Translations under genes and position numbers: made by a program | NCBI GenBank assembly: GCA_020847855.1 | Contig: JADLBH010000011.1 | Coordinates: 1-64,000, forward strand | Reading direction: 5' to 3' | Source: Fimbriimonadaceae bacterium | Lineage (GTDB): Bacteria; Armatimonadota; Fimbriimonadia; Fimbriimonadales; Fimbriimonadaceae | DNA: 64,000 nucleotides | Notes under the pieces: model-generated | Seen by the model: the letters and a program-made list of their open reading frames with translations, nothing else | The model's database searches: none | What the model was told of the DNA's origin: nothing | In this document: positions 1-64,000 of the stretch, one piece after another | Numbering within the stretch: position 1 is the first letter of the stretch | Layout: every line of letters starts with the position of its first letter

Positions 1-1034
1 ACGATGAACTTGCAGTGGCGGAGGTAGTTGTCGTCGTCGGCCGAGAGGCTGGCGACGTCGCCCGCGTCCAGACGGCCAAGGACCGTCGTGAAGGAGCTCG
101 GGACCACGACCTCGGGCGCACTGCCCGGGACGAGGAGAGCGAAGGCGGTGCCGAGAATCTCGTCAGGCGCGATCGCAGGGCAGGTGCCGGGAGCGTTGTA
201 GTCGTAGTACTCTGCAGGGTTCGCGAACGAGCCGTCCTTCGGAGCGTCGTCGTCCCATTGGAACTGTCCGCGCAGGTAAGACGGGTTGCCGATCTTGGTG
301 AACCAGAGCATGGGCTGGCCCGCGGAACCGAGGGTGGCCTGGCCGGTGCCCGAGTCGTAGGCGCTCGCGAAGATGGTGATGTTGCCACCATTCTCGTCGG
401 CCGGGAGCTCGTGGCGCAGGGTGCCGGTGCTCAGGTCAATATCCGAGTAGTAGTACCCGCCTGCAGGCACGGAACCGAAGTCGTAGACCACGCCATCGAA
501 CGAGTTGACCTGCAAGGGGTCGTTCGGGTCGCCGGTAAGGTCCACGAAGTCCTCGGTCGTGAAGAACAGAAGGAACAACTGCTCGGTGACGGCCATGAAC
601 CAGGTCGGGACATAGCGGTCGGCCATGGCACCGCCGGTGCCGGCAGCGCACTTCATGTCGTCATAGGTGTACGCGTTCACCGCAGTCGGGCCGAAGTAGT
701 ACCGAGATCCACCAAGGGCGCAGTTGCCGGTATAGGCCGGGTTCTCGTCGGGGACGATCGCGCCGGTTCCGTCGAAGATGAACTCGAGGTGGTCAACGCC
801 CACCGTGGTAGAAAGGGCCGGCTTGACCGGGTTGTCCTTGTACTCCATCCACGGAGTGGTCATGCGGTAGCGGACTTGGCCGTTCTCGATCACTCGCTTG
901 ATACCAGCGATTCGCTTGGGAGCGACCTTGGTGCCCTGCGGGGCGAGATACGGCGTGCGCTGCGCAAGCGAGACCGACGCCATGCTGGCGGCGGCGATCG
1001 TGGCAGCGATTGTGAGGATTCTCCTGTCAATCAT
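1..1034 (-). CDS. Secreted protein with a conserved C-terminal surface domain, 3' end cut by the window
   Basis: An open frame runs from ATG at 1034 to the window edge without a stop, so the protein is truncated at its C-terminus (at least 344 residues). It starts with a clear signal peptide, MIDRRILTIAATIAAASMAS, with cleavage likely after SLAQ near residue 25. The middle is a Gly/Tyr/Asp-rich beta-type region with no catalytic motif I recognise. The last visible segment (PSSFTTVLGRLDAG..ASLSADDDNYL..KFIV) resembles a segment of the FG-GAP protein at 62708-64000 (PSAFSFLRGAQAGG..ASLQASDDDRL..QFVI). Both therefore probably share an extracellular domain. Function unknown. Confidence 0.75.
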   Translation of the reverse strand, partial: MIDRRILTIAATIAAASMASVSLAQRTPYLAPQGTKVAPKRIAGIKRVIENGQVRYRMTTPWMEYKDNPVKPALSTTVGVDHLEFIFDGTGAIVPDENPAYTGNCALGGSRYYFGPTAVNAYTYDDMKCAAGTGGAMADRYVPTWFMAVTEQLFLLFFTTEDFVDLTGDPNDPLQVNSFDGVVYDFGSVPAGGYYYSDIDLSTGTLRHELPADENGGNITIFASAYDSGTGQATLGSAGQPMLWFTKIGNPSYLRGQFQWDDDAPKDGSFANPAEYYDYNAPGTCPAIAPDEILGTAFALLVPGSAPEVVVPSSFTTVLGRLDAGDVASLSADDDNYLRHCKFI

Positions 1035-1065
1035 TTGTATCGCCTCTGGCTTGAAGCCAGAACCG

Positions 1066-1093
1066 AGTATACACACTCGGCGCGAAGAAACAA
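1066..1093 (-). promoter_or_regulatory. Possible promoter of the secreted-protein gene
   Basis: On the minus strand a TATACT box (1071-1066) lies about 30 bases before the ATG at 1034. A weak TTGTTT box (1093-1088) sits 16 bases further upstream. The same TATACT box recurs before the pseudopilin at 12835 and the ABC operon at 16517, which supports its use as a -10 element. The -35 match is poor. Confidence 0.4.
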
Positions 1094-1139
1094 GGGGCGA
1101 GGCCACAAGTTCCACAGGTAGATTTACGGGTTTCGCGCC

Positions 1140-2330
1140 TCACTCTCCCCGCAGGGCGACGACCGGCTCGAGCCGCGCAGCCCGAAGGGCGGGAAGAGCC
1201 CCGAAAAGGCACCCTACACCCACCCCGACCCCCAGTGAGCCGAGCACGACTCCGATCGTCACGAGCGGTCTGATGGCGGTCATCGAAGCAAGGATGCCGC
1301 ACGCCACGAGGCTGAGCAAGACCCCTGCAACAACCCCCGTGAGTCCGGTGATCGCCGACTCCACCAAGAACTGTGCGAAAACGTCCGAAGACCGCGCCCC
1401 GAGGGCCTTGCGAACACCGATCTCACGCTTCCGCTCGTTCACGGCCAGGCTCATGATCGCAAGGATCCCCAATCCCCCGACGAACAGGGCGATGCTGGTA
1501 AGGCCGACGACCAGCGACGAAAGGAGTGCGAACACCCGAAAGACGAGGCCAAGAAGGTCTTCTTGGGTAAGGACGCTGAACTGTTGGGCGTCCAGTCTGC
1601 TTGCGAGCGTACGTTCCAATCGTCCGACCAGCGCCTTCGGGTCGGTGGCAGGTTCGGTCCAGACCATGAAACGGTCTATCTGTGCGTTCGGGTTGGTTTT
1701 GCGGAAGGTCGAATAGGGGACATATGCGACGTTCTGCAGGCTCTGCGAGGCGAGGATGCCCCCGCTCGCCTTCGTTTGGGCCGCGATCCCGGTCACGGTG
1801 TACTCCCCGCCGTTGATCGTGACCTTCCGCCCGGTCGCCTCCTGCCCATGGAAGAGCATATCGGCCGCGACCGATCCGAGGATCAAGGACGGCTTCCCCT
1901 CGTCCTCGGGCCCTAAGCCGCGGCCCTGCTCGATCACGACCCTGTGCATCGCGAACCATTCCGGGCTTGCCGCGACGAGGAGGGGATAGGTGCTCAGGCC
2001 TTCGGCCTCGATCCCGCCTCCCACAAAGCTGAGTTTGGCGACGGATCTCACCCCCGGCACCGAGGCGAGTGCGGCTTGGTCGGTGTCCCGGAACGCGCTC
2101 TGCCCCACGAGGTTGGGGTTGAAGCCTGCCATGGGGTCCACCCGGCCCGGCACGATCACCACGACATTGGCCCCGAGGTCTTCGACCTGGCTCCGAACGT
2201 CCTGCTGGACTCCCAGCCCGATGCTGACGAGCAGCATCATTGCCACAGTCCCTACCATGACGCCCAAGGCGCAGAGGAGGGTGCGAGCCGGGCTCTCGAC
2301 CAAGCTCCTCCATGCGATCGTCCAACACAT
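1140..2330 (-). CDS. MacB/FtsX-type ABC transporter permease
   Basis: The 396-residue protein has the MacB-family layout. There is an N-terminal membrane segment (about residues 18-40, preceded by WRSLVESPARTLLCALGV), then a long extracytoplasmic domain of roughly 200 residues with the family phrase LGANVVVIVPG. Three more membrane segments lie in the C-terminal FtsX domain, which contains the typical NERKREIGVRKALGA stretch. Such permeases work with a MacB/LolD ATPase in lipoprotein or macrolide export or in mechanotransmission. No ATPase lies next to it: the neighbour at 2447 is divergent and the upstream side is another secreted protein. It is therefore an orphan permease here. Family certain, substrate unknown. 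Confidence 0.88.
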   Translation of the reverse strand: MCWTIAWRSLVESPARTLLCALGVMVGTVAMMLLVSIGLGVQQDVRSQVEDLGANVVVIVPGRVDPMAGFNPNLVGQSAFRDTDQAALASVPGVRSVAKLSFVGGGIEAEGLSTYPLLVAASPEWFAMHRVVIEQGRGLGPEDEGKPSLILGSVAADMLFHGQEATGRKVTINGGEYTVTGIAAQTKASGGILASQSLQNVAYVPYSTFRKTNPNAQIDRFMVWTEPATDPKALVGRLERTLASRLDAQQFSVLTQEDLLGLVFRVFALLSSLVVGLTSIALFVGGLGILAIMSLAVNERKREIGVRKALGARSSDVFAQFLVESAITGLTGVVAGVLLSLVACGILASMTAIRPLVTIGVVLGSLGVGVGVGCLFGALPALRAARLEPVVALRGE

Positions 2331-2446
2331 TCGAAGGTTTTGTACGTACCTGGGTGAGGGCCCGTCGCCCGTAGCCGCGGTGTGGGCCCAGTAATCCTAC
2401 TGTTGATAGTCGGGCGCTCCAAGCCGACTCCTATCTTGGGAGAACG

Positions 2447-3163
2447 ATGTCGAGACTAGGATTCGGTTTGTTGTGCGCCTTGCTGGCGGCGCAGGGTTCG
2501 GCGGTCGGCTGGAGGGGTCGCCCGGTGCCTTGGATCGGTACCAGGGTCATGGCCGTGGGTGACTCGATCACATCGGGCGAAGGGTCGCCGGGCGGGTTTC
2601 GACGTCCTTTGCAGGATCGCCTCCGATATTACGGCGTGAACCTTGACTTTGTTGGCCCGAGTCGCGAGAACTCGGCGGGCATGCGGGATCGGGAGCACGC
2701 GGGCTTTGGAGGTTGGCGGACTCGGGACGTGATCTACGGCCGTCCGGGCGTCCGCTCCGCCGGTCGCTTGAGCGATTGGCTTCGTGCCTATCAGCCCTCG
2801 GTGCTCCTCGTGACCCTAGGCACCAACGACCCCTGGGGATTGTCCTACGATCAGACGGTACGCCAGTACGACGATCTGGTCGGGATTGCGTTTCGGGTTC
2901 GCCCGAGCATCATGATCGTGCTCTCCAGCGTTCCGGGCTCGCGCCGGGATGCGAACAAGGCCGCGGTCGAGGACAAGATCCAGCGCGCGGTGGCCGAGGT
3001 CACCTCGCGGTGGCGCGCAAGGGGCTATCCGGTGGAGATGGCGGATCCCTTCGCGCGGTGGGACTCGAGCCGGTACCTTGCGGACCGATACCACCCGAAC
3101 GCCCTCGGATACCGGGTGATGGCCGACGAGTTCTTGCGGGCGATGCAGCGGCTCCGCAGGTAA
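2447..3163 (+). CDS. Secreted SGNH/GDSL hydrolase
   Basis: The 238-residue protein begins with a signal peptide (MSRLGFGLLCALLAAQGSAV). It shows the SGNH blocks in order: GDSIT (nucleophile Ser40), Gly in FGGW (88-89), GTND (Asn127) and DRYHPN (Asp213 and His216). This is a complete catalytic set for an esterase, lipase or acetylhydrolase acting on envelope or extracellular esters. The start is supported by GGGAG five bases before ATG. It is divergent from the permease and convergent with the helicase, so it is probably a single-gene transcript. The substrate cannot be read from the sequence. Confidence 0.88.
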   Translation: MSRLGFGLLCALLAAQGSAVGWRGRPVPWIGTRVMAVGDSITSGEGSPGGFRRPLQDRLRYYGVNLDFVGPSRENSAGMRDREHAGFGGWRTRDVIYGRPGVRSAGRLSDWLRAYQPSVLLVTLGTNDPWGLSYDQTVRQYDDLVGIAFRVRPSIMIVLSSVPGSRRDANKAAVEDKIQRAVAEVTSRWRARGYPVEMADPFARWDSSRYLADRYHPNALGYRVMADEFLRAMQRLRR

Positions 3164-3182
3164 CTAAGGTTGCGGCCGCTCG

Positions 3183-4541
3183 CTAGGTTCGGATGAGGCA
3201 CTCGTAGAACCGAGCCACGCTTTCATTCACGACAAGGTCTTCCGCGGTGAGGGGATTCACTAGCGTTAGGCCCTCAACATCGCGGCAGCGGGACAAGGCA
3301 ACGTAGGCTTGCCCGTGAGCAAAGGCACCCACATCCAGATCCACTCTGGCTTTGTCTAAGGTCTGACCCTGTGACTTATGCACAGTCATCGCCCATGCCA
3401 GCCGAATGGGAACCTGGGTGAAAGTACCGACCAGTTCGCGCTCGATCCTCTTCACTTCCGAGTTCCAACGGTATCGGATCTTCTCCCACGTGGTGGGAGG
3501 CACGATGTGGTTCCCGCCGTGGATAGCGACTTCCACCCCGTCCGGGTAGCAATCCACGACCTTGCCCAACGTGCCGTTTCGCCAATGCGGGCCGTTCGTT
3601 GCTAGCATGACTTGTGCACCAGGCTTGAGTTCGAGATGGAGGTCCACCGGCAAAGCGTCGCCAAAGTCGCCTGAGAAGACGCCGCGATACTCAAGGGCTG
3701 CGCCAGGAAGTTTCCTGAGGGCGGCAGAGTTTATCGCGTTCGCGTGCCGGTTCGTCGAGGTCAAGGTCACCGTATCTTGATCAGGGCTGGGCAAACCCAC
3801 TCTAGAATTGAAAAAATCGAGGCAGTCGCGATGTCCGATCCTCAGCATATCGAGCGCCCATAGAAACTCAGGGTCGCTCTGCCTATGAACCTCTTCGAGC
3901 AGGAACGTGTGCTTCGTTGACTCGCGGAAAGCGTGAGCATCGAAGAAGAATGGGCTGGCGTAGCGCTCTCGGAGCATCTCCGCGCTCCCTCCCGACTCAA
4001 CAACGGGCTCGAGCTGCCAAGGATCGCCGAAGAGGACCACGGTCTTTCCGGCGAACGGGGCCTCCCGCTCGCAGTTTTTGCGAAGTGACCAATCAATTGC
4101 GTCCAAGGTGTCGGCCCTCACCATGGACACTTCGTCAATGACCAGAGCGCGAAGGTTCCGAAGCAGCCTCGCCTTTGGGTGCCCTCGGGGGTATACGCGG
4201 ATCTGTTCGTCTCCTTCCGATATCGGCCCTAGCGGAAGACCGAAGAAGCTGTGAATGGTTTGGCCGCCTACCTGCAAGGCAGCAAGGCCAGTCGGGGCGA
4301 CGACGGCACACTGACCGTTCCACTTCTGTGCCAGCTGCTGAAGGATCGTGGACTTGCCTGTCCCCGCGCGACCCGTGACGAAGAAGAGGCGAGCGGAGTC
4401 CAAGGCTAGCTCGGTCAGAACGCCTTGCTGCTCACCAGTGAGTTGGATGGGAGTTTCCGAGGTCTTCTCGGAAGCTCGGACGAAACTCTTCAACCCGATG
4501 AACCCTCGTTCGCGACACCTCGTTTTGTCTGGCACAGACAA
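3183..4541 (-). CDS. Pif1/RecD-like superfamily 1 DNA helicase
   Basis: The protein (up to 452 residues) has Walker [10 protein letters not shown] (57-65), [20 protein letters not shown] (Pif1-type motif Ia region), Walker [10 protein letters not shown], and a C-terminal [13 protein letters not shown] with ALSRCR. This is the usual order for Pif1/RecD-like 5'-3' helicases of phages and bacteria. The long frame opens at a TTG (4541) without a Shine-Dalgarno. A TTG at 4493, preceded by GAGGG, is an alternative start. The gene begins about 10 bases after the 3' CCA of the tRNA-Arg gene on the same strand. It reads as less GC-biased than the nuo genes, so acquisition at the tRNA is possible but unproven. 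Confidence 0.88.
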
Positions 4542-4550
4542 GGAGAGGTT

Positions 4551-4626
4551 TGGCCCGGACGAGAGGATTCGAACCTCCGACTTCCTCCTCCGGAGGGAGG
4601 CGCTCTATCCACTGAGCTACGTCCGG
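4551..4626 (-). tRNA. tRNA-Arg (anticodon CCG)
   Basis: The minus strand folds as a complete tRNA. Acceptor arms CCGGACG (from 4626) and CGTCCGG (4561-4555) pair fully. The D-arm is GCTCAGTGGATAGAGC, the anticodon stem is CCTCC/GGAGG with loop CTCCGGA, and the T-arm is GGAGG-TTCGAAT-CCTCT. The anticodon is CCG, reading the CGG arginine codon. Discriminator G is followed by an encoded CCA (4553-4551). It lies between signal peptidase I and the helicase on the same strand and may be processed from a shared transcript. Confidence 0.97.
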
Positions 4627-4639
4627 GATCGGTTCGAGT

Positions 4640-5092
4640 CTACCTAGGCGAGGCTAGCTCGCTTCGGGAGCTATAGACGACGACGAAGTCAATCGCACTC
4701 ACTTCAATCGGCCCGAAGTGCCGAGAATCGAAAGACTCTGTGGGATTGTCGCCCTGTACGAAGACTTGATCCATGGGCATGTAGAGCGCAGTACCCGACG
4801 CATCGTGCCGGTACGTCCTTCCTCCGGTCGCGACGACACGCTTGACGACCTCTTCCTCCATCAGCGGGAACACGACGATGTCTCCCACCTTCGGCGCGCT
4901 CTCCGGCCGCTTGGCCACGACCACATCGAGATTTGCGAGCGTGGGCTCCATAGATCTGCCTTTCACGACAAGGAGTCGGTACGGCTGGAGGACTGCAGCC
5001 AGGCAAATGGGTCCAGCAAGTGCCCAGGCAACGACTCTCGACCACGGGGCCGAGCTGTTGGTTCGCGCTTGGAGATGATGAACCTGAGCCAC
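4640..5092 (-). CDS. lepB: Signal peptidase I (S26 family)
   Basis: This short, 150-residue type I signal peptidase cleaves signal peptides from exported proteins at the outer face of the inner membrane. One N-terminal membrane segment (about 19-38) is followed by box B GRSMEP with catalytic Ser47, box D VVKRVVA with general base Lys84, and box E GDNPTESFDSRHFG (about 114-127). It is shorter than the E. coli enzyme and closer to the Gram-positive size. It stops 14 bases before the tRNA-Arg gene. The many signal-peptide proteins in this window are plausible substrates. Confidence 0.93.
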   Translation of the reverse strand: MAQVHHLQARTNSSAPWSRVVAWALAGPICLAAVLQPYRLLVVKGRSMEPTLANLDVVVAKRPESAPKVGDIVVFPLMEEEVVKRVVATGGRTYRHDASGTALYMPMDQVFVQGDNPTESFDSRHFGPIEVSAIDFVVVYSSRSELASPR

Positions 5093-5133
5093 GCTCTACC
5101 AGCTAGAACGGTTCACGCGGGCGGATCGTTCGC

Positions 5134-6471
5134 TCAAGCGTCCACGAGGGTCGCCCAGCCTGGGACCAGTGCCCTTGCCTCGGGGGTCTGTACCATGCTC
5201 CGCCCGTTCCCGACGTAGTACTCGAACTCTTCGGGGAAGACCTTGAGCGCCCCGGCCACCGGCCAGGCCGCCGCGTCGCCCAGTCCGCAGAATGAGCGGC
5301 CGTCAATCTGCTTCGTCACGTCCATGAGGGTTTCGAGGTCGCCATCCTGACCTTGTCCGCGCACGATCCTCCGGAGGGTCTTCTCCATCCACCTCGTTCC
5401 CTCGCGGCACGGCGTGCACTTGCCGCAAGACTCGTTGGCGTAGAAGAGCGCGGTGCGCCAAATGAAGCTGACGATGCAGGTGTGCTCGTTCAAGACGATG
5501 CACCCGCCCGAGCCGACCATGCTGCCGACTTCCGACATCTCCTCATAGCCTAGGATCGCCCTGCCGCAAGCCTCCGCATTGATGATCGGGACGCTGCTCC
5601 CGCCAGGCACGCACGCCTTGAGCGCACCACCGCGAACCCCGCCCGCGAGCTCGATGAGTTCCATGAGTGGCGTTCCAAACTCGATCTCATAGTTTCCTGG
5701 CCGATGGACGTGTCCGCTCACGGAGAAGAGCTTCGTACCCCTTGAGTTCTTGGTCGAGGCGCCAAGGGTCGAGTACCACTCGCCGCCTTTCTCAAGGATG
5801 AACGGGGCCGCGGCGTAGGTCTCCACGTTGTTGATGAGGGTCGGTGAGTCCCACAATCCCGCGACGGTAGGCAGGGGAGCGTTCGGGAACTTGAGCCGTG
5901 GCATCCCTCGTTCTCCCATCAGTGAGGACATCAAGGCGCTCTCCTCCCCGCACTCATAGGAGCCCGCCCCCATGTGGACGTCAAGGTCGAAATCCATGCC
6001 GGAGCCTTGAATGTTTTTCCCAAGATAGCCCTTGGCATAGGCTTCGTCAATCGCATTGCGGACCGCCCTTGCGGCATCCACGAACTCGCCTCGTATATAA
6101 ATAAACCCTTGGTCGCCGTCCGTGGCCTTCGCGGCGATCGTCATTCCCTCGATCACTTGGAACGGGCACCGCTCCATGAGTTCCTTGTCTTTGAAGGTCC
6201 CTGGTTCGCCTTCGTCCGCGTTGCAGACGACGTAGTGCCGCTTGGTCTTCTCCTTCTCGATGCCGTTCCACTTGATCCACGTAGGGAAGCCCGCCCCGCC
6301 CCGCCCTCGGAGCCCGCTGGCCTTGACCTCGTCAATCACGGCTTGCCGCTCGATGGAGAGGGCCCGCCTAAGCCCGCCATATCCGCCTCGGGCGAGATAG
6401 CCTTCGAGGGTGGGGTAAGCGGGGTCTTCCGCGTGTTCGAGCAGCAGTTTTCGTTCGCCCATGACTTGCAC
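5134..6471 (-). CDS. nuoF: NADH-quinone oxidoreductase subunit F
   Basis: This 445-residue NuoF is the peripheral-arm subunit of complex I that binds NADH and FMN and carries cluster N3. The glycine-rich GLRGRGGAGFPTWIKW (53-68) and VCNADEGEPGTFKD form the FMN/NADH site. YECGEESALM follows, and the N3 cluster ligands lie in ESCGKCTPCREG and in SFCGLGDAAAWP. It is full length for the family. It is the last nuo gene of the cluster, and a lipoprotein-pseudopilin pair separates it from nuoE. No nuoG or membrane-arm genes follow; the next gene is lepB. Confidence 0.97.
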   Translation of the reverse strand: MQVMGERKLLLEHAEDPAYPTLEGYLARGGYGGLRRALSIERQAVIDEVKASGLRGRGGAGFPTWIKWNGIEKEKTKRHYVVCNADEGEPGTFKDKELMERCPFQVIEGMTIAAKATDGDQGFIYIRGEFVDAARAVRNAIDEAYAKGYLGKNIQGSGMDFDLDVHMGAGSYECGEESALMSSLMGERGMPRLKFPNAPLPTVAGLWDSPTLINNVETYAAAPFILEKGGEWYSTLGASTKNSRGTKLFSVSGHVHRPGNYEIEFGTPLMELIELAGGVRGGALKACVPGGSSVPIINAEACGRAILGYEEMSEVGSMVGSGGCIVLNEHTCIVSFIWRTALFYANESCGKCTPCREGTRWMEKTLRRIVRGQGQDGDLETLMDVTKQIDGRSFCGLGDAAAWPVAGALKVFPEEFEYYVGNGRSMVQTPEARALVPGWATLVDA

Positions 6472-6566
6472 GGATTCTACTGGTTCTGGGGCGCCCTCGA
6501 CACAAGTAGAGGGCCGTGACTCGTGCTGAGCCCCGGCCCGTCAAAGGATCGTTGTAGCTTTCTGGG

Positions 6567-6758
6567 CTACTTGTCTATCGTGAAGTCCGGCACCATCCCG
6601 CCCTGTTTGCCCTCTTCCTTGACGCTGGTCGAGGAGGCGGCCTTGGGCGGTGTCTGTGCAGTCGGGGCCTTCTCGGCCTCGCCACACCCGGCAAGCGTGC
6701 CGAGTGCGACGATTCCGATGCTAGCGATGACGAGAGTCTTGGTCTTGAGCGTGCCCAT
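6567..6758 (-). CDS. Small lipoprotein paired with a pseudopilin gene
   Basis: This 63-residue lipoprotein has MGTLKTKTLVIASIGIVALG followed by the lipobox LAGC, so acylation would fall on the Cys near residue 19. The mature part is only about 45 residues and is rich in Lys, Pro, Ala and Ser. I chose ATG 6758 because it lies 2 bases after the stop of the upstream pseudopilin and gives the signal the right length; an in-frame upstream start would run into the pilin gene. The same pilin-then-lipoprotein pairing recurs at 8483-9555. Function unknown. Confidence 0.7.
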   Translation of the reverse strand: MGTLKTKTLVIASIGIVALGTLAGCGEAEKAPTAQTPPKAASSTSVKEEGKQGGMVPDFTIDK

Positions 6759-6760
6759 CC

Positions 6761-7666
6761 CTATGGGAAGTAGACGTCGTCCAGGTTCCAAATGTAGCGA
6801 TCCTTGTCCACGATCTGCGCACCTTCGTTCGCATTGTTGAAAGCGGCGGTGCCGAAGTCCGTTCCGGCGGCGAGTGCGCCCGCCTTCAGATACTTCGCGT
6901 GTCCATCGAGGAACGTGGTGTTGCTACCCTCGGCCGAGTCCGTGTAGGTCTGGGCCGTGTAGAACTTCTCGCCGTAGGGTGCGCCACCGATGCCGGTGTT
7001 GGCGCCCGACCAGTTGCCGGATCCCGTGTTGCCGTCCCAGACGATGCAATAGACCGGGTGGGGGGCGATGATCGGCCACATGCCAGGAGCATTCGCCATG
7101 AAGTAGCCTTGGATCTTGCTCTGGGTGAACAGCTTGGACTGCGTCCACTGGACGGTGCCGGCGCTGTCGCTAGCCTGGGTGAAGGACCGGCCTTCCGCCG
7201 AGACACAGAGGGGCCACGGGCTTAGCCAGAGGTAGTTGTAACCGTACATCGGGAACCGGTTCTGGTTCCGCGGGAACGCGCAGACCGGGGAGCCGCTGGG
7301 TGGGTTGGTGACCGCTTCGCAGTTGAAGAAGCCGAAGGAATCGCCGCGAACCGGGTCCGCGAACATCGCGTTCGACTTAAGATACGGCTTCATGATCTCG
7401 ACCCAGGACTTGGCGCGGTTCGGCCCGTTGCCGTTGGCTGCGCCGAGGTCGGCCCAGGCTCCACTGAGGAAGACCGGCATCATGTCGTCCACGTCCGCCC
7501 CATAGATCTGGGAGGCCGTGGCCATCTGCTTGGCGTTGTTCAACGATGAGGTTCGCTTCGCCGAAAGCTTGGCTTGGGCGAAGACGGGGAAGAGGATGGC
7601 CGCGAGGATCGCGATGATCGCGATCACGACCAACAGTTCGATGAGTGTGAATGCAGTGCGTTTCAT
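6761..7666 (-). CDS. Type II/IV pseudopilin-like protein
   Basis: This 301-residue protein has the prepilin leader and helix [20 protein letters not shown] followed by [13 protein letters not shown]. That signature is frequent in Armatimonadota and planctomycete prepilin-like proteins. The residue before the cleavage site is Ala rather than Gly; the essential Glu at mature position 5 is present. The body is aromatic- and Gly-rich, and FLDGHAKYL near the end is the DG part of the H-X9-DG C-terminal domain, but the histidine ten residues earlier is missing. It lies between nuoE and a small lipoprotein gene. Its likely place is the inner-membrane-anchored periplasmic or surface pseudopilus, role unknown. 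Confidence 0.88.
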
Positions 7667-7695
7667 GGAGAGGTACCCCCGCTGAATTATGAAGC

Positions 7696-7710
7696 ATAGT
7701 CTAGGACTAT
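7696..7710. promoter_or_regulatory. Inverted repeat upstream of the pseudopilin gene
   Basis: ATAGTC-TAG-GACTAT is a perfect 6-bp inverted repeat with a 3-base centre. It lies about 30 bases before the pseudopilin ATG at 7666, between nuoE and the pilin gene. Its size suits an operator for a dimeric repressor. No regulator can be assigned. Confidence 0.3.
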
Positions 7711-7774
7711 AGTTCCACTCGGGCGCGAATACCAGTAAATATACTGGCTCTCAGCAGTGAACTTTACGGGCTGA

Positions 7775-8383
7775 CTATTCCGATTTTGCTCGAATATGAA
7801 CCTGAACGACCGCGTCGGCGAGTTGGACGACGCTCGAGCCGGAATCGTTCTGCAGCTCGTGGACGAGTCGGTCAACGTCCTCGATCGTAACCGGCCCGAT
7901 GTACCGCTCGCCGACCTGCAAGAGCGGTGCCCGGTCGCAGGCGTCCAGGCACTCCACTTCATGGATCGTGATGGCTCCGTCGGGCGTGGTCTCTCCCAGC
8001 TTGATCCCCAGCCGCTCCTCGAGGTGATCCACGATCCGATATGCACCGTTCACATGACAGCTGAGGCACGTGCAGATCTCGATCACGTGTCGGCCTGGCG
8101 CGTGATCTGTGTTGTACATCGAGTAAAACGTGGCCACCCCCTCGACCTCGGCATAGCTTCGTTCGAGGCGGTGGGCGACTTCGGCGATGGCGGCCGGAGG
8201 CAAGCTCCCTTCATACTCTCTTTGCGCGATCCAAAGCGCAGGAAGGATGCAGCTCTTCTTGTCCGGATAATGGCTGGCGAGGCTCGCGAGCTCCTCGACC
8301 GCCCGTTCGCTGAAGCGGAGTTCCAACTCCTCGGGCCGGGGTGCCTTCGGCCTCTCGGCCACGAATCGAACAGGTTCGCTCAC
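7775..8383 (-). CDS. nuoE: NADH-quinone oxidoreductase subunit E
   Basis: NuoE (202 residues) is the thioredoxin-fold [2Fe-2S] subunit that pairs with NuoF in the NADH-oxidising module. The four ligands are visible as CTCLSC (C-x4-C) and ECLDACDRAPLLQV (C-x3-C), followed by the family ending YIGPVTIEDVDRLVHEL. The conserved helical start SCILPALWIAQREYEG is also present. It is somewhat longer than the E. coli subunit at both ends. It is flanked on both sides by pseudopilin/lipoprotein pairs rather than by nuoD and nuoF directly. Confidence 0.96.
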   Translation of the reverse strand: MSEPVRFVAERPKAPRPEELELRFSERAVEELASLASHYPDKKSCILPALWIAQREYEGSLPPAAIAEVAHRLERSYAEVEGVATFYSMYNTDHAPGRHVIEICTCLSCHVNGAYRIVDHLEERLGIKLGETTPDGAITIHEVECLDACDRAPLLQVGERYIGPVTIEDVDRLVHELQNDSGSSVVQLADAVVQVHIRAKSE

Positions 8384-8482
8384 GGGCGCCAGGTTACCCT
8401 TATGCCGAAACGAGGCGAGCCCAGCAGGGAAGTCTCCTACCGGGCTCGACTCGTCGTGCGGGTGTCCCCCGCTCGGAGTGGG

Positions 8483-8683
8483 TTAGCCTCCTCCTCCGCC
8501 CTTCATGCTGCCCATGTCCACAGTGTCCTTGGGCGGCTCGACGGCCTCGAGGTTGCTCGGTGTCTGCTTTTCCATGGTTGCGCGCTCTTTGTCGAGGTCA
8601 GCGTTACTGGTCTCGCCAGAGCCGCAGCCCACGAGCACACAAGCCAGAGCGAGGATACCGAACAGGGGAGCTAGCCTCTTCAT
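8483..8683 (-). CDS. Small lipoprotein, second pilin-linked copy
   Basis: This 66-residue lipoprotein has the signal MKRLAPLFGILALACVLVGC, with lipobox LVGC and acylated Cys near residue 20. The mature part is short, acidic and ends in a glycine run (GSMKGGGGG). ATG 8683 is preceded by GGAG at good spacing, and it begins 2 bases after the pilin stop, exactly as in the 6567-7666 pair. Both mature parts contain a TPSN- or TPPK-like stretch but are otherwise dissimilar. Function unknown. Confidence 0.72.
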   Translation of the reverse strand: MKRLAPLFGILALACVLVGCGSGETSNADLDKERATMEKQTPSNLEAVEPPKDTVDMGSMKGGGGG

Positions 8684-8685
8684 GG

Positions 8686-9555
8686 TTACTCCAGGTCCCA
8701 AATGTACTGGGAGGCGTCGAAGATTTGGCCAGACCAGCCCGCTCGCACGTCACAGCCAGCGGCGACCGCGGAGAGCCGCATGACCTTCACGTGGCCGTCG
8801 GAGAAGCCGGTGACCGCTTGACCCGCGTGATAGGGCCATGCGCCGCCGAACTCGTTCCAAAGCTGGGTGCCTGGGCGCCAGCCGCCCCACCACCATCGTC
8901 CCGCGCAGTTCGGGAGCGGAGGAAGGCTGTCGCGACCGCCGGCGTAGAGCCGACACGGCATATCGAGTCCCCAGTTACCGCCACCAACGACAGTGTTGCC
9001 GGAGCGGTCCCAGATCGAGTTGATGAACATCAGGGTTCGGGCTTGGTCCGTGACCTGAGTGTGCGGGATGCTGTGACCCTTGAAGTTCAGGGGCGGAGTT
9101 CCGCAGTTGTAGCCCATCGGGCCGAAGTACTGGGTGTTGTAACCGTAGTCCGACTTGATGGCGAGGTTGAACTCCGTCTGGAGCTGTCGCCACTGGGCGG
9201 GCAAGGTGCTCGGATCCGTGAGGTCGCGCGTGATGCGCTCCTGGCGCTGGACCGGGCTGTTCGGGTCAGCGTGGATGTCCATGTTCTTCATGTACACGTT
9301 CACGATCTGGCCGATGGCCCGGTCGCCCTGGTCAACCCGGTACGTGTTGTTGTACTGAATGATCGGGGTGTTGTCGTCGTAGTCCGGCATGTAGATCATG
9401 ACGGCGGTGAGATACTGCTTCTGGTTGCTGATGCTGACGGCCTTCTTGCCCGCGATCTTCGCCTGGGCAAAGACCGGGAAGAGGATCGCAGCCAAGATCG
9501 CGATGATCGCGATGACGACCAAAAGCTCGATCAGGGTGAATGCATTGCGTTTCAT
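8686..9555 (-). CDS. Type II/IV pseudopilin-like protein with H-X9-DG end
   Basis: This 289-residue protein has the leader [20 protein letters not shown] and the FPVFAQAK continuation. The C-terminal region contains YHAGQAVTGFSDGHVKV, an exact H-X9-DG motif known from prepilin-type proteins of planctomycetes and related phyla. AGGAGG stands six bases before the ATG, and a CATACT box lies further upstream, so it may have its own promoter despite sitting between nuoD and nuoE. The small lipoprotein gene follows after 2 bases and is probably cotranslated. Confidence 0.9.
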   Translation of the reverse strand: MKRNAFTLIELLVVIAIIAILAAILFPVFAQAKIAGKKAVSISNQKQYLTAVMIYMPDYDDNTPIIQYNNTYRVDQGDRAIGQIVNVYMKNMDIHADPNSPVQRQERITRDLTDPSTLPAQWRQLQTEFNLAIKSDYGYNTQYFGPMGYNCGTPPLNFKGHSIPHTQVTDQARTLMFINSIWDRSGNTVVGGGNWGLDMPCRLYAGGRDSLPPLPNCAGRWWWGGWRPGTQLWNEFGGAWPYHAGQAVTGFSDGHVKVMRLSAVAAGCDVRAGWSGQIFDASQYIWDLE

Positions 9556-9657
9556 GATGGCCTCCTAAGTAGGGGTCACCCAGAGTATGCCCGAAAGTCC
9601 TGCCAAATGTCGAGTTTTTTTCTCGGTACGGAATTTTTGTCAGGATCGAACCGGTAA

Positions 9658-10875
9658 TTACCTGTCAATTTCACCGAGGACGATGTCAATCGAGCCGATG
9701 ATCGCGATGATGTCGGCGATGAGCCTGCCCTCGGCAAGCACCTCCAGAGCCTTGAGGTTCATAAAGCTGGAGGGTCGCTCGTGCCACCGGTATGGACGGT
9801 TCGTCCCGTCGCTGACGATATAGAACCCAAGCTCGCCCTTGGAGCCCTCGATGCCCGCATAGGCCTCGCCTACCGGCGTTCGGTAGCCCTCCGTCCAAAG
9901 CTTGAAGTGGTGGATCACCGCCTCCATCGAGGTGTCGAGCTCGGAGCGGTCGGGCGGGGCGACCTTACGGTCGAGAGTGTTCACCGGGCCGCTGGGGAGC
10001 TGATCCATGGCCTGCTCCACGATCTTGGCGGACTCCCTCATTTCCGCGATCCGAACCAGGAACCGGTCGTAGACGTCGCCGGTCTTGCCGACCGGGATCT
10101 GGAATTCGAAGTTTTCGTACCCCGAGTAGGGATGGCTCTTCCTGAGATCCCAGGCGACGCCGCTTGCTCGGGCGATCGGCCCGCTGCAACCCAGTTCCAG
10201 GGCCTGCGCCCCGGTCATGATCCCGACGTCTTGGGTCCTTTCCCTCCAGATCGGGTTCTCCACGAGCAACCCCTCCACCACCTCGATCTCACCGGGAAAG
10301 TCGCGGAGGAAGGCGCGCACCTTCACCTCGAATCCGTCGGGGACGTCGCCGCGCAGCCCGCCGGGCACGATCCAGCTCGGCATCATGCGCACACCGCTGA
10401 ACATCTCGAACATATCGAGGATCAGCTCGCGCTGTTGCATGATATAGAAGAACGGGGTCATGGCCCCGAGATCGAGTGCGTGGGTGCCAAGCCACACGCA
10501 GTGGCTCGCGATACGGCTGAGCTCGGCAAGGATCACGCGGAGGTATTGGCCCCGGATCGGGATTTCACAGCCCAGGAGCTTCTCGACCGCCAGTGCGTGC
10601 GCCAGATTGTTCCCGTTCGCGTTGAGATAGTCCATGCGGTCGGTCATCACGACGCACTTTTGATAGGTCTGGCTTTCCGCCTCCTTCTCCATGCCCGTGT
10701 GGAGGTAGCCGATGACGCAACGGCACTTCACCACGGTCTCGCCGTCGAGTTCGCACACCAGCCTGAGGACGCCGTGCGTGCTGGGGTGTTGCGGCCCCAT
10801 GTTCACGATCATCGAGTTCTCGCCGGTGCGCTCGAAGGAGGTACCGGTGGTCGGCATGAACGGGGACTTCGCCAT
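9658..10875 (-). CDS. nuoD: NADH-quinone oxidoreductase subunit D (49 kDa)
   Basis: NuoD (405 residues) forms part of the quinone-binding chamber of complex I. Recognisable blocks are MGPQHPSTHGVLRLV near the N-terminus, GYLHTGMEK, the DRMDYLNANGNN segment, RIASHCVWLGTHALDLGAMT, and the hydrogenase-like C-terminus ending in DIVLGEIDR. NuoD normally follows nuoC; here it is separated from nuoC by two lipoprotein genes and a pseudopilin gene, about 2.1 kb. It is full length with no damage seen. Confidence 0.97.
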   Translation of the reverse strand: MAKSPFMPTTGTSFERTGENSMIVNMGPQHPSTHGVLRLVCELDGETVVKCRCVIGYLHTGMEKEAESQTYQKCVVMTDRMDYLNANGNNLAHALAVEKLLGCEIPIRGQYLRVILAELSRIASHCVWLGTHALDLGAMTPFFYIMQQRELILDMFEMFSGVRMMPSWIVPGGLRGDVPDGFEVKVRAFLRDFPGEIEVVEGLLVENPIWRERTQDVGIMTGAQALELGCSGPIARASGVAWDLRKSHPYSGYENFEFQIPVGKTGDVYDRFLVRIAEMRESAKIVEQAMDQLPSGPVNTLDRKVAPPDRSELDTSMEAVIHHFKLWTEGYRTPVGEAYAGIEGSKGELGFYIVSDGTNRPYRWHERPSSFMNLKALEVLAEGRLIADIIAIIGSIDIVLGEIDR

Positions 10876-10926
10876 CAGTGCAGGTTCCAGCCCGGCTTGC
10901 GGGCTGGAGCGAGGTTACCCTTTGCC

Positions 10927-11589
10927 TTAGCTGGCTGCGGTGCCGGTCTGGGCGGGGACGTCGTTTGCCGTGTTCAGCATGAAGTACGGCTTGAGCCCGC
11001 TTCCCGTTTTGAGCAGAAGGATCGTGTAGGCGAACTTCGGTTCGACCTTGAACTCCTTGCCTAGCACGGTGATCGTGCCGGACGCGACCTCGTACGGGTG
11101 CTGTTTGGGGTCGAGCTCGATCGTCCCACTGGCCGCATTGAGCTTCACCTTGTCACCGGTCGAGGCGATCGTACCGTCCGCCGACATGAAGACGACGTTC
11201 AGGTTCTTGCCGTCCACAGGCTTGCGAGGCTCCTCCTTGAGGAGGACGTGGCGCTCGGGAAAGAGGATGATCGTGTGGCCCAGGTCGCTCGCGAGCTCGA
11301 CCTCGATTTCCTTCTCGCTACCGGCGGATTGTACAACGAGGGATCGCTTGCCTACGCCTTCGGGATTGAGACGACCCGACTCGCCTGGGTGGACGTCTGG
11401 GTTGACGGGTCTGCCCTTCGAAAGCAGGGTCGCATCCTTGCTCGTCAAGTTGAGGATTCGCACGAAACCCGGCTTGGGTCGGCTTCTCGCGCGTGCGAGG
11501 GCTTCGTCCTCCTTGGACTGGCCGCAACCGGCAAGGAGGGTCGCGCAGCTCAGCGAGAGCACGAGTGGGATCGCAATGGCAGGCTTCAT
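10927..11589 (-). CDS. Lipoprotein of unknown function
   Basis: This 220-residue lipoprotein has the signal MKPAIAIPLVLSLSCATLLA followed by GCGQ; the lipobox is LLAGC. After a charged linker (KEDEALARARSRPK) the mature domain reads as a beta-rich fold with alternating hydrophobic strands, such as GFVRILNLTSKDATLL and SLVVQSAGS. The overall look, a short Ig-like domain in a cell-envelope lipoprotein, is inference only. It lies between nuoD and a 60-residue lipoprotein gene on the same strand, so it is probably transcribed with nuoD. Confidence 0.72.
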   Translation of the reverse strand: MKPAIAIPLVLSLSCATLLAGCGQSKEDEALARARSRPKPGFVRILNLTSKDATLLSKGRPVNPDVHPGESGRLNPEGVGKRSLVVQSAGSEKEIEVELASDLGHTIILFPERHVLLKEEPRKPVDGKNLNVVFMSADGTIASTGDKVKLNAASGTIELDPKQHPYEVASGTITVLGKEFKVEPKFAYTILLLKTGSGLKPYFMLNTANDVPAQTGTAAS

Positions 11590-11652
11590 GAGGCTAGTGT
11601 GGCAAGGTGTGCCCCTCGGCCCACGTTGGACCGGGGGGCACGGTCGTGGCCT

Positions 11653-11835
11653 TTATTGGGGCGTAGCGGTCGTTTCTGTGTTGGCGTTGTCGTTGCTGGG
11701 CGCCTCGTTCTTGTTGCCGGTGCTCCGACTATCAGGGAGCTTCGGCGGCTCGGCGTCCTCACCGCTCGATGTGCAGCCTGCCAAGAGGTTGAGGGTAAAG
11801 GCGGCTAGCACCGCCAGGATGAGTGCTTTCTTCAT
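11653..11835 (-). CDS. Short lipoprotein
   Basis: This 60-residue lipoprotein has the signal MKKALILAVLAAFTLNLLAG followed by C; the lipobox is LLAGC. The mature part is about 40 residues, low complexity, rich in Asn, Thr, Ser and Pro and without secondary-structure signals. It probably only decorates the envelope or acts as a short tether. It follows the pilin gene at 11951-12835 but is separated from it by a strong hairpin (11883-11916). It may therefore be made from read-through or its own promoter. Confidence 0.62.
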   Translation of the reverse strand: MKKALILAVLAAFTLNLLAGCTSSGEDAEPPKLPDSRSTGNKNEAPSNDNANTETTATPQ

Positions 11836-11882
11836 AGGTTGTCTCCGATTCCGTTCTTGACCCTAGAGGGTCATACAATAAT

Positions 11883-11916
11883 ACACGGGCCGACCCCCGA
11901 AGGGTTCGGCCCGTGT
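11883..11916 (-). terminator. Strong hairpin terminator after the third pilin gene
   Basis: ACACGGGCCGA pairs with TCGGCCCGTGT (11 bp), extended by three more G-C pairs across one mismatch, with a CGAA-type loop. On the minus strand it is followed by TATTATTGTAT, a moderately T-rich tail. It lies 35 bases after the stop of the pseudopilin (11951) and before the lipoprotein start (11835). It would attenuate transcription from the nuoA/nuoC/pilin side into the downstream lipoproteins and nuoD. Confidence 0.7.
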
Positions 11917-11950
11917 GCCAATTGGCTATGTTTCGACCGTACTTACGAGC

Positions 11951-12835
11951 TTACGAGAAGTCGTAGTCGGGTCGGAAGAGCCAGGCGTGGCAACCGTTCC
12001 ACCAGTAGAACCCGGCTCGGCCGGTGTTGTCGTAGCCGGTGAGCGGGTCGGTTCGCCAGTCGGTGTCGCCGGGCGACAACGTCGCGCCGAGGCGGCGGAA
12101 CTTGGCGTGGCCGTCCACGAACGCCCAGTTCTGGCCCTTCTTGTACATCCAGTAGGTCTGCGCGTTGTTATACGTGGTGTAGACCGCGCCCGTGGCACCG
12201 TTGCCGGTTGCGCAGGCCGAGGCGCCTCGCGGGATGTAGAAGCAGGACGAGCTGGCTGCGTCGGAGCAGGTCAGCGCCGGGTTGGCGAAGCCCCATCCGA
12301 GGACGCGCGCAGCGCCGTTCAGACCGGTGAGCAAGGGAAGGTTGGCACTCGCAACGACGGCGGTGGCGCTGTACCCGTGCAGGAAGCCGTTATAGGCGTA
12401 GGTGGTCTTTTCCTTCTTCTTGTTGGCTGCGATCGCCTGGGTTGCCTGAAACTCCTCCTCACGCAGACCGGGGGCCGCGGTGATCTCGAAGTTCTTGACG
12501 TACGGCTGGATCGTGTTCATGTAGAACGTCTCCGAGTAGAAGCGTCGGTTGGCAGGGTTGCTCGTGGCGGCCCAGTCGAACGGAACGTACTTGTTGAAGT
12601 TGTAGCCGTGCGACCCGTCCGGAGCGCGGCCGTGACCGAGCGGCATGACGTCGTCGGTGTCAGCGAGGTAGATCTGGGTTGCCGTCGAGAGGTTCTTCAT
12701 GTTCGACAGGTCTTGAGTGGCCTTGGCGGCCTCCTTTGCCTGGGCGAACACGGGGAACAGGATGGCGGCCAGGATCGCGATGATCGCGATCACGACGAGG
12801 AGCTCGATGAGCGTGAATGCTCGGAACTTTCGCAT
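11951..12835 (-). CDS. Type II/IV pseudopilin-like protein, third nuo-linked copy
   Basis: This 294-residue protein has the leader [20 protein letters not shown] and the [19 protein letters not shown] continuation shared with the pilins at 7666 and 9555. VDGHAKFRRLG near the C-terminus is the DG end of the H-X9-DG domain, but the position of the histidine holds Tyr. I start it at ATG 12835 (GGAG eight bases upstream), because the longer frame adds 26 residues before the leader. It lies between nuoC and two lipoprotein genes. Confidence 0.88.
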   Translation of the reverse strand: MRKFRAFTLIELLVVIAIIAILAAILFPVFAQAKEAAKATQDLSNMKNLSTATQIYLADTDDVMPLGHGRAPDGSHGYNFNKYVPFDWAATSNPANRRFYSETFYMNTIQPYVKNFEITAAPGLREEEFQATQAIAANKKKEKTTYAYNGFLHGYSATAVVASANLPLLTGLNGAARVLGWGFANPALTCSDAASSSCFYIPRGASACATGNGATGAVYTTYNNAQTYWMYKKGQNWAFVDGHAKFRRLGATLSPGDTDWRTDPLTGYDNTGRAGFYWWNGCHAWLFRPDYDFS

Positions 12836-12890
12836 AGTGTTTCTCCGTATGAGTTCACGGTGAGCCATTTCTGGCCCATCCGTTAGACTG

Positions 12891-12896
12891 AGTATA
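12891..12896 (-). promoter_or_regulatory. Possible -10 box of the third pilin gene
   Basis: TATACT on the minus strand lies 56 bases before the ATG at 12835, in the gap after nuoC. It is identical to the boxes before the genes at 1034 and 16517. No convincing -35 element is visible. Confidence 0.35.
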
Positions 12897-12984
12897 CGCA
12901 CGTTTGGTGCCATCCGGTTCGAGAACCTTCAGGTCTTTTCAGGTAATTCAAGTATTTTTACCAGGTGCGGAGCGTCGGTGCGCT

Positions 12985-13587
12985 TTATCGGCCTTGTGGC
13001 GATACGTTCTCGGTGCCCGTCGTGCCCTCGAAGCTCTCCCCGGCCAAGGGAGAGGCGATGTCCTCGACCGCAGGGCCTAGGGTGCCGTGAGCGAAGACGA
13101 CGTCTTCGCCGCCCAGCGGGAACTCCTTCCTCAGCGGGTACCCGACCCAGTCGTCGGGGAGGAGGAACCGCTCGCCAGGATAGTTGCCGTTGCCTTGGAA
13201 CTCGATGCCGAGCAGGTCGTGGACCTCGCGCTCGGGATATTCTGCGCCTGCGAAGACGTGCATGCAGGTCGGGATCGCCTCTCCGTCGTCGGCGCCCACC
13301 TTCAAGAACACCCTCGCCCCGCTGGAGACCGACATCAGGTTGTAAACGACTTCGAAGCGGCTGCCCAGGTCGCGCTCTTCCTTCCATTCGGAATAATCAA
13401 CGCCCACACACTCGCTGAAATAGTCGTATCGGAGTCCAGGGTCGGACTTGAGGAGCGCAAGAACGTCTGCGATCCGCTCGCGTTCGATGCAGAGGTACAG
13501 CGAGCCGAGCTTTACGGTCTCCGAGATCAGCGCGTCTGGAAGGTTCGCAACGATCGCCTGGGCCTCGGCCGATCGAGGTTCGGTCAC
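12985..13587 (-). CDS. nuoC: NADH-quinone oxidoreductase subunit C
   Basis: NuoC (200 residues, 30 kDa-type subunit) links the peripheral arm to the quinone module. The family block EYPEREVHDLLGIEFQGN is followed by PLRKEFPLGGED, and the N-terminal half has the usual YDYFSECVGVDY pattern. The start is the GTG at 13587, whose bases overlap the nuoA stop as GTGA. That fits translational coupling and gives normal length; the longer open frame upstream is spurious. NuoB, normally between A and C, is missing. Confidence 0.95.
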   Translation of the reverse strand: MTEPRSAEAQAIVANLPDALISETVKLGSLYLCIERERIADVLALLKSDPGLRYDYFSECVGVDYSEWKEERDLGSRFEVVYNLMSVSSGARVFLKVGADDGEAIPTCMHVFAGAEYPEREVHDLLGIEFQGNGNYPGERFLLPDDWVGYPLRKEFPLGGEDVVFAHGTLGPAVEDIASPLAGESFEGTTGTENVSPQGR

Positions 13588-14081
13588 GAGTGCGACCCTG
13601 CTGCTATGGTCGGTGCTTCGACGGGCGTCGGCAGGAGTTTCTCCGGCGCGACTTGCGGCTCCTCGTCCCATTCCAGGGCCCCGACCTTGATCACATAGGC
13701 GTCGCCGATGATCCAAAGGACAAGGTAGATTCCCACGGCGACCCCACTGAAAACCTGATACTGGATCGTCGCGCCCTTGAAGACGGTGATCCACGACCAC
13801 AGGAACACGACCTCGATGTCAAACAGGACGAACAGGATCGCTACGAGATAGAACTTGATCGGGAAGCGCTCGATGGCGTTGCCCACCGGAGTCACCCCGC
13901 ACTCGTACGTGGACGACTTATAAGGAGTGTCCTTCTTGGGGCCGAGCACCCAGCTGAGGGTGACCATCGCGCCCGCGACGACAGCGGCCACGAGCATCAA
14001 GAGCAAGATCGGGAGAAACTCGCCGAACACGGCCTGGAAGATACCCCGGCCCAGCAAGTAGAATCCAGTTCGATGGACCAC
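13584..14081 (-). CDS. nuoA: NADH-quinone oxidoreductase subunit A
   Basis: NuoA (up to 165 residues) is a three-helix membrane-arm subunit of complex I. It shows the conserved YECGVTPVG loop after a first helix, FPIKFYLVAILFVLFDIEVV with the acidic DIEV motif, and a third helix near VAVGIYLVLWIIGDAY. A GTG at 14081 gives an N-terminal extension relative to E. coli; the actual start may be later. Its 5' end overlaps the divergent trpD start region, so little promoter space exists between them. This is the first nuo gene of the cluster. Confidence 0.93.
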   Translation of the reverse strand: MVHRTGFYLLGRGIFQAVFGEFLPILLLMLVAAVVAGAMVTLSWVLGPKKDTPYKSSTYECGVTPVGNAIERFPIKFYLVAILFVLFDIEVVFLWSWITVFKGATIQYQVFSGVAVGIYLVLWIIGDAYVIKVGALEWDEEPQVAPEKLLPTPVEAPTIAAGSHS

Positions 14082-15077
14082 GGCGACGCCGTCCGCCTCG
14101 CCGAGTGGCCCATGGGGCGTGGGGGAGCATCCCTCTTGATGAGGACGATCATCGAGGACGCGACCCCGGACGACACTGTCGCGGCCCTTCTCACGGTGCT
14201 CGCAAGGCGCCCGGCCCTACCCGAGGAGCTCGCCGGTTACTGCGACGCCCTGAAGGAAAGGATGGTGCCCATTGTGCTCGGCGACGGACTGGTGGACACG
14301 TGCGGGACCGGAGGTGGCAAACCTACCCCCAACGTTTCGACGGTCGCGGCGCTCATCGCAGGAGCGGCAGGGGCCAGGGTCGCCAAGCACGGGAATCGTG
14401 CCGTGACGAGCTCGGTGGGGAGTGCCGACGTGCTGGAAGCCTTGGGTGTGCGGACCTCCGCGACCCCAGAAACAAAGCGAGCGATGATCGAGGAGGCGGG
14501 TGTCTGCTTTCTCTTTGCGCCGGACCACCACCCGGCACTGCGCCGGATCGGGCCGATCCGGCGCGCGCTCGGTTTCCGCACGATCTTCAACCAGCTCGGC
14601 CCCCTCCTGAACCCAGCAGGAGCACAGTACCAAGTCACCGGAGTCTATGAACCTCAGCTCCAGCGGCCCACGGCGGAAGCGTTGGAACAACTGGGGGCCG
14701 AGAGGGCCGCAGTAGTGTGGCACGAGGACGGCTACGACGAGGCTATGCCTTTCGGGGTCACTCGAGTGACGGTCGTGGGGTTGGGCGCGGGCGAGTTTGC
14801 CTGGGGGCCGGAAGAGCTTTGCGAGCGTGCGCTCGGTCCAGCGGTGATCCCGGCACCCGGTACGCCTGATGAAGCGGCGTCGCTGGCGATCGAGGCCCTG
14901 AGCGATCCTGGTTCGCTCGCGGGGGAGATTTGTGCGGTGACCGCCGGACTCGCCCTTTGGCTGGCAGGACTTGCGAGCACCCCCTCCGAGGGCACGATGC
15001 GGGCCAACGAGGCGGTGGCAGACGGTCGGGCGATGCGAACGCTTCGGATATTACAAAGGTTGAGCCATGATCCTTGA
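14073..15077 (+). CDS. trpD: Anthranilate phosphoribosyltransferase
   Basis: TrpD (334 residues from ATG 14073) transfers phosphoribose from PRPP to anthranilate, the second dedicated step of tryptophan synthesis. The glycine-rich VDTCGTGGG, the KHGNRAVTSSVGSADVLEALGV anthranilate/PRPP region and the FNQLGPLLNPA block are all present. The start is uncertain: ATG 14073 gives family-like length, and ATG 14112 or 14139 are alternatives. The reading frame stays open far upstream, but that part lies antisense to nuoA/nuoC and is not coding. It overlaps trpC by 11 bases. Confidence 0.93.
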   Translation: MDHGDAVRLAEWPMGRGGASLLMRTIIEDATPDDTVAALLTVLARRPALPEELAGYCDALKERMVPIVLGDGLVDTCGTGGGKPTPNVSTVAALIAGAAGARVAKHGNRAVTSSVGSADVLEALGVRTSATPETKRAMIEEAGVCFLFAPDHHPALRRIGPIRRALGFRTIFNQLGPLLNPAGAQYQVTGVYEPQLQRPTAEALEQLGAERAAVVWHEDGYDEAMPFGVTRVTVVGLGAGEFAWGPEELCERALGPAVIPAPGTPDEAASLAIEALSDPGSLAGEICAVTAGLALWLAGLASTPSEGTMRANEAVADGRAMRTLRILQRLSHDP

Positions 15078-15843
15078 CGATATCATGAGGAGGAAGCGCT
15101 CAGAATTGGCCGCACGATCTCCGCAAGAACTGAGAGAGGCGGTTGCGATGCTGAGCGATGCCCCACCTGTACGGGGGTTTCGCTCGGCCCTCACGGCCGC
15201 AGAGAGGCGCCCCGCGCTGATCGCGGAGATCAAGCGACGAAGCCCGAGCCGGCGGGCGGAGTGGCCGGGGATCGTGCCGGCACGGTTCGCCGCGCTCTAC
15301 CAGGCGAGTGGTGCGGCCGCTCTGAGCGTCCTCACGGACGGCCCTGGTTTTGGAGGATCACCCCAGGATCTTCGAGAGGCCCGTGCCGCGTGTAGCCTGC
15401 CGGTGCTGCGGAAGGACTTCACCGTCGGGGAGCTGGACGTGTACGAGGCGCGAGCGATGGGGGCGGACGCGATCCTCCTCATCGTCCGCGGGCTCGACGA
15501 CGCCGAGCTCCGTGGTCTGGGTCAGCTCGCGAGCTCCTTGGGTCTCGCCGCACTGGTGGAGGTGCACGACCGGGGCGAGCTCGAACGTGCCCTCGCGAGC
15601 GGGGCCGAGATCGTGGGGGTCAACAATCGGGACCTCGCCAACTTTCAAACCACCCTCGAACCCAGCCTTGAGCTGCTCCCGAAGATCCCCCCCGGCGTGA
15701 CCCGAGTAAGCGAGAGCGCGCTCCACTCGACAGAGGACGTGAGATCTGTCCATGAATCGGGTGCGGACTGTGTGCTCATCGGCACGGCGTTCTGCTCGGC
15801 GAGCGATCCCGGCGCAAAGGTTCGGGAGGTCATGGGTTGGTAG
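15067..15843 (+). CDS. trpC: Indole-3-glycerol-phosphate synthase
   Basis: This 258-residue TrpC catalyses ring closure of the carboxyphenylamino sugar phosphate to indole-3-glycerol phosphate. Typical blocks along the TIM barrel are AEIKRRSPS near residue 55, LSVLTDGPGFGGSPQDL, VLRKDFTVGELDVYEARAMG with the catalytic Lys, ALVEVHDRGELERAL, VGVNNRDL and RVSESAL. The family usually has AEIKRASPS; here Arg replaces Ala. It starts inside the end of trpD and overlaps trpF, so the three genes form one translationally coupled operon. Confidence 0.97.
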   Translation: MILDDIMRRKRSELAARSPQELREAVAMLSDAPPVRGFRSALTAAERRPALIAEIKRRSPSRRAEWPGIVPARFAALYQASGAAALSVLTDGPGFGGSPQDLREARAACSLPVLRKDFTVGELDVYEARAMGADAILLIVRGLDDAELRGLGQLASSLGLAALVEVHDRGELERALASGAEIVGVNNRDLANFQTTLEPSLELLPKIPPGVTRVSESALHSTEDVRSVHESGADCVLIGTAFCSASDPGAKVREVMGW

Positions 15844-16430
15844 GTGTGGTGAAGGTTTGCGGCATCACCTCCGAGACTGACCTGGCCCTGGCGGAAGAGG
15901 CGGGCGCGAGCCATGTGGGGTTCGTGGTGGATCCCGGGAGCCGTCGCTTCGTGACCTTGGAGAGGGCGATCGCTTTGGGCGAATCGTGCCGGACAGCCCG
16001 TCCTGTGATCGTTTCGCGAAGCCTCGACGCCAACGGGGTGCCCTTGCATTTCGTCCGCCAGGCCAACGTCCATTTGCACAATGTCCCAGGCGCGGAGCAC
16101 TGGCTCAGCACTCGCGGCGATTCGACCGACTTCACGAGCGCACAAGCGGTCGTGCTCGATGCGCACTCGCAAGAAGGTCTGGGCGGCACCGGCATTCTCG
16201 TCCCGGCAGATTTCGCAGCTGAGTTCGTGGCAGAGTGTCCGCGGCCTGTGATCCTGGCGGGCGGGCTCGGACCTGAGAACGTGGCCGAGGCCATTGAGCG
16301 CGTCCGTCCCATTGGCGTGGACGCCTGCACGGGACCAGAGCGGGAACCAGGGGTCAAGGATCCGGAGCTGCTCCGGGCCTATGTCCGAATTGCCCAAGAG
16401 GCCCTGCGCAGGGCACATGGCGAGGTTTAG
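15837..16430 (+). CDS. trpF: Phosphoribosylanthranilate isomerase
   Basis: TrpF (197 residues) performs the Amadori rearrangement between TrpD and TrpC. VKVCGIT with the catalytic Cys, HVGFVVDPGSRR, LDAHSQEGLGGTG with the catalytic Asp, and GVDACTGPEREPGVKD are the family landmarks. The usual SSGVE-type stretch reads ACTGPE here. Translation appears to start at TTG 15837, seven bases after GGAGG and overlapping the trpC stop. TrpA and TrpB are not in the window; trpF is followed by an unrelated ABC operon. Confidence 0.95.
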   Translation: MVGVVKVCGITSETDLALAEEAGASHVGFVVDPGSRRFVTLERAIALGESCRTARPVIVSRSLDANGVPLHFVRQANVHLHNVPGAEHWLSTRGDSTDFTSAQAVVLDAHSQEGLGGTGILVPADFAAEFVAECPRPVILAGGLGPENVAEAIERVRPIGVDACTGPEREPGVKDPELLRAYVRIAQEALRRAHGEV

Positions 16431-16474
16431 CGGCGTCTCTTGTCACATGGCCGGTGCCGACGCCCGCTCGTCGG

Positions 16475-16480
16475 TATACT
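16475..16480 (+). promoter_or_regulatory. Possible -10 box of the ABC exporter operon
   Basis: TATACT lies 36 bases before the TTG start at 16517, in the 86-base gap after trpF. It matches the boxes before the 1034 and 12835 genes. No clear -35 element is present at the normal distance. Confidence 0.35.
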
Positions 16481-16516
16481 TCCTGCCCGCACTTCTACCA
16501 ATAGGGAGCCTCATTC

Positions 16517-17524
16517 TTGGACCTTGCCATCGAGACACGCGACTTAACGAAGACCTACAAGGCGAAGAAGGGAAAAGCCCTGAACGTCGTGAACCAGGTC
16601 AACCTCCAAGTGGAACCGGGGGAGATCTTCGGTTTCTTGGGCCCGAACGGGGCTGGGAAGACCACGACGATCAAGATCCTCCTCGGGATCATCTATCAGA
16701 CCTCGGGCCAAGCCAGGGTGCTAGGCAAAGAGCCGACCGACACCGACGCCCATCGGCTTCTGAGCTACCTGCCTGAGAAGCCATACTACTACGAGCACAT
16801 GACCGGGCTCGAGATCATGCGCTTCTATGCGTCGCTCTTCGGCATCAAGGACGACGCCCAATGTCGGTCGCTCCTGGAACGGGTGAACCTGGCGAACGAC
16901 ATGAACCGGCCGTTAAGCGAGTACTCCAAGGGAATGCAGCAGCGCGTCGGCCTCGCACAGAGCCTGATCAACGATCCCAAACTGCTCTTCCTGGACGAAC
17001 CGACGGGAGGGCTCGACCCGATCGCCCATATCGAAATCCGTGACCTCATCCTGCAGTTCCGGGACGAGGGCAAGACCGTGTTTATCTCGAGTCACGAGTT
17101 GAGCGACGTAGAACGGATCTGCGACCGTGTCGCCATCATCAATAAGGGCGAGGTGGTCCAGCAAGGGCCGCTGGAGACCCTCCTCGTGGGCGGACGCATC
17201 GAGGTCACGGCGAACCAATGCCCCGACGACCTTGTGGAGAAGCTCCGGGGTGGCGAGAGGATCGTTTCGGCCCACTTAGGCCGATTGATCGTGGACATTC
17301 CCGACTCGGAGGAGCCGAACGCGATCGTGGACGCCATCCGCGCAGCGGGCGGGACGATCGTCAGCGTGATCCCGCGGCGCAAGCGGCTCGAAGACCTCTT
17401 CCTCGAACTCGTGACCCAGGACGACGCGGCCAAGGGGCGTCAGAAGCGCAGCATGCTCGAAAAGTCCCCGCCTGACCAGGCTTCGATCGTGGAGGCCGAA
17501 GCCGCCGTGGAGGAAGGAGCGTGA
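16517..17524 (+). CDS. ABC transporter ATP-binding protein
   Basis: This 335-residue ATPase has Walker A GPNGAGKTT (42-50), signature YSKGMQQRV (136-144, the SKGM form common in ABC-2 exporters), Walker B LLFLDEPTGGLDP and the switch His in SSHELSDVERICD (about 193). An extra C-terminal domain of about 100 residues follows the nucleotide-binding domain. It starts at TTG 16517 behind GGGAG. The permease gene at 17521 overlaps its stop, so the two form one exporter of the Nat/Ccm-like ABC-2 class. Substrate unknown. Confidence 0.95.
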   Translation: MDLAIETRDLTKTYKAKKGKALNVVNQVNLQVEPGEIFGFLGPNGAGKTTTIKILLGIIYQTSGQARVLGKEPTDTDAHRLLSYLPEKPYYYEHMTGLEIMRFYASLFGIKDDAQCRSLLERVNLANDMNRPLSEYSKGMQQRVGLAQSLINDPKLLFLDEPTGGLDPIAHIEIRDLILQFRDEGKTVFISSHELSDVERICDRVAIINKGEVVQQGPLETLLVGGRIEVTANQCPDDLVEKLRGGERIVSAHLGRLIVDIPDSEEPNAIVDAIRAAGGTIVSVIPRRKRLEDLFLELVTQDDAAKGRQKRSMLEKSPPDQASIVEAEAAVEEGA

Positions 17525-18312
17525 ACGTAGTCCTGAGCATCGCCAAGACCACGACCGGAGAGGCGATCCGCCGCCGGGTGCTCATGGTCATTCTCCTGAT
17601 CGGGCTTGTCCTCTTGGTCGTCGCGCCAGGCATGGAGGCCCTTTCGGCGCGCCAAAGCACGACCGTCCTACGCAGCCTCACGCTCGGGGTCATCCAGCTC
17701 ACGAGCGCGGTGATCGCGATCGTCCTGACGGTCTACCTGATCCCGAACGAGATCGAGCGGCGCACGATCTATACGATCCTTTCCAAGCCGGTGCAACGCT
17801 GGCAGTTCCTCGTCGGCAAGTATCTGGGTGCGGTCGCCGCCTTGGCGCTCATGGTGGCGATGATGACGGCCACGATGTTGATCGTCTTCTCGGTCGTGGG
17901 CAAGTTGACCCTGGGTTCCGACATGGTGGATCTCGCCAAGGTCCCCCTCATGTTCTTCGTGCAGATGAGCCTGCTCGCCGCGGTCGCGGTGTTCTTCTCG
18001 ACCTTCGTCTCCCCCATCGTGAACTTCTTCCTGAGCGGGGGCGTGTACCTCTTGGGGTCGGTCTTCAGCTCGTTGTTCGAGGTTCTGAGCAACAACAAGG
18101 AGCTCCCGGCGATGGTGCAGGCGGGGGCTAGGCTCGTTCACTCCATCGTCCCGAACTTCCAAATGTTCAACGTCCAGAACTCTGCGATCAACGCAGGGCC
18201 AGTGATCCAGAACGAGCAGCTCTACTACTTGGGATCGTTCGGCTACGCCCTCGTCTATGTGATGATCCTGCTCATCGCGGGCATCCTCGTATTCGACCGG
18301 CGGGAGGTGTAG
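17521..18312 (+). CDS. ABC-2 type transporter permease
   Basis: This 263-residue membrane protein has six predicted hydrophobic segments (about 18-37, 55-80, 100-125, 140-165, 170-190 and 235-255). The phrase EIERRTIYTILSKPVQRWQFLVGKY is typical of ABC-2/NosY-like permeases. GTG 17521 overlaps the ATPase stop. The last four codons end 2 bases before the next gene. Together with 16517 it probably exports a lipid, drug or envelope component. Confidence 0.92.
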   Translation: MNVVLSIAKTTTGEAIRRRVLMVILLIGLVLLVVAPGMEALSARQSTTVLRSLTLGVIQLTSAVIAIVLTVYLIPNEIERRTIYTILSKPVQRWQFLVGKYLGAVAALALMVAMMTATMLIVFSVVGKLTLGSDMVDLAKVPLMFFVQMSLLAAVAVFFSTFVSPIVNFFLSGGVYLLGSVFSSLFEVLSNNKELPAMVQAGARLVHSIVPNFQMFNVQNSAINAGPVIQNEQLYYLGSFGYALVYVMILLIAGILVFDRREV

Positions 18313-18313
18313 G

Positions 18314-19738
18314 TTGGCTCGGGCGCATCGGGGCAAGCTCTATGCCGCGCTCGCCGTCGCGGTCGTCGCTGCGGCGGGGATCAACGGGGCGGTCTATCCG
18401 CTCTGGAAGAAGAACTTCGCGCCCAAGACCGCGGACTACAGCGGGCTCTCGCCGGACCAGCTACTCTTCGCCTTTGCCGGCTTCCGAGAGCTGATCGCCG
18501 GCATCCTCTGGGTCCGGGCGGACTCCTATTTCAGCGAGGGCAACTACGACGCGATCCTCCCCATCGTGCGCTTGGTCACGCTCCTCGACCCGCACCAGAT
18601 TGATGTCTACGCCACGGGCATGTGGCACATCGGTTACAACTTCACGGACGAAGGCTCGCGATCCGACCGGAGGTACATCCCGACCGCCCTGGCACTGGGG
18701 ATGGAAGGGGCCAAGAACAACGACTACACGTACGAAATGTTCTATGAGGTGGGTTGGATGTGGTTCCACAAGATTGACGACTTCTACGAGAACTCCGTAT
18801 CGTGGATGGAGAAGGCGAACACGTACGACGACATGATTCCCGCTCGTAGGAACATCCTCAACAACTGCTACCAGCGCAACGGCGAGGTGGACAAGGCCCT
18901 GGACTATGCCTATGGGCTCCTGGACAAGGCGGAGAAGAACATGAAGAACGACCGGGAGTTCTCGGCTCGGCAGAACCGGGACACGATCGAGGGCAACCTC
19001 GACAACCTGCTCGTTCGAATGTCGCAGCGCGGCTACTTCGCGAAGGGAGCCCCAGATCGAAACTTGGGAATCTATGACACCGACAATCCGTTCGACGTGG
19101 GGTTCAGCGCACGAGTGACCGTGGTCTCACCCAAGGTCATCGTGGTGCAGGGAACTTGGGGGGTCCAGCCGGTCGGAACGAGAATCCGGTTCATCCTTCG
19201 CGACGCGAACTTCCCCAACGCCCTCCCCGCGGGGATGAAGTGGAACCAGGGAACCCAGGTCGAGCTGACTCCGCCCAAGGATCAGACCTTCTTGCAGGAT
19301 CAGCTGTTCGTGCGAAACCAGTCGTTCAACCGAAAGATTGACATGAGCCGCGATCTGACCATGTACCCGTTCGTGGACGACAAGTACCTGATAGAGTTTT
19401 ACTACAACCCGCGGAGCGCCGCGATCCATATCCAGGACAAGTTCGGCTGGAGCGGCGAGGGCATGGCCGACAAGAACTTTTTGAACCAAGAGATCAGGCC
19501 GGCCCAAAGGGTGATCTATACGACGCTGTCGCTCACGCGCGACCAGATCCTTCGGCGAGGCGAATGGGAGACCAAGGTGCCGGACGCCCAGACCAAGAAC
19601 TATCGCGGCATCAAGGCTCCGAGCACAGGAAGCGACCTGATCACGGTGCCAGGCCTCCGTGGCCCCAGCTCGGCGGTCGAACCGGGCGACATACCGCAAG
19701 CCGGTGGCATGGCGGGGACCGGGGAAGGCGGCGGGTAG
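18314..19738 (+). CDS. Membrane-anchored TPR-like protein of the ABC exporter operon
   Basis: This 474-residue protein starts at TTG 18314, two bases after the permease gene. One N-terminal membrane anchor (about 9-27) precedes an all-helical region with repeated aromatic pairs, such as YDAILPIVRLVTLLDPHQID and ALDYAYGLLDKAEKNMKND, which reads like degenerate tetratricopeptide repeats. A more polar beta-type region and a Gly/Pro-rich tail (GGMAGTGEGGG) follow. It probably sits on the outer face of the membrane and helps the exporter, but no family name can be given. Its stop codon overlaps a possible outer helix of the SRP RNA. Confidence 0.75.
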   Translation: MARAHRGKLYAALAVAVVAAAGINGAVYPLWKKNFAPKTADYSGLSPDQLLFAFAGFRELIAGILWVRADSYFSEGNYDAILPIVRLVTLLDPHQIDVYATGMWHIGYNFTDEGSRSDRRYIPTALALGMEGAKNNDYTYEMFYEVGWMWFHKIDDFYENSVSWMEKANTYDDMIPARRNILNNCYQRNGEVDKALDYAYGLLDKAEKNMKNDREFSARQNRDTIEGNLDNLLVRMSQRGYFAKGAPDRNLGIYDTDNPFDVGFSARVTVVSPKVIVVQGTWGVQPVGTRIRFILRDANFPNALPAGMKWNQGTQVELTPPKDQTFLQDQLFVRNQSFNRKIDMSRDLTMYPFVDDKYLIEFYYNPRSAAIHIQDKFGWSGEGMADKNFLNQEIRPAQRVIYTTLSLTRDQILRRGEWETKVPDAQTKNYRGIKAPSTGSDLITVPGLRGPSSAVEPGDIPQAGGMAGTGEGGG

Positions 19739-19753
19739 GCGCGGACCGGCGGC

Positions 19754-19857
19754 GGGTGCTCGACACCGGCCGCCGGGAACTGCGCGACGTGTGCACGGCG
19801 AACCCCGCCAGGGCCGGAAGGCAGCAACGGTAAGACGACGCAGCGGGCGACGCACCC
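19754..19857 (+). ncRNA. ffs: Bacterial small signal recognition particle RNA (4.5S-like)
   Basis: The diagnostic apical loop is present as CCAGGGCCGGAAGGCAGCAA inside CCCCGCC...GGTAAG, the core bound by Ffh. The arms GGGTGC (19754-19759) and GCACCC (19852-19857) are exact complements, giving a hairpin RNA of about 104 bases. A further pair, GGTAGGC (19734-19740) with GCCTACC (19864-19870), could extend it to about 137 bases, in which case the 5' end overlaps the stop of the preceding gene. Its place directly before dnaX is common in bacteria. Confidence 0.93.
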
Positions 19858-19905
19858 TTCCCGGCCTACCTTCCCCTCGTTCCGTGCGATACTGAGAGCA
19901 GGCAA

Positions 19906-21516
19906 TTGTCCCGCGTCGCCCTCTACCGGAAGTATCGAAGCCAGACGTTCCACGACCTGGTGGGGCAAGAGCACGTCGTCCGAACCTTGCTGAACTCGAT
20001 CGCCTCGGGCTCAGTTGCGCAGAGCTACCTTTTCACCGGCCCGAGAGGGACAGGGAAGACGAGCACGGCCCGGCTCCTTGCCAAGGCCTTGAACTGCGAG
20101 GACGAGTCTGGCCCCGAGCCCTGTAACCAGTGCGAGGCCTGCACCTCGATCATCGAGGGACGGGCCATGGACGTCATCGAGATTGACGCCGCAAGCGAGG
20201 CCTCGGTCGAGGACGTGCGGAACTCGATCGTGGAGGCGGTCGAGTATCGGCCCGCGGCCCTAAGGCGGAAGGTCTACATCATTGACGAGGTTCACGACCT
20301 CTCGCCCAAGGCCTTCGACGCACTCCTCAAGACGATCGAGGAACCGCCCGATCACGTAGTGTTCGTCCTCGCGACCACGGAGGCTCAGAAGGTGCCCGCC
20401 ACGATCCGGTCTCGGTGCCTACGTTTCGAGTTCCACCGAGGGAGCATCGGCAACATCGTGGGAAGGTTGCGCAGCGTCGCCGACCAAGAAGGGATCAAGG
20501 TAGGGGAGGCGGTCCTTGCCAGGATCGCGCGGATGTCAGAAGGCGGATATCGGGACGCCCTCTCCCTGCTCGAACTGGTGTCGCTCTCGGCCAGCGGCGA
20601 AATCGAGGAGGCCCACGTCCTCCAGCAGTTGGGCGCGGTGCCCGACGACGATCTCGACTCCCTCGTGCTCGCACTGGGCAAGGGAGACGCTGGAGCCGTT
20701 CTCGGCACCTTGGACTCACTCTATCAGCGGGGAATTGACGCGCGGACGATCACGAACGAGCTGCTGAGCCGGGTAGGTGAATTGACCCGGGCGGCCTTCG
20801 GTACCGATTCCGGCTCGGACTCTGCGACCCAAGCCGCGGCCGCCGCGACGGCGATGGAGGTCGGTCTGGAGGCACTGGCCCGGATCAGGCAGGCGGCAGT
20901 CGAAGCGCACGTCGCTTTGCGGGACTCCACGCTCCCGAGAACCTGGATGGAGGCGCGACTGCTCCTCGCTGCGGCCCCGACGACCGCGGAGAAACCTACG
21001 ACCTCCCGACCGGACGCCCGCCCCGAGACGCCCCTGTCGCGGTCCTCGTCCCAAGACCCCAGACCCGCGGAGCCGCACGCCCCGGCGCCCAAGCCTGCGG
21101 AGAACGAGCAGGGCATCCCAGCCCCACCCGAACCGAGTGGAGACGCCGAGACCGACAAGGTCCGAGCGATCTGGTTCACCGCCTATGGCGAGCTGTGCGC
21201 TGCGAGCAAGTCTGCGGGCGCAAGGCTACACGGGGCATCGGTCCGTAGGCTGGAGAACGGCATGACCGTGCTCGAGTTCTCGCGAGTCCTGGACTACGAC
21301 TGGGTGATGGAGTCTCCCAAGCGTCAAGGGCTGATCCGCAAAGCGTGGGAGAGCGCAGGCGGCACCGGGACCGAGCTTGTCTTCGCGGCAGCCTCGCCCG
21401 AGACCAAGTCGGTGCCGGAGGTGGCCACCACATCGGTACAATTGCGGCTCACCGGAAAGGAGCTCGCCGAGGCTGCGCAACACGAATTCGCGTCCGGCGG
21501 TCAAGACACACCATGA
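19906..21516 (+). CDS. dnaX: DNA polymerase III subunit gamma/tau
   Basis: The clamp-loader ATPase (536 residues) starts at TTG 19906. It has YRKYRSQTFHDLVGQEHVV at the N-terminus, Walker A GPRGTGKTS (45-53), a zinc knuckle (Cys64, 73, 76, 79), Walker B VYIIDEVHDL, sensor ATTEAQKVPATIRSRC, and a C-terminal collar region. A Pro/Ala/Glu-rich linker spans roughly residues 350-420 before a final helical domain. No obvious frameshift signal for a separate gamma form was noticed. It overlaps ybaB by four bases (ATGA). Confidence 0.97.
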   Translation: MSRVALYRKYRSQTFHDLVGQEHVVRTLLNSIASGSVAQSYLFTGPRGTGKTSTARLLAKALNCEDESGPEPCNQCEACTSIIEGRAMDVIEIDAASEASVEDVRNSIVEAVEYRPAALRRKVYIIDEVHDLSPKAFDALLKTIEEPPDHVVFVLATTEAQKVPATIRSRCLRFEFHRGSIGNIVGRLRSVADQEGIKVGEAVLARIARMSEGGYRDALSLLELVSLSASGEIEEAHVLQQLGAVPDDDLDSLVLALGKGDAGAVLGTLDSLYQRGIDARTITNELLSRVGELTRAAFGTDSGSDSATQAAAAATAMEVGLEALARIRQAAVEAHVALRDSTLPRTWMEARLLLAAAPTTAEKPTTSRPDARPETPLSRSSSQDPRPAEPHAPAPKPAENEQGIPAPPEPSGDAETDKVRAIWFTAYGELCAASKSAGARLHGASVRRLENGMTVLEFSRVLDYDWVMESPKRQGLIRKAWESAGGTGTELVFAAASPETKSVPEVATTSVQLRLTGKELAEAAQHEFASGGQDTP

Positions 21517-21848
21517 AACTTCCCAAGAACTTTGGCGGCCAGGGGCTAGGCGGCTACCTGAAACAGGCACAGGCGGCGATGGATCGCGCCAAGCACCTCG
21601 AAGACGAACTGGCTGCGGAACGGATCACGATCGAGAAAGGCCCGGTCTCTGGCGTTTTCGCGGGAACCGGCGAGATCGTCTCCATCAAGATAGACCCCGT
21701 GGTCATGGATCCCTCGGAGACCGAGGCCCTCGAGGACCTCATCGTGGGCCTCGTCCGAGACGGGTTCTCCAGCGCGACCGAGCTGCGCGATGCCCGAGTC
21801 AAGGAGATCATGCCGAACGTCCCCGGTCTCGGGAACCTCGGACTCTAG
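21513..21848 (+). CDS. YbaB/EbfC family nucleoid-associated protein
   Basis: This 111-residue protein fits the YbaB/EbfC family, small dimers that bind DNA near replication and recombination genes. A helical N-terminus with GYLKQAQAAMDRAKHLEDEL is followed by three strands (GVFAGTGEIVSIKIDP) and a C-terminal helix. The start is ATG 21513, overlapping the dnaX stop; a longer frame upstream lies inside dnaX. The dnaX-ybaB-recR order is a widely conserved bacterial block and supports the call. Confidence 0.9.
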   Translation: MKLPKNFGGQGLGGYLKQAQAAMDRAKHLEDELAAERITIEKGPVSGVFAGTGEIVSIKIDPVVMDPSETEALEDLIVGLVRDGFSSATELRDARVKEIMPNVPGLGNLGL

Positions 21849-21851
21849 ACC

Positions 21852-22442
21852 GTGTTCGCCGGGCCTCTCGCCGAGCTGATCGCCCAAATCGAGAAGCTGC
21901 CTGGGCTGGGAGCGAAATCGGCCAGCCGATTGGCGTTTCACATCTTGCGAATGCCGGAAGACGGCGTGAGGCGGCTCGCAGACTCCATGGTGAACGCCCG
22001 TACGTCCCTCCGCCTCTGCGCGGTCTGCCAGGATTTCGCCGACGAGGAGACCTGCCGAATCTGTGACGACCCTGACCGTGACCGCACGACCCTGTGCGTC
22101 GTCGCCGATCCCAAGGATGTCGTCGCATTGGAGCGTCTTCACGAGTACAAAGGGCTCTATCATGTTTTGCACGGCCTGCTCTCCCCTCTCGACGGCGTCG
22201 GCCCCGAGGACATCAAGGTGCGCGAACTCATCGGCCGTCTCGGTGACGGGGTGAGCGAGGTGATCATCGCGACGAACCCAACGGTGGAAGGAGAGGCCAC
22301 GGCCCTCTATATCGCCTCGCTCGTCAAGCCGAGCGGGATCGTGGTGAGCCGTCTCGCCCATGGATTGCCCGCGGGCGGGGAGGTCGAATACGCCGATTCC
22401 GCGACGCTCGTGAGCGCACTGGAGTTTCGCAGGCCGATATGA
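21852..22442 (+). CDS. recR: Recombination mediator protein RecR
   Basis: RecR (196 residues) helps load RecA on gapped DNA with RecF and RecO. It has the N-terminal helix-hairpin-helix (LPGLGAKSASRLAFHIL), a C4 zinc finger (Cys56, 59, 68, 71; LCAVCQDF..CRICDD) and a Toprim domain (LCVVADPKDVVALE, then NPTVEGEATALYIA). The start is GTG 21852, four bases after the ybaB stop. It overlaps purD by four bases (ATGA), so purD belongs to the same transcript. Confidence 0.97.
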   Translation: MFAGPLAELIAQIEKLPGLGAKSASRLAFHILRMPEDGVRRLADSMVNARTSLRLCAVCQDFADEETCRICDDPDRDRTTLCVVADPKDVVALERLHEYKGLYHVLHGLLSPLDGVGPEDIKVRELIGRLGDGVSEVIIATNPTVEGEATALYIASLVKPSGIVVSRLAHGLPAGGEVEYADSATLVSALEFRRPI

Positions 22443-23695
22443 GCCGGGTCCTGGTCGTGGGAGGGGGCGGACGGGAGCACGCCTTGTGCTGGAAGCTCGC
22501 GCACGAGGCCGAGGTGGTCTGTTCGCCGGGCAACCCCGGAATCGAGCAAGTGGCAGACTGTGTCCCCATACCTGCCGAGGATGGCGAAGCGCTCACGGCG
22601 TTGGCGGTGGCGCGAGAAGTGGACCTCGTGGTGATCGGACCGGAGGCACCCCTGATCGACGGGCTCGCCGACCAGATGCGGGCCCGTGGCCTACGGGTTT
22701 TTGGGCCGGGCGAGAACGGAGCGAGGCTCGAAGCGGACAAGGGTTGGTCCAAGGACACGATGCGCCGGGCCGGCGTCCCGACGGCGGCAGGCATGACGTT
22801 CACCGAGTCAAGTGCGGCGATCGAGTGGTGCCGTGCGCGCTTCGAAGAAGGGAAAGGGGTGGCTGTCAAGGCTACTGGGCCCGCCCTGGGAAAGGGGGTC
22901 GTGGTGGCCGCGGAGCTCGAACTGGCCGAGGCGACGATCCTGGACTGGATGGACTCGGGCGGCATGGGCGCCGCTGGGGAAAAGCTCCTTCTCGAAGAGC
23001 GATTGCTCGGGCGAGAGTTCTCGCTCCTGACCTTGGCGACCGAGCGAGGGATCGCTTCGCTGCCCGTCGCACAGGACTACAAGCGCCTTACCGACGGCGA
23101 CACCGGGCCGAACACCGGAGGGATGGGATCGTTCGCACCCGCGGCCTGGGTCTCGGAGGGATTGGTCTTGAAGACCGAGGAACGGGTGGTCAAGCCCTTG
23201 CTCTCGGAGCTTACTCGAGCGGGAGTCCCCTATCGGGGGATGCTCTTCAGCGGCTTGATGGTCGTGGAGGGCGAGCCCTTCTGCCTTGAGTACAACGTCC
23301 GGTTTGGCGATCCCGAGACGCAGAGCGTCCTCCGGCTCATGGGCGCGGGGTTCTTGGACGCCCTGATCGGTACCGCGGACGGCTCCCGGCCGGAACGTCC
23401 CGACGTGCTGCCTGGTTGCTCGGTGACAGTGGTTTGCGCCGCTGACGGGTATCCGATCTCGCCGCAAAAGGGCCAGCCGATCACGATCGGCAATATGCCG
23501 GAAGGAGCGGTCGCGTTCCACTCCGGCACGAAGTGGGATGATGGCAGCCTCCGCGTCTCCGGCGGCCGTGTCGTCTCGGTCAGCGCGACTGGACCCGATC
23601 TCGCCTCCGCGAGGGCCCTGGCCTATGCCGGGGTAAGCGAAATCCAGTACTCGGGCAAGCACTTTCGTACCGACATTGCAAGTTCAGGGAACTAG
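22439..23695 (+). CDS. purD: Phosphoribosylamine-glycine ligase (GARS)
   Basis: PurD (418 residues) joins glycine to phosphoribosylamine with ATP in purine synthesis. It has the N-terminal GGGGREHALCWKL, the ATP-grasp region with PALGKGVVVA, the MGSFAPAAWV block, RGMLFSGLMV, and EYNVRFGDPETQSVL with the metal-binding residues. Full length. Its linkage to recR and dnaX is by overlap rather than by function. Confidence 0.96.
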   Translation: MSRVLVVGGGGREHALCWKLAHEAEVVCSPGNPGIEQVADCVPIPAEDGEALTALAVAREVDLVVIGPEAPLIDGLADQMRARGLRVFGPGENGARLEADKGWSKDTMRRAGVPTAAGMTFTESSAAIEWCRARFEEGKGVAVKATGPALGKGVVVAAELELAEATILDWMDSGGMGAAGEKLLLEERLLGREFSLLTLATERGIASLPVAQDYKRLTDGDTGPNTGGMGSFAPAAWVSEGLVLKTEERVVKPLLSELTRAGVPYRGMLFSGLMVVEGEPFCLEYNVRFGDPETQSVLRLMGAGFLDALIGTADGSRPERPDVLPGCSVTVVCAADGYPISPQKGQPITIGNMPEGAVAFHSGTKWDDGSLRVSGGRVVSVSATGPDLASARALAYAGVSEIQYSGKHFRTDIASSGN

Positions 23696-23781
23696 CTCGG
23701 GACCTCTGCGTTTCGGGACGTGAGGAGCGGCAAGACACCCCGATCACGGATGAGCCTTAGAAAGTCCATGTTCACCACAGC

Positions 23782-23815
23782 GAACCCGGTACAGTCCATC
23801 GGGGGCGTCGTTTCG
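23782..23815 (+). promoter_or_regulatory. Possible ECF-type promoter of the sigma/anti-sigma pair
   Basis: GAACCC (23782-23787) and CGTCGTT (23806-23812) are separated by 18 bases and lie about 30 bases before the sigma-factor ATG. AAC and CGTC cores are typical of ECF-dependent promoters, so the operon could be autoregulated. The spacer is slightly long. The call is inference from motif and position. Confidence 0.3.
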
Positions 23816-23842
23816 TGGGCTCCCAGACCTTGTCGCAAAGCC

Positions 23843-24349
23843 ATGAGCGGGCGTCCAGCACAGTTTGACCGGTCGGTCGAGGCGGAGATTCCGATCTTGC
23901 GCCGGTTGGCGCAGCGGCTGTGCCGGACCACCGACGACGCCGAGGACCTCGTTCAGTCCACTGTGATGCACGCACTCAGGAGCTATGCCAACTTCGATGG
24001 GCTTCACCTGCGCAGCTGGCTGATCACGATCATGCGGAACCGCCAGAAGAGCCTTTGGCGCAGACTACGGGTCGTTCGAGAGGACGGCGAACTGCCGGAA
24101 GACCTCAGCACGGGCCCCCAGTATTGGGCGGCGGTGGAGAACAAGTTGCACGCGGAGACCGTACTCAAAGCTCTGGACTCGGTGTCGGAGCCGTTGCGCC
24201 TCGCCATCCTGCTTTGCGACGTCGAGGACATGAGCTATGAGGAAGCGTCCGTCGCGATGTCCGTACCGGTCGGCACCGTGCGGAGCCGCCTCTTCCGGGG
24301 CCGCAAGCAATTGCGAGACATCTTGGGATCTCGCGGGGTGACGGCGTGA
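23843..24349 (+). CDS. RNA polymerase sigma factor, ECF (sigma-70) family
   Basis: This 168-residue ECF sigma factor has region 2 (ILRRLAQRLCRTTDDAEDLVQ, then SWLITIMRNRQKSLWRR) and region 4 (LRLAILLCDVEDMSYEEASV, followed by MSVPVGTVRSRLFRGRKQLR, the helix-turn-helix that reads the -35 box). ATG 23843 is preferred because the upstream in-frame extension has no sigma similarity. The anti-sigma gene overlaps its stop by four bases (GTGA), the normal layout of an ECF/anti-ECF pair. The inducing signal is unknown. Confidence 0.93.
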   Translation: MSGRPAQFDRSVEAEIPILRRLAQRLCRTTDDAEDLVQSTVMHALRSYANFDGLHLRSWLITIMRNRQKSLWRRLRVVREDGELPEDLSTGPQYWAAVENKLHAETVLKALDSVSEPLRLAILLCDVEDMSYEEASVAMSVPVGTVRSRLFRGRKQLRDILGSRGVTA

Positions 24350-25023
24350 GATACGATTGGCAAGCCTATCTCGACGGGAGCCTCGATCCTGGGCAGCGCG
24401 AGCAGTACGATGCGGCCCTCCAAGCAGATCCGGCCGCCTACGCGGAGCTGGAGGCGCTCCGTGCCCTGCGAGCCTGCATCAAGCAGGCGGTAACCAGCGG
24501 CGTCGTCGTCCCAAGGAAAGCTCGCCGCACGTTCCGGCTCGTCCCGCTCGTGGCGGTCGCGGTTGCCGCTCTCGCCGTCGCCATTGCCGTCCTCCCTCGA
24601 CCGGAACCCCCCGTCGCGCTCGGTCCGGACAGCATGCGGTTCGATACCTCTGCCGCAGTCGAGATGAGTCCGCGGACGGCCAACCTCGCGGCCTCCACCG
24701 CTTGGCTCCAGAAGCAGACCGGCTTCGAAGTGCCCGCTCTCGCCCTAGGGAAGCGAGCCCAGTTCAAAGGTGCCATGTATGGGGACGGATGGGGCTGCAT
24801 CTATTTCGAGGAGGACGGCCAGATGTACCACCTCTATGTGCGAAAGGAGGCTCCTCAACTCGAGACGGGTATGCGGATCCGCCTCGACTGTGAAGGGGAG
24901 TTCTTCGAGGGAAAAGGAATCGGCTGGCGGGCGAACGGGCTCTCCTACTACCTGAAGAGCAAGGCATCCCGGAACCTCAAGCGCATCGCTGCGCACATCG
25001 CTCCGCAAACTTCCCGAGCGTGA
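24346..25023 (+). CDS. Putative membrane anti-sigma factor
   Basis: This 225-residue protein is cotranslated with the sigma factor. The N-terminal helical part (AYLDGSLDPGQREQYDAALQ) resembles anti-sigma domains but lacks the HxxxCxxC zinc motif. One membrane segment lies at about 66-84. The external domain of about 140 residues has the stretch GDGWGCIYFEEDGQMYHLYV and would be the sensor. Its position after an ECF gene makes the role likely; the sensed signal cannot be read. Confidence 0.8.
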   Translation: MRYDWQAYLDGSLDPGQREQYDAALQADPAAYAELEALRALRACIKQAVTSGVVVPRKARRTFRLVPLVAVAVAALAVAIAVLPRPEPPVALGPDSMRFDTSAAVEMSPRTANLAASTAWLQKQTGFEVPALALGKRAQFKGAMYGDGWGCIYFEEDGQMYHLYVRKEAPQLETGMRIRLDCEGEFFEGKGIGWRANGLSYYLKSKASRNLKRIAAHIAPQTSRA

Positions 25024-25050
25024 CGCCTGCGGCGGGTAGCCTCGCGGCCG

Positions 25051-26382
25051 GTGATCGAGCGGTACACGACGGCGGGAATGACGGCGATTTGGAGCCGAGA
25101 CGCCAAATATCGTAGGTGGCTCGAGGTGGAAATCGCGGTATGCGAGGCTTGGGCCCTGGCCGGCGTGATCCCTCATGACGACCTTGCGAAGATCCGTGCT
25201 GGGGCTAGGTTCGACCTTGAAAGGTGCGACGAGATCGAGGCCGTCACCCGTCACGACCTCGTCGCGTTCGTCCGAAACCTGAGCGAGAACGTGAGCGGGG
25301 TGGACGCGCTCTCCCCCGACCTCGAGCGCTTGGAGAACGACGCCTCGCGATGGATCCACTTCGGGGTCACGAGCTACGACATCATAGATACCGCGCTCGC
25401 AACAATGCTTCGCGATTCTTGCGACGTCCTTGCTGAGTCGCTCGCCGTCCTTATGGCTCAGGTTGCAACGCTCTTCGAGAAAGAAGGGGCTCGACCCTGC
25501 ATCGGTCGCACCCACGGCGTCCATGCGGAAGCGATCACGTTCGGACATAAAGTACAAGGTTGGTGGCTGGAGCTACAAAGATCAGTGGATCGAATTGCAC
25601 AAGGGAAGGAGGAGGTCTCCGTTGGTAAGGTGAGCGGAGCGGTCGGGATCCACGCCCATGCGGATTGCGAGATCGAGGCGATGGTGTGCGAGAGGCTGGG
25701 CGTGCGTCCCGATCCGAACAGCACGCAGATCGTCGCACGGGATCGCCACGCGCACCTACTCTGCACGCTCGGCGTCCTTGCGGGCTCGCTGGAGCGCATC
25801 GCGACGGAACTCCGCAACCTTCAACGAACCGAGATCATGGAGGTTCAAGAGGAGTTCGCCCCCGGCCAGACGGGGAGCAGCGCCATGCCCCACAAGCGGA
25901 ACCCATGGAACGCGGAGACGGTCTGTGGCCTCGCGAGGGTGGTGCGCGGCAACGTACACGCGATGCTCGAGACCGTCACAACTTGGCACGAGCGCGACCT
26001 CACGAACTCATCCCTAGAAAGAATTGTGCTGCCTGACACCTTCCAACTTGTAGATTTCATGGTGCGCCGTCTGGCCAAGATCCTCACTGGGCTCACCGTG
26101 ATGCACGGGAACATGGAGACGAACCTCAAGCTCATGGGCGACCTGCCCTTCAGCGAGCACCTCATGATGGAGCTTGTCCGTTGTGGCCTGAGCCGCGAAG
26201 GCGCCTATAAGGCTGCCCAGCGCGCAGCCGCGCGATCTTGGGCTGGCGAGGACTTCCGGGCCGCCGCGCTCGACGATCCCGTGGTCGCCTCGAGGATCGC
26301 ACCGGCTCGGCTGGACGAGATCCTGAGACTGGAACACCACCTGCGCAACGCTCCTAGCAACCTCGCGCCGGGCATGGGATAA
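25051..26382 (+). CDS. purB: Adenylosuccinate lyase
   Basis: PurB (443 residues from GTG 25051) removes fumarate from SAICAR and adenylosuccinate in purine synthesis. The fumarase-superfamily signature GSSAMPHKRNPWNAE is intact. TSYDIIDTALATML and the catalytic-His region PCIGRTHGVHAEAITFG are present, as in the shorter PurB class of Gram-positive type. It follows the anti-sigma gene after 27 bases. Confidence 0.96.
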   Translation: MIERYTTAGMTAIWSRDAKYRRWLEVEIAVCEAWALAGVIPHDDLAKIRAGARFDLERCDEIEAVTRHDLVAFVRNLSENVSGVDALSPDLERLENDASRWIHFGVTSYDIIDTALATMLRDSCDVLAESLAVLMAQVATLFEKEGARPCIGRTHGVHAEAITFGHKVQGWWLELQRSVDRIAQGKEEVSVGKVSGAVGIHAHADCEIEAMVCERLGVRPDPNSTQIVARDRHAHLLCTLGVLAGSLERIATELRNLQRTEIMEVQEEFAPGQTGSSAMPHKRNPWNAETVCGLARVVRGNVHAMLETVTTWHERDLTNSSLERIVLPDTFQLVDFMVRRLAKILTGLTVMHGNMETNLKLMGDLPFSEHLMMELVRCGLSREGAYKAAQRAAARSWAGEDFRAAALDDPVVASRIAPARLDEILRLEHHLRNAPSNLAPGMG

Positions 26383-26417
26383 TCACTCGCGAAGAGGGAG
26401 ACAGACCGGAGCGAAAC

Positions 26418-26822
26418 ATGGCAAACATTCAAGACATTGAGGGCATTGGCCCCGCATACGCAGCGAAGCTCGGCGAAGCCGGCGTGAACACGCTCTCCGA
26501 CCTGCTCGATAAGGGTTCCTCGCGGAACGGCCGCGAAGCCCTCGCGCAAGCGACCGGGATGAGCGACACCCTGATACTCAAATGGGTGAACCGCGCCGAC
26601 CTCGACCGGGTGAAGGGCGTGGGCAGCGAGTATGCCGACCTCCTCGAAGCCTCGGGCGTGGACTCCGTGCCCGAACTGGCGCAACGCAATGCGGCGAACC
26701 TTGCCGTGAAGATGTCGGCGGTCAACGAGGAGAAGCAGTTGGTTCGGCGAGTGCCGAGCGAGTCCGAGGTCGAGGACTGGATCGCACACGCGAAGACCCT
26801 CGATCGGGCCGTCTTCCACTAG
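26418..26822 (+). CDS. DUF4332-type helix-hairpin-helix protein
   Basis: This 134-residue protein is built of two helix-hairpin-helix repeats, IEGIGPAYAAKLGEAGVNTL (about 6-25) and VKGVGSEYADLLEASGVDSV (about 65-84). This is the DUF4332 pattern also found fused to ribosomal or DNA-binding proteins. It probably binds nucleic acid without catalysis. An AGGGAGACAGACC stretch lies before the ATG. It ends eight bases before the convergent HerA-like gene. Confidence 0.88.
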   Translation: MANIQDIEGIGPAYAAKLGEAGVNTLSDLLDKGSSRNGREALAQATGMSDTLILKWVNRADLDRVKGVGSEYADLLEASGVDSVPELAQRNAANLAVKMSAVNEEKQLVRRVPSESEVEDWIAHAKTLDRAVFH

Positions 26823-26829
26823 GCGGCCG

Positions 26830-28350
26830 TCATCGGCGGCGTCCACCAAGGATGCCGCCGAGCAACCCGCGGACCACCTCGCGCCCGATCTGCGTGCCCG
26901 CGCTCCGCAATACGGAGCCAAACATGGACTCGACGGGCTTTCGCGCCCTTGCCGCCTGCCTCGCGGCTCGCTCGCGCTCTTTGGCCGCGGCCACCTCCGC
27001 CTTGGCATCGAGGGCTGCCTGCTTCTTGGCCGCAAGGTCGGCCTCGGCCTGGGCCTCTGCCGCTTCTTCGGCGGCATCAAGTGCGCGTAGCTTCTCATAG
27101 GCGCTCTCCCGGTCGAGGGTCTGGTCGTACCGGGTCCCGATCGGGCTTGCGCCCCGGATGGTTGTGCGCTCCTCGGGGGTCAGCGGCCCCAGCCGCGAGG
27201 CGGGCGGGCGAACCTTGGTCACTTCGGTGATCGTGGGTACACCCTTCTCATCGAGAACCGAGACCAACGCAACGCCGACACCGATCTCCGTGATCACCTC
27301 CGCCACCTTGAACTTCGGGTTCTCGCGGAAGGTCTCCGCGGCGCTGGTCACCGCCTTTTGGTCTCGCGGCGTGTAGGCGCGCAGGGCGTGCTGGAACCGG
27401 TTTCCCAGCTGTCCGAGCACGGTGTCGGGGATGTCAATCGGGTTCTGCGTCACGAAGTAGACGCCGACCCCCTTGGACCGAATCAGGCGCACGACCTGCT
27501 CGATCTTCTCGATGAGAGCGGGGGGGGCCTCGTCGAAGAGCAGGTGGGCTTCGTCAAAGAAGAAGACCAGCTTGGGCTTCTCAGGATCGCCCACCTCGGG
27601 AAGGTTCTCGAAGAGCTCGCTCAACAGCCAGAGCAGGAACGTGGCGTAGAGCTTGGGGGTCTGCATCAGCTTGTCGGCAGAGAGGATGTTCACGATCCCC
27701 CGCCCGTCCATGGACATGCGCATCATGTCGTTCAAATCGAGCACGGGCTCGCCGAAGAACATCTCCCCGCCTTGCTCATCGAGCGCGAGGAGGCTGCGCT
27801 GGATCGCCCCGACCGAGGCAGAACTCACGTTCCCATACTCTTTGCGCAGCTCCTCCGCGTGATCCGCGACCCATGCGAGCACGGCACGAAGATCCTTGAG
27901 GTCGAGCAAGAGCAACCCGTTGTCGTCCGCAGCCTTGAAGGCGAGCGCCAGTACTCCTTCTTGGGTCTCGTTGAGCCCGAGCAGCCGGGCGAGAAGGAGC
28001 GGGCCCATGTCGCTCACTGTGGAGCGGATTCGATGGCCCTGCTCGCCGAAGAGGTCCCAGAAGACGACCGGGTTTGCGGCATAGGAGTAGTTGTTGAGGC
28101 CGATCTCCTTGGCACGCTCCTCTAGCTTGGGTTTGCCACCGCCCGCGGCAGCCATACCGGAGAGGTCCCCCTTCACGTCCGCAACGAGCACGGGGACCCC
28201 GATTTGGCTGAACTGTTCCGTGAGGATTTGAAGCGTGACTGTCTTTCCAGTGCCTGTCGCGCCCGCGATCAGCCCGTGCCGGTTCGCCATCTTTGGCAGC
28301 ATGTGGACGGGTGCGTCACCCATTCCTACGAACAGTGGGGGCAGGCTCAT
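26830..28350 (-). CDS. HerA/YjgR-like ATPase (DUF853)
   Basis: From ATG 28350 the protein has 506 residues. [20 protein letters not shown] carries Walker [15 protein letters not shown] follows as in E. coli YjgR, and [17 protein letters not shown] is Walker [21 protein letters not shown] and [19 protein letters not shown] are further family blocks. A charged coiled-coil Ala/Glu/Lys-rich tail (about 430-480) precedes a Gly/Arg-rich end. The longer frame to 28416 overlaps the divergent peptidase start and lacks family support. Related to HerA translocases, but its task is not established. Confidence 0.92.
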
Positions 28351-28384
28351 GGAAGCGACGAGGATACCTTTGCTCGGGTAAACC

Positions 28385-29956
28385 TTGGCGGTGACGCTTG
28401 TCCCCTTGCTCCTCATCGCGTCCCTTACGCCCGGCTGGCCGCAGACGAAGGCCGAGTCTTCGAAGTACCTCGAGACGTCGAGCTACGCCGATGTGATCTC
28501 GTTCCTGGAAGGTCTCGAACGGGCGGGCGCCCCCATCCGGCTCGAATACATCGGGACTTCCACCAAGGGAAAGCCGATCCCGATGGTCGTCGCCGCTCGC
28601 CCTCTACCGTCCTCTCCCCAGGATGCGGCGAGGTTGGGTCGACCCATCGTGTACGTCCAGGCGAACATCCATGCCGGAGAGGTCGAAGGCAAGGAGGCGA
28701 TCCTACATTTGTTGCGGCGATATAGCCAAGAAAGTTCCGGCATTCTTGATAAGATCGTTCTCATCGTGAACCCCATCTACAATGCGGATGGGAACGACGA
28801 CTTTGGACCGCAGGCCCGACACCGGCCAGGTCAGAACGGTCCAGAGCTTGTGGGTCTGCGGCCCAATGGCCAAGGCTTGGACTTGAACCGGGACTTCATC
28901 AAGGCCGAGTCGCCCGAGATGCGCGCCGCGCTGAGGTCCGTGTGGACCGCCTACCGCCCCCACGTAATGATGGATCTACATACGACCGACGGAACCCGGC
29001 ACGGTTACCCGCTCACCTATGCGCCTCCCCTAAATCCGAACGGTGCCACCGGGTTGTACGAGTTTGGCCGCGATGTCTTCATGCCGGAGGTTCGCACTCT
29101 GCTTCGCTCGAAAGGATTGGAGACGCAGGACTATGGCAACGACGAGACTCGCGCCGGGTCGAGAGGATGGTACGTCGTGGGCCCCGAGGGTCGGTATTCG
29201 ACGAACTACGCTGGCCTGGTGGACTGCATCGGGATTCTGAGCGAGGCGATCGTCTATGACAGCTTCGAGAAGCGGATCCGGACTACGGAGGCATTCACGG
29301 ACGAAGTGCTCCAAGCAACGGCACGGCACGCGGCCCACATCCTGGAAACCGCGAGAAAGGCGGCCGATCCCGATTCGGTGATCGCACGAAAGGAACTGGG
29401 CGTGCGGTTGGAGACACGGTCACGGGGGGTCGAAGGCATCCTGCTCGAACGCAAGACGGCGGAGCGCCGTACCGGCCCGGTGACGGACATCGAACCGGTG
29501 CGTATGGAGGTCTACGACCGATTTGTGGCCACGAGATCGGCCCCTGTGCCCGAGGCGTTCCTCTTTCCTGCGGCCTTTCCCCAGGTCGCTGAGCTGCTCG
29601 CTCGGCACGGCGTGATCGTCGAGCAGTTGGACGAGGACTGGAAGACACCGGCTCAGGAGTTCGTCGTCTCCCAAGCGCGGCAAGGAACCCAGCCCTTCCA
29701 GGGGCACCGGCTCATCACGCTGGACGGCTCGTTCCGAGATGTGGACTACACCGCTGCAAAAGGCGACTACGTGGTGCCGATCCGGCAGGCGTTGGGCGAG
29801 CTCGCCTTCCATATCCTGCACCCCCTGGGGGACGATGGCGCGTTGACCTGGGGCTTCTTCGGAGCCGAGGCGCCCGCCGTCGGGGACGTTGCCGCGGTTC
29901 ACTTGACCGACCGGCCCGTCCGCGCGGCCCGGCACGTCGTCCCCGCACCAGGTTAG
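28385..29956 (+). CDS. Secreted M14-family zinc carboxypeptidase-like protein
   Basis: This 523-residue exported protein starts at TTG 28385 (GTG 28391 is an alternative) with a short signal peptide ending near WPQ. The M14 zinc site is [12 protein letters not shown] (His96 and Glu99), with a third ligand His in [14 protein letters not shown] possible catalytic Glu lies in [14 protein letters not shown]. The DGNDDFGP and LDLNRDFIK segments are also found in M14 relatives. The C-terminal 200 residues are a separate beta-rich region. Probably a periplasmic or extracellular exopeptidase. Confidence 0.88.
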
Positions 29957-30014
29957 CGGGACGCGCCCACCCGCCTGAAACGGGTTGGACATCGAGAGCG
30001 TCAGTAAGGGAAGG

Positions 30015-32174
30015 ATGACGGTACTGCCCTTCCTCGTGTTCGCGCTTGCGCCCGCCACCGTGACGCTGAAGCATGAAGCGGCCCCAGTGTCCCGGGTGCT
30101 GGCCGCACTCTCGAAGGAGACCGGACGCGAGTACGCCGTTGGCCCAACGCCGATGGGCGAGATCATTTTTGTCCAAGTCAAAGATGCCGAGCTGGATGAT
30201 CTTGAGGCCCGGATTGCGGAGGCGACTTCAGGGAAATGGGTGGAGAGCGAGGGCAAGCGCCTCTTGGTGCCTGATGCGAAGCGAAGGCGACTCGAAGAGC
30301 AGCTTGACGACTCGGAGAGTCGTACCCTGCTCGGCTTGACGCTCAAGCGCCTCGCGGCCCGTGAGAGCGAGAACCACGAGGGAGCCCAGGGCGAGATTGC
30401 AATCGGCGGTGCCTTTATGGGCGGCATGTCAGATCAACTCGCGACGAGGTGCGCGCTGGGTATCGGACTGAACGGTCTCAGCGTCGTGCGTCGCGACGGA
30501 AGAGTGGTCTGGAGCACCCAGCCGACAGCGGGCCAACTGCAACTCCGGGTGCCTGGCCTCGAGCAGGCGGTGGCCAAGGCAGTCAAAGAGCACAACGACA
30601 TGGCGGACGCTCCATGGCCGATCCCCGAGGACGCAGGGGAGGCGGAGAAGATCCGCGCTCTCATGGACGAAATGGGGGCTATGTTTCGGCCGAAGCGAGC
30701 GGAAGGGAAGGCAGTGCTCGTTCACGCTATCGGCACCCGCGAGGTCAATTCGTACGACTCAGGATTGAACTTGGAGGTCGTGGTCTACAACGAGAAGGGA
30801 GAGCGGATGACGACCTCGGAGACCCGGCTTGGCAGTCGGTGGGAGGAGAGCGAAGCGGAGCATGAGCCCATGGAAGAGGCGGACGTGACCGAACCGACAA
30901 AGGAAGTGGCCCAAGAGCTCCCGCCACAACAGGTCGTAGAGGAGCGGCAACCGGAGCCGCAATGGGAGTTCTCGGAACGGACCCAAGAATGGATGCGACT
31001 GGTGGGAAACGGAGGATGGGAACTCACCAAGGACGAGAGGGCAAGGGAGTTGATCCTAGGGATCGCGGAGCACGATCCGCTCTCCTATAGTGCCAGCGAG
31101 GCCCTGGGCCACTATGCCGAGCGGAAGGGTAAGAACATCGTCGCCTGCCTTCCGGATGAAGACGCGCGCTTTGACGAGGCCAGGACCGAGGCCCTCATCG
31201 AGGCGAGTTGGGCCAAGGACGGATTCTTGAAAATGGCAACCGTGGGCGACTGGCTCGTGGTGTCGCCTCGCGAGCCGAGTACGAGCCGCGAGACGCAGTT
31301 CGATCGGGCCGCGCTGGTTCGGCTGATGAAACTCGCTGGCGCGGGTGGAGTCGCGCCCCTGAACGATTGGGCCGACTATGCTGCGAGTAACCCCGACCCC
31401 AATCGAAACTCGATTGCGAGCGGCCTGGTCCGCCTCATGCTCCAACGCGAGAACGGATTCTTTGGCCAAGAGGACGATTGGCTCGTGTTGCGGCTCTATG
31501 GCACGCTCTCCTCTGCGCAACGCTCGTCCCCGAACGGAATCGCGGTTCCGGCAGGGGTTTGGAGCCAGACCCAGCGGGCGACGGTAGGAAAGTGGGTGTA
31601 TGGCCCCGATCCTCACCTTGTACCCAAGGTGGATGTGCCATTCATCGAGCGGATTCTCGAGGAGATGCCCTTTGGGGGCTGGGGTAGGGCCGTGTCACTG
31701 GCCTTGGAACCTACCCAAGTGGCCCCTGGCTGGGTCGGAGGCAACACGGCCCTGGTCGTGAGTCGCACCACCGACTCTTGCTACAGCCCGGCGGATGGTG
31801 CCGGGAGTGGGTTCCCTGGCTCCACCGGGATCGAGGAACTCGCCCTGCTTCAGGTGCTGCTCTCGGACAATGAAGCTCGGCAAGCCATCGAAGGAGAGCA
31901 ACCGTTGCCTCGCTCGTTCCGCGTGGGCAAGAGGGAGCGGATACGGCTCAGCATCGAGGTTGCACCGGGGGTCTATGTGAGCGGCGAGCTGTTTGACGAC
32001 AAGATTGATCCGAGCGCGGAACCCGTGGCATTGGCAGACCTCCCGCCGGACCAGCGAGCCAGGCTCGACGAACTCGCGAACAAAATGAAGAGCGGCCCCG
32101 TCGGGAAGTTCATCAAGATGATGGCGACCATGGGCGGCGTGAGAGGGCGTGAGACCGTGCCACCCGGCGACTGA
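30015..32174 (+). CDS. Large secreted protein with an STN-like N-terminal domain
   Basis: From ATG 30015 (719 residues) a signal-like start MTVLPFLVFALAPATVTL is followed by an STN-type unit: VSRVLAALSKETGREYAV, then IIFVQVKDAELDDLEARI. An acidic spacer with EPMEEADVTEPTKEV and PQQVVEERQPEPQ lies near 290-330. The rest is helical with WDWL- and HDPLSYS-type motifs and no active site I recognise. A paralogue with the same order of segments is at 46447-48426. Probably a periplasmic binding or scaffold protein; no established family name. Confidence 0.72.
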   Translation: MTVLPFLVFALAPATVTLKHEAAPVSRVLAALSKETGREYAVGPTPMGEIIFVQVKDAELDDLEARIAEATSGKWVESEGKRLLVPDAKRRRLEEQLDDSESRTLLGLTLKRLAARESENHEGAQGEIAIGGAFMGGMSDQLATRCALGIGLNGLSVVRRDGRVVWSTQPTAGQLQLRVPGLEQAVAKAVKEHNDMADAPWPIPEDAGEAEKIRALMDEMGAMFRPKRAEGKAVLVHAIGTREVNSYDSGLNLEVVVYNEKGERMTTSETRLGSRWEESEAEHEPMEEADVTEPTKEVAQELPPQQVVEERQPEPQWEFSERTQEWMRLVGNGGWELTKDERARELILGIAEHDPLSYSASEALGHYAERKGKNIVACLPDEDARFDEARTEALIEASWAKDGFLKMATVGDWLVVSPREPSTSRETQFDRAALVRLMKLAGAGGVAPLNDWADYAASNPDPNRNSIASGLVRLMLQRENGFFGQEDDWLVLRLYGTLSSAQRSSPNGIAVPAGVWSQTQRATVGKWVYGPDPHLVPKVDVPFIERILEEMPFGGWGRAVSLALEPTQVAPGWVGGNTALVVSRTTDSCYSPADGAGSGFPGSTGIEELALLQVLLSDNEARQAIEGEQPLPRSFRVGKRERIRLSIEVAPGVYVSGELFDDKIDPSAEPVALADLPPDQRARLDELANKMKSGPVGKFIKMMATMGGVRGRETVPPGD

Positions 32175-32225
32175 GCCCTGTATTTTTGCGGGTTCGCCCA
32201 TGAAATGGTCTTGGGTGGCGTCACA

Positions 32226-32246
32226 TTCTGGCTTCTGTCGCCAGAA
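32226..32246 (+). terminator. Hairpin between the STN-like and PEP-CTERM genes
   Basis: TTCTGGC and GCCAGAA form a 7-bp stem with a 7-base loop, 52 bases after the stop at 32174. No U-run follows, so termination is not certain. It could also serve as a 5' leader stem for the gene at 32290. Confidence 0.4.
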
Positions 32247-32289
32247 GTATCCCTAGGGACTTTGCGCCCTCGAAAGGATTCACGTCACC

Positions 32290-33090
32290 ATGAAGTCAAC
32301 TCTCCTCATCCTCGTCCCGCTTGCCGCCGTCAGCGCCAGAGCCCAACTCATTGACACCCGACTCGACACGGACGGGAACTCTTCTGCCTACGTGCAGGAC
32401 GGAGTGATCGGCGCGAACGAATATGGGGCAGGGAACAACCAGGCCTTCCAGGGAGCGGGGAGTGGCTTCGGGGGAACTGTAGGCAGTGGCGCGCTCTACA
32501 TGGACTTTGACGCGACCAACCTGAACCTTGGTTTTCAACCTGGCGCGGACTTGAACGACAATGTCGTGATCTTGATTGACTCCAAAGCCGGCGGCTTTAC
32601 GGACGCCACGATGGACGACCAAGGCGATGCTGGCAGGAACCTCAGCACCAACCTCACTCGGGACGTGGACGACCTCTTTGCCGCAGGCTTCGAGGCGGAC
32701 TACTCGATCGTAATGGGTGGTTTTGGCATCGTGGCCTTTGAGCTCGCCGCAGGGCCGATCAACTTCCTCAAGTTCGACGGTCAGTTCACGGGCAACGGCG
32801 CGGGCCTTGCTCGGGAGTTCTTCATGGATCGCGCGACCCTCGGGCTCACCTCCCCGACGGCTAGCTTCGACTTCTTTGTCGCTTATGGGAGTGACTCGAA
32901 TTTCATGTCGAACGAAGGGATTCCTGGCCAAGCGTTTGCCGGAGGGCCCAACCTCGGTTGGGACAACAACGGCGGGGGGGCCGTGAACTGGTCGGCCTAT
33001 GACCGGATGGGCATCGTGCCCGAGCCTGCCACTATCGTTGCGCTCGGCGCGGGCCTTGCCGCCCTAATCGCCCGACGACGACGATCCTAG
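32290..33090 (+). CDS. PEP-CTERM sorting domain protein
   Basis: This 266-residue exported protein begins MKSTLLILVPLAAVSARAQ and ends with VPEPATIVALGAGLAALIAR plus RRRS, a complete PEP-CTERM tail: the VPEP motif, a hydrophobic helix and an Arg cluster. Such tails are processed by an exosortase, which is not in this window. The body is Gly/Asn/Asp-rich with many beta strands and no enzyme motif. A run of eight G lies in its Gly codons near 32967. It is probably an extracellular matrix or surface protein. Confidence 0.9.
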   Translation: MKSTLLILVPLAAVSARAQLIDTRLDTDGNSSAYVQDGVIGANEYGAGNNQAFQGAGSGFGGTVGSGALYMDFDATNLNLGFQPGADLNDNVVILIDSKAGGFTDATMDDQGDAGRNLSTNLTRDVDDLFAAGFEADYSIVMGGFGIVAFELAAGPINFLKFDGQFTGNGAGLAREFFMDRATLGLTSPTASFDFFVAYGSDSNFMSNEGIPGQAFAGGPNLGWDNNGGGAVNWSAYDRMGIVPEPATIVALGAGLAALIARRRRS

Positions 33091-33092
33091 AC

Positions 33093-33146
33093 CCGAAGAG
33101 ACTTGGCCGACGCTCGGGTGTACATGGGCGTCGGCAGGCTCTTCGG
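33093..33146. terminator. Nested hairpin between convergent genes
   Basis: CCGAAGAG (33093-33100) pairs with CTCTTCGG (33139-33146), and inside it GCCGACGC (33106-33113) pairs with GCGTCGGC (33128-33135). The structure lies between the ends of the PEP-CTERM and GNAT genes and could terminate both directions. No U-run is present on either side, so termination might need Rho. Confidence 0.5.
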
Positions 33147-33175
33147 CCGTGCTACTTGTCCGAGGTAGGCGATGG

Positions 33176-33676
33176 TTACGGTGCCAATGGCATTGCCATG
33201 ATGACCGAACGGTAGTTCTTGTCCAACCACTGGTGGGTTCCGACCACTCTGAACCAGTGCTTTGTGTAGTAGCGGACGAGGTGCTCGGCCGGTTCGGCGG
33301 TATCGAGTAAGAGCCTCCTGAACCCTTGATACAGGGCAGTATCGCAACAGACTTGGAGGAGTTGGCGTCCGACTCCCCGGCCACGGTATGAAGGTGCGAC
33401 ACCGAACTGGCCAAGCACGGCCACACCTGCCTCGCGATACTCCCGTGGATCATGGTCTTCGAAGACGGTCACGAGATTCGCCGTGCCGATCATGGTGCTT
33501 TTCTCGAAGGCCAGGAAGCACACGCCCTTCGCGGCTCGGTGCCGCGTCGTTTCCACGCATTGAACGCAAGCGGTGAAGCTCAGCCCCATTTCGGCGAGCT
33601 CAGCATACGCGGTGTGGAGCAGATGGGTGAGCTCCTCGAAGGAGTCATCGGCTTGCATCTGCCGAATCTCGATCAT
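33176..33676 (-). CDS. GNAT-family N-acetyltransferase
   Basis: From ATG 33676 the protein has 166 residues with a typical GNAT fold. MIEIRQMQADDSFEELTHLL opens the domain, and GQFGVAPSYRGRGVGRQLLQ is the acetyl-CoA-binding R/Q-x-x-G-x-G/A segment. GFRRLLLDTAEPAEHLVRYY and the C-terminal strand follow. An upstream extension of the frame overlaps the end of aspS and is not needed. The acetylated substrate cannot be predicted. It is downstream of aspS on the same strand. Confidence 0.9.
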   Translation of the reverse strand: MIEIRQMQADDSFEELTHLLHTAYAELAEMGLSFTACVQCVETTRHRAAKGVCFLAFEKSTMIGTANLVTVFEDHDPREYREAGVAVLGQFGVAPSYRGRGVGRQLLQVCCDTALYQGFRRLLLDTAEPAEHLVRYYTKHWFRVVGTHQWLDKNYRSVIMAMPLAP

Positions 33677-33756
33677 GGGAAGACTTGCATTTTGAGCACA
33701 ATTGGGCCGAGACAGCTCATGGGTGACCCGAGCTAGGCGCGGGGGGTGATCTGCCT

Positions 33757-35595
33757 TCATTCGGTTGCGGAAGCGTCGGCAGCGCGGCGAGAAGGTGACA
33801 GACCGAGTTCCTTCCACTGTTCCTGGCTGATCGCGCTAGGTGCGTCCATGAGCGGATCGTAACCCCCCCCTACCTTCGGAAAGGCGATCACCTCACGAAT
33901 GTTCTCATCGTCGGTGAGGAACATCACGAGTCGGTCAATACCGGGTGCGATGCCGCCATGAGGGGGGGCACCGAACGAGAACGCCTCAAGGATATGGCCG
34001 AAGCGGCCCTGCTGGTCTTCCGCGGAAACTCCGATCAGATCGAAGATGCGCGCTTGGATCACGGGGTCGTGGATCCTGATCGAGCCTGACGCCCACTCAT
34101 ACCCGTTGCACACGACGTCGTAGCAATCGGCGCGGACGCGAGCAGGGTCGGTGCCAAAGTAGATCAGGTCTTCGTGCTTGGGCGAAGTGAAAGGGTGGTG
34201 CGTCGGGTCCCAACTCTCGGTCTCCGTGTTCCACTCCACGAGCGGGAAGTCGAGGACGAACGCGAAAGCGAGCTTGCGAGGATCCCGTAAGCCGCACTCC
34301 CCGCCGATGACGGTTCGTAACCTGCTCAGGGCGTCCGAGGTCACCTTTCGAGTGTCGGCAACCATGAGCACGAGGTCTCCCACACTGGCGGCCGAGAGAT
34401 CAAACAGCGCCCGCAGGTGCTCCACGGAGAAGAACTTCGCGATTGAGCCCTTCGCAAAGGTGCCATCACCGAGGTCAACCGTACCGTCGCCATGTTCGAC
34501 CATTCTGGCAATCGTGGCTAAGCCCTTAGCGCCATAGCTCTTTGCGATCCCTTCCAACTCGCCGATTTCCTTGCGGCTCAGTCGCGCCCCCCCTGGATAC
34601 AGGATCCCCCGGACTGAACCACCTTTCTCGATGCAGCTTGTAAAGACCCCGAAACCGCACTCGCGCGCAATCATGGACGCATCGAACAGTTCGAGCCCAA
34701 ACCGCAGATCGGGCTTGTCTGTCCCGTATCGCTCCATCGCTTCTTCATGGGTCAACCGCGTAAAGCCGACGATTGGTTCCTTTGGTAGTTCAAACTCACC
34801 GATCAGTCCGTTCACGACCGCGACCGTCATTGCCTCCGTGAGGGCCAGGATGTCCTCTTGGTGGACGAAGCTCATTTCAAGATCGAGCTGGGTGAACTCC
34901 GGCTGCCGGTCAGCACGTTGGGCCTCGTCACGAAAGCATCGTGCTATTTGATAGTAGCGCTCGATGCCTCCGACCATCAAGAGCTGCTTATACTGTTGAG
35001 GGCTCTGAGGAAGTGCATAGAACAGTCCGGGATCGAGTCGGTAAGGTACCAAGTAGTCTCTTGCGCCCTCTGGGGTGGACTTGGTAAAGATCGGTGTCTC
35101 GATTTCTAGGAAGCCTTCGTCGTCCAAGAAGCCTCGAATTCGGCGAACCGCTGCTGCTCGCAGCGCGATCTTACGATACATGCTGGGCCGGCGTAGGTCG
35201 AGATATCGGTGCTTGACCCTGAGCTCCTCGTTCACCTTGCGCATCTGCTCCTCATCACTGACAGGAAACGGAAGGGTTGCGGACTGGCTCAGGACAGAGA
35301 GCCCGGTGACACCGATTTCGACCTCGCCGGTGGACAGCTTTGGGTTCTTGTTCTCTTCGTCCCGCTCCCTCACGATCCCAGTCACGCTGAGGCACGACTC
35401 CGATCGGATCTCGTCGGTGCCAAGGGTTTCAGGGTCTATCACCAACTGCACGAGGCCGGTTCGGTCCCTCAAGTCCACGAAGTAGAGCCCGCCGAGGTCA
35501 CGCACCTTGTGGGCCCATCCGTTCAGACAGATCTCCAGTTGTACGTGATCGGCGCGAATGTCGCCGCACCAGTGGGTGCGCTGAACAAAGCTCAT
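33757..35595 (-). CDS. aspS: Aspartate-tRNA ligase
   Basis: AspRS (612 residues) has the N-terminal OB-fold anticodon domain ([20 protein letters not shown]) and the class II catalytic core. Motif 2 reads [20 protein letters not shown] and motif 3 [14 protein letters not shown]. The bacterial GAD insertion lies between them (about 290-420). Length fits bacterial AspRS, which carries the GAD domain. Without structural comparison I cannot say whether it is discriminating or also charges tRNA-Asn. Confidence 0.97.
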
Positions 35596-35649
35596 GATTG
35601 GCGGGAGGATACCGGTGTCCGGAGCACAGGCCCGGCCCTCGGAACCTCT

Positions 35650-36327
35650 TTAGACTCGGCGAAGCCAGCCGCCAGGGTTGAAGGTCATCAAGAACCTCTC
35701 TCGCCGGGAGTCGGGTCGAAAGCGATGGTCTTCCGCGAGGAACTGTGCCAGGGCCTCGGTAGGCCCTGGCCCGTGCTCACGGTACACCGGGTGGCCGTTC
35801 ACATTCCCATCTTCCACTACGAGATAACATCCTGGAGTGACAAATCCGGAATAGGCGCGCAACTCTGTAAGAACATGCTCGCGAGAGTGGTCAGAGTCGA
35901 GCACGACCATCACGCGATCCGCCCCCCTGCACTCCTCCCTCAACCAGTCCAAGGTGTCTTGCGACGTAGAGGAGTCCTTTCGGTACACGATTCTGGGGTG
36001 GATGGGCAGGTTATCCTGGGGGTCAAGGTCCACAGAGGCGATCTTGCCATGCCCGACGAGGTCGAGCAAGTGGGCAAAGTAGAGCGTGCTGCCCCCGTTG
36101 AACGTTCCGGTCTCGATGATGAGGTCGGGACGGGTTTCATAGAGGATTTCCTGGTAGGACCAGAGGTCATTGGGGCTCTTCAAGACCCGGACGCCTTGCC
36201 ACCAAGTGTCCTCCCACGTTTGGGTGCGGTAATGGTGGTAGTAGAGCTTATGGAACAGTCGTCGGGCGAACGGGTCAAGGAACCGCCAGAAGACGGACTT
36301 CACACCCATGGCGGCCCGCTTAAGCAT
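35650..36327 (-). CDS. CmcI-like cephalosporin hydroxylase/methyltransferase family protein
   Basis: This protein of about 225 residues has a Rossmann methyltransferase core. LIIETGTFNGGSTLYFAHLL is the SAM-binding motif I with the acidic ASVDLD strand end, and VMVVLDSDHSREHVL carries the metal-ligand Asp residues of the CmcI family. GCYLVVEDGNVNG follows. Members O-methylate sugars or antibiotics. ATG 36327 overlaps the PhyH gene's end by 8 bases, so the two are probably coupled. ATG 36309 is an alternative start. Confidence 0.85.
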   Translation of the reverse strand: MLKRAAMGVKSVFWRFLDPFARRLFHKLYYHHYRTQTWEDTWWQGVRVLKSPNDLWSYQEILYETRPDLIIETGTFNGGSTLYFAHLLDLVGHGKIASVDLDPQDNLPIHPRIVYRKDSSTSQDTLDWLREECRGADRVMVVLDSDHSREHVLTELRAYSGFVTPGCYLVVEDGNVNGHPVYREHGPGPTEALAQFLAEDHRFRPDSRRERFLMTFNPGGWLRRV

Positions 36328-37120
36328 GAAGCGACCAGAGCAAAGGGTTGATCTCTTCGTTGTCCAATGGATCGCCGATGCTAAGGGACTCGAAATACTC
36401 TTGTGGCAAGACGTTCTGCTTACCATTGAAGGTGGATCCATCAGGCATATAGGCACAGGTCATGGCTCTGCGCGGTTTGTTCGTCATGTTCGCGCCCGCG
36501 GCATGGGCGACGAGCCCGTGGTGGAGGACGGCATCCCCGGCATTGCAAGGACATGCGACCGGTTCGAGCTCGAGCCAATCAGGATAGTGTCGAAAGAGGT
36601 CGCCTTGGTTCGTTCCGAGCGCGACGTTTCCGAGACCCGCGCTCCGATGGGTTCCAGGCAGATAGTAGAGACACCCATTGTCCCGCGTCGCGTCGTCCAG
36701 GGCGATCCAGAGGGAAATGGCCCGGTCGGAGTCAAACGACCAATAGGGGTTGTCCAGGTGCCATGCGGTCGGGTTCCCGAAAGGTGGCTTGTAAAGGGCC
36801 TGATCGTGCCACACCCGGATTCCATCCACCTTCGCGAGACTCCCTGCGATCTCCGCGAGGGCAGGGTCATAGATCAGCTTGCGCAATCCTTCGTGCGAGT
36901 CCGCGAGGCGCAAGCACTGGGTAAAGATCTGGGCGTAGTAGCTGTCTGGGTCGGACTGGTTCTGGAGCGGTGCGCCCGCCTTGGAGAGCCGCTGCGAGAC
37001 CGCTTCGTCCACCGTGGCTCGCCATTCCTCTAGCTCGTCGGGCTCGAGCAATCCTAGGATCACGGCGAAGCCATTCGTCTCGTAGTAGTCGTGCTGAAAC
37101 TGTGTGAGTTTGGTGCGCAC
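36320..37120 (-). CDS. Phytanoyl-CoA dioxygenase (PhyH) family protein
   Basis: From GTG 37120 the protein has 266 residues with the double-stranded beta-helix iron site: TAWHLDNPYW holds the HxD pair, and AVLHHGLVAHAAGANMT carries the distal His, followed by the 2-oxoglutarate Arg in KPRRAMTCAYM. Such enzymes hydroxylate small metabolites using Fe(II), oxygen and 2-oxoglutarate. The start is uncertain because there is no Shine-Dalgarno and the frame is open further upstream. It pairs with the CmcI-like enzyme, suggesting a joint modification step. Confidence 0.88.
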   Translation of the reverse strand: MRTKLTQFQHDYYETNGFAVILGLLEPDELEEWRATVDEAVSQRLSKAGAPLQNQSDPDSYYAQIFTQCLRLADSHEGLRKLIYDPALAEIAGSLAKVDGIRVWHDQALYKPPFGNPTAWHLDNPYWSFDSDRAISLWIALDDATRDNGCLYYLPGTHRSAGLGNVALGTNQGDLFRHYPDWLELEPVACPCNAGDAVLHHGLVAHAAGANMTNKPRRAMTCAYMPDGSTFNGKQNVLPQEYFESLSIGDPLDNEEINPLLWSLHA

Positions 37121-37318
37121 AGAGGGATTATGCACTTGCCAAGGGGAGTCGTGGCATCTCGAAGCGTCGAACCGGGCTGCTTCGCTCCCTTTCGGCATGG
37201 GCCTTGACGATGCGGTTGATGAGCCAACTGCGCGAACAGTCCTCCTAGTCCCCTGACCGCTCGCAGAAACCAAGCGACCGCGTAGGAGAAGGGAGTCCCC
37301 AAGTAAACTCCGCCCAAC

Positions 37319-38218
37319 TTGAAGCCGAACGCAGCGAGTCGGGCAGCCCTAGTTTCCGTGTGGGTGACCACGGTCGTAGTGGTCATCAAGCTGTACGGTG
37401 CCTATCGCTCGGGCAGTATCAGTGTCCTCGCCGAGGGTCTCCAATCCACCGTTGACATTCTCATGTCGCTCCTCGCCTTTGCCGCGGTCTCCTATTCGGC
37501 GAAGCCTCCTGACGAGCGGCACGCATATGGGCATGGCAAAGCTGAGTTGCTCTCCAGTGCAGTCCAGATGATCTTCGTTTTGGGCTCATCTGTATTCATT
37601 CTGATTCAGGCTTACATGCGGTTTGTGACGCCACGTCCGATCGCCTGGGATTGGGGCTTGGCTACGATGTCGCTAGCCCGCGTTATCAACTTGGGCCTCA
37701 CGTCTTTCATTCGGCAAACGGCGAATCGGACTGGCTCGCCGGCGTTGCACTCCGAGGCGCTTCACTTGCGAAGCGACCTGATCGCGAGTGTTGGCGTGCT
37801 GGTTGGGGTCGGGCTGGTTGCGCTGACCGGCCAAAACCGCCTCGACCCAATCGCCGCAGCAGTGTTTACGGTGATCGCGATGGTTGCTGCGGTTCGGCAA
37901 CTGGTATCCGTAGTCCATCCGTTGATGGATGGTGCGCTCCCACCGGAGGAGATCGCGAAGATCGTGCATGTTCTGGACTCCCACACCGAAGTCCGTGGGT
38001 ACCACAATGTCCGCACGCGCATTGCGGGAAATCTACGTCACTTGGAACTGCACGTCATGCTTGACGATGACCTTTCGTTCCCCATGGCCCACGAAATCGC
38101 GGAACAGGTGGAGGCGGAGATCAGCAAGGCTCTTGGCGGGGCCCTGGTGAGCATTCACTACGAGCCTTATGAGGCCGAGGTCGCGCACCGCATGAAGGAG
38201 CACGAAGGAAAACTCTAG
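37319..38218 (+). CDS. Cation diffusion facilitator (CDF) metal transporter
   Basis: This 299-residue transporter has six membrane helices. Helix 2 contains SVLAEGLQSTVDILMSLLA and helix 5 HSEALHLRSDLIASVGVLVG, the two-helix binding site with acidic and His residues. DERHAYGHGKAELLSSAVQM is the conserved loop. The cytosolic C-terminal domain of about 85 residues has YHNVRTRIAGNLRHLELHVM. The TTG at 37319 sets the start. Likely exports Zn, Fe, Mn or Cd. The 278 bases after it (38219-38496) hold no gene or structure that I can support. Confidence 0.92.
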   Translation: MKPNAASRAALVSVWVTTVVVVIKLYGAYRSGSISVLAEGLQSTVDILMSLLAFAAVSYSAKPPDERHAYGHGKAELLSSAVQMIFVLGSSVFILIQAYMRFVTPRPIAWDWGLATMSLARVINLGLTSFIRQTANRTGSPALHSEALHLRSDLIASVGVLVGVGLVALTGQNRLDPIAAAVFTVIAMVAAVRQLVSVVHPLMDGALPPEEIAKIVHVLDSHTEVRGYHNVRTRIAGNLRHLELHVMLDDDLSFPMAHEIAEQVEAEISKALGGALVSIHYEPYEAEVAHRMKEHEGKL

Positions 38219-38496
38219 GCTTTGTCATCCTCGTCTCCCTCTTGTTTCCACCCAGGAGACCGACTCGGCAACGAAGTGGCGAACGGCCCGAAACGAGAAG
38301 TTGACGACCCGACCCGTTCGTGCTTAGGTCAACCGGTGTTCACGTACCAACGCTGGCGAGGACCCCATCCTCCAAATCTCGGCATGTGACGGGTTCCGCA
38401 GTCACAATCGAGGACTCACCGACCTCTGAACATTGGGAGGGGCATGAGTTCCCATCCATACCCCTGGGTGTCCACACGCGAGCCGCGCCTTTGCGG

Positions 38497-39723
38497 TCAG
38501 CTCCCCACGATTTCGAGGGATGCAGCCTCGAACGCCTCCCCCTTCCCTAGATCGGTGCCGACAGTGACAACCCACGCGCCAACTGGGAACTCGGCACGGC
38601 CCAGAGCCTTCGCGGCGCCCTTGATGTACTTGAGGTCGGGCAGCAGGGAAGCTCCCGCACCCGAATCGCTCTCGAGAGTCGCCATGACGACCACGAGGAC
38701 GTCGCGTTCTTTGTCATACTTGTGGACGACACCATCCAAACGAGTCTGACCAGACTTTCGCACGAACTTTGTCGTTGCTTGGCGTGGTACTGGCACAGTG
38801 AGCTGGTTCGCGGCTTCCAGACTAAAGACGCTGTTGACGACGTGTCCTTCCGGCGTATGGAGCTCGAAGTGCAGATGGGGCCCGGTTCCCTCGGCGTTTC
38901 CACTGTCACCCACCCATCCGACCATCTCTCCTGCGCGGACTGTGCTCCCATCCTTGATCCCAGGTGCGAAAGCGAAGCGCTCGCCCCCCATGGCATTGTC
39001 TGTCCCCGGCGAATCGTTGTTGATATGCATATAGACGGCCTGCCACCCGTCCTCCGCGCTGATCGTGAGCCAATAGTGCCTCGGGCTCGAACGCAGGGAG
39101 ACCGTTCCGTCGAAAGCCGCAACGAGGGGGGTCAGCTTCGGTGCCATGAGGTCTTGGCCGTGATGACGGCGGGTGCCGCCCCCGCGCGACGCAAGAAAGG
39201 TGTCCGCCAGGCGCGTGCCGCCGAGCACTGGATAAATGATGGGGAGGGTCACCGTCTCGCTCGAAACCCCATCGGAGTCAATGATCGCGCCCAAAGCGCC
39301 GGGTCGGGCGACCGGGGTGCGAACTCCCGAGCGTGACGGAACCGGTGATCCGGGGGAGTAGAGCATAATCTCCGTGGCGTCCCCCACCTCCGACTCGATC
39401 CGACGATAGATCACGGCGATCTCTCGGCCCCCTACAAGGTCGGAACCCGAGACCGCGCGGCGGCCCCGATCCGTCCACCGAAGCAAGACCGAACGGGGAA
39501 GGATGAGCTCCCGGCGGTCAGCACGACCGAAGAAATGTTCGTCTCCACGGTCGTTCCAAGTGCTGTCCACGTCCATGACGAGGAGCCTCTTTGCCGATTC
39601 ATAGGTAACGACCCGTCCCTCCCACCTTTCGTGCCCGGCCGGGGGCGGGGCCATGCCCTTCCATGGGTTTGCGGGGAGCTGAGATACCTGGTAAGCGAAA
39701 GCCATCGTGGCAAGGACTACCAT
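38497..39723 (-). CDS. Secreted M23 (LytM-type) peptidase
   Basis: This 408-residue exported protein has a short signal peptide (MVVLATMAFAYQVSQLPANP), then a long N-terminal region of unknown fold. The M23 zinc site follows: HHGQDLMAP (first His and Asp191), MHINND (His233) and GPHLHFELHTPEG (HxH 283-285). All catalytic ligands are present, so it should be an active murein endopeptidase. The last 80 residues form a separate beta-type domain. Confidence 0.92.
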   Translation of the reverse strand: MVVLATMAFAYQVSQLPANPWKGMAPPPAGHERWEGRVVTYESAKRLLVMDVDSTWNDRGDEHFFGRADRRELILPRSVLLRWTDRGRRAVSGSDLVGGREIAVIYRRIESEVGDATEIMLYSPGSPVPSRSGVRTPVARPGALGAIIDSDGVSSETVTLPIIYPVLGGTRLADTFLASRGGGTRRHHGQDLMAPKLTPLVAAFDGTVSLRSSPRHYWLTISAEDGWQAVYMHINNDSPGTDNAMGGERFAFAPGIKDGSTVRAGEMVGWVGDSGNAEGTGPHLHFELHTPEGHVVNSVFSLEAANQLTVPVPRQATTKFVRKSGQTRLDGVVHKYDKERDVLVVVMATLESDSGAGASLLPDLKYIKGAAKALGRAEFPVGAWVVTVGTDLGKGEAFEAASLEIVGS

Positions 39724-39736
39724 AACTGACGTTATC

Positions 39737-41035
39737 CTACCTGCTACCGCGAACGCATCGCACGAGGACGGTTCCGATCAGGAACAGCACACCTGCAGTC
39801 CAGAACATGGCCGTGTAACCTGCGCCAGGTTGAACTCGGTTCAACCCGTCTACGAGAAAACCTGCCGCCCCGACGACGAGTTGGACGCTTGTGAGGCTGG
39901 AGGTCCAGAGGCCCATCTGGGAGCCCGCTCGGTCAAGGTGGGGGATCACGTCCGAGGCGAGTGCCCAGTCTGCGGAGCTGTAGAGCCCGAAACCCACCCC
40001 GAACGGTAGGGCAAGGAGCCAAAGCAGGGTGAGATCGCGTGCGAGGGCCAGCGGTCCCAGCGCCCCCATCACGAGCACCGCAGACAGATAGATCACGCGC
40101 TTCCTTCCGATCTTGTCCGCGAGGCTTCCGGCGATCACGGCCCCGAAGGCGCCAAAGAGCGAGACTGTGACGGCGAGGACGTTCGCCGCGCCAGCCGGTG
40201 TCTTTGCGTCATAGGAAAAAACTCGAAAACTGGTGAACTCGTCGGTAAGATAGTTCACAAGATAGTTGGTCACGAGGGAGAAAGCCAATGCAGTGAGTGC
40301 CCGGTTCGCCCAAACCCAACGGAAGTCGGCACTTCTCCAGGGCTCTAGCCATACCTGGGCGAGGCTAGGCCGGGCTTTCGGCTTCGGCGAGGTTCGCTGG
40401 TGACCTCGGAGCGTGAGCAACGTCAAGCCTGCACCGGTCAGGGTGACGATTGCGATCCCAGCGTAGATCCGGCCGTTCGTGACCAGAAGGATCGCAGCTA
40501 CTGCGCTTGCCACCTCGGCAAGCCGCTGTAAGAGCACCATGGCTGCGCTTGACCGCCCTCTCCCCCCCTCGGGAACTAGTTCGGGCACCATCCCGCCATA
40601 GGGACCGGTCCCCACATCGTCGGAGATTTGCAACAAGAGGTAACCGATAGCAAAGACGAGTAAGGTCGGTGCAGAAGAGAGCACTCCCAGTGCGACCAGG
40701 GTCAATAGTGCTCCCACGAGGAGGAAGGGCCGGCGATGGCCCCAGCGGGAATCGGCGCGGTCGCTCCATGCACCGAAGACCACGGGCCCGACGATGGCCC
40801 AAATCGCCCCCAGGCCGTACACCGTGCCCCAAGCCGAGTTGTGGCTTCCCCCGGGCACGAACTGGCGGACCTGGAGAGGCAGGAGGACGAAGAGCAGGAT
40901 GAACCACTTATAGCTGACCGCAAACCAGTAGGCGCTGAACCCTAGGTTCCAAGCCCACGTGTCTCGATACACGCCGCGATGCCCGGTCAATCGCAGCCGA
41001 GTATACGTGCGCCTCAGCCCTCGGACATGTTGCAA
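39737..41035 (-). CDS. Major facilitator superfamily transporter
   Basis: This 432-residue protein has about 12 membrane helices. The loop GAWSDRADSRWGHRRPFLLVG between helices 2 and 3 is the family A-motif, and the second half carries SLADKIGRKRVIYL. The GxxSDRxxxRxGRR form is common in the GPH/sugar or unknown-substrate MFS group. It stops 13 bases before the start of the M23 gene and may be cotranscribed with it. Substrate unknown. Confidence 0.9.
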   Translation of the reverse strand: MQHVRGLRRTYTRLRLTGHRGVYRDTWAWNLGFSAYWFAVSYKWFILLFVLLPLQVRQFVPGGSHNSAWGTVYGLGAIWAIVGPVVFGAWSDRADSRWGHRRPFLLVGALLTLVALGVLSSAPTLLVFAIGYLLLQISDDVGTGPYGGMVPELVPEGGRGRSSAAMVLLQRLAEVASAVAAILLVTNGRIYAGIAIVTLTGAGLTLLTLRGHQRTSPKPKARPSLAQVWLEPWRSADFRWVWANRALTALAFSLVTNYLVNYLTDEFTSFRVFSYDAKTPAGAANVLAVTVSLFGAFGAVIAGSLADKIGRKRVIYLSAVLVMGALGPLALARDLTLLWLLALPFGVGFGLYSSADWALASDVIPHLDRAGSQMGLWTSSLTSVQLVVGAAGFLVDGLNRVQPGAGYTAMFWTAGVLFLIGTVLVRCVRGSR

Positions 41036-41109
41036 GGCGACGAGCGGGATCGGCCCAGACGTTGAACAAGGTCGTCGAAGCCGGCAACGCGGAAATCCTG
41101 TAACGGGAG

Positions 41110-41249
41110 CCTGCTAGGCTGGCCTTGCACATCGCCCGCTCAGAAGGGATCCAAGTTCCGCGCAACCTTGAAGCAAGACGGCTTCGCTGCAGGCTGGGGA
41201 CCGATCTCCGATCCCGACACCTTCTTCGTGGCGAGTCTAGCCTAGCAGG
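41110..41249. other. 140-bp segment bounded by an 11-bp inverted repeat
   Basis: CCTGCTAGGCT (41110-41120) and its exact reverse complement AGCCTAGCAGG (41239-41249) bracket 118 bases upstream of cassette copy 1. Inside is a short open stretch that reads like the tail of a gene (KFRATLKQDGFAAGWGPISD, stopping near 41247), perhaps a gene remnant. No target duplication is evident. It might be a miniature element or an old insertion scar. Confidence 0.3.
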
Positions 41250-41259
41250 TAGATCAGGG

Positions 41260-41299
41260 ACTTTAGGCCTAAAGTGTAGAATTGAATCCGTGCTATAAT
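41260..41299 (+). promoter_or_regulatory. Promoter with a perfect palindromic operator before cassette copy 1
   Basis: ACTTTAGGCCTAAAGT (41260-41275) is a perfect 16-bp palindrome. Eighteen bases after its end, TATAAT (41294-41299) matches the consensus -10 exactly. The first ATG at 41309 lies only about ten bases after the box, so the transcript would be leaderless or nearly so. The palindrome covers the -35 region, where no TTGACA is present, and would suit a dimeric repressor or activator site. Confidence 0.6.
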
Positions 41300-41308
41300 C
41301 CCGGCCTT

Positions 41309-41707
41309 ATGGCAATGAGACGCTCCGGGCTCGCTGCCGGCCGAGTAGTTCTGGGTGCCACCTTGATCTTCGGCGGATTGGTCGGGATCGTGCCAGCAAG
41401 GCCCTACTACGTCCTGGGCGTACCGAGGGATCTTGGCACCGTGGATGCCGACTTCGGCGCGACCGTGCCCGCGGTGCTGATCAACGCCACCCGGTCCGAG
41501 ATGGATGTCCGCTATTCCGCGTTCGGGTGCGGCCCTGGTGGGACTGCAAGCGTTCCGCCCTTCAGCTGCCGCGGTATCGAGTTGCACTTCGCAGGCGGCG
41601 GACAGAACGGCCCACACATACTTCGTGCCATAATTCAAGGTGCAGGGGATCGGTTCGTAACCACGTGCATAGTGGAGACACGGGCGATCCTCACCAGGAA
41701 GCGATGA
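41309..41707 (+). CDS. DUF1573-like secreted protein, cassette copy 1
   Basis: This 132-residue protein opens with a basic and hydrophobic signal segment (MAMRRSGLAAGRVVLGATLI). The mature domain resembles DUF1573 (Ig-like) proteins in the order LGTVDADFG...VLINATRSEMDVRYSAFGCG. Further on, SVPPFSCRGIELHF parallels SIPPFSTRVLRGEV in the cassette copy 2 protein at 59694. It is the first gene of the four-gene run and ends with ATGA overlap with the pseudopilin. The role is unknown; export and an Ig-like fold are inference. Confidence 0.68.
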   Translation: MAMRRSGLAAGRVVLGATLIFGGLVGIVPARPYYVLGVPRDLGTVDADFGATVPAVLINATRSEMDVRYSAFGCGPGGTASVPPFSCRGIELHFAGGGQNGPHILRAIIQGAGDRFVTTCIVETRAILTRKR

Positions 41708-42465
41708 TGCGTCGAGGGTTCACCTTGGTCGAGTTGCTCGTCAGCGTCGCCATTTTCGCGGTACTGACTGCGATCCTGGTGCCCGTCTTGGGTTCGGCAA
41801 AGCGTCGGAGCCAAGCCGCGGTCGCGGTCGCCCACGTTCGCCAATACGCCCAAGCCGCACTGATCTACGAATCCGCCTACGAGGGATTGCCGGAGGCGAA
41901 CAATTTGACGGGCGGGTATTGGATCTCGGCCATGGGGCTGATGAGGGCCGGACGGGCACAATTGGTAGACCCGACCTTCCGGGTACCAGATCCGAAGAGC
42001 AATCTCGTAGCGTTGAGCGGTTATGCGATCAACGGTTGCCTAGGCTCACGTCCATTCGCCGACGAACCGAGTAGGACCGTGATCTTCGCTACAGTCGGCG
42101 AGTTTGCCGACATCAACGTCTTGGGCGTATCCGAGATGAACGTGGTCGCGCTGATGGCTCCAGACTCTATCGAGTACGGGGAGATCGGAGACAAGGAGTT
42201 CTCCAAGACGAACCAACGGTTGATCCGCCGCCAGGAGTACGGTGCCTTGCGCCATATGGGCAAGGGAGCCTATTCGTTCCTCGACGGCCACGCAAAGCTG
42301 CACGCGCCCACGGAGTTCACCTACCCAACGGACGCATACATGTGCTTCCCTCGACCAGGAAGTAGGATGGCCGGGCCGAACGGTGGGCTTCGCTTCTTCA
42401 CGACTTACAATCTATCGGCTCGCGGTGATTCGGCACCGGAACCTCACGGAGCGATGAACCGCTGA
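41704..42465 (+). CDS. Pseudopilin with H-X9-DG end, cassette copy 1
   Basis: This 253-residue protein has the leader MMRRGFTLVELLVSVAIFAV with canonical Gly before Phe and Glu5. RHMGKGAYSFLDGHAKLHAP near the C-terminus is an exact H-X9-DG motif, and the body is rich in Tyr, Gly and Pro. It is more distant from the nuo-linked pilins, lacking FPVFAQAK. It is coupled to the preceding gene (ATGA) and 19 bases upstream of the cysteine-rich gene. No pilin is present in cassette copy 2. Confidence 0.88.
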   Translation: MMRRGFTLVELLVSVAIFAVLTAILVPVLGSAKRRSQAAVAVAHVRQYAQAALIYESAYEGLPEANNLTGGYWISAMGLMRAGRAQLVDPTFRVPDPKSNLVALSGYAINGCLGSRPFADEPSRTVIFATVGEFADINVLGVSEMNVVALMAPDSIEYGEIGDKEFSKTNQRLIRRQEYGALRHMGKGAYSFLDGHAKLHAPTEFTYPTDAYMCFPRPGSRMAGPNGGLRFFTTYNLSARGDSAPEPHGAMNR

Positions 42466-42484
42466 ACGAAAGAGTCCCAATCTC

Positions 42485-42856
42485 ATGAAAAGTAACACTT
42501 CCCTTGAACGAAGCCGCCAGCTCACCAAGCTGTTCGGCATTTCGGTAGTGATGTTAGTCCTGTGCGGTCTGGCAACTGCGCAGATCTTCAGCCAGTGCAA
42601 CTACGTACCGAAGGATCCGGTGACCGAGCCTTGCAACGTGGCGACGGGTTGCACCGACACGTGCCAGCGAACCTACTATGACGAGGCGGTGTGTGAAGTG
42701 AATCCACTGTCTTCGTGCCTCAAGGAGATCCAATCTCAGTACGACACAGTGAAGACTTACGGATGTGTGCCTGGCACTACCTGCCATTGCCCGTCAAACG
42801 TTCCAGCAATGAACACCTCGTACGTCCTCGTTGATCGCGAACGATGCACGAGCTAA
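42485..42856 (+). CDS. Ten-cysteine secreted mini-protein, cassette copy 1
   Basis: This 123-residue protein has a signal sequence (LTKLFGISVVMLVLCGLATA, cleavage near AQ), then about 90 residues with exactly ten cysteines. Spacings are 11, 5, 3, 9, 7, 15, 5, 1, 18, so a CxC pair (CHC) lies near the C-terminus. The paralogue at 60183 has 11, 6, 6, 9, 6, 15, 7, 1, 17. An even number suggests five disulfides and an oxidising, exported location. The sequence otherwise resembles no family I know. The last codons overlap the next gene by 13 bases. Confidence 0.8.
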   Translation: MKSNTSLERSRQLTKLFGISVVMLVLCGLATAQIFSQCNYVPKDPVTEPCNVATGCTDTCQRTYYDEAVCEVNPLSSCLKEIQSQYDTVKTYGCVPGTTCHCPSNVPAMNTSYVLVDRERCTS

Positions 42857-43887
42857 AGCACTGGTCGGCGCTACTATTCCTAGCGATTGCGAGCACCCAC
42901 CAGCTAGCTTGGTGCGCGGAGGGTCGGACGCTGAAGTACAGCGTTCACTTGTGGATCTTGCCTCAAAGAATAGACGTGGAAGCTCGCGTCGAGGACGCAC
43001 TGTGGAGGCTTCGGGAGGGAGGGATGACCCGAGAAACGGCAGAACGCAATCGGAGCGCTCAGCGGGCGTTCTTCGAATCGCAAACGAAGCCACATGAACT
43101 CAAAGGTTCACTCCTACTCTATACAGACGGACGTCGTCGGCGCGTTGATTACTTCGTTCCTTTGTTGGGGACGGCCGTACGAGCGTTGCCCTATAGTGAG
43201 AGCTTTGACGGCCAACTGACGATGACGAAGGAGCAAGGACGGGGCTCTGTGTCGTTAGGTGACAGTACATCGTTCTTTCGTTCGGTCGCTCACTCGGTGT
43301 TCCTCGCTGGGACAGTGCCGGTCGGTTCTTCGTTCACTTCCACAGAGGAACCTGGTGTCGGGTTGCGCATCGGATACGACCACGGTGTCATCGGTCGAGA
43401 GACGACAACTTTGAAGGGAACTTTGTTCGAGCCGCGATCCGGAGAGTGTCGAATCGAGTCCAAGGAAGGGCGCGTGTGGCAGGAGTACTCTATCGAAGCT
43501 CAGGGTTCGCTGCGTTCCGCAGTTGAAGGTGGTGCGCCATACCGCGTTGTGGTCACGACGAAGGACGCGAAAGGTACCGTTCTGAGGCGTGAGAAGTTCG
43601 AGTTCGTGGCCGCGACGAATACTCAGTTTGAGCCTGTCCTCGGAAGATTGGAGGCTGGGTTGCACGTCTCGGACGGCAGGGCGACGACGAATGAGGGTGG
43701 CCTTTCGTACTTGTGGCCAGGCTCGCTTCCGACGGTAGAGGCTGCTCGCCAGCTCACCCGCTCCCACCTCGAGTCCAATGGTTCAGTGTCCCGAGAGAAA
43801 TGGGCGTTACCGCTCCTCGGGGCTGGTGCGCTGATCCTTGCCTTGCCGTTTCTACGTAAGATCTTGCGAAAGATGAGGCGTTCGTGA
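42844..43887 (+). CDS. Membrane-anchored exported protein, cassette copy 1
   Basis: This 347-residue protein has a signal peptide (MHELKHWSALLFLAIASTHQ) and one C-terminal membrane anchor (WALPLLGAGALILALPFL) followed by a basic tail (RKILRKMRRS). The body would face outside. LREGGMTRETAERNRSA near 57-73 corresponds to LRRGGMTENQIQASDEM in the 348-residue protein at 60671. YTDGRRRRVDYFV...ESFDGQ corresponds to YVRDGVNTWVTYPV...ESYDGT. Same length, topology and gene order make the two homologous. No enzymatic motif is seen. Confidence 0.75.
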   Translation: MHELKHWSALLFLAIASTHQLAWCAEGRTLKYSVHLWILPQRIDVEARVEDALWRLREGGMTRETAERNRSAQRAFFESQTKPHELKGSLLLYTDGRRRRVDYFVPLLGTAVRALPYSESFDGQLTMTKEQGRGSVSLGDSTSFFRSVAHSVFLAGTVPVGSSFTSTEEPGVGLRIGYDHGVIGRETTTLKGTLFEPRSGECRIESKEGRVWQEYSIEAQGSLRSAVEGGAPYRVVVTTKDAKGTVLRREKFEFVAATNTQFEPVLGRLEAGLHVSDGRATTNEGGLSYLWPGSLPTVEAARQLTRSHLESNGSVSREKWALPLLGAGALILALPFLRKILRKMRRS

Positions 43888-43911
43888 GGGAGTGATGGGA
43901 GGGGCCCTGGT

Positions 43912-44535
43912 CTAGGACTCCCCAGGTGACCGCCCCGTCATACTGTCTTCAAGGAAGCGGTAGTGACCGACGACGGTCCAACTGTGCAGCACGTCCTCCT
44001 CGGCCACCTGGCGGATGTTATGGACTACCGCTGGCCAACCGCTCCTGCCGAGGCGGTCGCTCACGATCCCGATGTGGTCGCGACCGGTCGGCATCCTCCA
44101 AGTCACGATATCCCCCGGCCGCCACTCGGTTGCAAGACAGTCCGTGGCCAGAACTTGGAAGTGCCGCCGAAAGTAGACAGCAAGATTCCGCACTCTGCGA
44201 TGGTCAATGTTTGCGTCCGGGCGGGCGATGTCGGGGTAGAGCGAGCGGCGGTGGTCGTCTTGGAGGGCCCTTTGCATATCGAGGCCTGCTCCCCGCAGAG
44301 CCCTTATGGCCACGTCGGAACACGCCCCCACGCTAGAGGGCACATCGCCTCCAGGGTATGCGATCTGGTAGTAGGAGGCGTCGTAGCGGGCGGGACGGTC
44401 GAGCTGGACCAAGGCACCGCGAAAGACCGGGTTCGCGCTCCGGGGCCGGGGCGCAGACCCAAGCGCGCCACGGGGAGCAGAGCGCAAGCTACACCCAGCG
44501 AGGAGCAGGAGCGTCAGGGAGCCGACAACCCGCAT
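43912..44535 (-). CDS. DUF1287 lipoprotein
   Basis: From ATG 44535 this 207-residue lipoprotein has MRVVGSLTLLLLAGC as signal and lipobox. The DUF1287 domain shows YYQIAYPGGDVPSSVGACSD, LDMQRALQDDHRRSLYP, ATEWRPGDIVTW and DHIGIVSDR, with the Cys-Asp and His typical of this NlpC/P60-like family. It is probably an envelope peptidase or amidase-like protein. Length is normal for the family. It ends 24 bases after the convergent cassette copy 1. Confidence 0.88.
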   Translation of the reverse strand: MRVVGSLTLLLLAGCSLRSAPRGALGSAPRPRSANPVFRGALVQLDRPARYDASYYQIAYPGGDVPSSVGACSDVAIRALRGAGLDMQRALQDDHRRSLYPDIARPDANIDHRRVRNLAVYFRRHFQVLATDCLATEWRPGDIVTWRMPTGRDHIGIVSDRLGRSGWPAVVHNIRQVAEEDVLHSWTVVGHYRFLEDSMTGRSPGES

Positions 44536-44606
44536 GGACGATACAACGACGAGGGGACGGTCCGGGTGCCCCAGGGTTGGAGGGGACGGGTACATTCTCA
44601 GATTCG

Positions 44607-45497
44607 ATGGATCGCTCAGGCCACCAGGACGTCCGCATTGGCACGCTTGCCCCGCTCGAAGGGGCGCAAGGCTATTTGAGGCAGCTCCTGCCCCACGGCT
44701 TCGAGTGCTTCCAGCTTACGATGCGGGCAACGATCGGCGGGCTCGATTTGCCTTCGCTCGCCACCGAGGTAAAGGAGGTCTTACGGGATCGAGCGGCGGT
44801 CTCGTCCTTGGGACTCTATGGCAACCCGCTCACGAACGAGGAGACGGCGCGAGACTGGGCGACCGTGATCCGCTCCGCAGGGCTCTTTGGAGCGAAGTTC
44901 GTGTGCGGTTTTGCCGGTGCGCTCGAGGATCGGCCAGTGGACGAGAGCATCCCTCGATTTGCGGAGGTTTTCGGCGAACTTGCGAAGGTGGCCGAGGGCG
45001 AGGGAGTGAAGATCGGCTTCGAAAACTGCGACATGGGGGGCACGTGGGAAAGGCCAAAATGGAACATCGCCCACTCGCCCAGAGCTTGGGAACTCATGTT
45101 CGACGCTGTGCCCTCGGATGCCCTCGGCCTCGAATGGGAACCGTGTCACCAGATGGTCTCGTTCATCGAGCCGGTGCCTCAACTCCGCCAGTGGGTGGGG
45201 AAGGTCGTCCACATCCATGGCAAAGACGCGACGATCGCCTGGGACGTCGTGAGGCGAGAGGGGACGCGGTGCGGCAAACATGTCGTGCAGCACCGAACTC
45301 CAGGGTTCGGCGACACGAACTGGGCCGACGTGATCAGCGTCTTGCGGTCAGCAGGCTGGCGGGGCTCGATTGATATCGAAGGCTGGCACGATCCCGTCTA
45401 CCGCGGCGACCTGGAAATGACGGGGCAGGTCTATGGGCTGAACTATCTCAAAGGGTGCCGCGGCGGGCCGTACGTGCCCAACCCTGCCACGGCATAG
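44607..45497 (+). CDS. Sugar phosphate isomerase/epimerase-like TIM-barrel protein
   Basis: From ATG 44607 the protein has 296 residues. VRIGTLAPLEGAQGYLRQLL, KIGFENCDMGGTWE, LGLEWEPCH and GKVVHIHGKD give the AP-endonuclease-2-type TIM barrel, with acidic and His metal ligands at strand ends. DINWADVIS-like and GSIDIEGWHDPVY segments close the barrel. Such proteins isomerise or epimerise sugars using a divalent metal; the substrate is unknown. It is divergent from the DUF1287 gene. Confidence 0.88.
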   Translation: MDRSGHQDVRIGTLAPLEGAQGYLRQLLPHGFECFQLTMRATIGGLDLPSLATEVKEVLRDRAAVSSLGLYGNPLTNEETARDWATVIRSAGLFGAKFVCGFAGALEDRPVDESIPRFAEVFGELAKVAEGEGVKIGFENCDMGGTWERPKWNIAHSPRAWELMFDAVPSDALGLEWEPCHQMVSFIEPVPQLRQWVGKVVHIHGKDATIAWDVVRREGTRCGKHVVQHRTPGFGDTNWADVISVLRSAGWRGSIDIEGWHDPVYRGDLEMTGQVYGLNYLKGCRGGPYVPNPATA

Positions 45498-45499
45498 CG

Positions 45500-46321
45500 C
45501 TACTCGGCCTTGGGTTCCTCAGGTTCGGAAGGCGCCCCGGGCTCTTGCGGCGGGGCTGGTACCTCCGGGGCGGGGGCCTCGGGTTGCGCGGGCGCGGCGA
45601 CCGGGACGGCCTCGGCCACGGGGCCCATGCCCACGAGGTCGCGATAGACGAGCGCAGTACCCACAGTGGCGATGGGGAAGGTCACCAGAATGCCGATACA
45701 ACACGCGATGACGCCCAGGCCAGAGACCAAGCCGAGCACGAAATAGAGGACCGCCGCCATGAAGAGGAACTTGCTCATCTTGCCGAAGCTGAAGGAGAGC
45801 GCGTCGAACGGCGAGAGGCCCTGGACGACCATTGCGGGGAGAACCAGCATCGTCAGCCCGCCCGCGATGAACGCCGGGAAAATGCACAGATAAACGCCGA
45901 TCGTCACCATCACGTAGGTGAGGAGCGTGGCGAGCGCGAACGGTACGAACCTGCTTACTCCCCAAGTGACGTCAGCCATCTCAACTTTTTGGCCCGACAT
46001 GTGCTTGAACGCCATGTGGATCATGGATGCGATGAACGGCCCAGCGAGGGCATAGCCCAAGAGCGTGAAGGGCATCGAGATCGTGCTCGCTCGAACCTGC
46101 TGCATGAGGATCGGCATAAGCTCCCTGGGCGGGTTTTGCATGTCCATGGTGCTGGTGGCAAGCAACGAGCCCATGTAGCCGACCATGTTGCTCACCATCA
46201 TGACGATCAGGGCGGATACGATGAACGGCCCAAAGTTGGCCTTGATGATCTCCCAGGCCTCACCGATGACGCTGAAGCGGATCTCGTTGATGACCGGTCG
46301 CGGGTAGTTGGAGGGTTGCAT
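45500..46321 (-). CDS. Multi-pass membrane protein with Pro/Glu-rich tail
   Basis: This 273-residue protein has five to six hydrophobic segments, including FIVSALIVMMVSNMVGYMGS, LLGYALAGPFIASMIHMAF, LTYVMVTIGVYLCIFPAFIA and FMAAVLYFVLGLVSGLGVIA. The last 45 residues are low complexity (PAPEVPAPPQEPGAPSEPEE). The layout resembles DUF4013- or GlpQ-membrane-type proteins, but I cannot name a function. ATG 46321 is chosen; a TTG at 46336 is an alternative. Confidence 0.78.
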   Translation of the reverse strand: MQPSNYPRPVINEIRFSVIGEAWEIIKANFGPFIVSALIVMMVSNMVGYMGSLLATSTMDMQNPPRELMPILMQQVRASTISMPFTLLGYALAGPFIASMIHMAFKHMSGQKVEMADVTWGVSRFVPFALATLLTYVMVTIGVYLCIFPAFIAGGLTMLVLPAMVVQGLSPFDALSFSFGKMSKFLFMAAVLYFVLGLVSGLGVIACCIGILVTFPIATVGTALVYRDLVGMGPVAEAVPVAAPAQPEAPAPEVPAPPQEPGAPSEPEEPKAE

Positions 46322-46446
46322 AGCGGACGCTCTCAAGGATCAGGACGGTGGGATACCCGATTTCGGAGCCGAAGCACACTTACTCCTCCGCTCCGATAGC
46401 CGGAACCTGATGCGAACGACGAGGGTCACAGGCTTGCGAGAGGGGC

Positions 46447-48426
46447 TCAGGCCGCCTTCCGCGGTGGCGGCTCGCCGTCCTCGCTGGGGACTTGGCGGAA
46501 CTCCGCGGGCAACGACGTGTACGGTCCAGGTGGCACCTTGGGCCACTCCACCTTGTCGCTCAAGTCCCACTCGTGAAATGCGCCCTTGGTCAAGGTGAGC
46601 CGCAGAATCGCCACAGTCTCGTAAGCGGGTACTTGGCCCAGGATGTTCTCGCCTGGTAGGCCGCTCCCTCCCGTCCCGAACTGCCTCGCGGCTGCACCTC
46701 GGTCGAGCAACCTCAGCAACCGAGGCGCTTCGGCTTTTCCCACGAGCGTCGCTACTCGGGGCCAGCGCTGGGACCGGAGCGTGAGTGCGGCACTCTCGGG
46801 CAAGCCGTATGGACAGGCATCCGTCGGGTCAATCTCCGGCGAGCCTCTGGCTACCAGCGACTGATCCTCCCCGAGCTGCTCGTTGGAGCAAATCCTACGA
46901 TAGGCGACTTCGGCGACGACCGTGCGCTGCGCTCGGTTGAGCTGGGCGAACGTGACGGGTTCGCCTTTGCGCAACCGGGCCATGAGGTCGAGGCCCAAGG
47001 CGGCGACGATCCGGTACCCGTCGTGGAGGCCGGTGTGGCGCGCAGCTGAGGCGAACGGGGCCACTGCAGCCGCGTGGGCAAGGGGCCAATATGTGGCCAG
47101 GTCCTCGCTCATCGTGACAAGAAGGGCATAGTCCTCCAGGCTTACCGTGCCTGCCTTGTGCGCTCGTGCGATCACGGCTCGGGCCACTTCCCGATCAACC
47201 CATCGGAGAGGGACACCGGTCGCATGGGGCGTGAGCCAACCCGCTTCGTCGGGCACAGTCTCCCATCCGGCGAAGTTTCGGATCAGGGACGTACACTGCG
47301 CGAGCGCGTACGAGTCGCCCTGGCTGAGGTATGGCCCAAGGCCTGCAAGGTTCTCCGGAAGGTGGGCGACGAGGTTCGCATTCAGATCGTCGGCCCAAGC
47401 GGCAAGGACATCACCGGTAGCCTCAGCGATCGGCTCATGGGCCACTGGGTCCAGCATGCGCTCCCTTGCGGCATCGGTCGCCTCGTCGAGCCTGGAGTTC
47501 CGGGTCACCAAGTCGCAGTACGCCTTCGTCGCCTCAGGGATTTTGAGCAACGGCTGGTTGGGCTTGGGAGCGGCGGCGAGAGTCCGGAACACATCCGGAT
47601 CCTGGGGGAACGTCCGTTGGGAGACCACGCCGACTCCGAACACCGACTGAGATCCACCGCGCTTCGCGTAGAGGTTGACCCATGCCTGCGAGAATTGCGA
47701 ACTGACGACAAGCCTGATTGCCTTCCGATCGTCCAGAGCGATCGGAGCGGCCCTCGGACTGGACACGGTACTGCCCGCCCCGTTGGGGAGCCCCGCTGCT
47801 TCGAGGGCGACCTCCCAGTCGGCCTGTTCTCGCACGTACTCTTTCAGAGCCGGATCGAGGGTGCCAGGCAGCTCCCGTTGCATCTTGTTCGGATCACTCG
47901 TGAAAACCGTGCGGCCGTTACTCAGCGCATTTGCCAACCGGTCTTGCCCGATGCCGAGCAGGATTCTGGCAAGTAGCCGCACTTGGGCTGAATGCTCCCA
48001 GAGGTTGCGTTCGAGCTCCCACCGGCTCGCACTCTCTGCACCTTGGAGTGGTTTGAGCAGATCGGACGCGACCTCGACGCTGATCTCAGTTCGGAGCGAC
48101 TCCTTGCACTGTTCCAGCACCGACTTTGCGAGCCTTTGGGCCGAATCGTTGGCATTGTCACGCAGCGGCTTGGCACGGACGAGGACGAAGGCCTCGCCGT
48201 CGCGGTTCCATTGGGCCTGGAGCGCGTTCGCGACCTTTTGGCGCAGGTCGGGCGCAGCAACGTCGCGAACCCGCACGATTGCGACCTCGCCTCTCAGGGC
48301 GGGAGAAGCCCGCCACTCCTCGCCCATGGATCGGCCGACGTCCGGGAGCAACCGTTCGAGCCGGGCTGGCGGGCCGAGATAGTCGGCACCCGCCGTCCCC
48401 ATCGCCAGCAAGGCCGCGCACAGCAC
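46447..48426 (-). CDS. Large secreted STN-like protein, paralogue of the 30015 gene
   Basis: This 659-residue protein starts at GTG 48426 with a short signal (LCAALLAMGTAGADYLG). The first domain matches the protein at 30015: RLLPDVGRSMGEEWRASPAL and EVAIVRVRDVAAPDLRQKV versus RVLAALSKETGREYAVGPTP and EIIFVQVKDAELDDLEARI. A later block, EPIAEATGDVLAAWADDLNA followed by NLVAHLPE, parallels DPLSYSASEALGHYAERKGK followed by NIVACLPD. Function unknown; exported, with no catalytic motif seen. It is downstream of gyrA on the same strand, 63 bases apart. Confidence 0.72.
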   Translation of the reverse strand: MLCAALLAMGTAGADYLGPPARLERLLPDVGRSMGEEWRASPALRGEVAIVRVRDVAAPDLRQKVANALQAQWNRDGEAFVLVRAKPLRDNANDSAQRLAKSVLEQCKESLRTEISVEVASDLLKPLQGAESASRWELERNLWEHSAQVRLLARILLGIGQDRLANALSNGRTVFTSDPNKMQRELPGTLDPALKEYVREQADWEVALEAAGLPNGAGSTVSSPRAAPIALDDRKAIRLVVSSQFSQAWVNLYAKRGGSQSVFGVGVVSQRTFPQDPDVFRTLAAAPKPNQPLLKIPEATKAYCDLVTRNSRLDEATDAARERMLDPVAHEPIAEATGDVLAAWADDLNANLVAHLPENLAGLGPYLSQGDSYALAQCTSLIRNFAGWETVPDEAGWLTPHATGVPLRWVDREVARAVIARAHKAGTVSLEDYALLVTMSEDLATYWPLAHAAAVAPFASAARHTGLHDGYRIVAALGLDLMARLRKGEPVTFAQLNRAQRTVVAEVAYRRICSNEQLGEDQSLVARGSPEIDPTDACPYGLPESAALTLRSQRWPRVATLVGKAEAPRLLRLLDRGAAARQFGTGGSGLPGENILGQVPAYETVAILRLTLTKGAFHEWDLSDKVEWPKVPPGPYTSLPAEFRQVPSEDGEPPPRKAA

Positions 48427-48489
48427 GACCCCATCATACAGTATCGGTCCGGAGCGGTTGCTTAGGCGTTCGGTCAGAACACCGGGTTC

Positions 48490-50961
48490 TCACTCTTCGA
48501 CGAGCGTATCGGATGGCGTTTCCTCGTCGTCCTCTTCCGGCGAGTCCACGAGACGGGCGACCGAGGCGATCGAGTCGCCTGCGGCGAGGTTGATCAGCTT
48601 CACGCCTTGAGCGATCCTTCCCACGAGGCGCACGTCCTTCACTTTGAGCCGGATGCCCTTACCGTTCGTGGTGAGCACGAGGAGCTTATCGTCTTCCTCG
48701 ACCATCTTTGCGCTCACGATCTTGCCCGTCTTCTCCGTGACGTTCATGGTGAGGATGCCCTTTCCTCCGCGCCCTTGTACTCGATAGTCCTCGACTCTGG
48801 TGCGCTTGCCAAACCCGTTCTCTCCTACGACGAGCAACGTGGCCTCGTCGTCGGCGAGAACGGCCGTTACCACATAGTCCTCAGGCTGAACCGTGATCCC
48901 CTTCACTCCTCCAGCGGCCCGCGAGCGATCCCTGGCCGCGGTCTCCTTAAAGCGTATGGAAAGGCCCTTGCGCGTGACGAGCATGACGTCTTGGTCGCCA
49001 CTGCTTTGGAGCACCCAACCGAGTTCGTCGCCCTCCTCGATATCGAAGGCGATCAAGCCGTTCGATCGGATGTTCTGGAACTTGTCCAAGGCGGTGCGCT
49101 TGATTTCGCCGAGCCTGGTCACCATGACGAGGTAGCCCTCGCCCTTGATGTCCTTGACGCGCACCGTCGCGGTCACCCGCTCGTCACCGTCCATCGCGAT
49201 ATAGTTGATGACCGGCATTCCCCTGGCATAGCGTCCGCTCTCGGGGATGTCGTAGGCTCGAAGCTTGTAACACTTGCCCCGGTCGGTGAAGAACAGGATA
49301 AAGTTGTGGGTGTTCACCTGGAAGAGCTGGGCCGGTTCGTCATCTTGCTTCATGACGTTCTTCATGCCCTTCCCCCCCCTCTTTTGCTGTCGGTAAGCGT
49401 CAAGGCTAATCCGTTTGATATATCCGTCCCGGCTCAGGCTGACGATGACCTCTTCCTCGGGGATGAGGTCCTCCTCGGTGAAGTCGCCGACCTCTCGGGC
49501 GATGATTCGGGTTCGCCGCTCGTCGCCGAACTTGTCCCGCAAGGCTGTGGTCTCGTCGCGCAGGACGGTTCTCAACCGGTCCGGGTTGCACAAGATGTCC
49601 ATGAGGTCCTGCGACCTTCGCAGCGCCGCCTTGTAGTCGCTCTCCAGCTTGTCCTGTTCGAGCTGGGTAAGCCTGCGCAAGGGCATGGCGAGCACCGCGT
49701 TCGCCTGGTAAGGCGACATGGCGAACTTGCGCACCAACTGAACCCTTGCCTCGTTCGTGTCCTTGCTGGCGCGAATCGCCGCGATGACCTCGTCCAAGAA
49801 CCGACGGGTGATCTGGAACCCCTCGTTGAGGTGGACCTCTTCCAGAGCGCGCATCAGCTCGTAGCGCGTTCGGCGCTCGATCACCTCGCGGCGGTGGCGG
49901 ATGTACTCGTCGAGCAAGACCGTGAGCGGGGAGACGCGCGGCGCGCCGTCCACGAGGCTGAGCATGATCGCTCCGAAGGTGGTCCGCAACTGGGTGTGCT
50001 TGAGCAGGTAGTTCAGTGCCTTGTTCGGGTTCACGTCTCGGCGAAGCTCAATCTGGATCCGCATGCCCCGCTTGTCGGTGTAGTCCTGAACGTCGGTGAT
50101 CCCGTCGAACTTCTTGGCCTTTGCGATGTCGGCGATGGACTTCACAAGGTTCGTCTTGTTGACCTGGTAGGGGAGCTCGCTCACGACGATCGCGGTCTTG
50201 CCGCTCTCGATCGGCTCGATCATCGTCTTGGCCTGCATGATCACGCTGCCTCGTCCCGTCTCATAGGCGTCGCGGACGCCCTTGGTCCCCATGATGAGCC
50301 CATAGGTGGGGAAGTCCGGCCCTTGGATGTGCTCCATGAGCTGGTCGAGCGTGCACTCGGAGTCGTCAATCCGAGCGAGGATCGCGTTGCACACTTCGGT
50401 GAGGTTGTGGGGCGGCATGCTGGTCGCCATCCCGACCGCGATGCCTTGACTCCCATTGCAGAGCAGGTTGGGGAACTTGCTGGGGAGCACCGAGGGTTCG
50501 TTCATAGACTGGAGATAGTTCGGCATCCAGTCAATGGTCTCGCGCTCGAGATCCTCGAGCATCTCCATGGCAATGGGGGTGAGGCGGCACTCGGTGTACC
50601 GCATGGCGGCCGGGCTGTCACCGTCCACGCTCCCAAAGTTTCCTTGGCCCTCGATCAGCGGATAGCGCATGCTGAACGACTGCGCCATGCGGACGAGGGT
50701 CGGGTAGATGATCGCCTCGCCGTGGGGGTGGAAGTCGCCACTGGTTTGTCCGCAAACCTTGGCGCACTTTGTGGTCGCGTTCTGAGGGCTGAGGTTCAGC
50801 TGGTCCATCGCGTAGAGGATGCGGCGTTGGACCGGCTTGAGCCCGTCCCGTACGTCGGGCAATGCTCGCGCGATGATGACGGACATCGCGTAGTTGACGT
50901 AGCTCTTGGCGAGTTCTTCCTCGATCTCGACCGTACTGATGTTTGCGTCGTTCTCCGCCAC
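48490..50961 (-). CDS. gyrA: DNA gyrase subunit A
   Basis: GyrA (823 residues) breaks and rejoins [32 protein letters not shown] (78-96), AMRYTE with the catalytic Tyr122 and [18 protein letters not shown] mark the breakage-reunion domain. The C-terminal domain has six beta-pinwheel blades with the GyrA-box QKRGGKG, so it is gyrase and not topoisomerase IV. In E. coli numbering position 83 is Ala and 87 is Pro, instead of Ser and Asp. An acidic tail ends the protein. GyrB is not in the window. Confidence 0.98.
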
Positions 50962-51112
50962 AGTGCCTCAGGTGTAGAGACGACCCCAGATTGGGTTGAG
51001 CCTCAGGCCCTAGGGTACCTTGGGCACGGTTCGGGACCCGGACAGTGGGCACGGGACGATCTCTCGTCGAACCGGTGCGCTTGCTAGTCGGATGCTGGTT
51101 CTGGCGGCTCGG

Positions 51113-52354
51113 TCAAGGTGCGGAGAGCCACTGCGTCCAGAAGTCCACGAGCTCTTGCTGGTTGAGGTAGTCCCTGGGAGGGACATCGCCCCGAACCAGC
51201 ACCTTGTCCCGAAGCCCTGTCCACACCGGCAGGGCGCGAAGCAACGCCATTTGCGTCCCTGGCGTCCTCGATGCCCAAAGCTCGCGGAGCCGGGTCTCGC
51301 CCCATCCCTGGTAGTTATAGTAGGGTAGGAGCTGGATGAACTTGATCACAAGTTCTTGATCCTGTATTCGTACCAAGGTGTCCATAGCGTGGGCCGCCGA
51401 ATCGAAGAGCCTCATCCTGCTGGGGGCGAGCGTTGCGTCGCGGCCGGGGTCAAGAGCGCGGAGCAGTTCGCTCTTCGCGCTCTCGGGTACCCGTGCCCAT
51501 TCGTCCGGGTTCGTCGCAACCGGGATCAGGGTACTCATCAGGTTCGGCCTTAGGCCTGGCAACTCCCAGTTTCTCAAGGCCGCATAGCCCATCCACTGAT
51601 GCCTCGGATCGAGGGCGTCCACTTTTCCTAGGAGAGCCCGGGATGCGCGTGTGCCGTAGGCCGAGCTTACGGACGAACCACTGAGGTTCATGAGCATCGT
51701 GAGAGTTCGCACCTCGTCATCGCGGGAAATCGAACCTAGGGCCTCGATGGCAGAGCAAAGGAACGCTTCATTCGGGTTCGACAGGTTTGGTGGAAACTCG
51801 CTGTTGGTGACCGTAGCACTCAAGAGCAGTGTCCACTCACCGGGTTGCGCCGGTACGACCTCACCCCAGACCTCTTGCGGGTCGAAGGCCTTCCAAGAAA
51901 AGTACAGTTTGCCTTGGATTTGCGCATCAATCGCTGCGACCACTTTGGTACCGATCTCCCGTGGACGCAGGGGCGGGGCGCCACCGTCCTCCGTAAGGTT
52001 CCCTATCACGACACACTGAATCTGACCAGCGGCGACTCCGTGGAGGCTCGCGAGGACCTGATAGACCTCGACGTAGGCTGCGATCTGGCTGGCCCCCTCT
52101 GGGTTTTCGAGCCAACCTAATGTAAGCGGACGGATTTGTGCCGGATATTCGTCAACCTTTTGGGCCACGACGATGTCGTCAGCCTCGACGAACGAGTTTG
52201 CATGCGCGGTGTAGTCTCCGGCGACCAGACGCCTCGCGTCGGTTCCGGCATCGTCGGCAAACCGTTGAGCCTGGGCTACGGTCGCAAGCCCAATCAAGGC
52301 AATCCATGTGAGCAAAGTGCTTGCCTTTCGGTGGAGCATTCGTGAAAGCCTCAT
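51113..52354 (-). CDS. Secreted protein of unknown function, HEAT-like helical C-terminus
   Basis: This 413-residue protein has a clear signal peptide (ASTLLTWIALIGLATVAQAQ). The mature N-terminal part is mixed, with a beta-type region around LYFSWKAFDPQEVWGEVVPA. The second half is helical with repeats like SAIEALGSISRDDEVRTLTM and SELLRALDPGRDATLAPSRM, which suggests a HEAT-type scaffold. It ends in a Trp-rich tail. The 458-residue gene upstream ends 11 bases before it, so the two form an operon. I do not recognise the family. Confidence 0.7.
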   Translation of the reverse strand: MRLSRMLHRKASTLLTWIALIGLATVAQAQRFADDAGTDARRLVAGDYTAHANSFVEADDIVVAQKVDEYPAQIRPLTLGWLENPEGASQIAAYVEVYQVLASLHGVAAGQIQCVVIGNLTEDGGAPPLRPREIGTKVVAAIDAQIQGKLYFSWKAFDPQEVWGEVVPAQPGEWTLLLSATVTNSEFPPNLSNPNEAFLCSAIEALGSISRDDEVRTLTMLMNLSGSSVSSAYGTRASRALLGKVDALDPRHQWMGYAALRNWELPGLRPNLMSTLIPVATNPDEWARVPESAKSELLRALDPGRDATLAPSRMRLFDSAAHAMDTLVRIQDQELVIKFIQLLPYYNYQGWGETRLRELWASRTPGTQMALLRALPVWTGLRDKVLVRGDVPPRDYLNQQELVDFWTQWLSAP

Positions 52355-52365
52355 CCCTTTTTCGG

Positions 52366-53742
52366 TTATTCCTTGATGTGCTGAACCTTATCAGTCCAAA
52401 ACTTTATTCGGTAGGTGCCGGCAAAAACACCTGTAGTCCCCACAGTCCTCCTATTCGCTGCATAGTAGTGGTGAACCATATTGTACAACGGGACGGCCGG
52501 ATTTGTCGTGTAGAGGTGTGGATCTATCGAGAAGATTGCGAGCCGGTCGTAAGCGAGCGAGTTCGCCCCTTCTCCAAGTCGGCCTGAAGGGTGGGCTCCT
52601 GATGCCCCGCTCTCGGTCGTCCAATAGACATCCTGAGTGTTGATTTGCCACGTAGGCGGCGGCGGGGGTGGCTGGAACCTCTCTTGGATCCAAACGAACG
52701 GCATCCTCTGCCCGACGTTGTCCACCAAGACGGGCCTGGAACGCATCTCCCACCCGTACGGCTTGCCAGGGGCCGATGCCGCTAGTTCTACGTCGTCTGC
52801 TGGATTGTTCTGCATGTCCTGGGGGCGGTGGGCAGTGAAACAAAAGGCGTTGATGTTCGGTTCGCCCGTCGCGACGCCGGGCGGCGGTGACTGGTCCGAA
52901 TTGTCCTGGATCGTGTACGTTCGGCCGCGGAACCGAACGACTTGGCTGCATCGAGGCATGATGCCCGCTACGCCACTCGCAGCGAGGGCACCGACGCGGA
53001 GCTTCGATCGTGCTTCGTACGGGGTTTGCCCCGGCATGGCACCGAGACCCGCCCCAAGGCTCCACAGAAACGTGGTCTCGCCTTCCATCCCAGGGAGGTC
53101 GTTGACGACCTCCATCTGAAATTGCACGGTGCCTAGTTGAGGGCGTTGGGAGAGGACCGGGAACGAGTTCCCGGTCGGGTCATAGTTGAAATACTGCAGA
53201 TAATAGGGGTTGGAAGCGACGGACTCGTCGTGCTCGATCGAAGGGACGAAGGCCGCCTCGTGAGCGCCTTGCCAGCTGTCCTCCCCAGTGGCGATGCCGA
53301 GTTTCAACGGTCCCCCGGCTGCCAAGAACGAGACCATGGCTAGCTGCTCTTGCTTCGAGCCATCGGGGAGTGTGAGCGTGACGACGCACTCGGCCGTGAA
53401 AAGCCCTGTAGTGTCGAACGCCCAACCCACCGTGGCCGGTGATGTGCCAGGGCTGGGAACCCAGATCGCACCTGCAGGAGGATTGGTCTGGCCCTGCTGA
53501 ACAACGTTGACCCATTGGTACGTGACGGAACTGCCCGGAGGGGTCCCGGTTACTTCGCAGCTCAAGTCGAACTCGGCAAAGTGGCAGCCCATCGCGGTCT
53601 GGTAGACACTCTGCTTAACATGGCTGTACTGAAGGGCCTCACACTCGTCGGAAGCTACGATGGTCACGTTCCAAGCACTCGCGACTCCCGAACAAGTGAG
53701 CACGGACGCAAGGCTCACATACCGGATGCCCGTGGTTCGCAC
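52366..53742 (-). CDS. Secreted protein of unknown function, beta-sandwich type
   Basis: From GTG 53742 (458 residues) a signal peptide (GIRYVSLASVLTCSGVASAW) opens the protein; the open frame continues upstream to 53850, but that part does not look like a secretion signal. The N-terminal part is Cys-containing (SDECEALQYS, AMGCHFAEFDLSCEV), followed by an Ig-like stretch (SVTYQWVNVVQQGQTNPPAG) that resembles PKD/BIG folds. The C-terminal half is Pro- and Tyr-rich with no recognised motif. It is coupled to the 413-residue gene. Confidence 0.65.
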   Translation of the reverse strand: MRTTGIRYVSLASVLTCSGVASAWNVTIVASDECEALQYSHVKQSVYQTAMGCHFAEFDLSCEVTGTPPGSSVTYQWVNVVQQGQTNPPAGAIWVPSPGTSPATVGWAFDTTGLFTAECVVTLTLPDGSKQEQLAMVSFLAAGGPLKLGIATGEDSWQGAHEAAFVPSIEHDESVASNPYYLQYFNYDPTGNSFPVLSQRPQLGTVQFQMEVVNDLPGMEGETTFLWSLGAGLGAMPGQTPYEARSKLRVGALAASGVAGIMPRCSQVVRFRGRTYTIQDNSDQSPPPGVATGEPNINAFCFTAHRPQDMQNNPADDVELAASAPGKPYGWEMRSRPVLVDNVGQRMPFVWIQERFQPPPPPPTWQINTQDVYWTTESGASGAHPSGRLGEGANSLAYDRLAIFSIDPHLYTTNPAVPLYNMVHHYYAANRRTVGTTGVFAGTYRIKFWTDKVQHIKE

Positions 53743-53936
53743 CCGGGCAAATGCTCCCGTTGGACGGCCAATCGCTCTAGTCTTGAAGATGGTCTCACTC
53801 CTGAAGGTGCGTGCTCGCAGGTGCGCAACGAGGGAGCCTACCCATGGCATAGGGCTAAGGTACCGGGTATTAAGCCCTAGACCAGTGCGCAGTGCGGTGA
53901 CCCGCGAACCCGATATCCGCGCGGATTGCCCCTAGC

Positions 53937-54488
53937 TCACGAGCCGAGGAGGCGTCGGACCGTCTCCTCCGCGAGTTCGAAATGCATGGCGTCCTCGCGA
54001 GAGAAGCCCGCACCCCAGTACCAACCCTCGGCGTGGAAGTAGCGGTAGGCCCGCACGAGCCCAGCCTGTACTTTGCCGTCGCCTCGCGGGTCAACTTCGC
54101 CGTCGAAGGTCAAGTCAATCGCAGTACCCCATGCATGGTTCGAGACACTCTTCTGAGACCCGCGCACAAGCCTTGCGCACAGCATTCCAGCGGTGCCCAC
54201 CGATGCAAAGGCGACGGGGTCCGCTCGACGAAACTCTGCCATCACCCTGTTCAGGGACGCCACGGCGACATCGAGGCCGGTGACGCGGAAAGAACCCACG
54301 TTCGCGGTCACGATTCGCGACTTCAGTCCACGGTTCGTCACCGGACGACACTGCTGGTCGTACGTTTCCCGCGGCTCACCGAGCAGGGCGCGGAGCGTCG
54401 AGGGTCGGCACGCGCTGAGCCCGGTGTTATAGGAGCCCTTGGGCGGCGCGGTGACGAGGCGGGAGAGGGGCGGCTGTGGACAAGGCAT
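53937..54488 (-). CDS. M15-family D,D-carboxypeptidase/endopeptidase-like protein
   Basis: This 183-residue protein has the M15 zinc pattern: SNHAWGTAIDLTF (His118, Asp125) and SREDAMHFE (His169). The GWYWGAGFS stretch lies before the last His, as in VanY-like and phage L-alanyl-D-glutamate peptidases. No signal peptide is seen in the first 40 residues, which are Pro-rich; the true start could be later. It would act on peptidoglycan peptides if exported. It is divergent from glyQ. Confidence 0.85.
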   Translation of the reverse strand: MPCPQPPLSRLVTAPPKGSYNTGLSACRPSTLRALLGEPRETYDQQCRPVTNRGLKSRIVTANVGSFRVTGLDVAVASLNRVMAEFRRADPVAFASVGTAGMLCARLVRGSQKSVSNHAWGTAIDLTFDGEVDPRGDGKVQAGLVRAYRYFHAEGWYWGAGFSREDAMHFELAEETVRRLLGS

Positions 54489-54547
54489 GCCTCCAACAGG
54501 CCCGCGAACACGCCGAAGTCAACCCCTCCGTGGTACCTTGCATTGCC

Positions 54548-55489
54548 TTGCTCACGCTTCAAGAATTGATCTTTCGGCTCCAAGACTACTGGAGCAAGCA
54601 AGGCTGCACCGTGCTCCAGCCCTATGACACGGAGGTCGGCGCCGGGACGAGCCACCCCGCCACCGCCCTCAAGTGCCTCGGGCCCGATCCGTGGAACGTC
54701 TGCTACGTCCAGCCCAGCCGCCGACCCGCGGACGGGCGCTACACCGTGAATCCGATGCGCGGGCAGCGGTACTACCAGTTCCAAGTCTTGCTCAAGCCCA
54801 GCCCGGAGAACGTCGTAGACCTCTACTTCGAGAGCCTGAACGCTTTGGGATTCGATACTGCGAAAAACGATGCCCGCCTTGCCGAGGACGACTGGGAGAA
54901 CCCCAGCCTGGGAGCCAGCGGTGTGGGATGGGAGGTCTGGCTGGACGGCACCGAGATCAGCCAATTCACCTATTTCCAACAGATGGGAGGGATCGAGTGC
55001 AATCCGGTGTGCGCGGAGATCACCTACGGACCAGAGCGCCTCGTCTTGATGCTGAACAACGGTAGGTCCTTCTGGAACGACCTGTATTGGTCACCGAGCC
55101 TGACCTATCGCGAGGCCGAGGCCGATCTCGAAATGCAGCACAATGTTTACAACTTCGAGGTTGCCTCGGTCGAGCTCTTGAAGCAGTTGTTCGACATGTA
55201 CGAGGCGGAGTCGAAGCGCCTCATCGAGACGCCGGTCTGGTGGGACGACGAGCGGGGGGTGATGACCGCTTCCCGGCCCAACGAGAAGGCCCGCGAGGGG
55301 GCGCTGGTCTATCCGGCGTTCGATATGGCGCTCAAGTGCTCCCACACCTTCAACGTGCTCGATGCGCGCGGGGCCGTCTCCGTCACGGAGCGGGCCAACT
55401 ATATTCACCGTGTCAGAGCCCGCGCCCGTGCCTGTTGCCTCAAGTACGTCGAAACGCTGCAAACGCGCGAAGCGATCATGAAAAAGTGA
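54548..55489 (+). CDS. glyQ: Glycine-tRNA ligase alpha subunit
   Basis: GlyQ (313 residues from TTG 54548) is the catalytic subunit of the bacterial tetrameric glycyl-tRNA synthetase. GAGTSHPATALKCLGPDPWN, YVQPSRRPADGRYTVNPMRG and RYYQFQVLLKPSP follow the family, and ECNPVCAEITYGPERLVLML is intact. The Bacillus-type N-terminus supports starting near this TTG, because GTG 54476 would overlap the divergent M15 start. The beta-subunit gene glyS does not follow; a PEP-CTERM gene does. The enzyme needs glyS from elsewhere. Confidence 0.95.
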   Translation: MLTLQELIFRLQDYWSKQGCTVLQPYDTEVGAGTSHPATALKCLGPDPWNVCYVQPSRRPADGRYTVNPMRGQRYYQFQVLLKPSPENVVDLYFESLNALGFDTAKNDARLAEDDWENPSLGASGVGWEVWLDGTEISQFTYFQQMGGIECNPVCAEITYGPERLVLMLNNGRSFWNDLYWSPSLTYREAEADLEMQHNVYNFEVASVELLKQLFDMYEAESKRLIETPVWWDDERGVMTASRPNEKAREGALVYPAFDMALKCSHTFNVLDARGAVSVTERANYIHRVRARARACCLKYVETLQTREAIMKK

Positions 55490-55560
55490 GATAGATCACC
55501 GATTAGTTGGCACGTTGGATAGAGAATGGCTACCGAGAGCCGCAAGGCTCCAGGTAAACC

Positions 55561-56232
55561 ATGAAAACTAACCTAATCACTCGCACGGCAACTCTGACGT
55601 TGCTCGCCATCGGAGGCAGCTTGGCGTTCGGGTTCCCGATCGCGGACGACAGCTTCGAGAACCTGCCACTCGACGGCTATGCGAACGTTCTCAACAACTG
55701 GATCCAGGGCACTTGGGGGTCGGAGTACTCTTCGATCACCGGCTCGACGTCCTCGGTGCTCACGGCGCACGGCACGAAAATGCTCAGCGCCAACGCCGGA
55801 ACCGACGTCTGGACTCAGACCGTCCAGCTCTTGGACGTGAGCGCGCTCGCGGGCCTGATTGACTCGGGCGGCGCGGTCGCGAACTTCCGAGCCCTCTATA
55901 ACTACGACGCGACGGCAGGCGCACAGAGTCTTGCAGGGCTCTGGTCGTTTGGCCAGAACGACAGGTGGGGAAGCCACACGAACGTCCTCTTCAACACCGC
56001 TGCGCTCGACGGGCTGGCAGGCACCTGGGAGCACAACGTCGTCTCCATGACCCTTCCCGTGGGCACCCGCTGGCTGATCACCGAGGTCGGATTCGTGAAC
56101 GCGAGCCTGAACGGACAGCCGGGGTACGTGGACGCGGGCAACCTGGAGGTCGTCCCAGAGCCCTCGATCCTCGTCGCGACCGGCCTCGGCCTTGCCGCAC
56201 TTCTGCGAAGGAGGGCGACTGCGCGCAAGTAA
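55561..56232 (+). CDS. PEP-CTERM sorting domain protein, second copy
   Basis: This 223-residue protein begins MKTNLITRTATLTLLAIGGS, a signal peptide, and ends VPEPSILVATGLGLAALLRR plus RATARK, a full PEP-CTERM tail. The body holds Trp- and Ser-rich strands (NWIQGTWGSEYSSITGSTSS, GLWSFGQNDRWGSHTNVLF), and no enzyme motif is present. Likely surface or matrix protein. An exosortase is not in the window. The 71 bases upstream contain GAGAGCCGCAAGGCTC, a small hairpin, but no riboswitch pattern I can support. Confidence 0.9.
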   Translation: MKTNLITRTATLTLLAIGGSLAFGFPIADDSFENLPLDGYANVLNNWIQGTWGSEYSSITGSTSSVLTAHGTKMLSANAGTDVWTQTVQLLDVSALAGLIDSGGAVANFRALYNYDATAGAQSLAGLWSFGQNDRWGSHTNVLFNTAALDGLAGTWEHNVVSMTLPVGTRWLITEVGFVNASLNGQPGYVDAGNLEVVPEPSILVATGLGLAALLRRRATARK

Positions 56233-56291
56233 CACCCGGAACCCCATTCTAGACACCGAAGCTAGGTGCTAGAAATCGGTTGTAGTCTCAG

Positions 56292-56360
56292 CATCCAGCC
56301 CCAAGTCCCTGCGAAACGGGTCCACACGACCCGATCCAAAGGATAGACTTGGGCTGGATG
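56292..56360 (+). promoter_or_regulatory. Leader RNA structure covering the start codon of the metallopeptidase gene
   Basis: CATCCAGCCCCAAGTC (56292-56307) is the reverse complement, apart from one extra C, of GACTTGGGCTGGATG (56346-56360), which ends in the start codon ATG (56358). Between them, CGGGTC (56317-56322) pairs with GACCCG (56328-56333). The RNA can thus close its own start codon in a long stem carrying an inner hairpin, a layout typical of a translational switch. No metabolite class is recognised. Confidence 0.5.
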
Positions 56361-57104
56361 CGTACTTTGTTGCTCGGGATGCTGCTCGCCTCACAGGGAT
56401 GGGGAGGGACCGCTCCTGCCTCACCCGATATCCCGATCCTGACAGAGTTCGACTCGACCACCTTCCCCGTGAGTTGGCAAGGAGGCGAGATCCGCGGTGC
56501 CGGTGTCTCCCTGACGCCTTCTGAGAAGGATCGTTCGCTCCGGGTGCTCAAGGCCGCCTTTGCCAAGTACCCGGACGGGTTCTTGGAGCGCGACCTCAAG
56601 CGCGTCTTCGTCCTACGTCGGATCAGCTTCTATGGACTGGACTACGGCGGCACGAACTCCCTCGATACGGTCTATGTCACCAACGATGGCACCGCGAACG
56701 GCTACACTGACGGCTTCCTCGAACGCGCCTTCCACCACGAACTGTCCAGCATTCTGCTCCGAAACCACATGCAGGATTTCGACCTTACTGCCTGGCGTGC
56801 CGCGAACCCCGGCGGCTTTCAGTACGGAGAGGGCGGTACCGACGCTCTGCGGACGGGAAAGGCGAACACCCAACTCAACGAGGAGGCGATGGCCGCCGGG
56901 TTTGTGAGCCAATACAGCCAAGCGAGCTACGAAGAAGACTTCAATATGGTGGCCGAGTCCCTCTTCATGGGGCCCAAGGAGTTCTGGGCCGCGGTCGACA
57001 GGCACGCGGCCCTCGCGAAGAAGGTCCGCCTCGCCATCGCGTTCTACGGCAAGCTGGACGCCAGTTTCACCGAGACGCACTTCCGCGCCCTCGCTTCCTC
57101 CTAG
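56358..57104 (+). CDS. Putative zinc metallopeptidase-like exported protein
   Basis: From ATG 56358 this 248-residue protein has a signal peptide (MRTLLLGMLLASQGWGG). The motif ERAFHHELSSILLRNH (123-138) resembles the HHExxH-type zinc site of Mx1/DUF-type putative metallopeptidases, but the residue four after the first zinc-His is Ser instead of His. NEEAMAAGFVSQYSQASYEE and EDFNMVAESLFMGPKEFW downstream also match that pattern of helix with acidic ligand. The enzyme may use other ligands or be inactive. A structured leader covers the start. Confidence 0.6.
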   Translation: MRTLLLGMLLASQGWGGTAPASPDIPILTEFDSTTFPVSWQGGEIRGAGVSLTPSEKDRSLRVLKAAFAKYPDGFLERDLKRVFVLRRISFYGLDYGGTNSLDTVYVTNDGTANGYTDGFLERAFHHELSSILLRNHMQDFDLTAWRAANPGGFQYGEGGTDALRTGKANTQLNEEAMAAGFVSQYSQASYEEDFNMVAESLFMGPKEFWAAVDRHAALAKKVRLAIAFYGKLDASFTETHFRALASS

Positions 57105-57152
57105 GCACCCCCGCCCTGGCGCAAGGCTTCGCTGCAGGTACCGTACTTCCGG

Positions 57153-57575
57153 ATGCTGGCACAGGTCGCCAAGGAGTTTCGGTGGGAGATGGGCCATCGT
57201 TTGCCCGACCACCCCCTCTGCCGGAACGTACACGGGCACAGTTACCGCCTTGTGGTCGAGATCGAGGGAGAGGTCGGTGACGATGGCATGGTCGTGGACT
57301 TTGGCGAGATCGCCCAGATCGTGAAGCCCTTGGTGGATCGCCTCGATCACTCCTTCGCGCTGGATCCGAGTGATGAGGTGATGCGCGGTTTTCTTCGCGA
57401 CGAGGGCCATAGAACCGCGGAACTCCCCTTCTTGAGTACCGCAGAGAACCTCGCTGGCCATTTCGCCGAGGCGCTCTGGCAGTCCCTGGCATCGCGGAAA
57501 GGGGTCAGTGCCGTTCGAGCGACCGTCTACGAGACGCCCAGCTCCTCCGCGACCGTCCAGGTGAGGCGACCATGA
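57153..57575 (+). CDS. queD: 6-carboxy-5,6,7,8-tetrahydropterin synthase (QueD family)
   Basis: This 140-residue protein of the PTPS/QueD family makes the pterin precursor of queuosine. Zinc ligands are His15 (WEMGHRL) and His27/His29 in CRNVHGHSYRL, with catalytic Cys23. VVDFGEIAQIVKPLVDRLDH with a catalytic His follows, and FLSTAENLAGHFAEALW and YETPSSSATVQ close the fold. Length is normal. It overlaps hpt by four bases (ATGA), so both are one operon. Queuosine versus another pterin role cannot be settled from this gene alone. Confidence 0.92.
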   Translation: MLAQVAKEFRWEMGHRLPDHPLCRNVHGHSYRLVVEIEGEVGDDGMVVDFGEIAQIVKPLVDRLDHSFALDPSDEVMRGFLRDEGHRTAELPFLSTAENLAGHFAEALWQSLASRKGVSAVRATVYETPSSSATVQVRRP

Positions 57576-58081
57576 AAGTGCTGATCACCCAATCCGCCTT
57601 GGACGGCCGGACCGATGAGCTCGCCAGCGAGATCAACGCGACCTATGGCGAAGAGCCGGTCGTGCTCCTCTGCGTGCTCAAAGGTGCCTACATCTTCGCG
57701 GCGGACCTCGCACGACGGCTGACGTGCCCCGTGGTCGTGGACTTCATCCAAGTGAGCAGCTATGGCGATTCGACGGTCTCCAGTGGGGTGGTCCAGCTCA
57801 AGCGAGACCACGACGTGAACATCGAGGGGCGGCACACGCTCGTGGTCGAGGACATCGTGGACTCGGGCCTCACGCTCGAACACCTGCTCGCGATGCTCCG
57901 AACCCGGCGCCCCAGGAGCCTCCGAACCGTCGCGATGCTCAGCAAGGCCCGCGCAAGGGGCTTCGAGGCCCCATTGGACTGGGTTGGGTTCGAGATCGAG
58001 AACCAGTTTGTGGTAGGATACGGCCTGGATCACGCGGAGAACTACCGCAACCTGCCCTACATCGGACTGATGGAGGAGTAG
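57572..58081 (+). CDS. hpt: Hypoxanthine phosphoribosyltransferase
   Basis: This 169-residue purine salvage enzyme converts hypoxanthine or guanine to the nucleotide with PRPP. The PRPP loop VVEDIVDSGLTL (91-102), LLCVLKGAYIF, DFIQVSSYG and the C-terminal VGYGLDHAENYRNLPYIG block are all present. It starts inside the queD stop and ends about 75 bases before rho. Confidence 0.96.
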   Translation: MKVLITQSALDGRTDELASEINATYGEEPVVLLCVLKGAYIFAADLARRLTCPVVVDFIQVSSYGDSTVSSGVVQLKRDHDVNIEGRHTLVVEDIVDSGLTLEHLLAMLRTRRPRSLRTVAMLSKARARGFEAPLDWVGFEIENQFVVGYGLDHAENYRNLPYIGLMEE

Positions 58082-58156
58082 GAAGGCTCCGCACCCGTCC
58101 CATCCTTAGTGCCGGTCTCGGTCACTAAGACCCCCTACCCCAAGGTTCCCAACCGA

Positions 58157-59524
58157 ATGAACCACACGTTCAGAACTAGAAAAGCAGAATCTGGTCGCCC
58201 CCGCCGACGTCGAACCCGAGGCGAAGAGAGGCCGGACCTCACCGTAGACGTTGACTCGCTGCCGACCATTGACGCCAACCATTTCGACAAAATGTCGGCG
58301 ACCGAGCTCGCCAAGGACGCGAAGAAGGCCAAGATCAGCCTCGACCTGCCCCGAAACGTCGTGATCGAGGAGCTCGTCGCCAAGGCCAACCCCGAAGAGA
58401 TCTACCGCAAGGGTGTGCTCGAAGTCCTCTCCGACGGCTGGGGGTTCCTCCGCCGAGACAACTATCAGCCCAGCATCGAGGACTCCTACGTCAGCCAAAA
58501 CCACATCAAGAAGCACGGACTCCGGCCCGGCGACTCGGTCTTCGGACTGTGCCGCGCACCCAAGGAAGGCGAGAAGTACCACGGCATGCTCCGAGTGGAG
58601 ATGGTCAACGGACACGGCACCCTCTCCCCCGAGACCCAAACCCGCCGCAACTTCGACACCCTCACCCCCCTCTTCCCCGACGAGGTCCTCCACCAAGAGA
58701 CCACCCCCGACAAGATCATCGGGCGCATCATTGACCTGATCTCCCCCATCGGCAAGGGACAGCGAGCCTTGATCGTCGCCCCACCCAAGGCGGGAAAGAC
58801 CACCATCCTCAAGTCCATCGCCAACTCCGTCACCGAGAACAACCCCGACGTCTACCTCATGGTCCTTCTCGTGGACGAGCGGCCCGAGGAGGTCACCGAC
58901 ATGAAGCGATCCGTCAAGGGCCAGGTCATCAGCTCCACCTTCGACGAGCCCGCAGAGAACCACATGCGGGTCACCGACCTCTGCCTCGAACAGGCCAAGC
59001 GCCTCGTCGAGGACGGCCGAGACGTCGTCATCCTCCTCGACTCCATCACCAGGCTCTCCCGCGCCAGCAACCTCACCATCAACCCCAGCGGGCGCACCCT
59101 CTCCGGAGGCCTCGACCCCGCCGCACTCTATCGCCCGCGCAGGTTCTTCGGCGCCGCGCGAAACATCGAGGAGGGAGGCTCGCTCACCATCATCGCCACC
59201 GTCCTCATCGAGACCGGCTCCAAGATGGACGACAACATCTTCGAGGAACTCAAAGGGACCGGCAACAGCGAGCTCGTGCTCGACCGCGACCTCGCCGAGC
59301 GCCGCATCTGGCCCGCCATCAACGTCCGCAGCAGTTCCACCCGACACGAGGAACAGCTCCTCGAGAAGGGCCAGCTCGAAGCCGTCTACCACCTCCACCG
59401 CATCCTCGCCAACAGCAAGGACACCGTCGAGGCGACCGACCAGCTCATCAAGCTCCTCAAGCGGATGCCGACCAACAAGGCGTTCCTCGAGAGCGTCATC
59501 GCCAAGACCCGCGCCACGGTCTAA
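58157..59524 (+). CDS. rho: Transcription termination factor Rho
   Basis: Rho (455 residues from ATG 58157; GTG 58109 is a longer alternative) is the hexameric RNA helicase. It has a basic N-terminus ([20 protein letters not shown]), the Rho-N and cold-shock RNA-binding region with [14 protein letters not shown], Walker [13 protein letters not shown], Walker [36 protein letters not shown] and the Q-loop region. The last 26 codons (from about 59440) recur almost identically at 61774-61858, after the cassette that follows. Confidence 0.97.
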
Positions 59525-59557
59525 CGCCCTGACGAGCTCGCAGCAACCGCACGGATA

Positions 59558-59580
59558 CGTTTGCGGACCAAACGGTTCTT
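59558..59580 (+). terminator. Possible terminator of rho
   Basis: CGTTTG (59558-59563) and CAAACG (59569-59574) form a 6-bp stem with loop CGGAC, followed by GTTCTT. The U-run is short and broken, so the structure is weak. It lies 34 bases after the rho stop, before the cassette promoter. Confidence 0.4.
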
Positions 59581-59609
59581 GTCCACCGTCGTCATCTGTG
59601 GGAAGATTC

Positions 59610-59640
59610 TTTCGGGAAATCTCCGAAAATATGTTATGAT
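59610..59640 (+). promoter_or_regulatory. Possible promoter and operator of cassette copy 2
   Basis: TATGAT (59635-59640) is a plausible -10 box about 54 bases before the ATG at 59694. Upstream TTTCGG (59610-59615) and CCGAAA (59623-59628) form a 6-bp inverted repeat with a 7-base centre, placed where a -35 box would be. This recalls the palindrome-plus-box layout before cassette copy 1, though the sequences differ. Low certainty for the box, moderate for the inverted repeat. Confidence 0.4.
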
Positions 59641-59693
59641 TGGCTTGTGTCTTGGGCTTTAGGCTCGGCGTACATCGCGGAGGTATCGTAAGC

Positions 59694-60182
<489 letters not shown>

Positions 60183-60183
<1 letters not shown>

Positions 60184-60536
60184 TGCTGCACCTGCTTAAG
60201 GATCGAAAGGTGCAGCTTGTCCTTGCAGTAGCGATGTTAACGAGCGTGGCGAACGCCAACTTCTTACGATGCTACAGTTCTCAGCGTGAGTTCATTGGCA
60301 TCGCATGTCTTCAGAGCGAATCCGGGTGTCCGAGCCCCAATCCAGAATGTGTACGCCACGTCGTGACGGACTACACTTGTGCCGGAATAGGTTTCGGCTG
60401 TAGCCTAGCGTTCGGAACACTTACGGGCCAACGTTGGGTGATTCCGTGTGTCACAACGATCGTAGGCACGTGTGCTTGCCCAGAGCTGAGCGGGCCCCCA
60501 ACCGAGGAGTACAACTATGCCGGATACTCGTGCTAA
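60183..60536 (+). CDS. Ten-cysteine secreted mini-protein, cassette copy 2
   Basis: This 117-residue protein starts at GTG 60183, overlapping the previous stop, with GGAGGAGG about six bases upstream. The signal peptide is VQLVLAVAMLTSVANA, with cleavage before NFLRC. The mature part of about 92 residues has exactly ten cysteines spaced 11, 6, 6, 9, 6, 15, 7, 1, 17, including CAC near the end, and the last Cys is the final residue. The match with the copy at 42485 lies in the spacing and the CxC; other residues differ widely. Five disulfides are likely. Function unknown. Confidence 0.82.
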
Positions 60537-60670
60537 CTTACGATTCCCAATGTCGCGCGGATCTGTTCTCAGAAACCGCCGCCGACTCGCTATCGCTGTT
60601 GAAATCGAATCCTCGATTTGCAACCATTGACCAAAGCACCGACACACTGAGAGAACCAACTCTTGGGAAC

Positions 60671-61717
60671 ATGAAAATGAGCAGAACGCAAACCGATCGT
60701 CCCTATTTGGACGCCATGCCGGAGCCGACTCACCGTCGAGCGGCTTGGCGATCCCTCGTACCGTTCACTCTGGCCCTCACCGCCTGCGGCTGGGCCCAGA
60801 CCGTGAAAGGCACCATGACCACCACGCTCCCGCCGAGCGGAAAGACGGTCCAACAAGAGTACGACCGAAGGGTCTTCGAGCTTCGACGCGGAGGAATGAC
60901 CGAGAACCAGATCCAAGCCTCCGACGAAATGATCCGTCACAGTGCCGAGCGGCTCGCCGCCGGACTGGGGAGCACCGGGCCATTCGAGTACGTCCGAGAC
61001 GGCGTGAACACCTGGGTCACGTATCCCGTCAGCTCGACCAGCCTCGGCAGCGACCAGTCGCAGCACATCGAGTCGTACGACGGCACCACGACCGTCCATG
61101 TAGGGCCCTCGGGCACCGTCGTCGAGGCCGGCGACAAGCGCACCTTCACCGGCAACGCGCTCTGGCAGGCCGCGCTCTGCGGCACCGTCCAGTCTTGGCT
61201 ACAAGAGGTCTCCGCGACCCAGGGGCCGGACGGCGAAGTCGTCGTCTTCGAGGCCGTGAAAGACGAGATGATCCACCGCCTCACCGTCACCTACGCAGAC
61301 TCGGCGAGGGCGAGGGTGGTCGCGGTCGACCAGGGCTACGTCACTCCGGCACAGTTCGTCAAGCCGGGGGTGGACCCGTACGTCCGGGCCGCCAAGGCGA
61401 CGGTCCAACAGTCCCCCGCCCAGGTTGACTTCGACTTCTTCGCAGGGGGCAAAGCGACGCAGCACATCACGCTCGCGATCGAGAGCGAGTCGCCCGACGC
61501 CTCGGTGGCGCTCCTGCGGGGTGTCAAGCCCGGCTCGAAGGTCGTGGACCTTCGCCTCGGGGCGAAGGCGCCGGTCAACTACGTGTTCGACGGGAAGCTG
61601 CCGGAACACTCGGCCATCGCCTCGGAGCCCGCGCCCGTCGGGCTCGCGCCGCTCGGCGCTTCGTTCGCCGGTCTCGTCGGCCTCGTTGCCGCAGTCTGGC
61701 TCTGGAAGCGCAAATGA
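60671..61717 (+). CDS. Membrane-anchored exported protein, cassette copy 2
   Basis: This 348-residue protein starts at ATG 60671 (ATG 60716 is an alternative). A signal-type segment (AWRSLVPFTLALTACGWAQ) is followed by an external domain and a single C-terminal anchor (LAPLGASFAGLVGLVAAVWL) with tail WKRK. LRRGGMTENQIQASDEM and ESYDGT match the 347-residue protein of cassette copy 1. Its bases are more GC-rich than those of the two genes before it. No enzymatic motif is seen. A gap of 134 bases separates it from the mini-protein gene. Confidence 0.75.
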   Translation: MKMSRTQTDRPYLDAMPEPTHRRAAWRSLVPFTLALTACGWAQTVKGTMTTTLPPSGKTVQQEYDRRVFELRRGGMTENQIQASDEMIRHSAERLAAGLGSTGPFEYVRDGVNTWVTYPVSSTSLGSDQSQHIESYDGTTTVHVGPSGTVVEAGDKRTFTGNALWQAALCGTVQSWLQEVSATQGPDGEVVVFEAVKDEMIHRLTVTYADSARARVVAVDQGYVTPAQFVKPGVDPYVRAAKATVQQSPAQVDFDFFAGGKATQHITLAIESESPDASVALLRGVKPGSKVVDLRLGAKAPVNYVFDGKLPEHSAIASEPAPVGLAPLGASFAGLVGLVAAVWLWKRK

Positions 61718-61773
61718 ACCAGAGGCGGCGAGGCTCGAAAGGGCTGCGCCGCCCCACTTCCTACTGACCCCGG

Positions 61774-61858
61774 CCAGCTCATCAAGCTCCTCAAGCGGAT
61801 GCCGACCAACAAGGCGTTCCTCGAGAGCGTCATCGCCAAGACCCGCGCCACCGTCTGA
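61774..61858 (+). pseudogene. Second copy of the 3' end of rho
   Basis: The 78 bases 61774-61851 are identical to 59440-59517, the end of rho, at an offset of 2334. After that, one synonymous change (ACG to ACC) and a different stop (TAA to TGA) appear. The fragment encodes [20 protein letters not shown] and AKTRATV, then stops; it has no start or other Rho parts. It lies 56 bases after cassette copy 2, so the cassette is bracketed by two rho ends. The whole gap 61718-62152 contains no other gene. Confidence 0.93.
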
Positions 61859-61970
61859 CCCTGCGCGGGAAGGGCGTGGCCCCCCTGCCCGGCGGGGGAG
61901 CGCCCGCGTGCGCCAGGCGAGCCCCTCGCGTCGCTCGTCCCGCCCGTAGCCGTGCCCGGAGAGGCATCGA

Positions 61971-62032
61971 GGGTGCTCAGGGAGCTTTCTGGACCGTCTA
62001 GGGAACCCCCTGGACCGCTCAGGGAGGCCCGA
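61971..62032 (+). repeat. Three imperfect 21-bp tandem units
   Basis: Units begin at 61971, 61991 and 62012. The second and third share GGACCG(T/C)C(T/C)(C/A)AGGGA, and the first has GTGCTCAGGGAG. They sit in the non-coding stretch before yajQ. Three decaying units are too few and too poor for a CRISPR or a satellite, and no function can be given. Confidence 0.45.
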
Positions 62033-62152
62033 GTCGCCCTGTTGACGCTCAATGAGCGACGAACGAGCCTCCACGAGCACTCAGTCCGGGCGGCCGAGCC
62101 CAACTTCTCGCCCTGTCCCGCACTGGGGCGGTCGCTTTGGTAGCCTTGCGGC

Positions 62153-62647
62153 ATGGCGACGCAAGAGTTTAGCTTCGACATCGTCTCCGAGGTGGACTTG
62201 AACGAGGTGAAGAACGCGCACAACCAGGCGGCCAAGGAGCTGGAGCACCGCTACGACTTCCGCGGGAGCAACGCGAAGATCGAGTTCGACGGCAAGGCGA
62301 TGAAGCTGACGGCGGAGGACGAGTTCCGGCTGGGGCAGGTTCGCGACATCGTCTTCAGCAAGCTGGTGAAGCGGGAGATTGACCCGAAGATGGTGGAATA
62401 CGGGAAGATCGAGCCCGGCGCGGGGGTCTCGGTGCACCAGTCGGTGACCTTCAAGCAGGGGATCGCACAGGACCACGCCAAGTCGCTCGCCAAGCAGATC
62501 AAGGACAAGGGCCTCAAGGTCCACGCGCAGGTGCAAGGCGAACAGCTGCGGGTGAGTGGCAAGAGCAAGGACGATCTGCAGAAGACGATCCAGTTCGTGA
62601 AGTCGCTCGACCTGCCCTACAGCGTGAGCTGCACGAACTTCCGCTGA
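62153..62647 (+). CDS. yajQ: YajQ family cyclic-di-GMP-binding protein (DUF520)
   Basis: This 164-residue protein has the two-ferredoxin-fold layout of YajQ. It begins ATQEFSFDIVSEVDLNEVKN, then has the highly conserved ELEHRYDFRGSNAKIEF, VREIDPK-type and VSVHQSVTFKQGIAQDHAKS segments, and ends CTNFR. Some members bind cyclic-di-GMP and regulate transcription; others bind nucleotides or tRNA. Full length. It is the first gene after the rho remnant, so it may have followed rho before the cassette appeared. Confidence 0.94.
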   Translation: MATQEFSFDIVSEVDLNEVKNAHNQAAKELEHRYDFRGSNAKIEFDGKAMKLTAEDEFRLGQVRDIVFSKLVKREIDPKMVEYGKIEPGAGVSVHQSVTFKQGIAQDHAKSLAKQIKDKGLKVHAQVQGEQLRVSGKSKDDLQKTIQFVKSLDLPYSVSCTNFR

Positions 62648-62648
62648 G

Positions 62649-62680
62649 AAAAAAAGGCCCCTCCCCGCGAAGGGAGGGGC
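62649..62680 (-). terminator. Intrinsic terminator of the FG-GAP protein gene
   Basis: GCCCCTCCC (62657-62665) and GGGAGGGGC (62672-62680) form a 9-bp stem with loop CGCGAA. On the minus strand it is followed by TTTTTTT (62655-62649), so it ends the transcript of the gene at 62708. On the plus strand no U-run follows, so it would not be a classical terminator of yajQ. Confidence 0.9.
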
Positions 62681-62707
62681 AACCGGAGAGGTGCTAGGAG
62701 GCGACGA

Positions 62708-64000
62708 CTACCGCTGGATCTCCCACTGGACGTAGTCCGTGCGAGTCTGCCAGCCGCTGAAGAGGACCGGGCCGGTGGGCTTGTATCCAACGAGCGCGCG
62801 CAGGGCCCCCGTGGAGCTGACGAACCGACCTGGGTTCGTGGTGACGATGACGGTGACGGTCGAGTCGCCGAGGGAGGCGGCGCGAGTGTCCACGACCTCG
62901 TAGGCGCCGGTCGAGAAGTCGAAGAGCGAGAGCGTCTGGCTCATGTTCGCCACGCTGGTCGAGCCTTCGTACTTGAGGGTGAGCCGGGAGACCGTGCCGA
63001 GCGCGACGGTGCCGTCGAACTGGACCTGGACGGGGGCCTCGGTGGAATTGAGGATGACGAACTGCTTGCCGCCGAGGCGGTCGTCGTCGCTGGCCTGGAG
63101 AGAGGCAAGGTTGCCACCCGCCTGTGCGCCCCGAAGGAACGAGAAGGCGGAGGGCGTGACGATGATCGGGCCGCTGGGCACACCGAAGTAGAGGCTGACG
63201 TTGCTGGAGTCTCGGTTGGAAACCGCGAGATCGAGAGCACCGTCGCCATTGATGTCACTCACGCGGACCGCGCCCGGCCTCGTGCCGGTCGCATGGGTCT
63301 GTGCCGCGGCGAAGGTGCCCGTTCCGAGGTTCTCGAAGACGCTGAGCTGGTTGCTGTCCTGGTTGGTGAGCGCGACGTCGGTGTCGCCGTCGCCGTCCAG
63401 GTCGCCTGTCGCGACGGAGTCGCCGTTGAGTCCGAGGGTCGCATAGTTCGTGGGGCCGCTCAAGACGCCCGCACCGTTGTTCCGGAACACCGAGAGGAAC
63501 TCGGGGTCGCCGACCGCGACGAGAACGTCCTGGTCGAGGTCGCCGTCAATGTCCGCGATCGCGACGCCGTTCGGCCGGACCGCGCCTCCGACGCTATAGG
63601 TCGCGCCCGCGGCGAGGTTGCCACCACTGGAGAGCATGACCTGGATCGTGCGGTCCCGGTGGTTGGAGACGACGCCATCGGCCCGCCCGTCGCCATTGAT
63701 GTCGCCCAACGCGACCGCCTGTGGCTCCACGCCCACGCCGAAGGTCGTCGAGGCAAAGTTGCCCGCCCCGGAGTTTTTGATCTGCGTGACGCTGTTGCCG
63801 TCTCGGTTGGCCACGGCGGCATCGAGCTGATTGTCGCCGTTGATGTCGCCGGTCGAGAGCCCCCGCGGGTCCGAGCCGGTCGCGACCGAGCTTCCCACGG
63901 TGAAGAGCCCGCTCCCGGGATTGATGAGCACTCGGGCCGAGCCCGCATTGTGCTGGGCGACGATCAGGTCGGTGTCCGCGTCGCCGTCAGCGTCCATGGC
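62708..64000 (-). CDS. FG-GAP/VCBS repeat surface protein, 5' end cut by the window
   Basis: At least 430 residues are visible; the frame runs off the right edge, and the first residues MDADGDADTDLIVAQ are the middle of a repeat. Seven or more calcium-binding units of the type DINGDGRADGVV, DIDGDLDQDVLVAV and DLDGDGDTDVAL build a beta-propeller. A C-terminal domain follows (PSAFSFLRGAQAGG...ASLQASDDDRL) that is also in the 1-1034 protein. Probably an extracellular adhesin or matrix protein. The signal peptide must lie outside the window. Confidence 0.92.
   Translation of the reverse strand, partial: AMDADGDADTDLIVAQHNAGSARVLINPGSGLFTVGSSVATGSDPRGLSTGDINGDNQLDAAVANRDGNSVTQIKNSGAGNFASTTFGVGVEPQAVALGDINGDGRADGVVSNHRDRTIQVMLSSGGNLAAGATYSVGGAVRPNGVAIADIDGDLDQDVLVAVGDPEFLSVFRNNGAGVLSGPTNYATLGLNGDSVATGDLDGDGDTDVALTNQDSNQLSVFENLGTGTFAAAQTHATGTRPGAVRVSDINGDGALDLAVSNRDSSNVSLYFGVPSGPIIVTPSAFSFLRGAQAGGNLASLQASDDDRLGGKQFVILNSTEAPVQVQFDGTVALGTVSRLTLKYEGSTSVANMSQTLSLFDFSTGAYEVVDTRAASLGDSTVTVIVTTNPGRFVSSTGALRALVGYKPTGPVLFSGWQTRTDYVQWEIQR

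Follow-up and report, generated by a model that had tools for sequence, protein, structure and literature searches.

Repeat-associated operons encoding putatively exported ten-cysteine proteins and a paired membrane protein in Armatimonadota

Secreted proteins that combine a fixed frame of cysteines with a conserved signal peptide and a hypervariable mature part are familiar from conotoxins and defensins. Phase variation by simple sequence repeats (SSRs) is known mainly from host-associated bacteria. In Neisseria, such variation acts on transcription as well as on translation, and the repeats occupy the same classes of positions that we describe here for a bacterial operon (PMC5320596). Our analysis starts from a window of 64,000 nucleotides in the 2.5-Mb genome of a Fimbriimonadaceae bacterium. 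It holds two copies of this operon, termed cassettes A and B (Table 1), with a third copy, cassette C, residing on contig C37 of the same genome. In all three, gene1 precedes gene2 and gene3, and in cassette A a pseudopilin gene is inserted between gene1 and gene2.

Table 1. Positions of the cassette features within the window
Feature	Position	Strand	Remark
Cassette A, gene1, DUF1573-like	41309..41707	+	no repeat
Cassette A, prepilin-like protein	41707..42465	+	N_methyl domain; H-X9-DG motif by eye
Cassette A, gene2, ten-cysteine mini-protein	42485..42856	+	one extra Cys in signal peptide
Cassette A, gene3	42844..43887	+	overlaps gene2 end
Cassette B, GGAGG ribosome-site-like sequence (59679-59683) and ATG (59694-59696), gene1 start	59679..59696	+	ATG out of gene1 frame in assembly
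Cassette B, gene1 frame, DUF1573-like exported protein	59698..60183	+	open through repeat, no in-frame start codon before repeat
Cassette B, (ACAG)10.75 tetranucleotide repeat at 5' end of gene1, presumed slippage switch	59700..59742	+	
Cassette B, gene2, ten-cysteine mini-protein, export predicted	60183..60536	+	GTG start overlapping TAG stop of gene1
Cassette B, gene3, partner of gene2, with signal peptide, C-terminal TM and basic tail	60671..61717	+	

A conserved cysteine frame and its evolution

A sequence-only reading of the window had noted that the cysteines of gene2 are spaced by 11-5-3-9-7-15-5-1-18 residues in cassette A and by 11-6-6-9-6-15-7-1-17 residues in cassette B. Both open reading frames are found at their described places, in cassette B with a GGAGG-type ribosome site in front of the GTG, and recounting reproduced the intervals exactly, including the values 11, 9, 15 and 1 common to both proteins, the last of which corresponds to a CxC motif. 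The two proteins share only about 20% sequence identity. The copy in cassette C is 41% identical to its counterpart in cassette B and lacks Cys4, leaving it with nine cysteines. The claim that the frame is retained while other residues have changed was borne out on a larger scale by related reading frames in about 30 Armatimonadota genomes. In an alignment of 48 gene2 members, with a modal spacing of about 12-5-3-9-7-15-6-1-17 counted in alignment columns, the ten cysteine columns are 94-100% Cys and no other column exceeds about 65%, one Pro and one Gly column ranking next (about 60%); outside the cysteines, the median pairwise identity is 9.6%. A hydrophobic signal-like segment is found in 44 of these members, and the fold is presumably held together by the ten cysteines as disulfides. 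Two members contain eight cysteines, in which, by eye, one of Cys3/Cys4 and one of Cys8/Cys9 are missing. This joint loss is a hint at a disulfide bridge between the two positions and has to be read as such, because the automatic alignment assigns one loss to Cys2 instead of Cys3/4. No convincing family match to gene2 was obtained in Pfam, NCBIfam, PHROGs or PDB sequences, where weak matches of single members were found at most, and a Foldseek search with a structure predicted from three sequences, which at a mean pLDDT of 57 is unreliable, returned nothing significant.

The same reading had ascribed the divergence to rapid change under diversifying selection, which would be reflected in an excess of changes outside the cysteines. 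This part did not hold. Between species of genus g50, the pairwise dN/dS values of mature gene2 determined by the Nei-Gojobori method (0.125/1.07, 0.054/0.455 and 0.049/0.462) correspond to ratios of about 0.11-0.12, which is lower than in either gene1 (about 0.24-0.34) or gene3 (about 0.16-0.32). The orthologues are thus constrained and gene2 is under purifying selection. On these pairwise estimates, diversifying selection between orthologues is rejected, and the low ratios argue against an arms race at this level. Instead, the diversity sits between old paralogous lineages and, in tandem arrays, is accompanied by an abrupt boundary between leader and mature region. Such arrays comprise four or five different gene2-gene3 pairs. 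In an array of five pairs (L089, G153:C2:134000-147000), the mature regions of gene2 are unrelated and the upstream and signal-peptide DNA is near-identical. Identity between the members amounts to 86% over 70 nt of upstream DNA and to 95% over the initial 48 nt of the signal-peptide sequence, and it drops to 45% over the 132 nt thereafter. So sharp a transition suggests that the leader has undergone recombination or concerted evolution.

Neighbouring genes and their distribution

The protein encoded by gene1 carries a DUF1573/HYDIN-PapD-like Ig domain (PF07610, PF22544) in six of the 16 members scanned, with a best value of 5e-8 for PF07610, for which the window's own copies fall below detection when scanned alone. 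Compared with other proteins of this class, it is distinguished as a short exported protein that heads a cassette for a cysteine-rich protein. Among the loci with a scored gene1, five contain a pseudopilin, and others were recognized by eye. A comparison with the Verru_Chthon pilin cassette was negative, as the cassette A pilin remains well short of the cut-offs for both TIGR02596 and TIGR02599. The segment holding cassette A (42001-44000) has the lowest GC content of the window (0.577 compared to about 0.62), which is compatible with horizontal acquisition. Cassette B is immediately preceded by a reading frame of the same orientation (58109-59524) that resembles the transcription termination factor Rho, as read from the sequence.

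In gene3, a C-terminal transmembrane segment followed by a basic tail is predicted in 39 of 48 members. The protein shows no convincing family match in Pfam, NCBIfam, PADLOC or PDB sequences, a search for its carriage by phages or plasmids gave no match, and an AlphaFold2 model calculated from a single sequence without alignment is unreliable (mean pLDDT 37). Its relationship to gene2 is defined by the distance matrices of both families, which correlate with a Mantel r of 0.79, also if gene2 is permuted within genomes only (p=0.0005). According to this correlation, both genes are inherited as matched pairs, which shows co-inheritance as distinct from a physical interaction. At several loci, gene3 is found without a detected gene2, in some cases perhaps since the latter has diverged too far for detection, whereas an intact gene2 without gene3 was found at none. 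Examples of a gene3 without detectable gene2 include L052 4069-4146 (G032) and L047 (G013), and in G032 a run of ten T precedes the lone gene.

A narrow profile scan of genome contigs identified two Fimbriimonadaceae loci. The gene3 profile matched 14 of 301 relatives and, after inclusion of more members, 38 of 291 Armatimonadota genomes, in a sample that consists of one genome per species and mainly covers this phylum. Re-reading of the neighbourhoods yielded 53 gene2-gene3 pairs in 30 genomes. Some cassette genes are frameshifted or fragmented, namely gene1 in G007 (L017, about 5761-6250), gene2 and gene3 in G026 (L048 4796-6352) and gene3 in G082 C3 (L094), which may reflect decay, assembly error or further switching.

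Simple repeats at the 5' end of the operon

A second feature of the operon, which was not part of the earlier reading, concerns the repeat at the start of gene1. Arrays of four or more ACAG units occur at two places in the entire genome, the one listed in Table 1 and another on C37, and in each case the array belongs to the gene1 of a cassette. In cassettes B and C, the start codons upstream of the repeat (the ATG at 59694 and a GTG, respectively) lead into a short dead frame, and the gene1 frame, which is devoid of an earlier start codon, is open through the repeat and continues into a signal-peptide-like stretch. In silico, a change in tract length alters the reading frame of gene1 in both cases.

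The association between repeats and cassettes extends across the phylum. SSRs are found in 16 of 34 gene1 5' zones, compared to 21 in the remaining 508 kb (p=2e-19), and in the same proportion of cassettes compared to seven of 235 control genes (OR 29, p=1.5e-11), where two of the seven apparently represent the same tracts viewed from the neighbouring gene. About half of the cassettes, including cassette A, are without SSR by the thresholds used. In G082, two cassette copies contain G10 and G17 within near-identical flanks, which differ by one substitution and one base beside the tract, and two copies in G130 contain (AG)7.5 and (AG)9.5. Assemblies may misstate the length of a homopolymer, which has to be kept in mind for the G-tracts. 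The mononucleotide tracts of relatives are located between or beside the -35 and -10 elements or where the operon adjoins a sigma-like reading frame that precedes it. In genus g50, TTGACA and TAGAAT enclose a G-tract, at a spacing of 16, 15 and 15, the third copy reading TTGACG; here, again in silico, tract length changes the promoter spacing. Reading frames resembling region 4 of sigma-70 are found directly 5' of gene1 in families f2 and f8 (L138, L089, L139, L093, L094, L101, L092 and L088). In the first five of these loci, a G-tract is located at the 3' end of the frame, so that changes in tract length may affect both the C-terminus of the sigma-like product and the coupling of this frame to gene1.

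A candidate recognition module and its alternatives

Taken together, the sequence features make it probable that the cassette is a multi-copy Armatimonadota operon, switched in its expression by SSRs, for a recognition module that is either secreted or located at the cell surface and has a membrane partner. Such an operon would combine a short exported DUF1573-like protein, an optional pseudopilin, the exported ten-cysteine protein and its membrane-anchored partner, with repeat slippage at the 5' end setting expression at random. In cassettes B and C, where (ACAG)n directly follows the start codon, the tract length would decide on the translation of gene1, and translational coupling would extend this effect to gene2, which overlaps with the gene1 stop codon. 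In relatives, the mononucleotide tracts at the promoter elements or at the junction with the sigma-like frame would act as the switch. The products would most likely serve as adhesin, ligand or decoy in encounters with phages, predators or neighbours. Random switching, together with a set of exported proteins that differ from one another, are each conserved and have a matched membrane partner, would fit this assignment best.

Its main rival is a polymorphic toxin-immunity pair, in which gene2 would encode a disulfide-stabilized secreted toxin or bacteriocin-like peptide, gene3 a membrane-anchored immunity protein and gene1 an export helper. The tight pairing and co-divergence of gene2 and gene3, the tandem arrays of different pairs and the occurrence of gene3 without gene2 but not the converse would all be expected in this case, although the last point is weakened by orphans whose diverged gene2 may have escaped detection. 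We nevertheless regard such a role as unlikely. To switch off an immunity gene at random would run counter to its purpose, purifying selection acts on gene2, and the library searches, with PADLOC in case of gene3, have revealed no toxin or immunity domain. Still less likely is a constitutive envelope module, where gene1 to gene3 would build or stabilize a surface structure or carry out periplasmic redox chemistry and the ten-cysteine protein would be structural and not engaged in recognition. Such a module could account for the DUF1573/PapD-like character of gene1, the pseudopilins, the predicted membrane anchor of gene3 and the constraint on orthologues, but the patchy presence in the phylum, the extreme divergence of paralogues within one genome and the 5' repeats would be unusual for a housekeeping structure. 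A cassette without switching, whose repeats would be neutral or artefacts of assembly, is very improbable: error-prone homopolymer lengths in some assemblies and the half of the cassettes without a repeat are outweighed by a strong positional enrichment over many genomes and repeat types, by a tetranucleotide array of 43 nt, which is not a homopolymer error, and by the location of both ACAG arrays of the genome at the same gene. Finally, a coincidental spacing or a known cysteine-rich domain, for which the low identity of the two window proteins might speak, can be dismissed in light of ten cysteine columns that hold in 48 members of the same cassette type and of the absent matches in Pfam, NCBIfam, PHROGs and PDB sequences.

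In a broader sense, the cassettes might reflect a phylum-wide antigenic variation in free-living bacteria, a tentative proposal to which we grant somewhat less than an even chance. In this case, repeat slippage would switch the hypervariable ten-cysteine exported proteins and their matched membrane partners, and array members with a near-identical leader would recombine to create their diversity, either against phages or predators or for kin recognition. The recurrence of varied repeat types before a single, previously undescribed cassette suggests that environmental Armatimonadota are exposed to a strong external pressure. Searches of a literature collection have retrieved neither a description of the cassette nor a paper linking phase variation to this phylum. 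Our work also defines two protein families without known domain, the ten-cysteine protein and its partner gene3, and it has confirmed a cysteine frame that turned out to be of larger extent than initially described.

With conotoxins and defensins, gene2 shares a fixed cysteine pattern with unrelated mature residues and, within an array, a near-identical signal peptide. It differs from them by its location in a bacterial operon with a matched membrane partner and by the purifying selection acting on its orthologues, and its sequence shows no match to these families beyond the weak ones of single members. With the SSR contingency loci of Neisseria, such as fetA, porA, pilC and opa, the cassettes share the classes of repeat placement (PMC5320596), and tract length differs between near-identical cassette copies. 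In contrast to these loci, the cassettes are candidate contingency loci of an environmental phylum and encode unrelated proteins, and it is a single operon family that combines translational, promoter and reading-frame-junction placements in different lineages.
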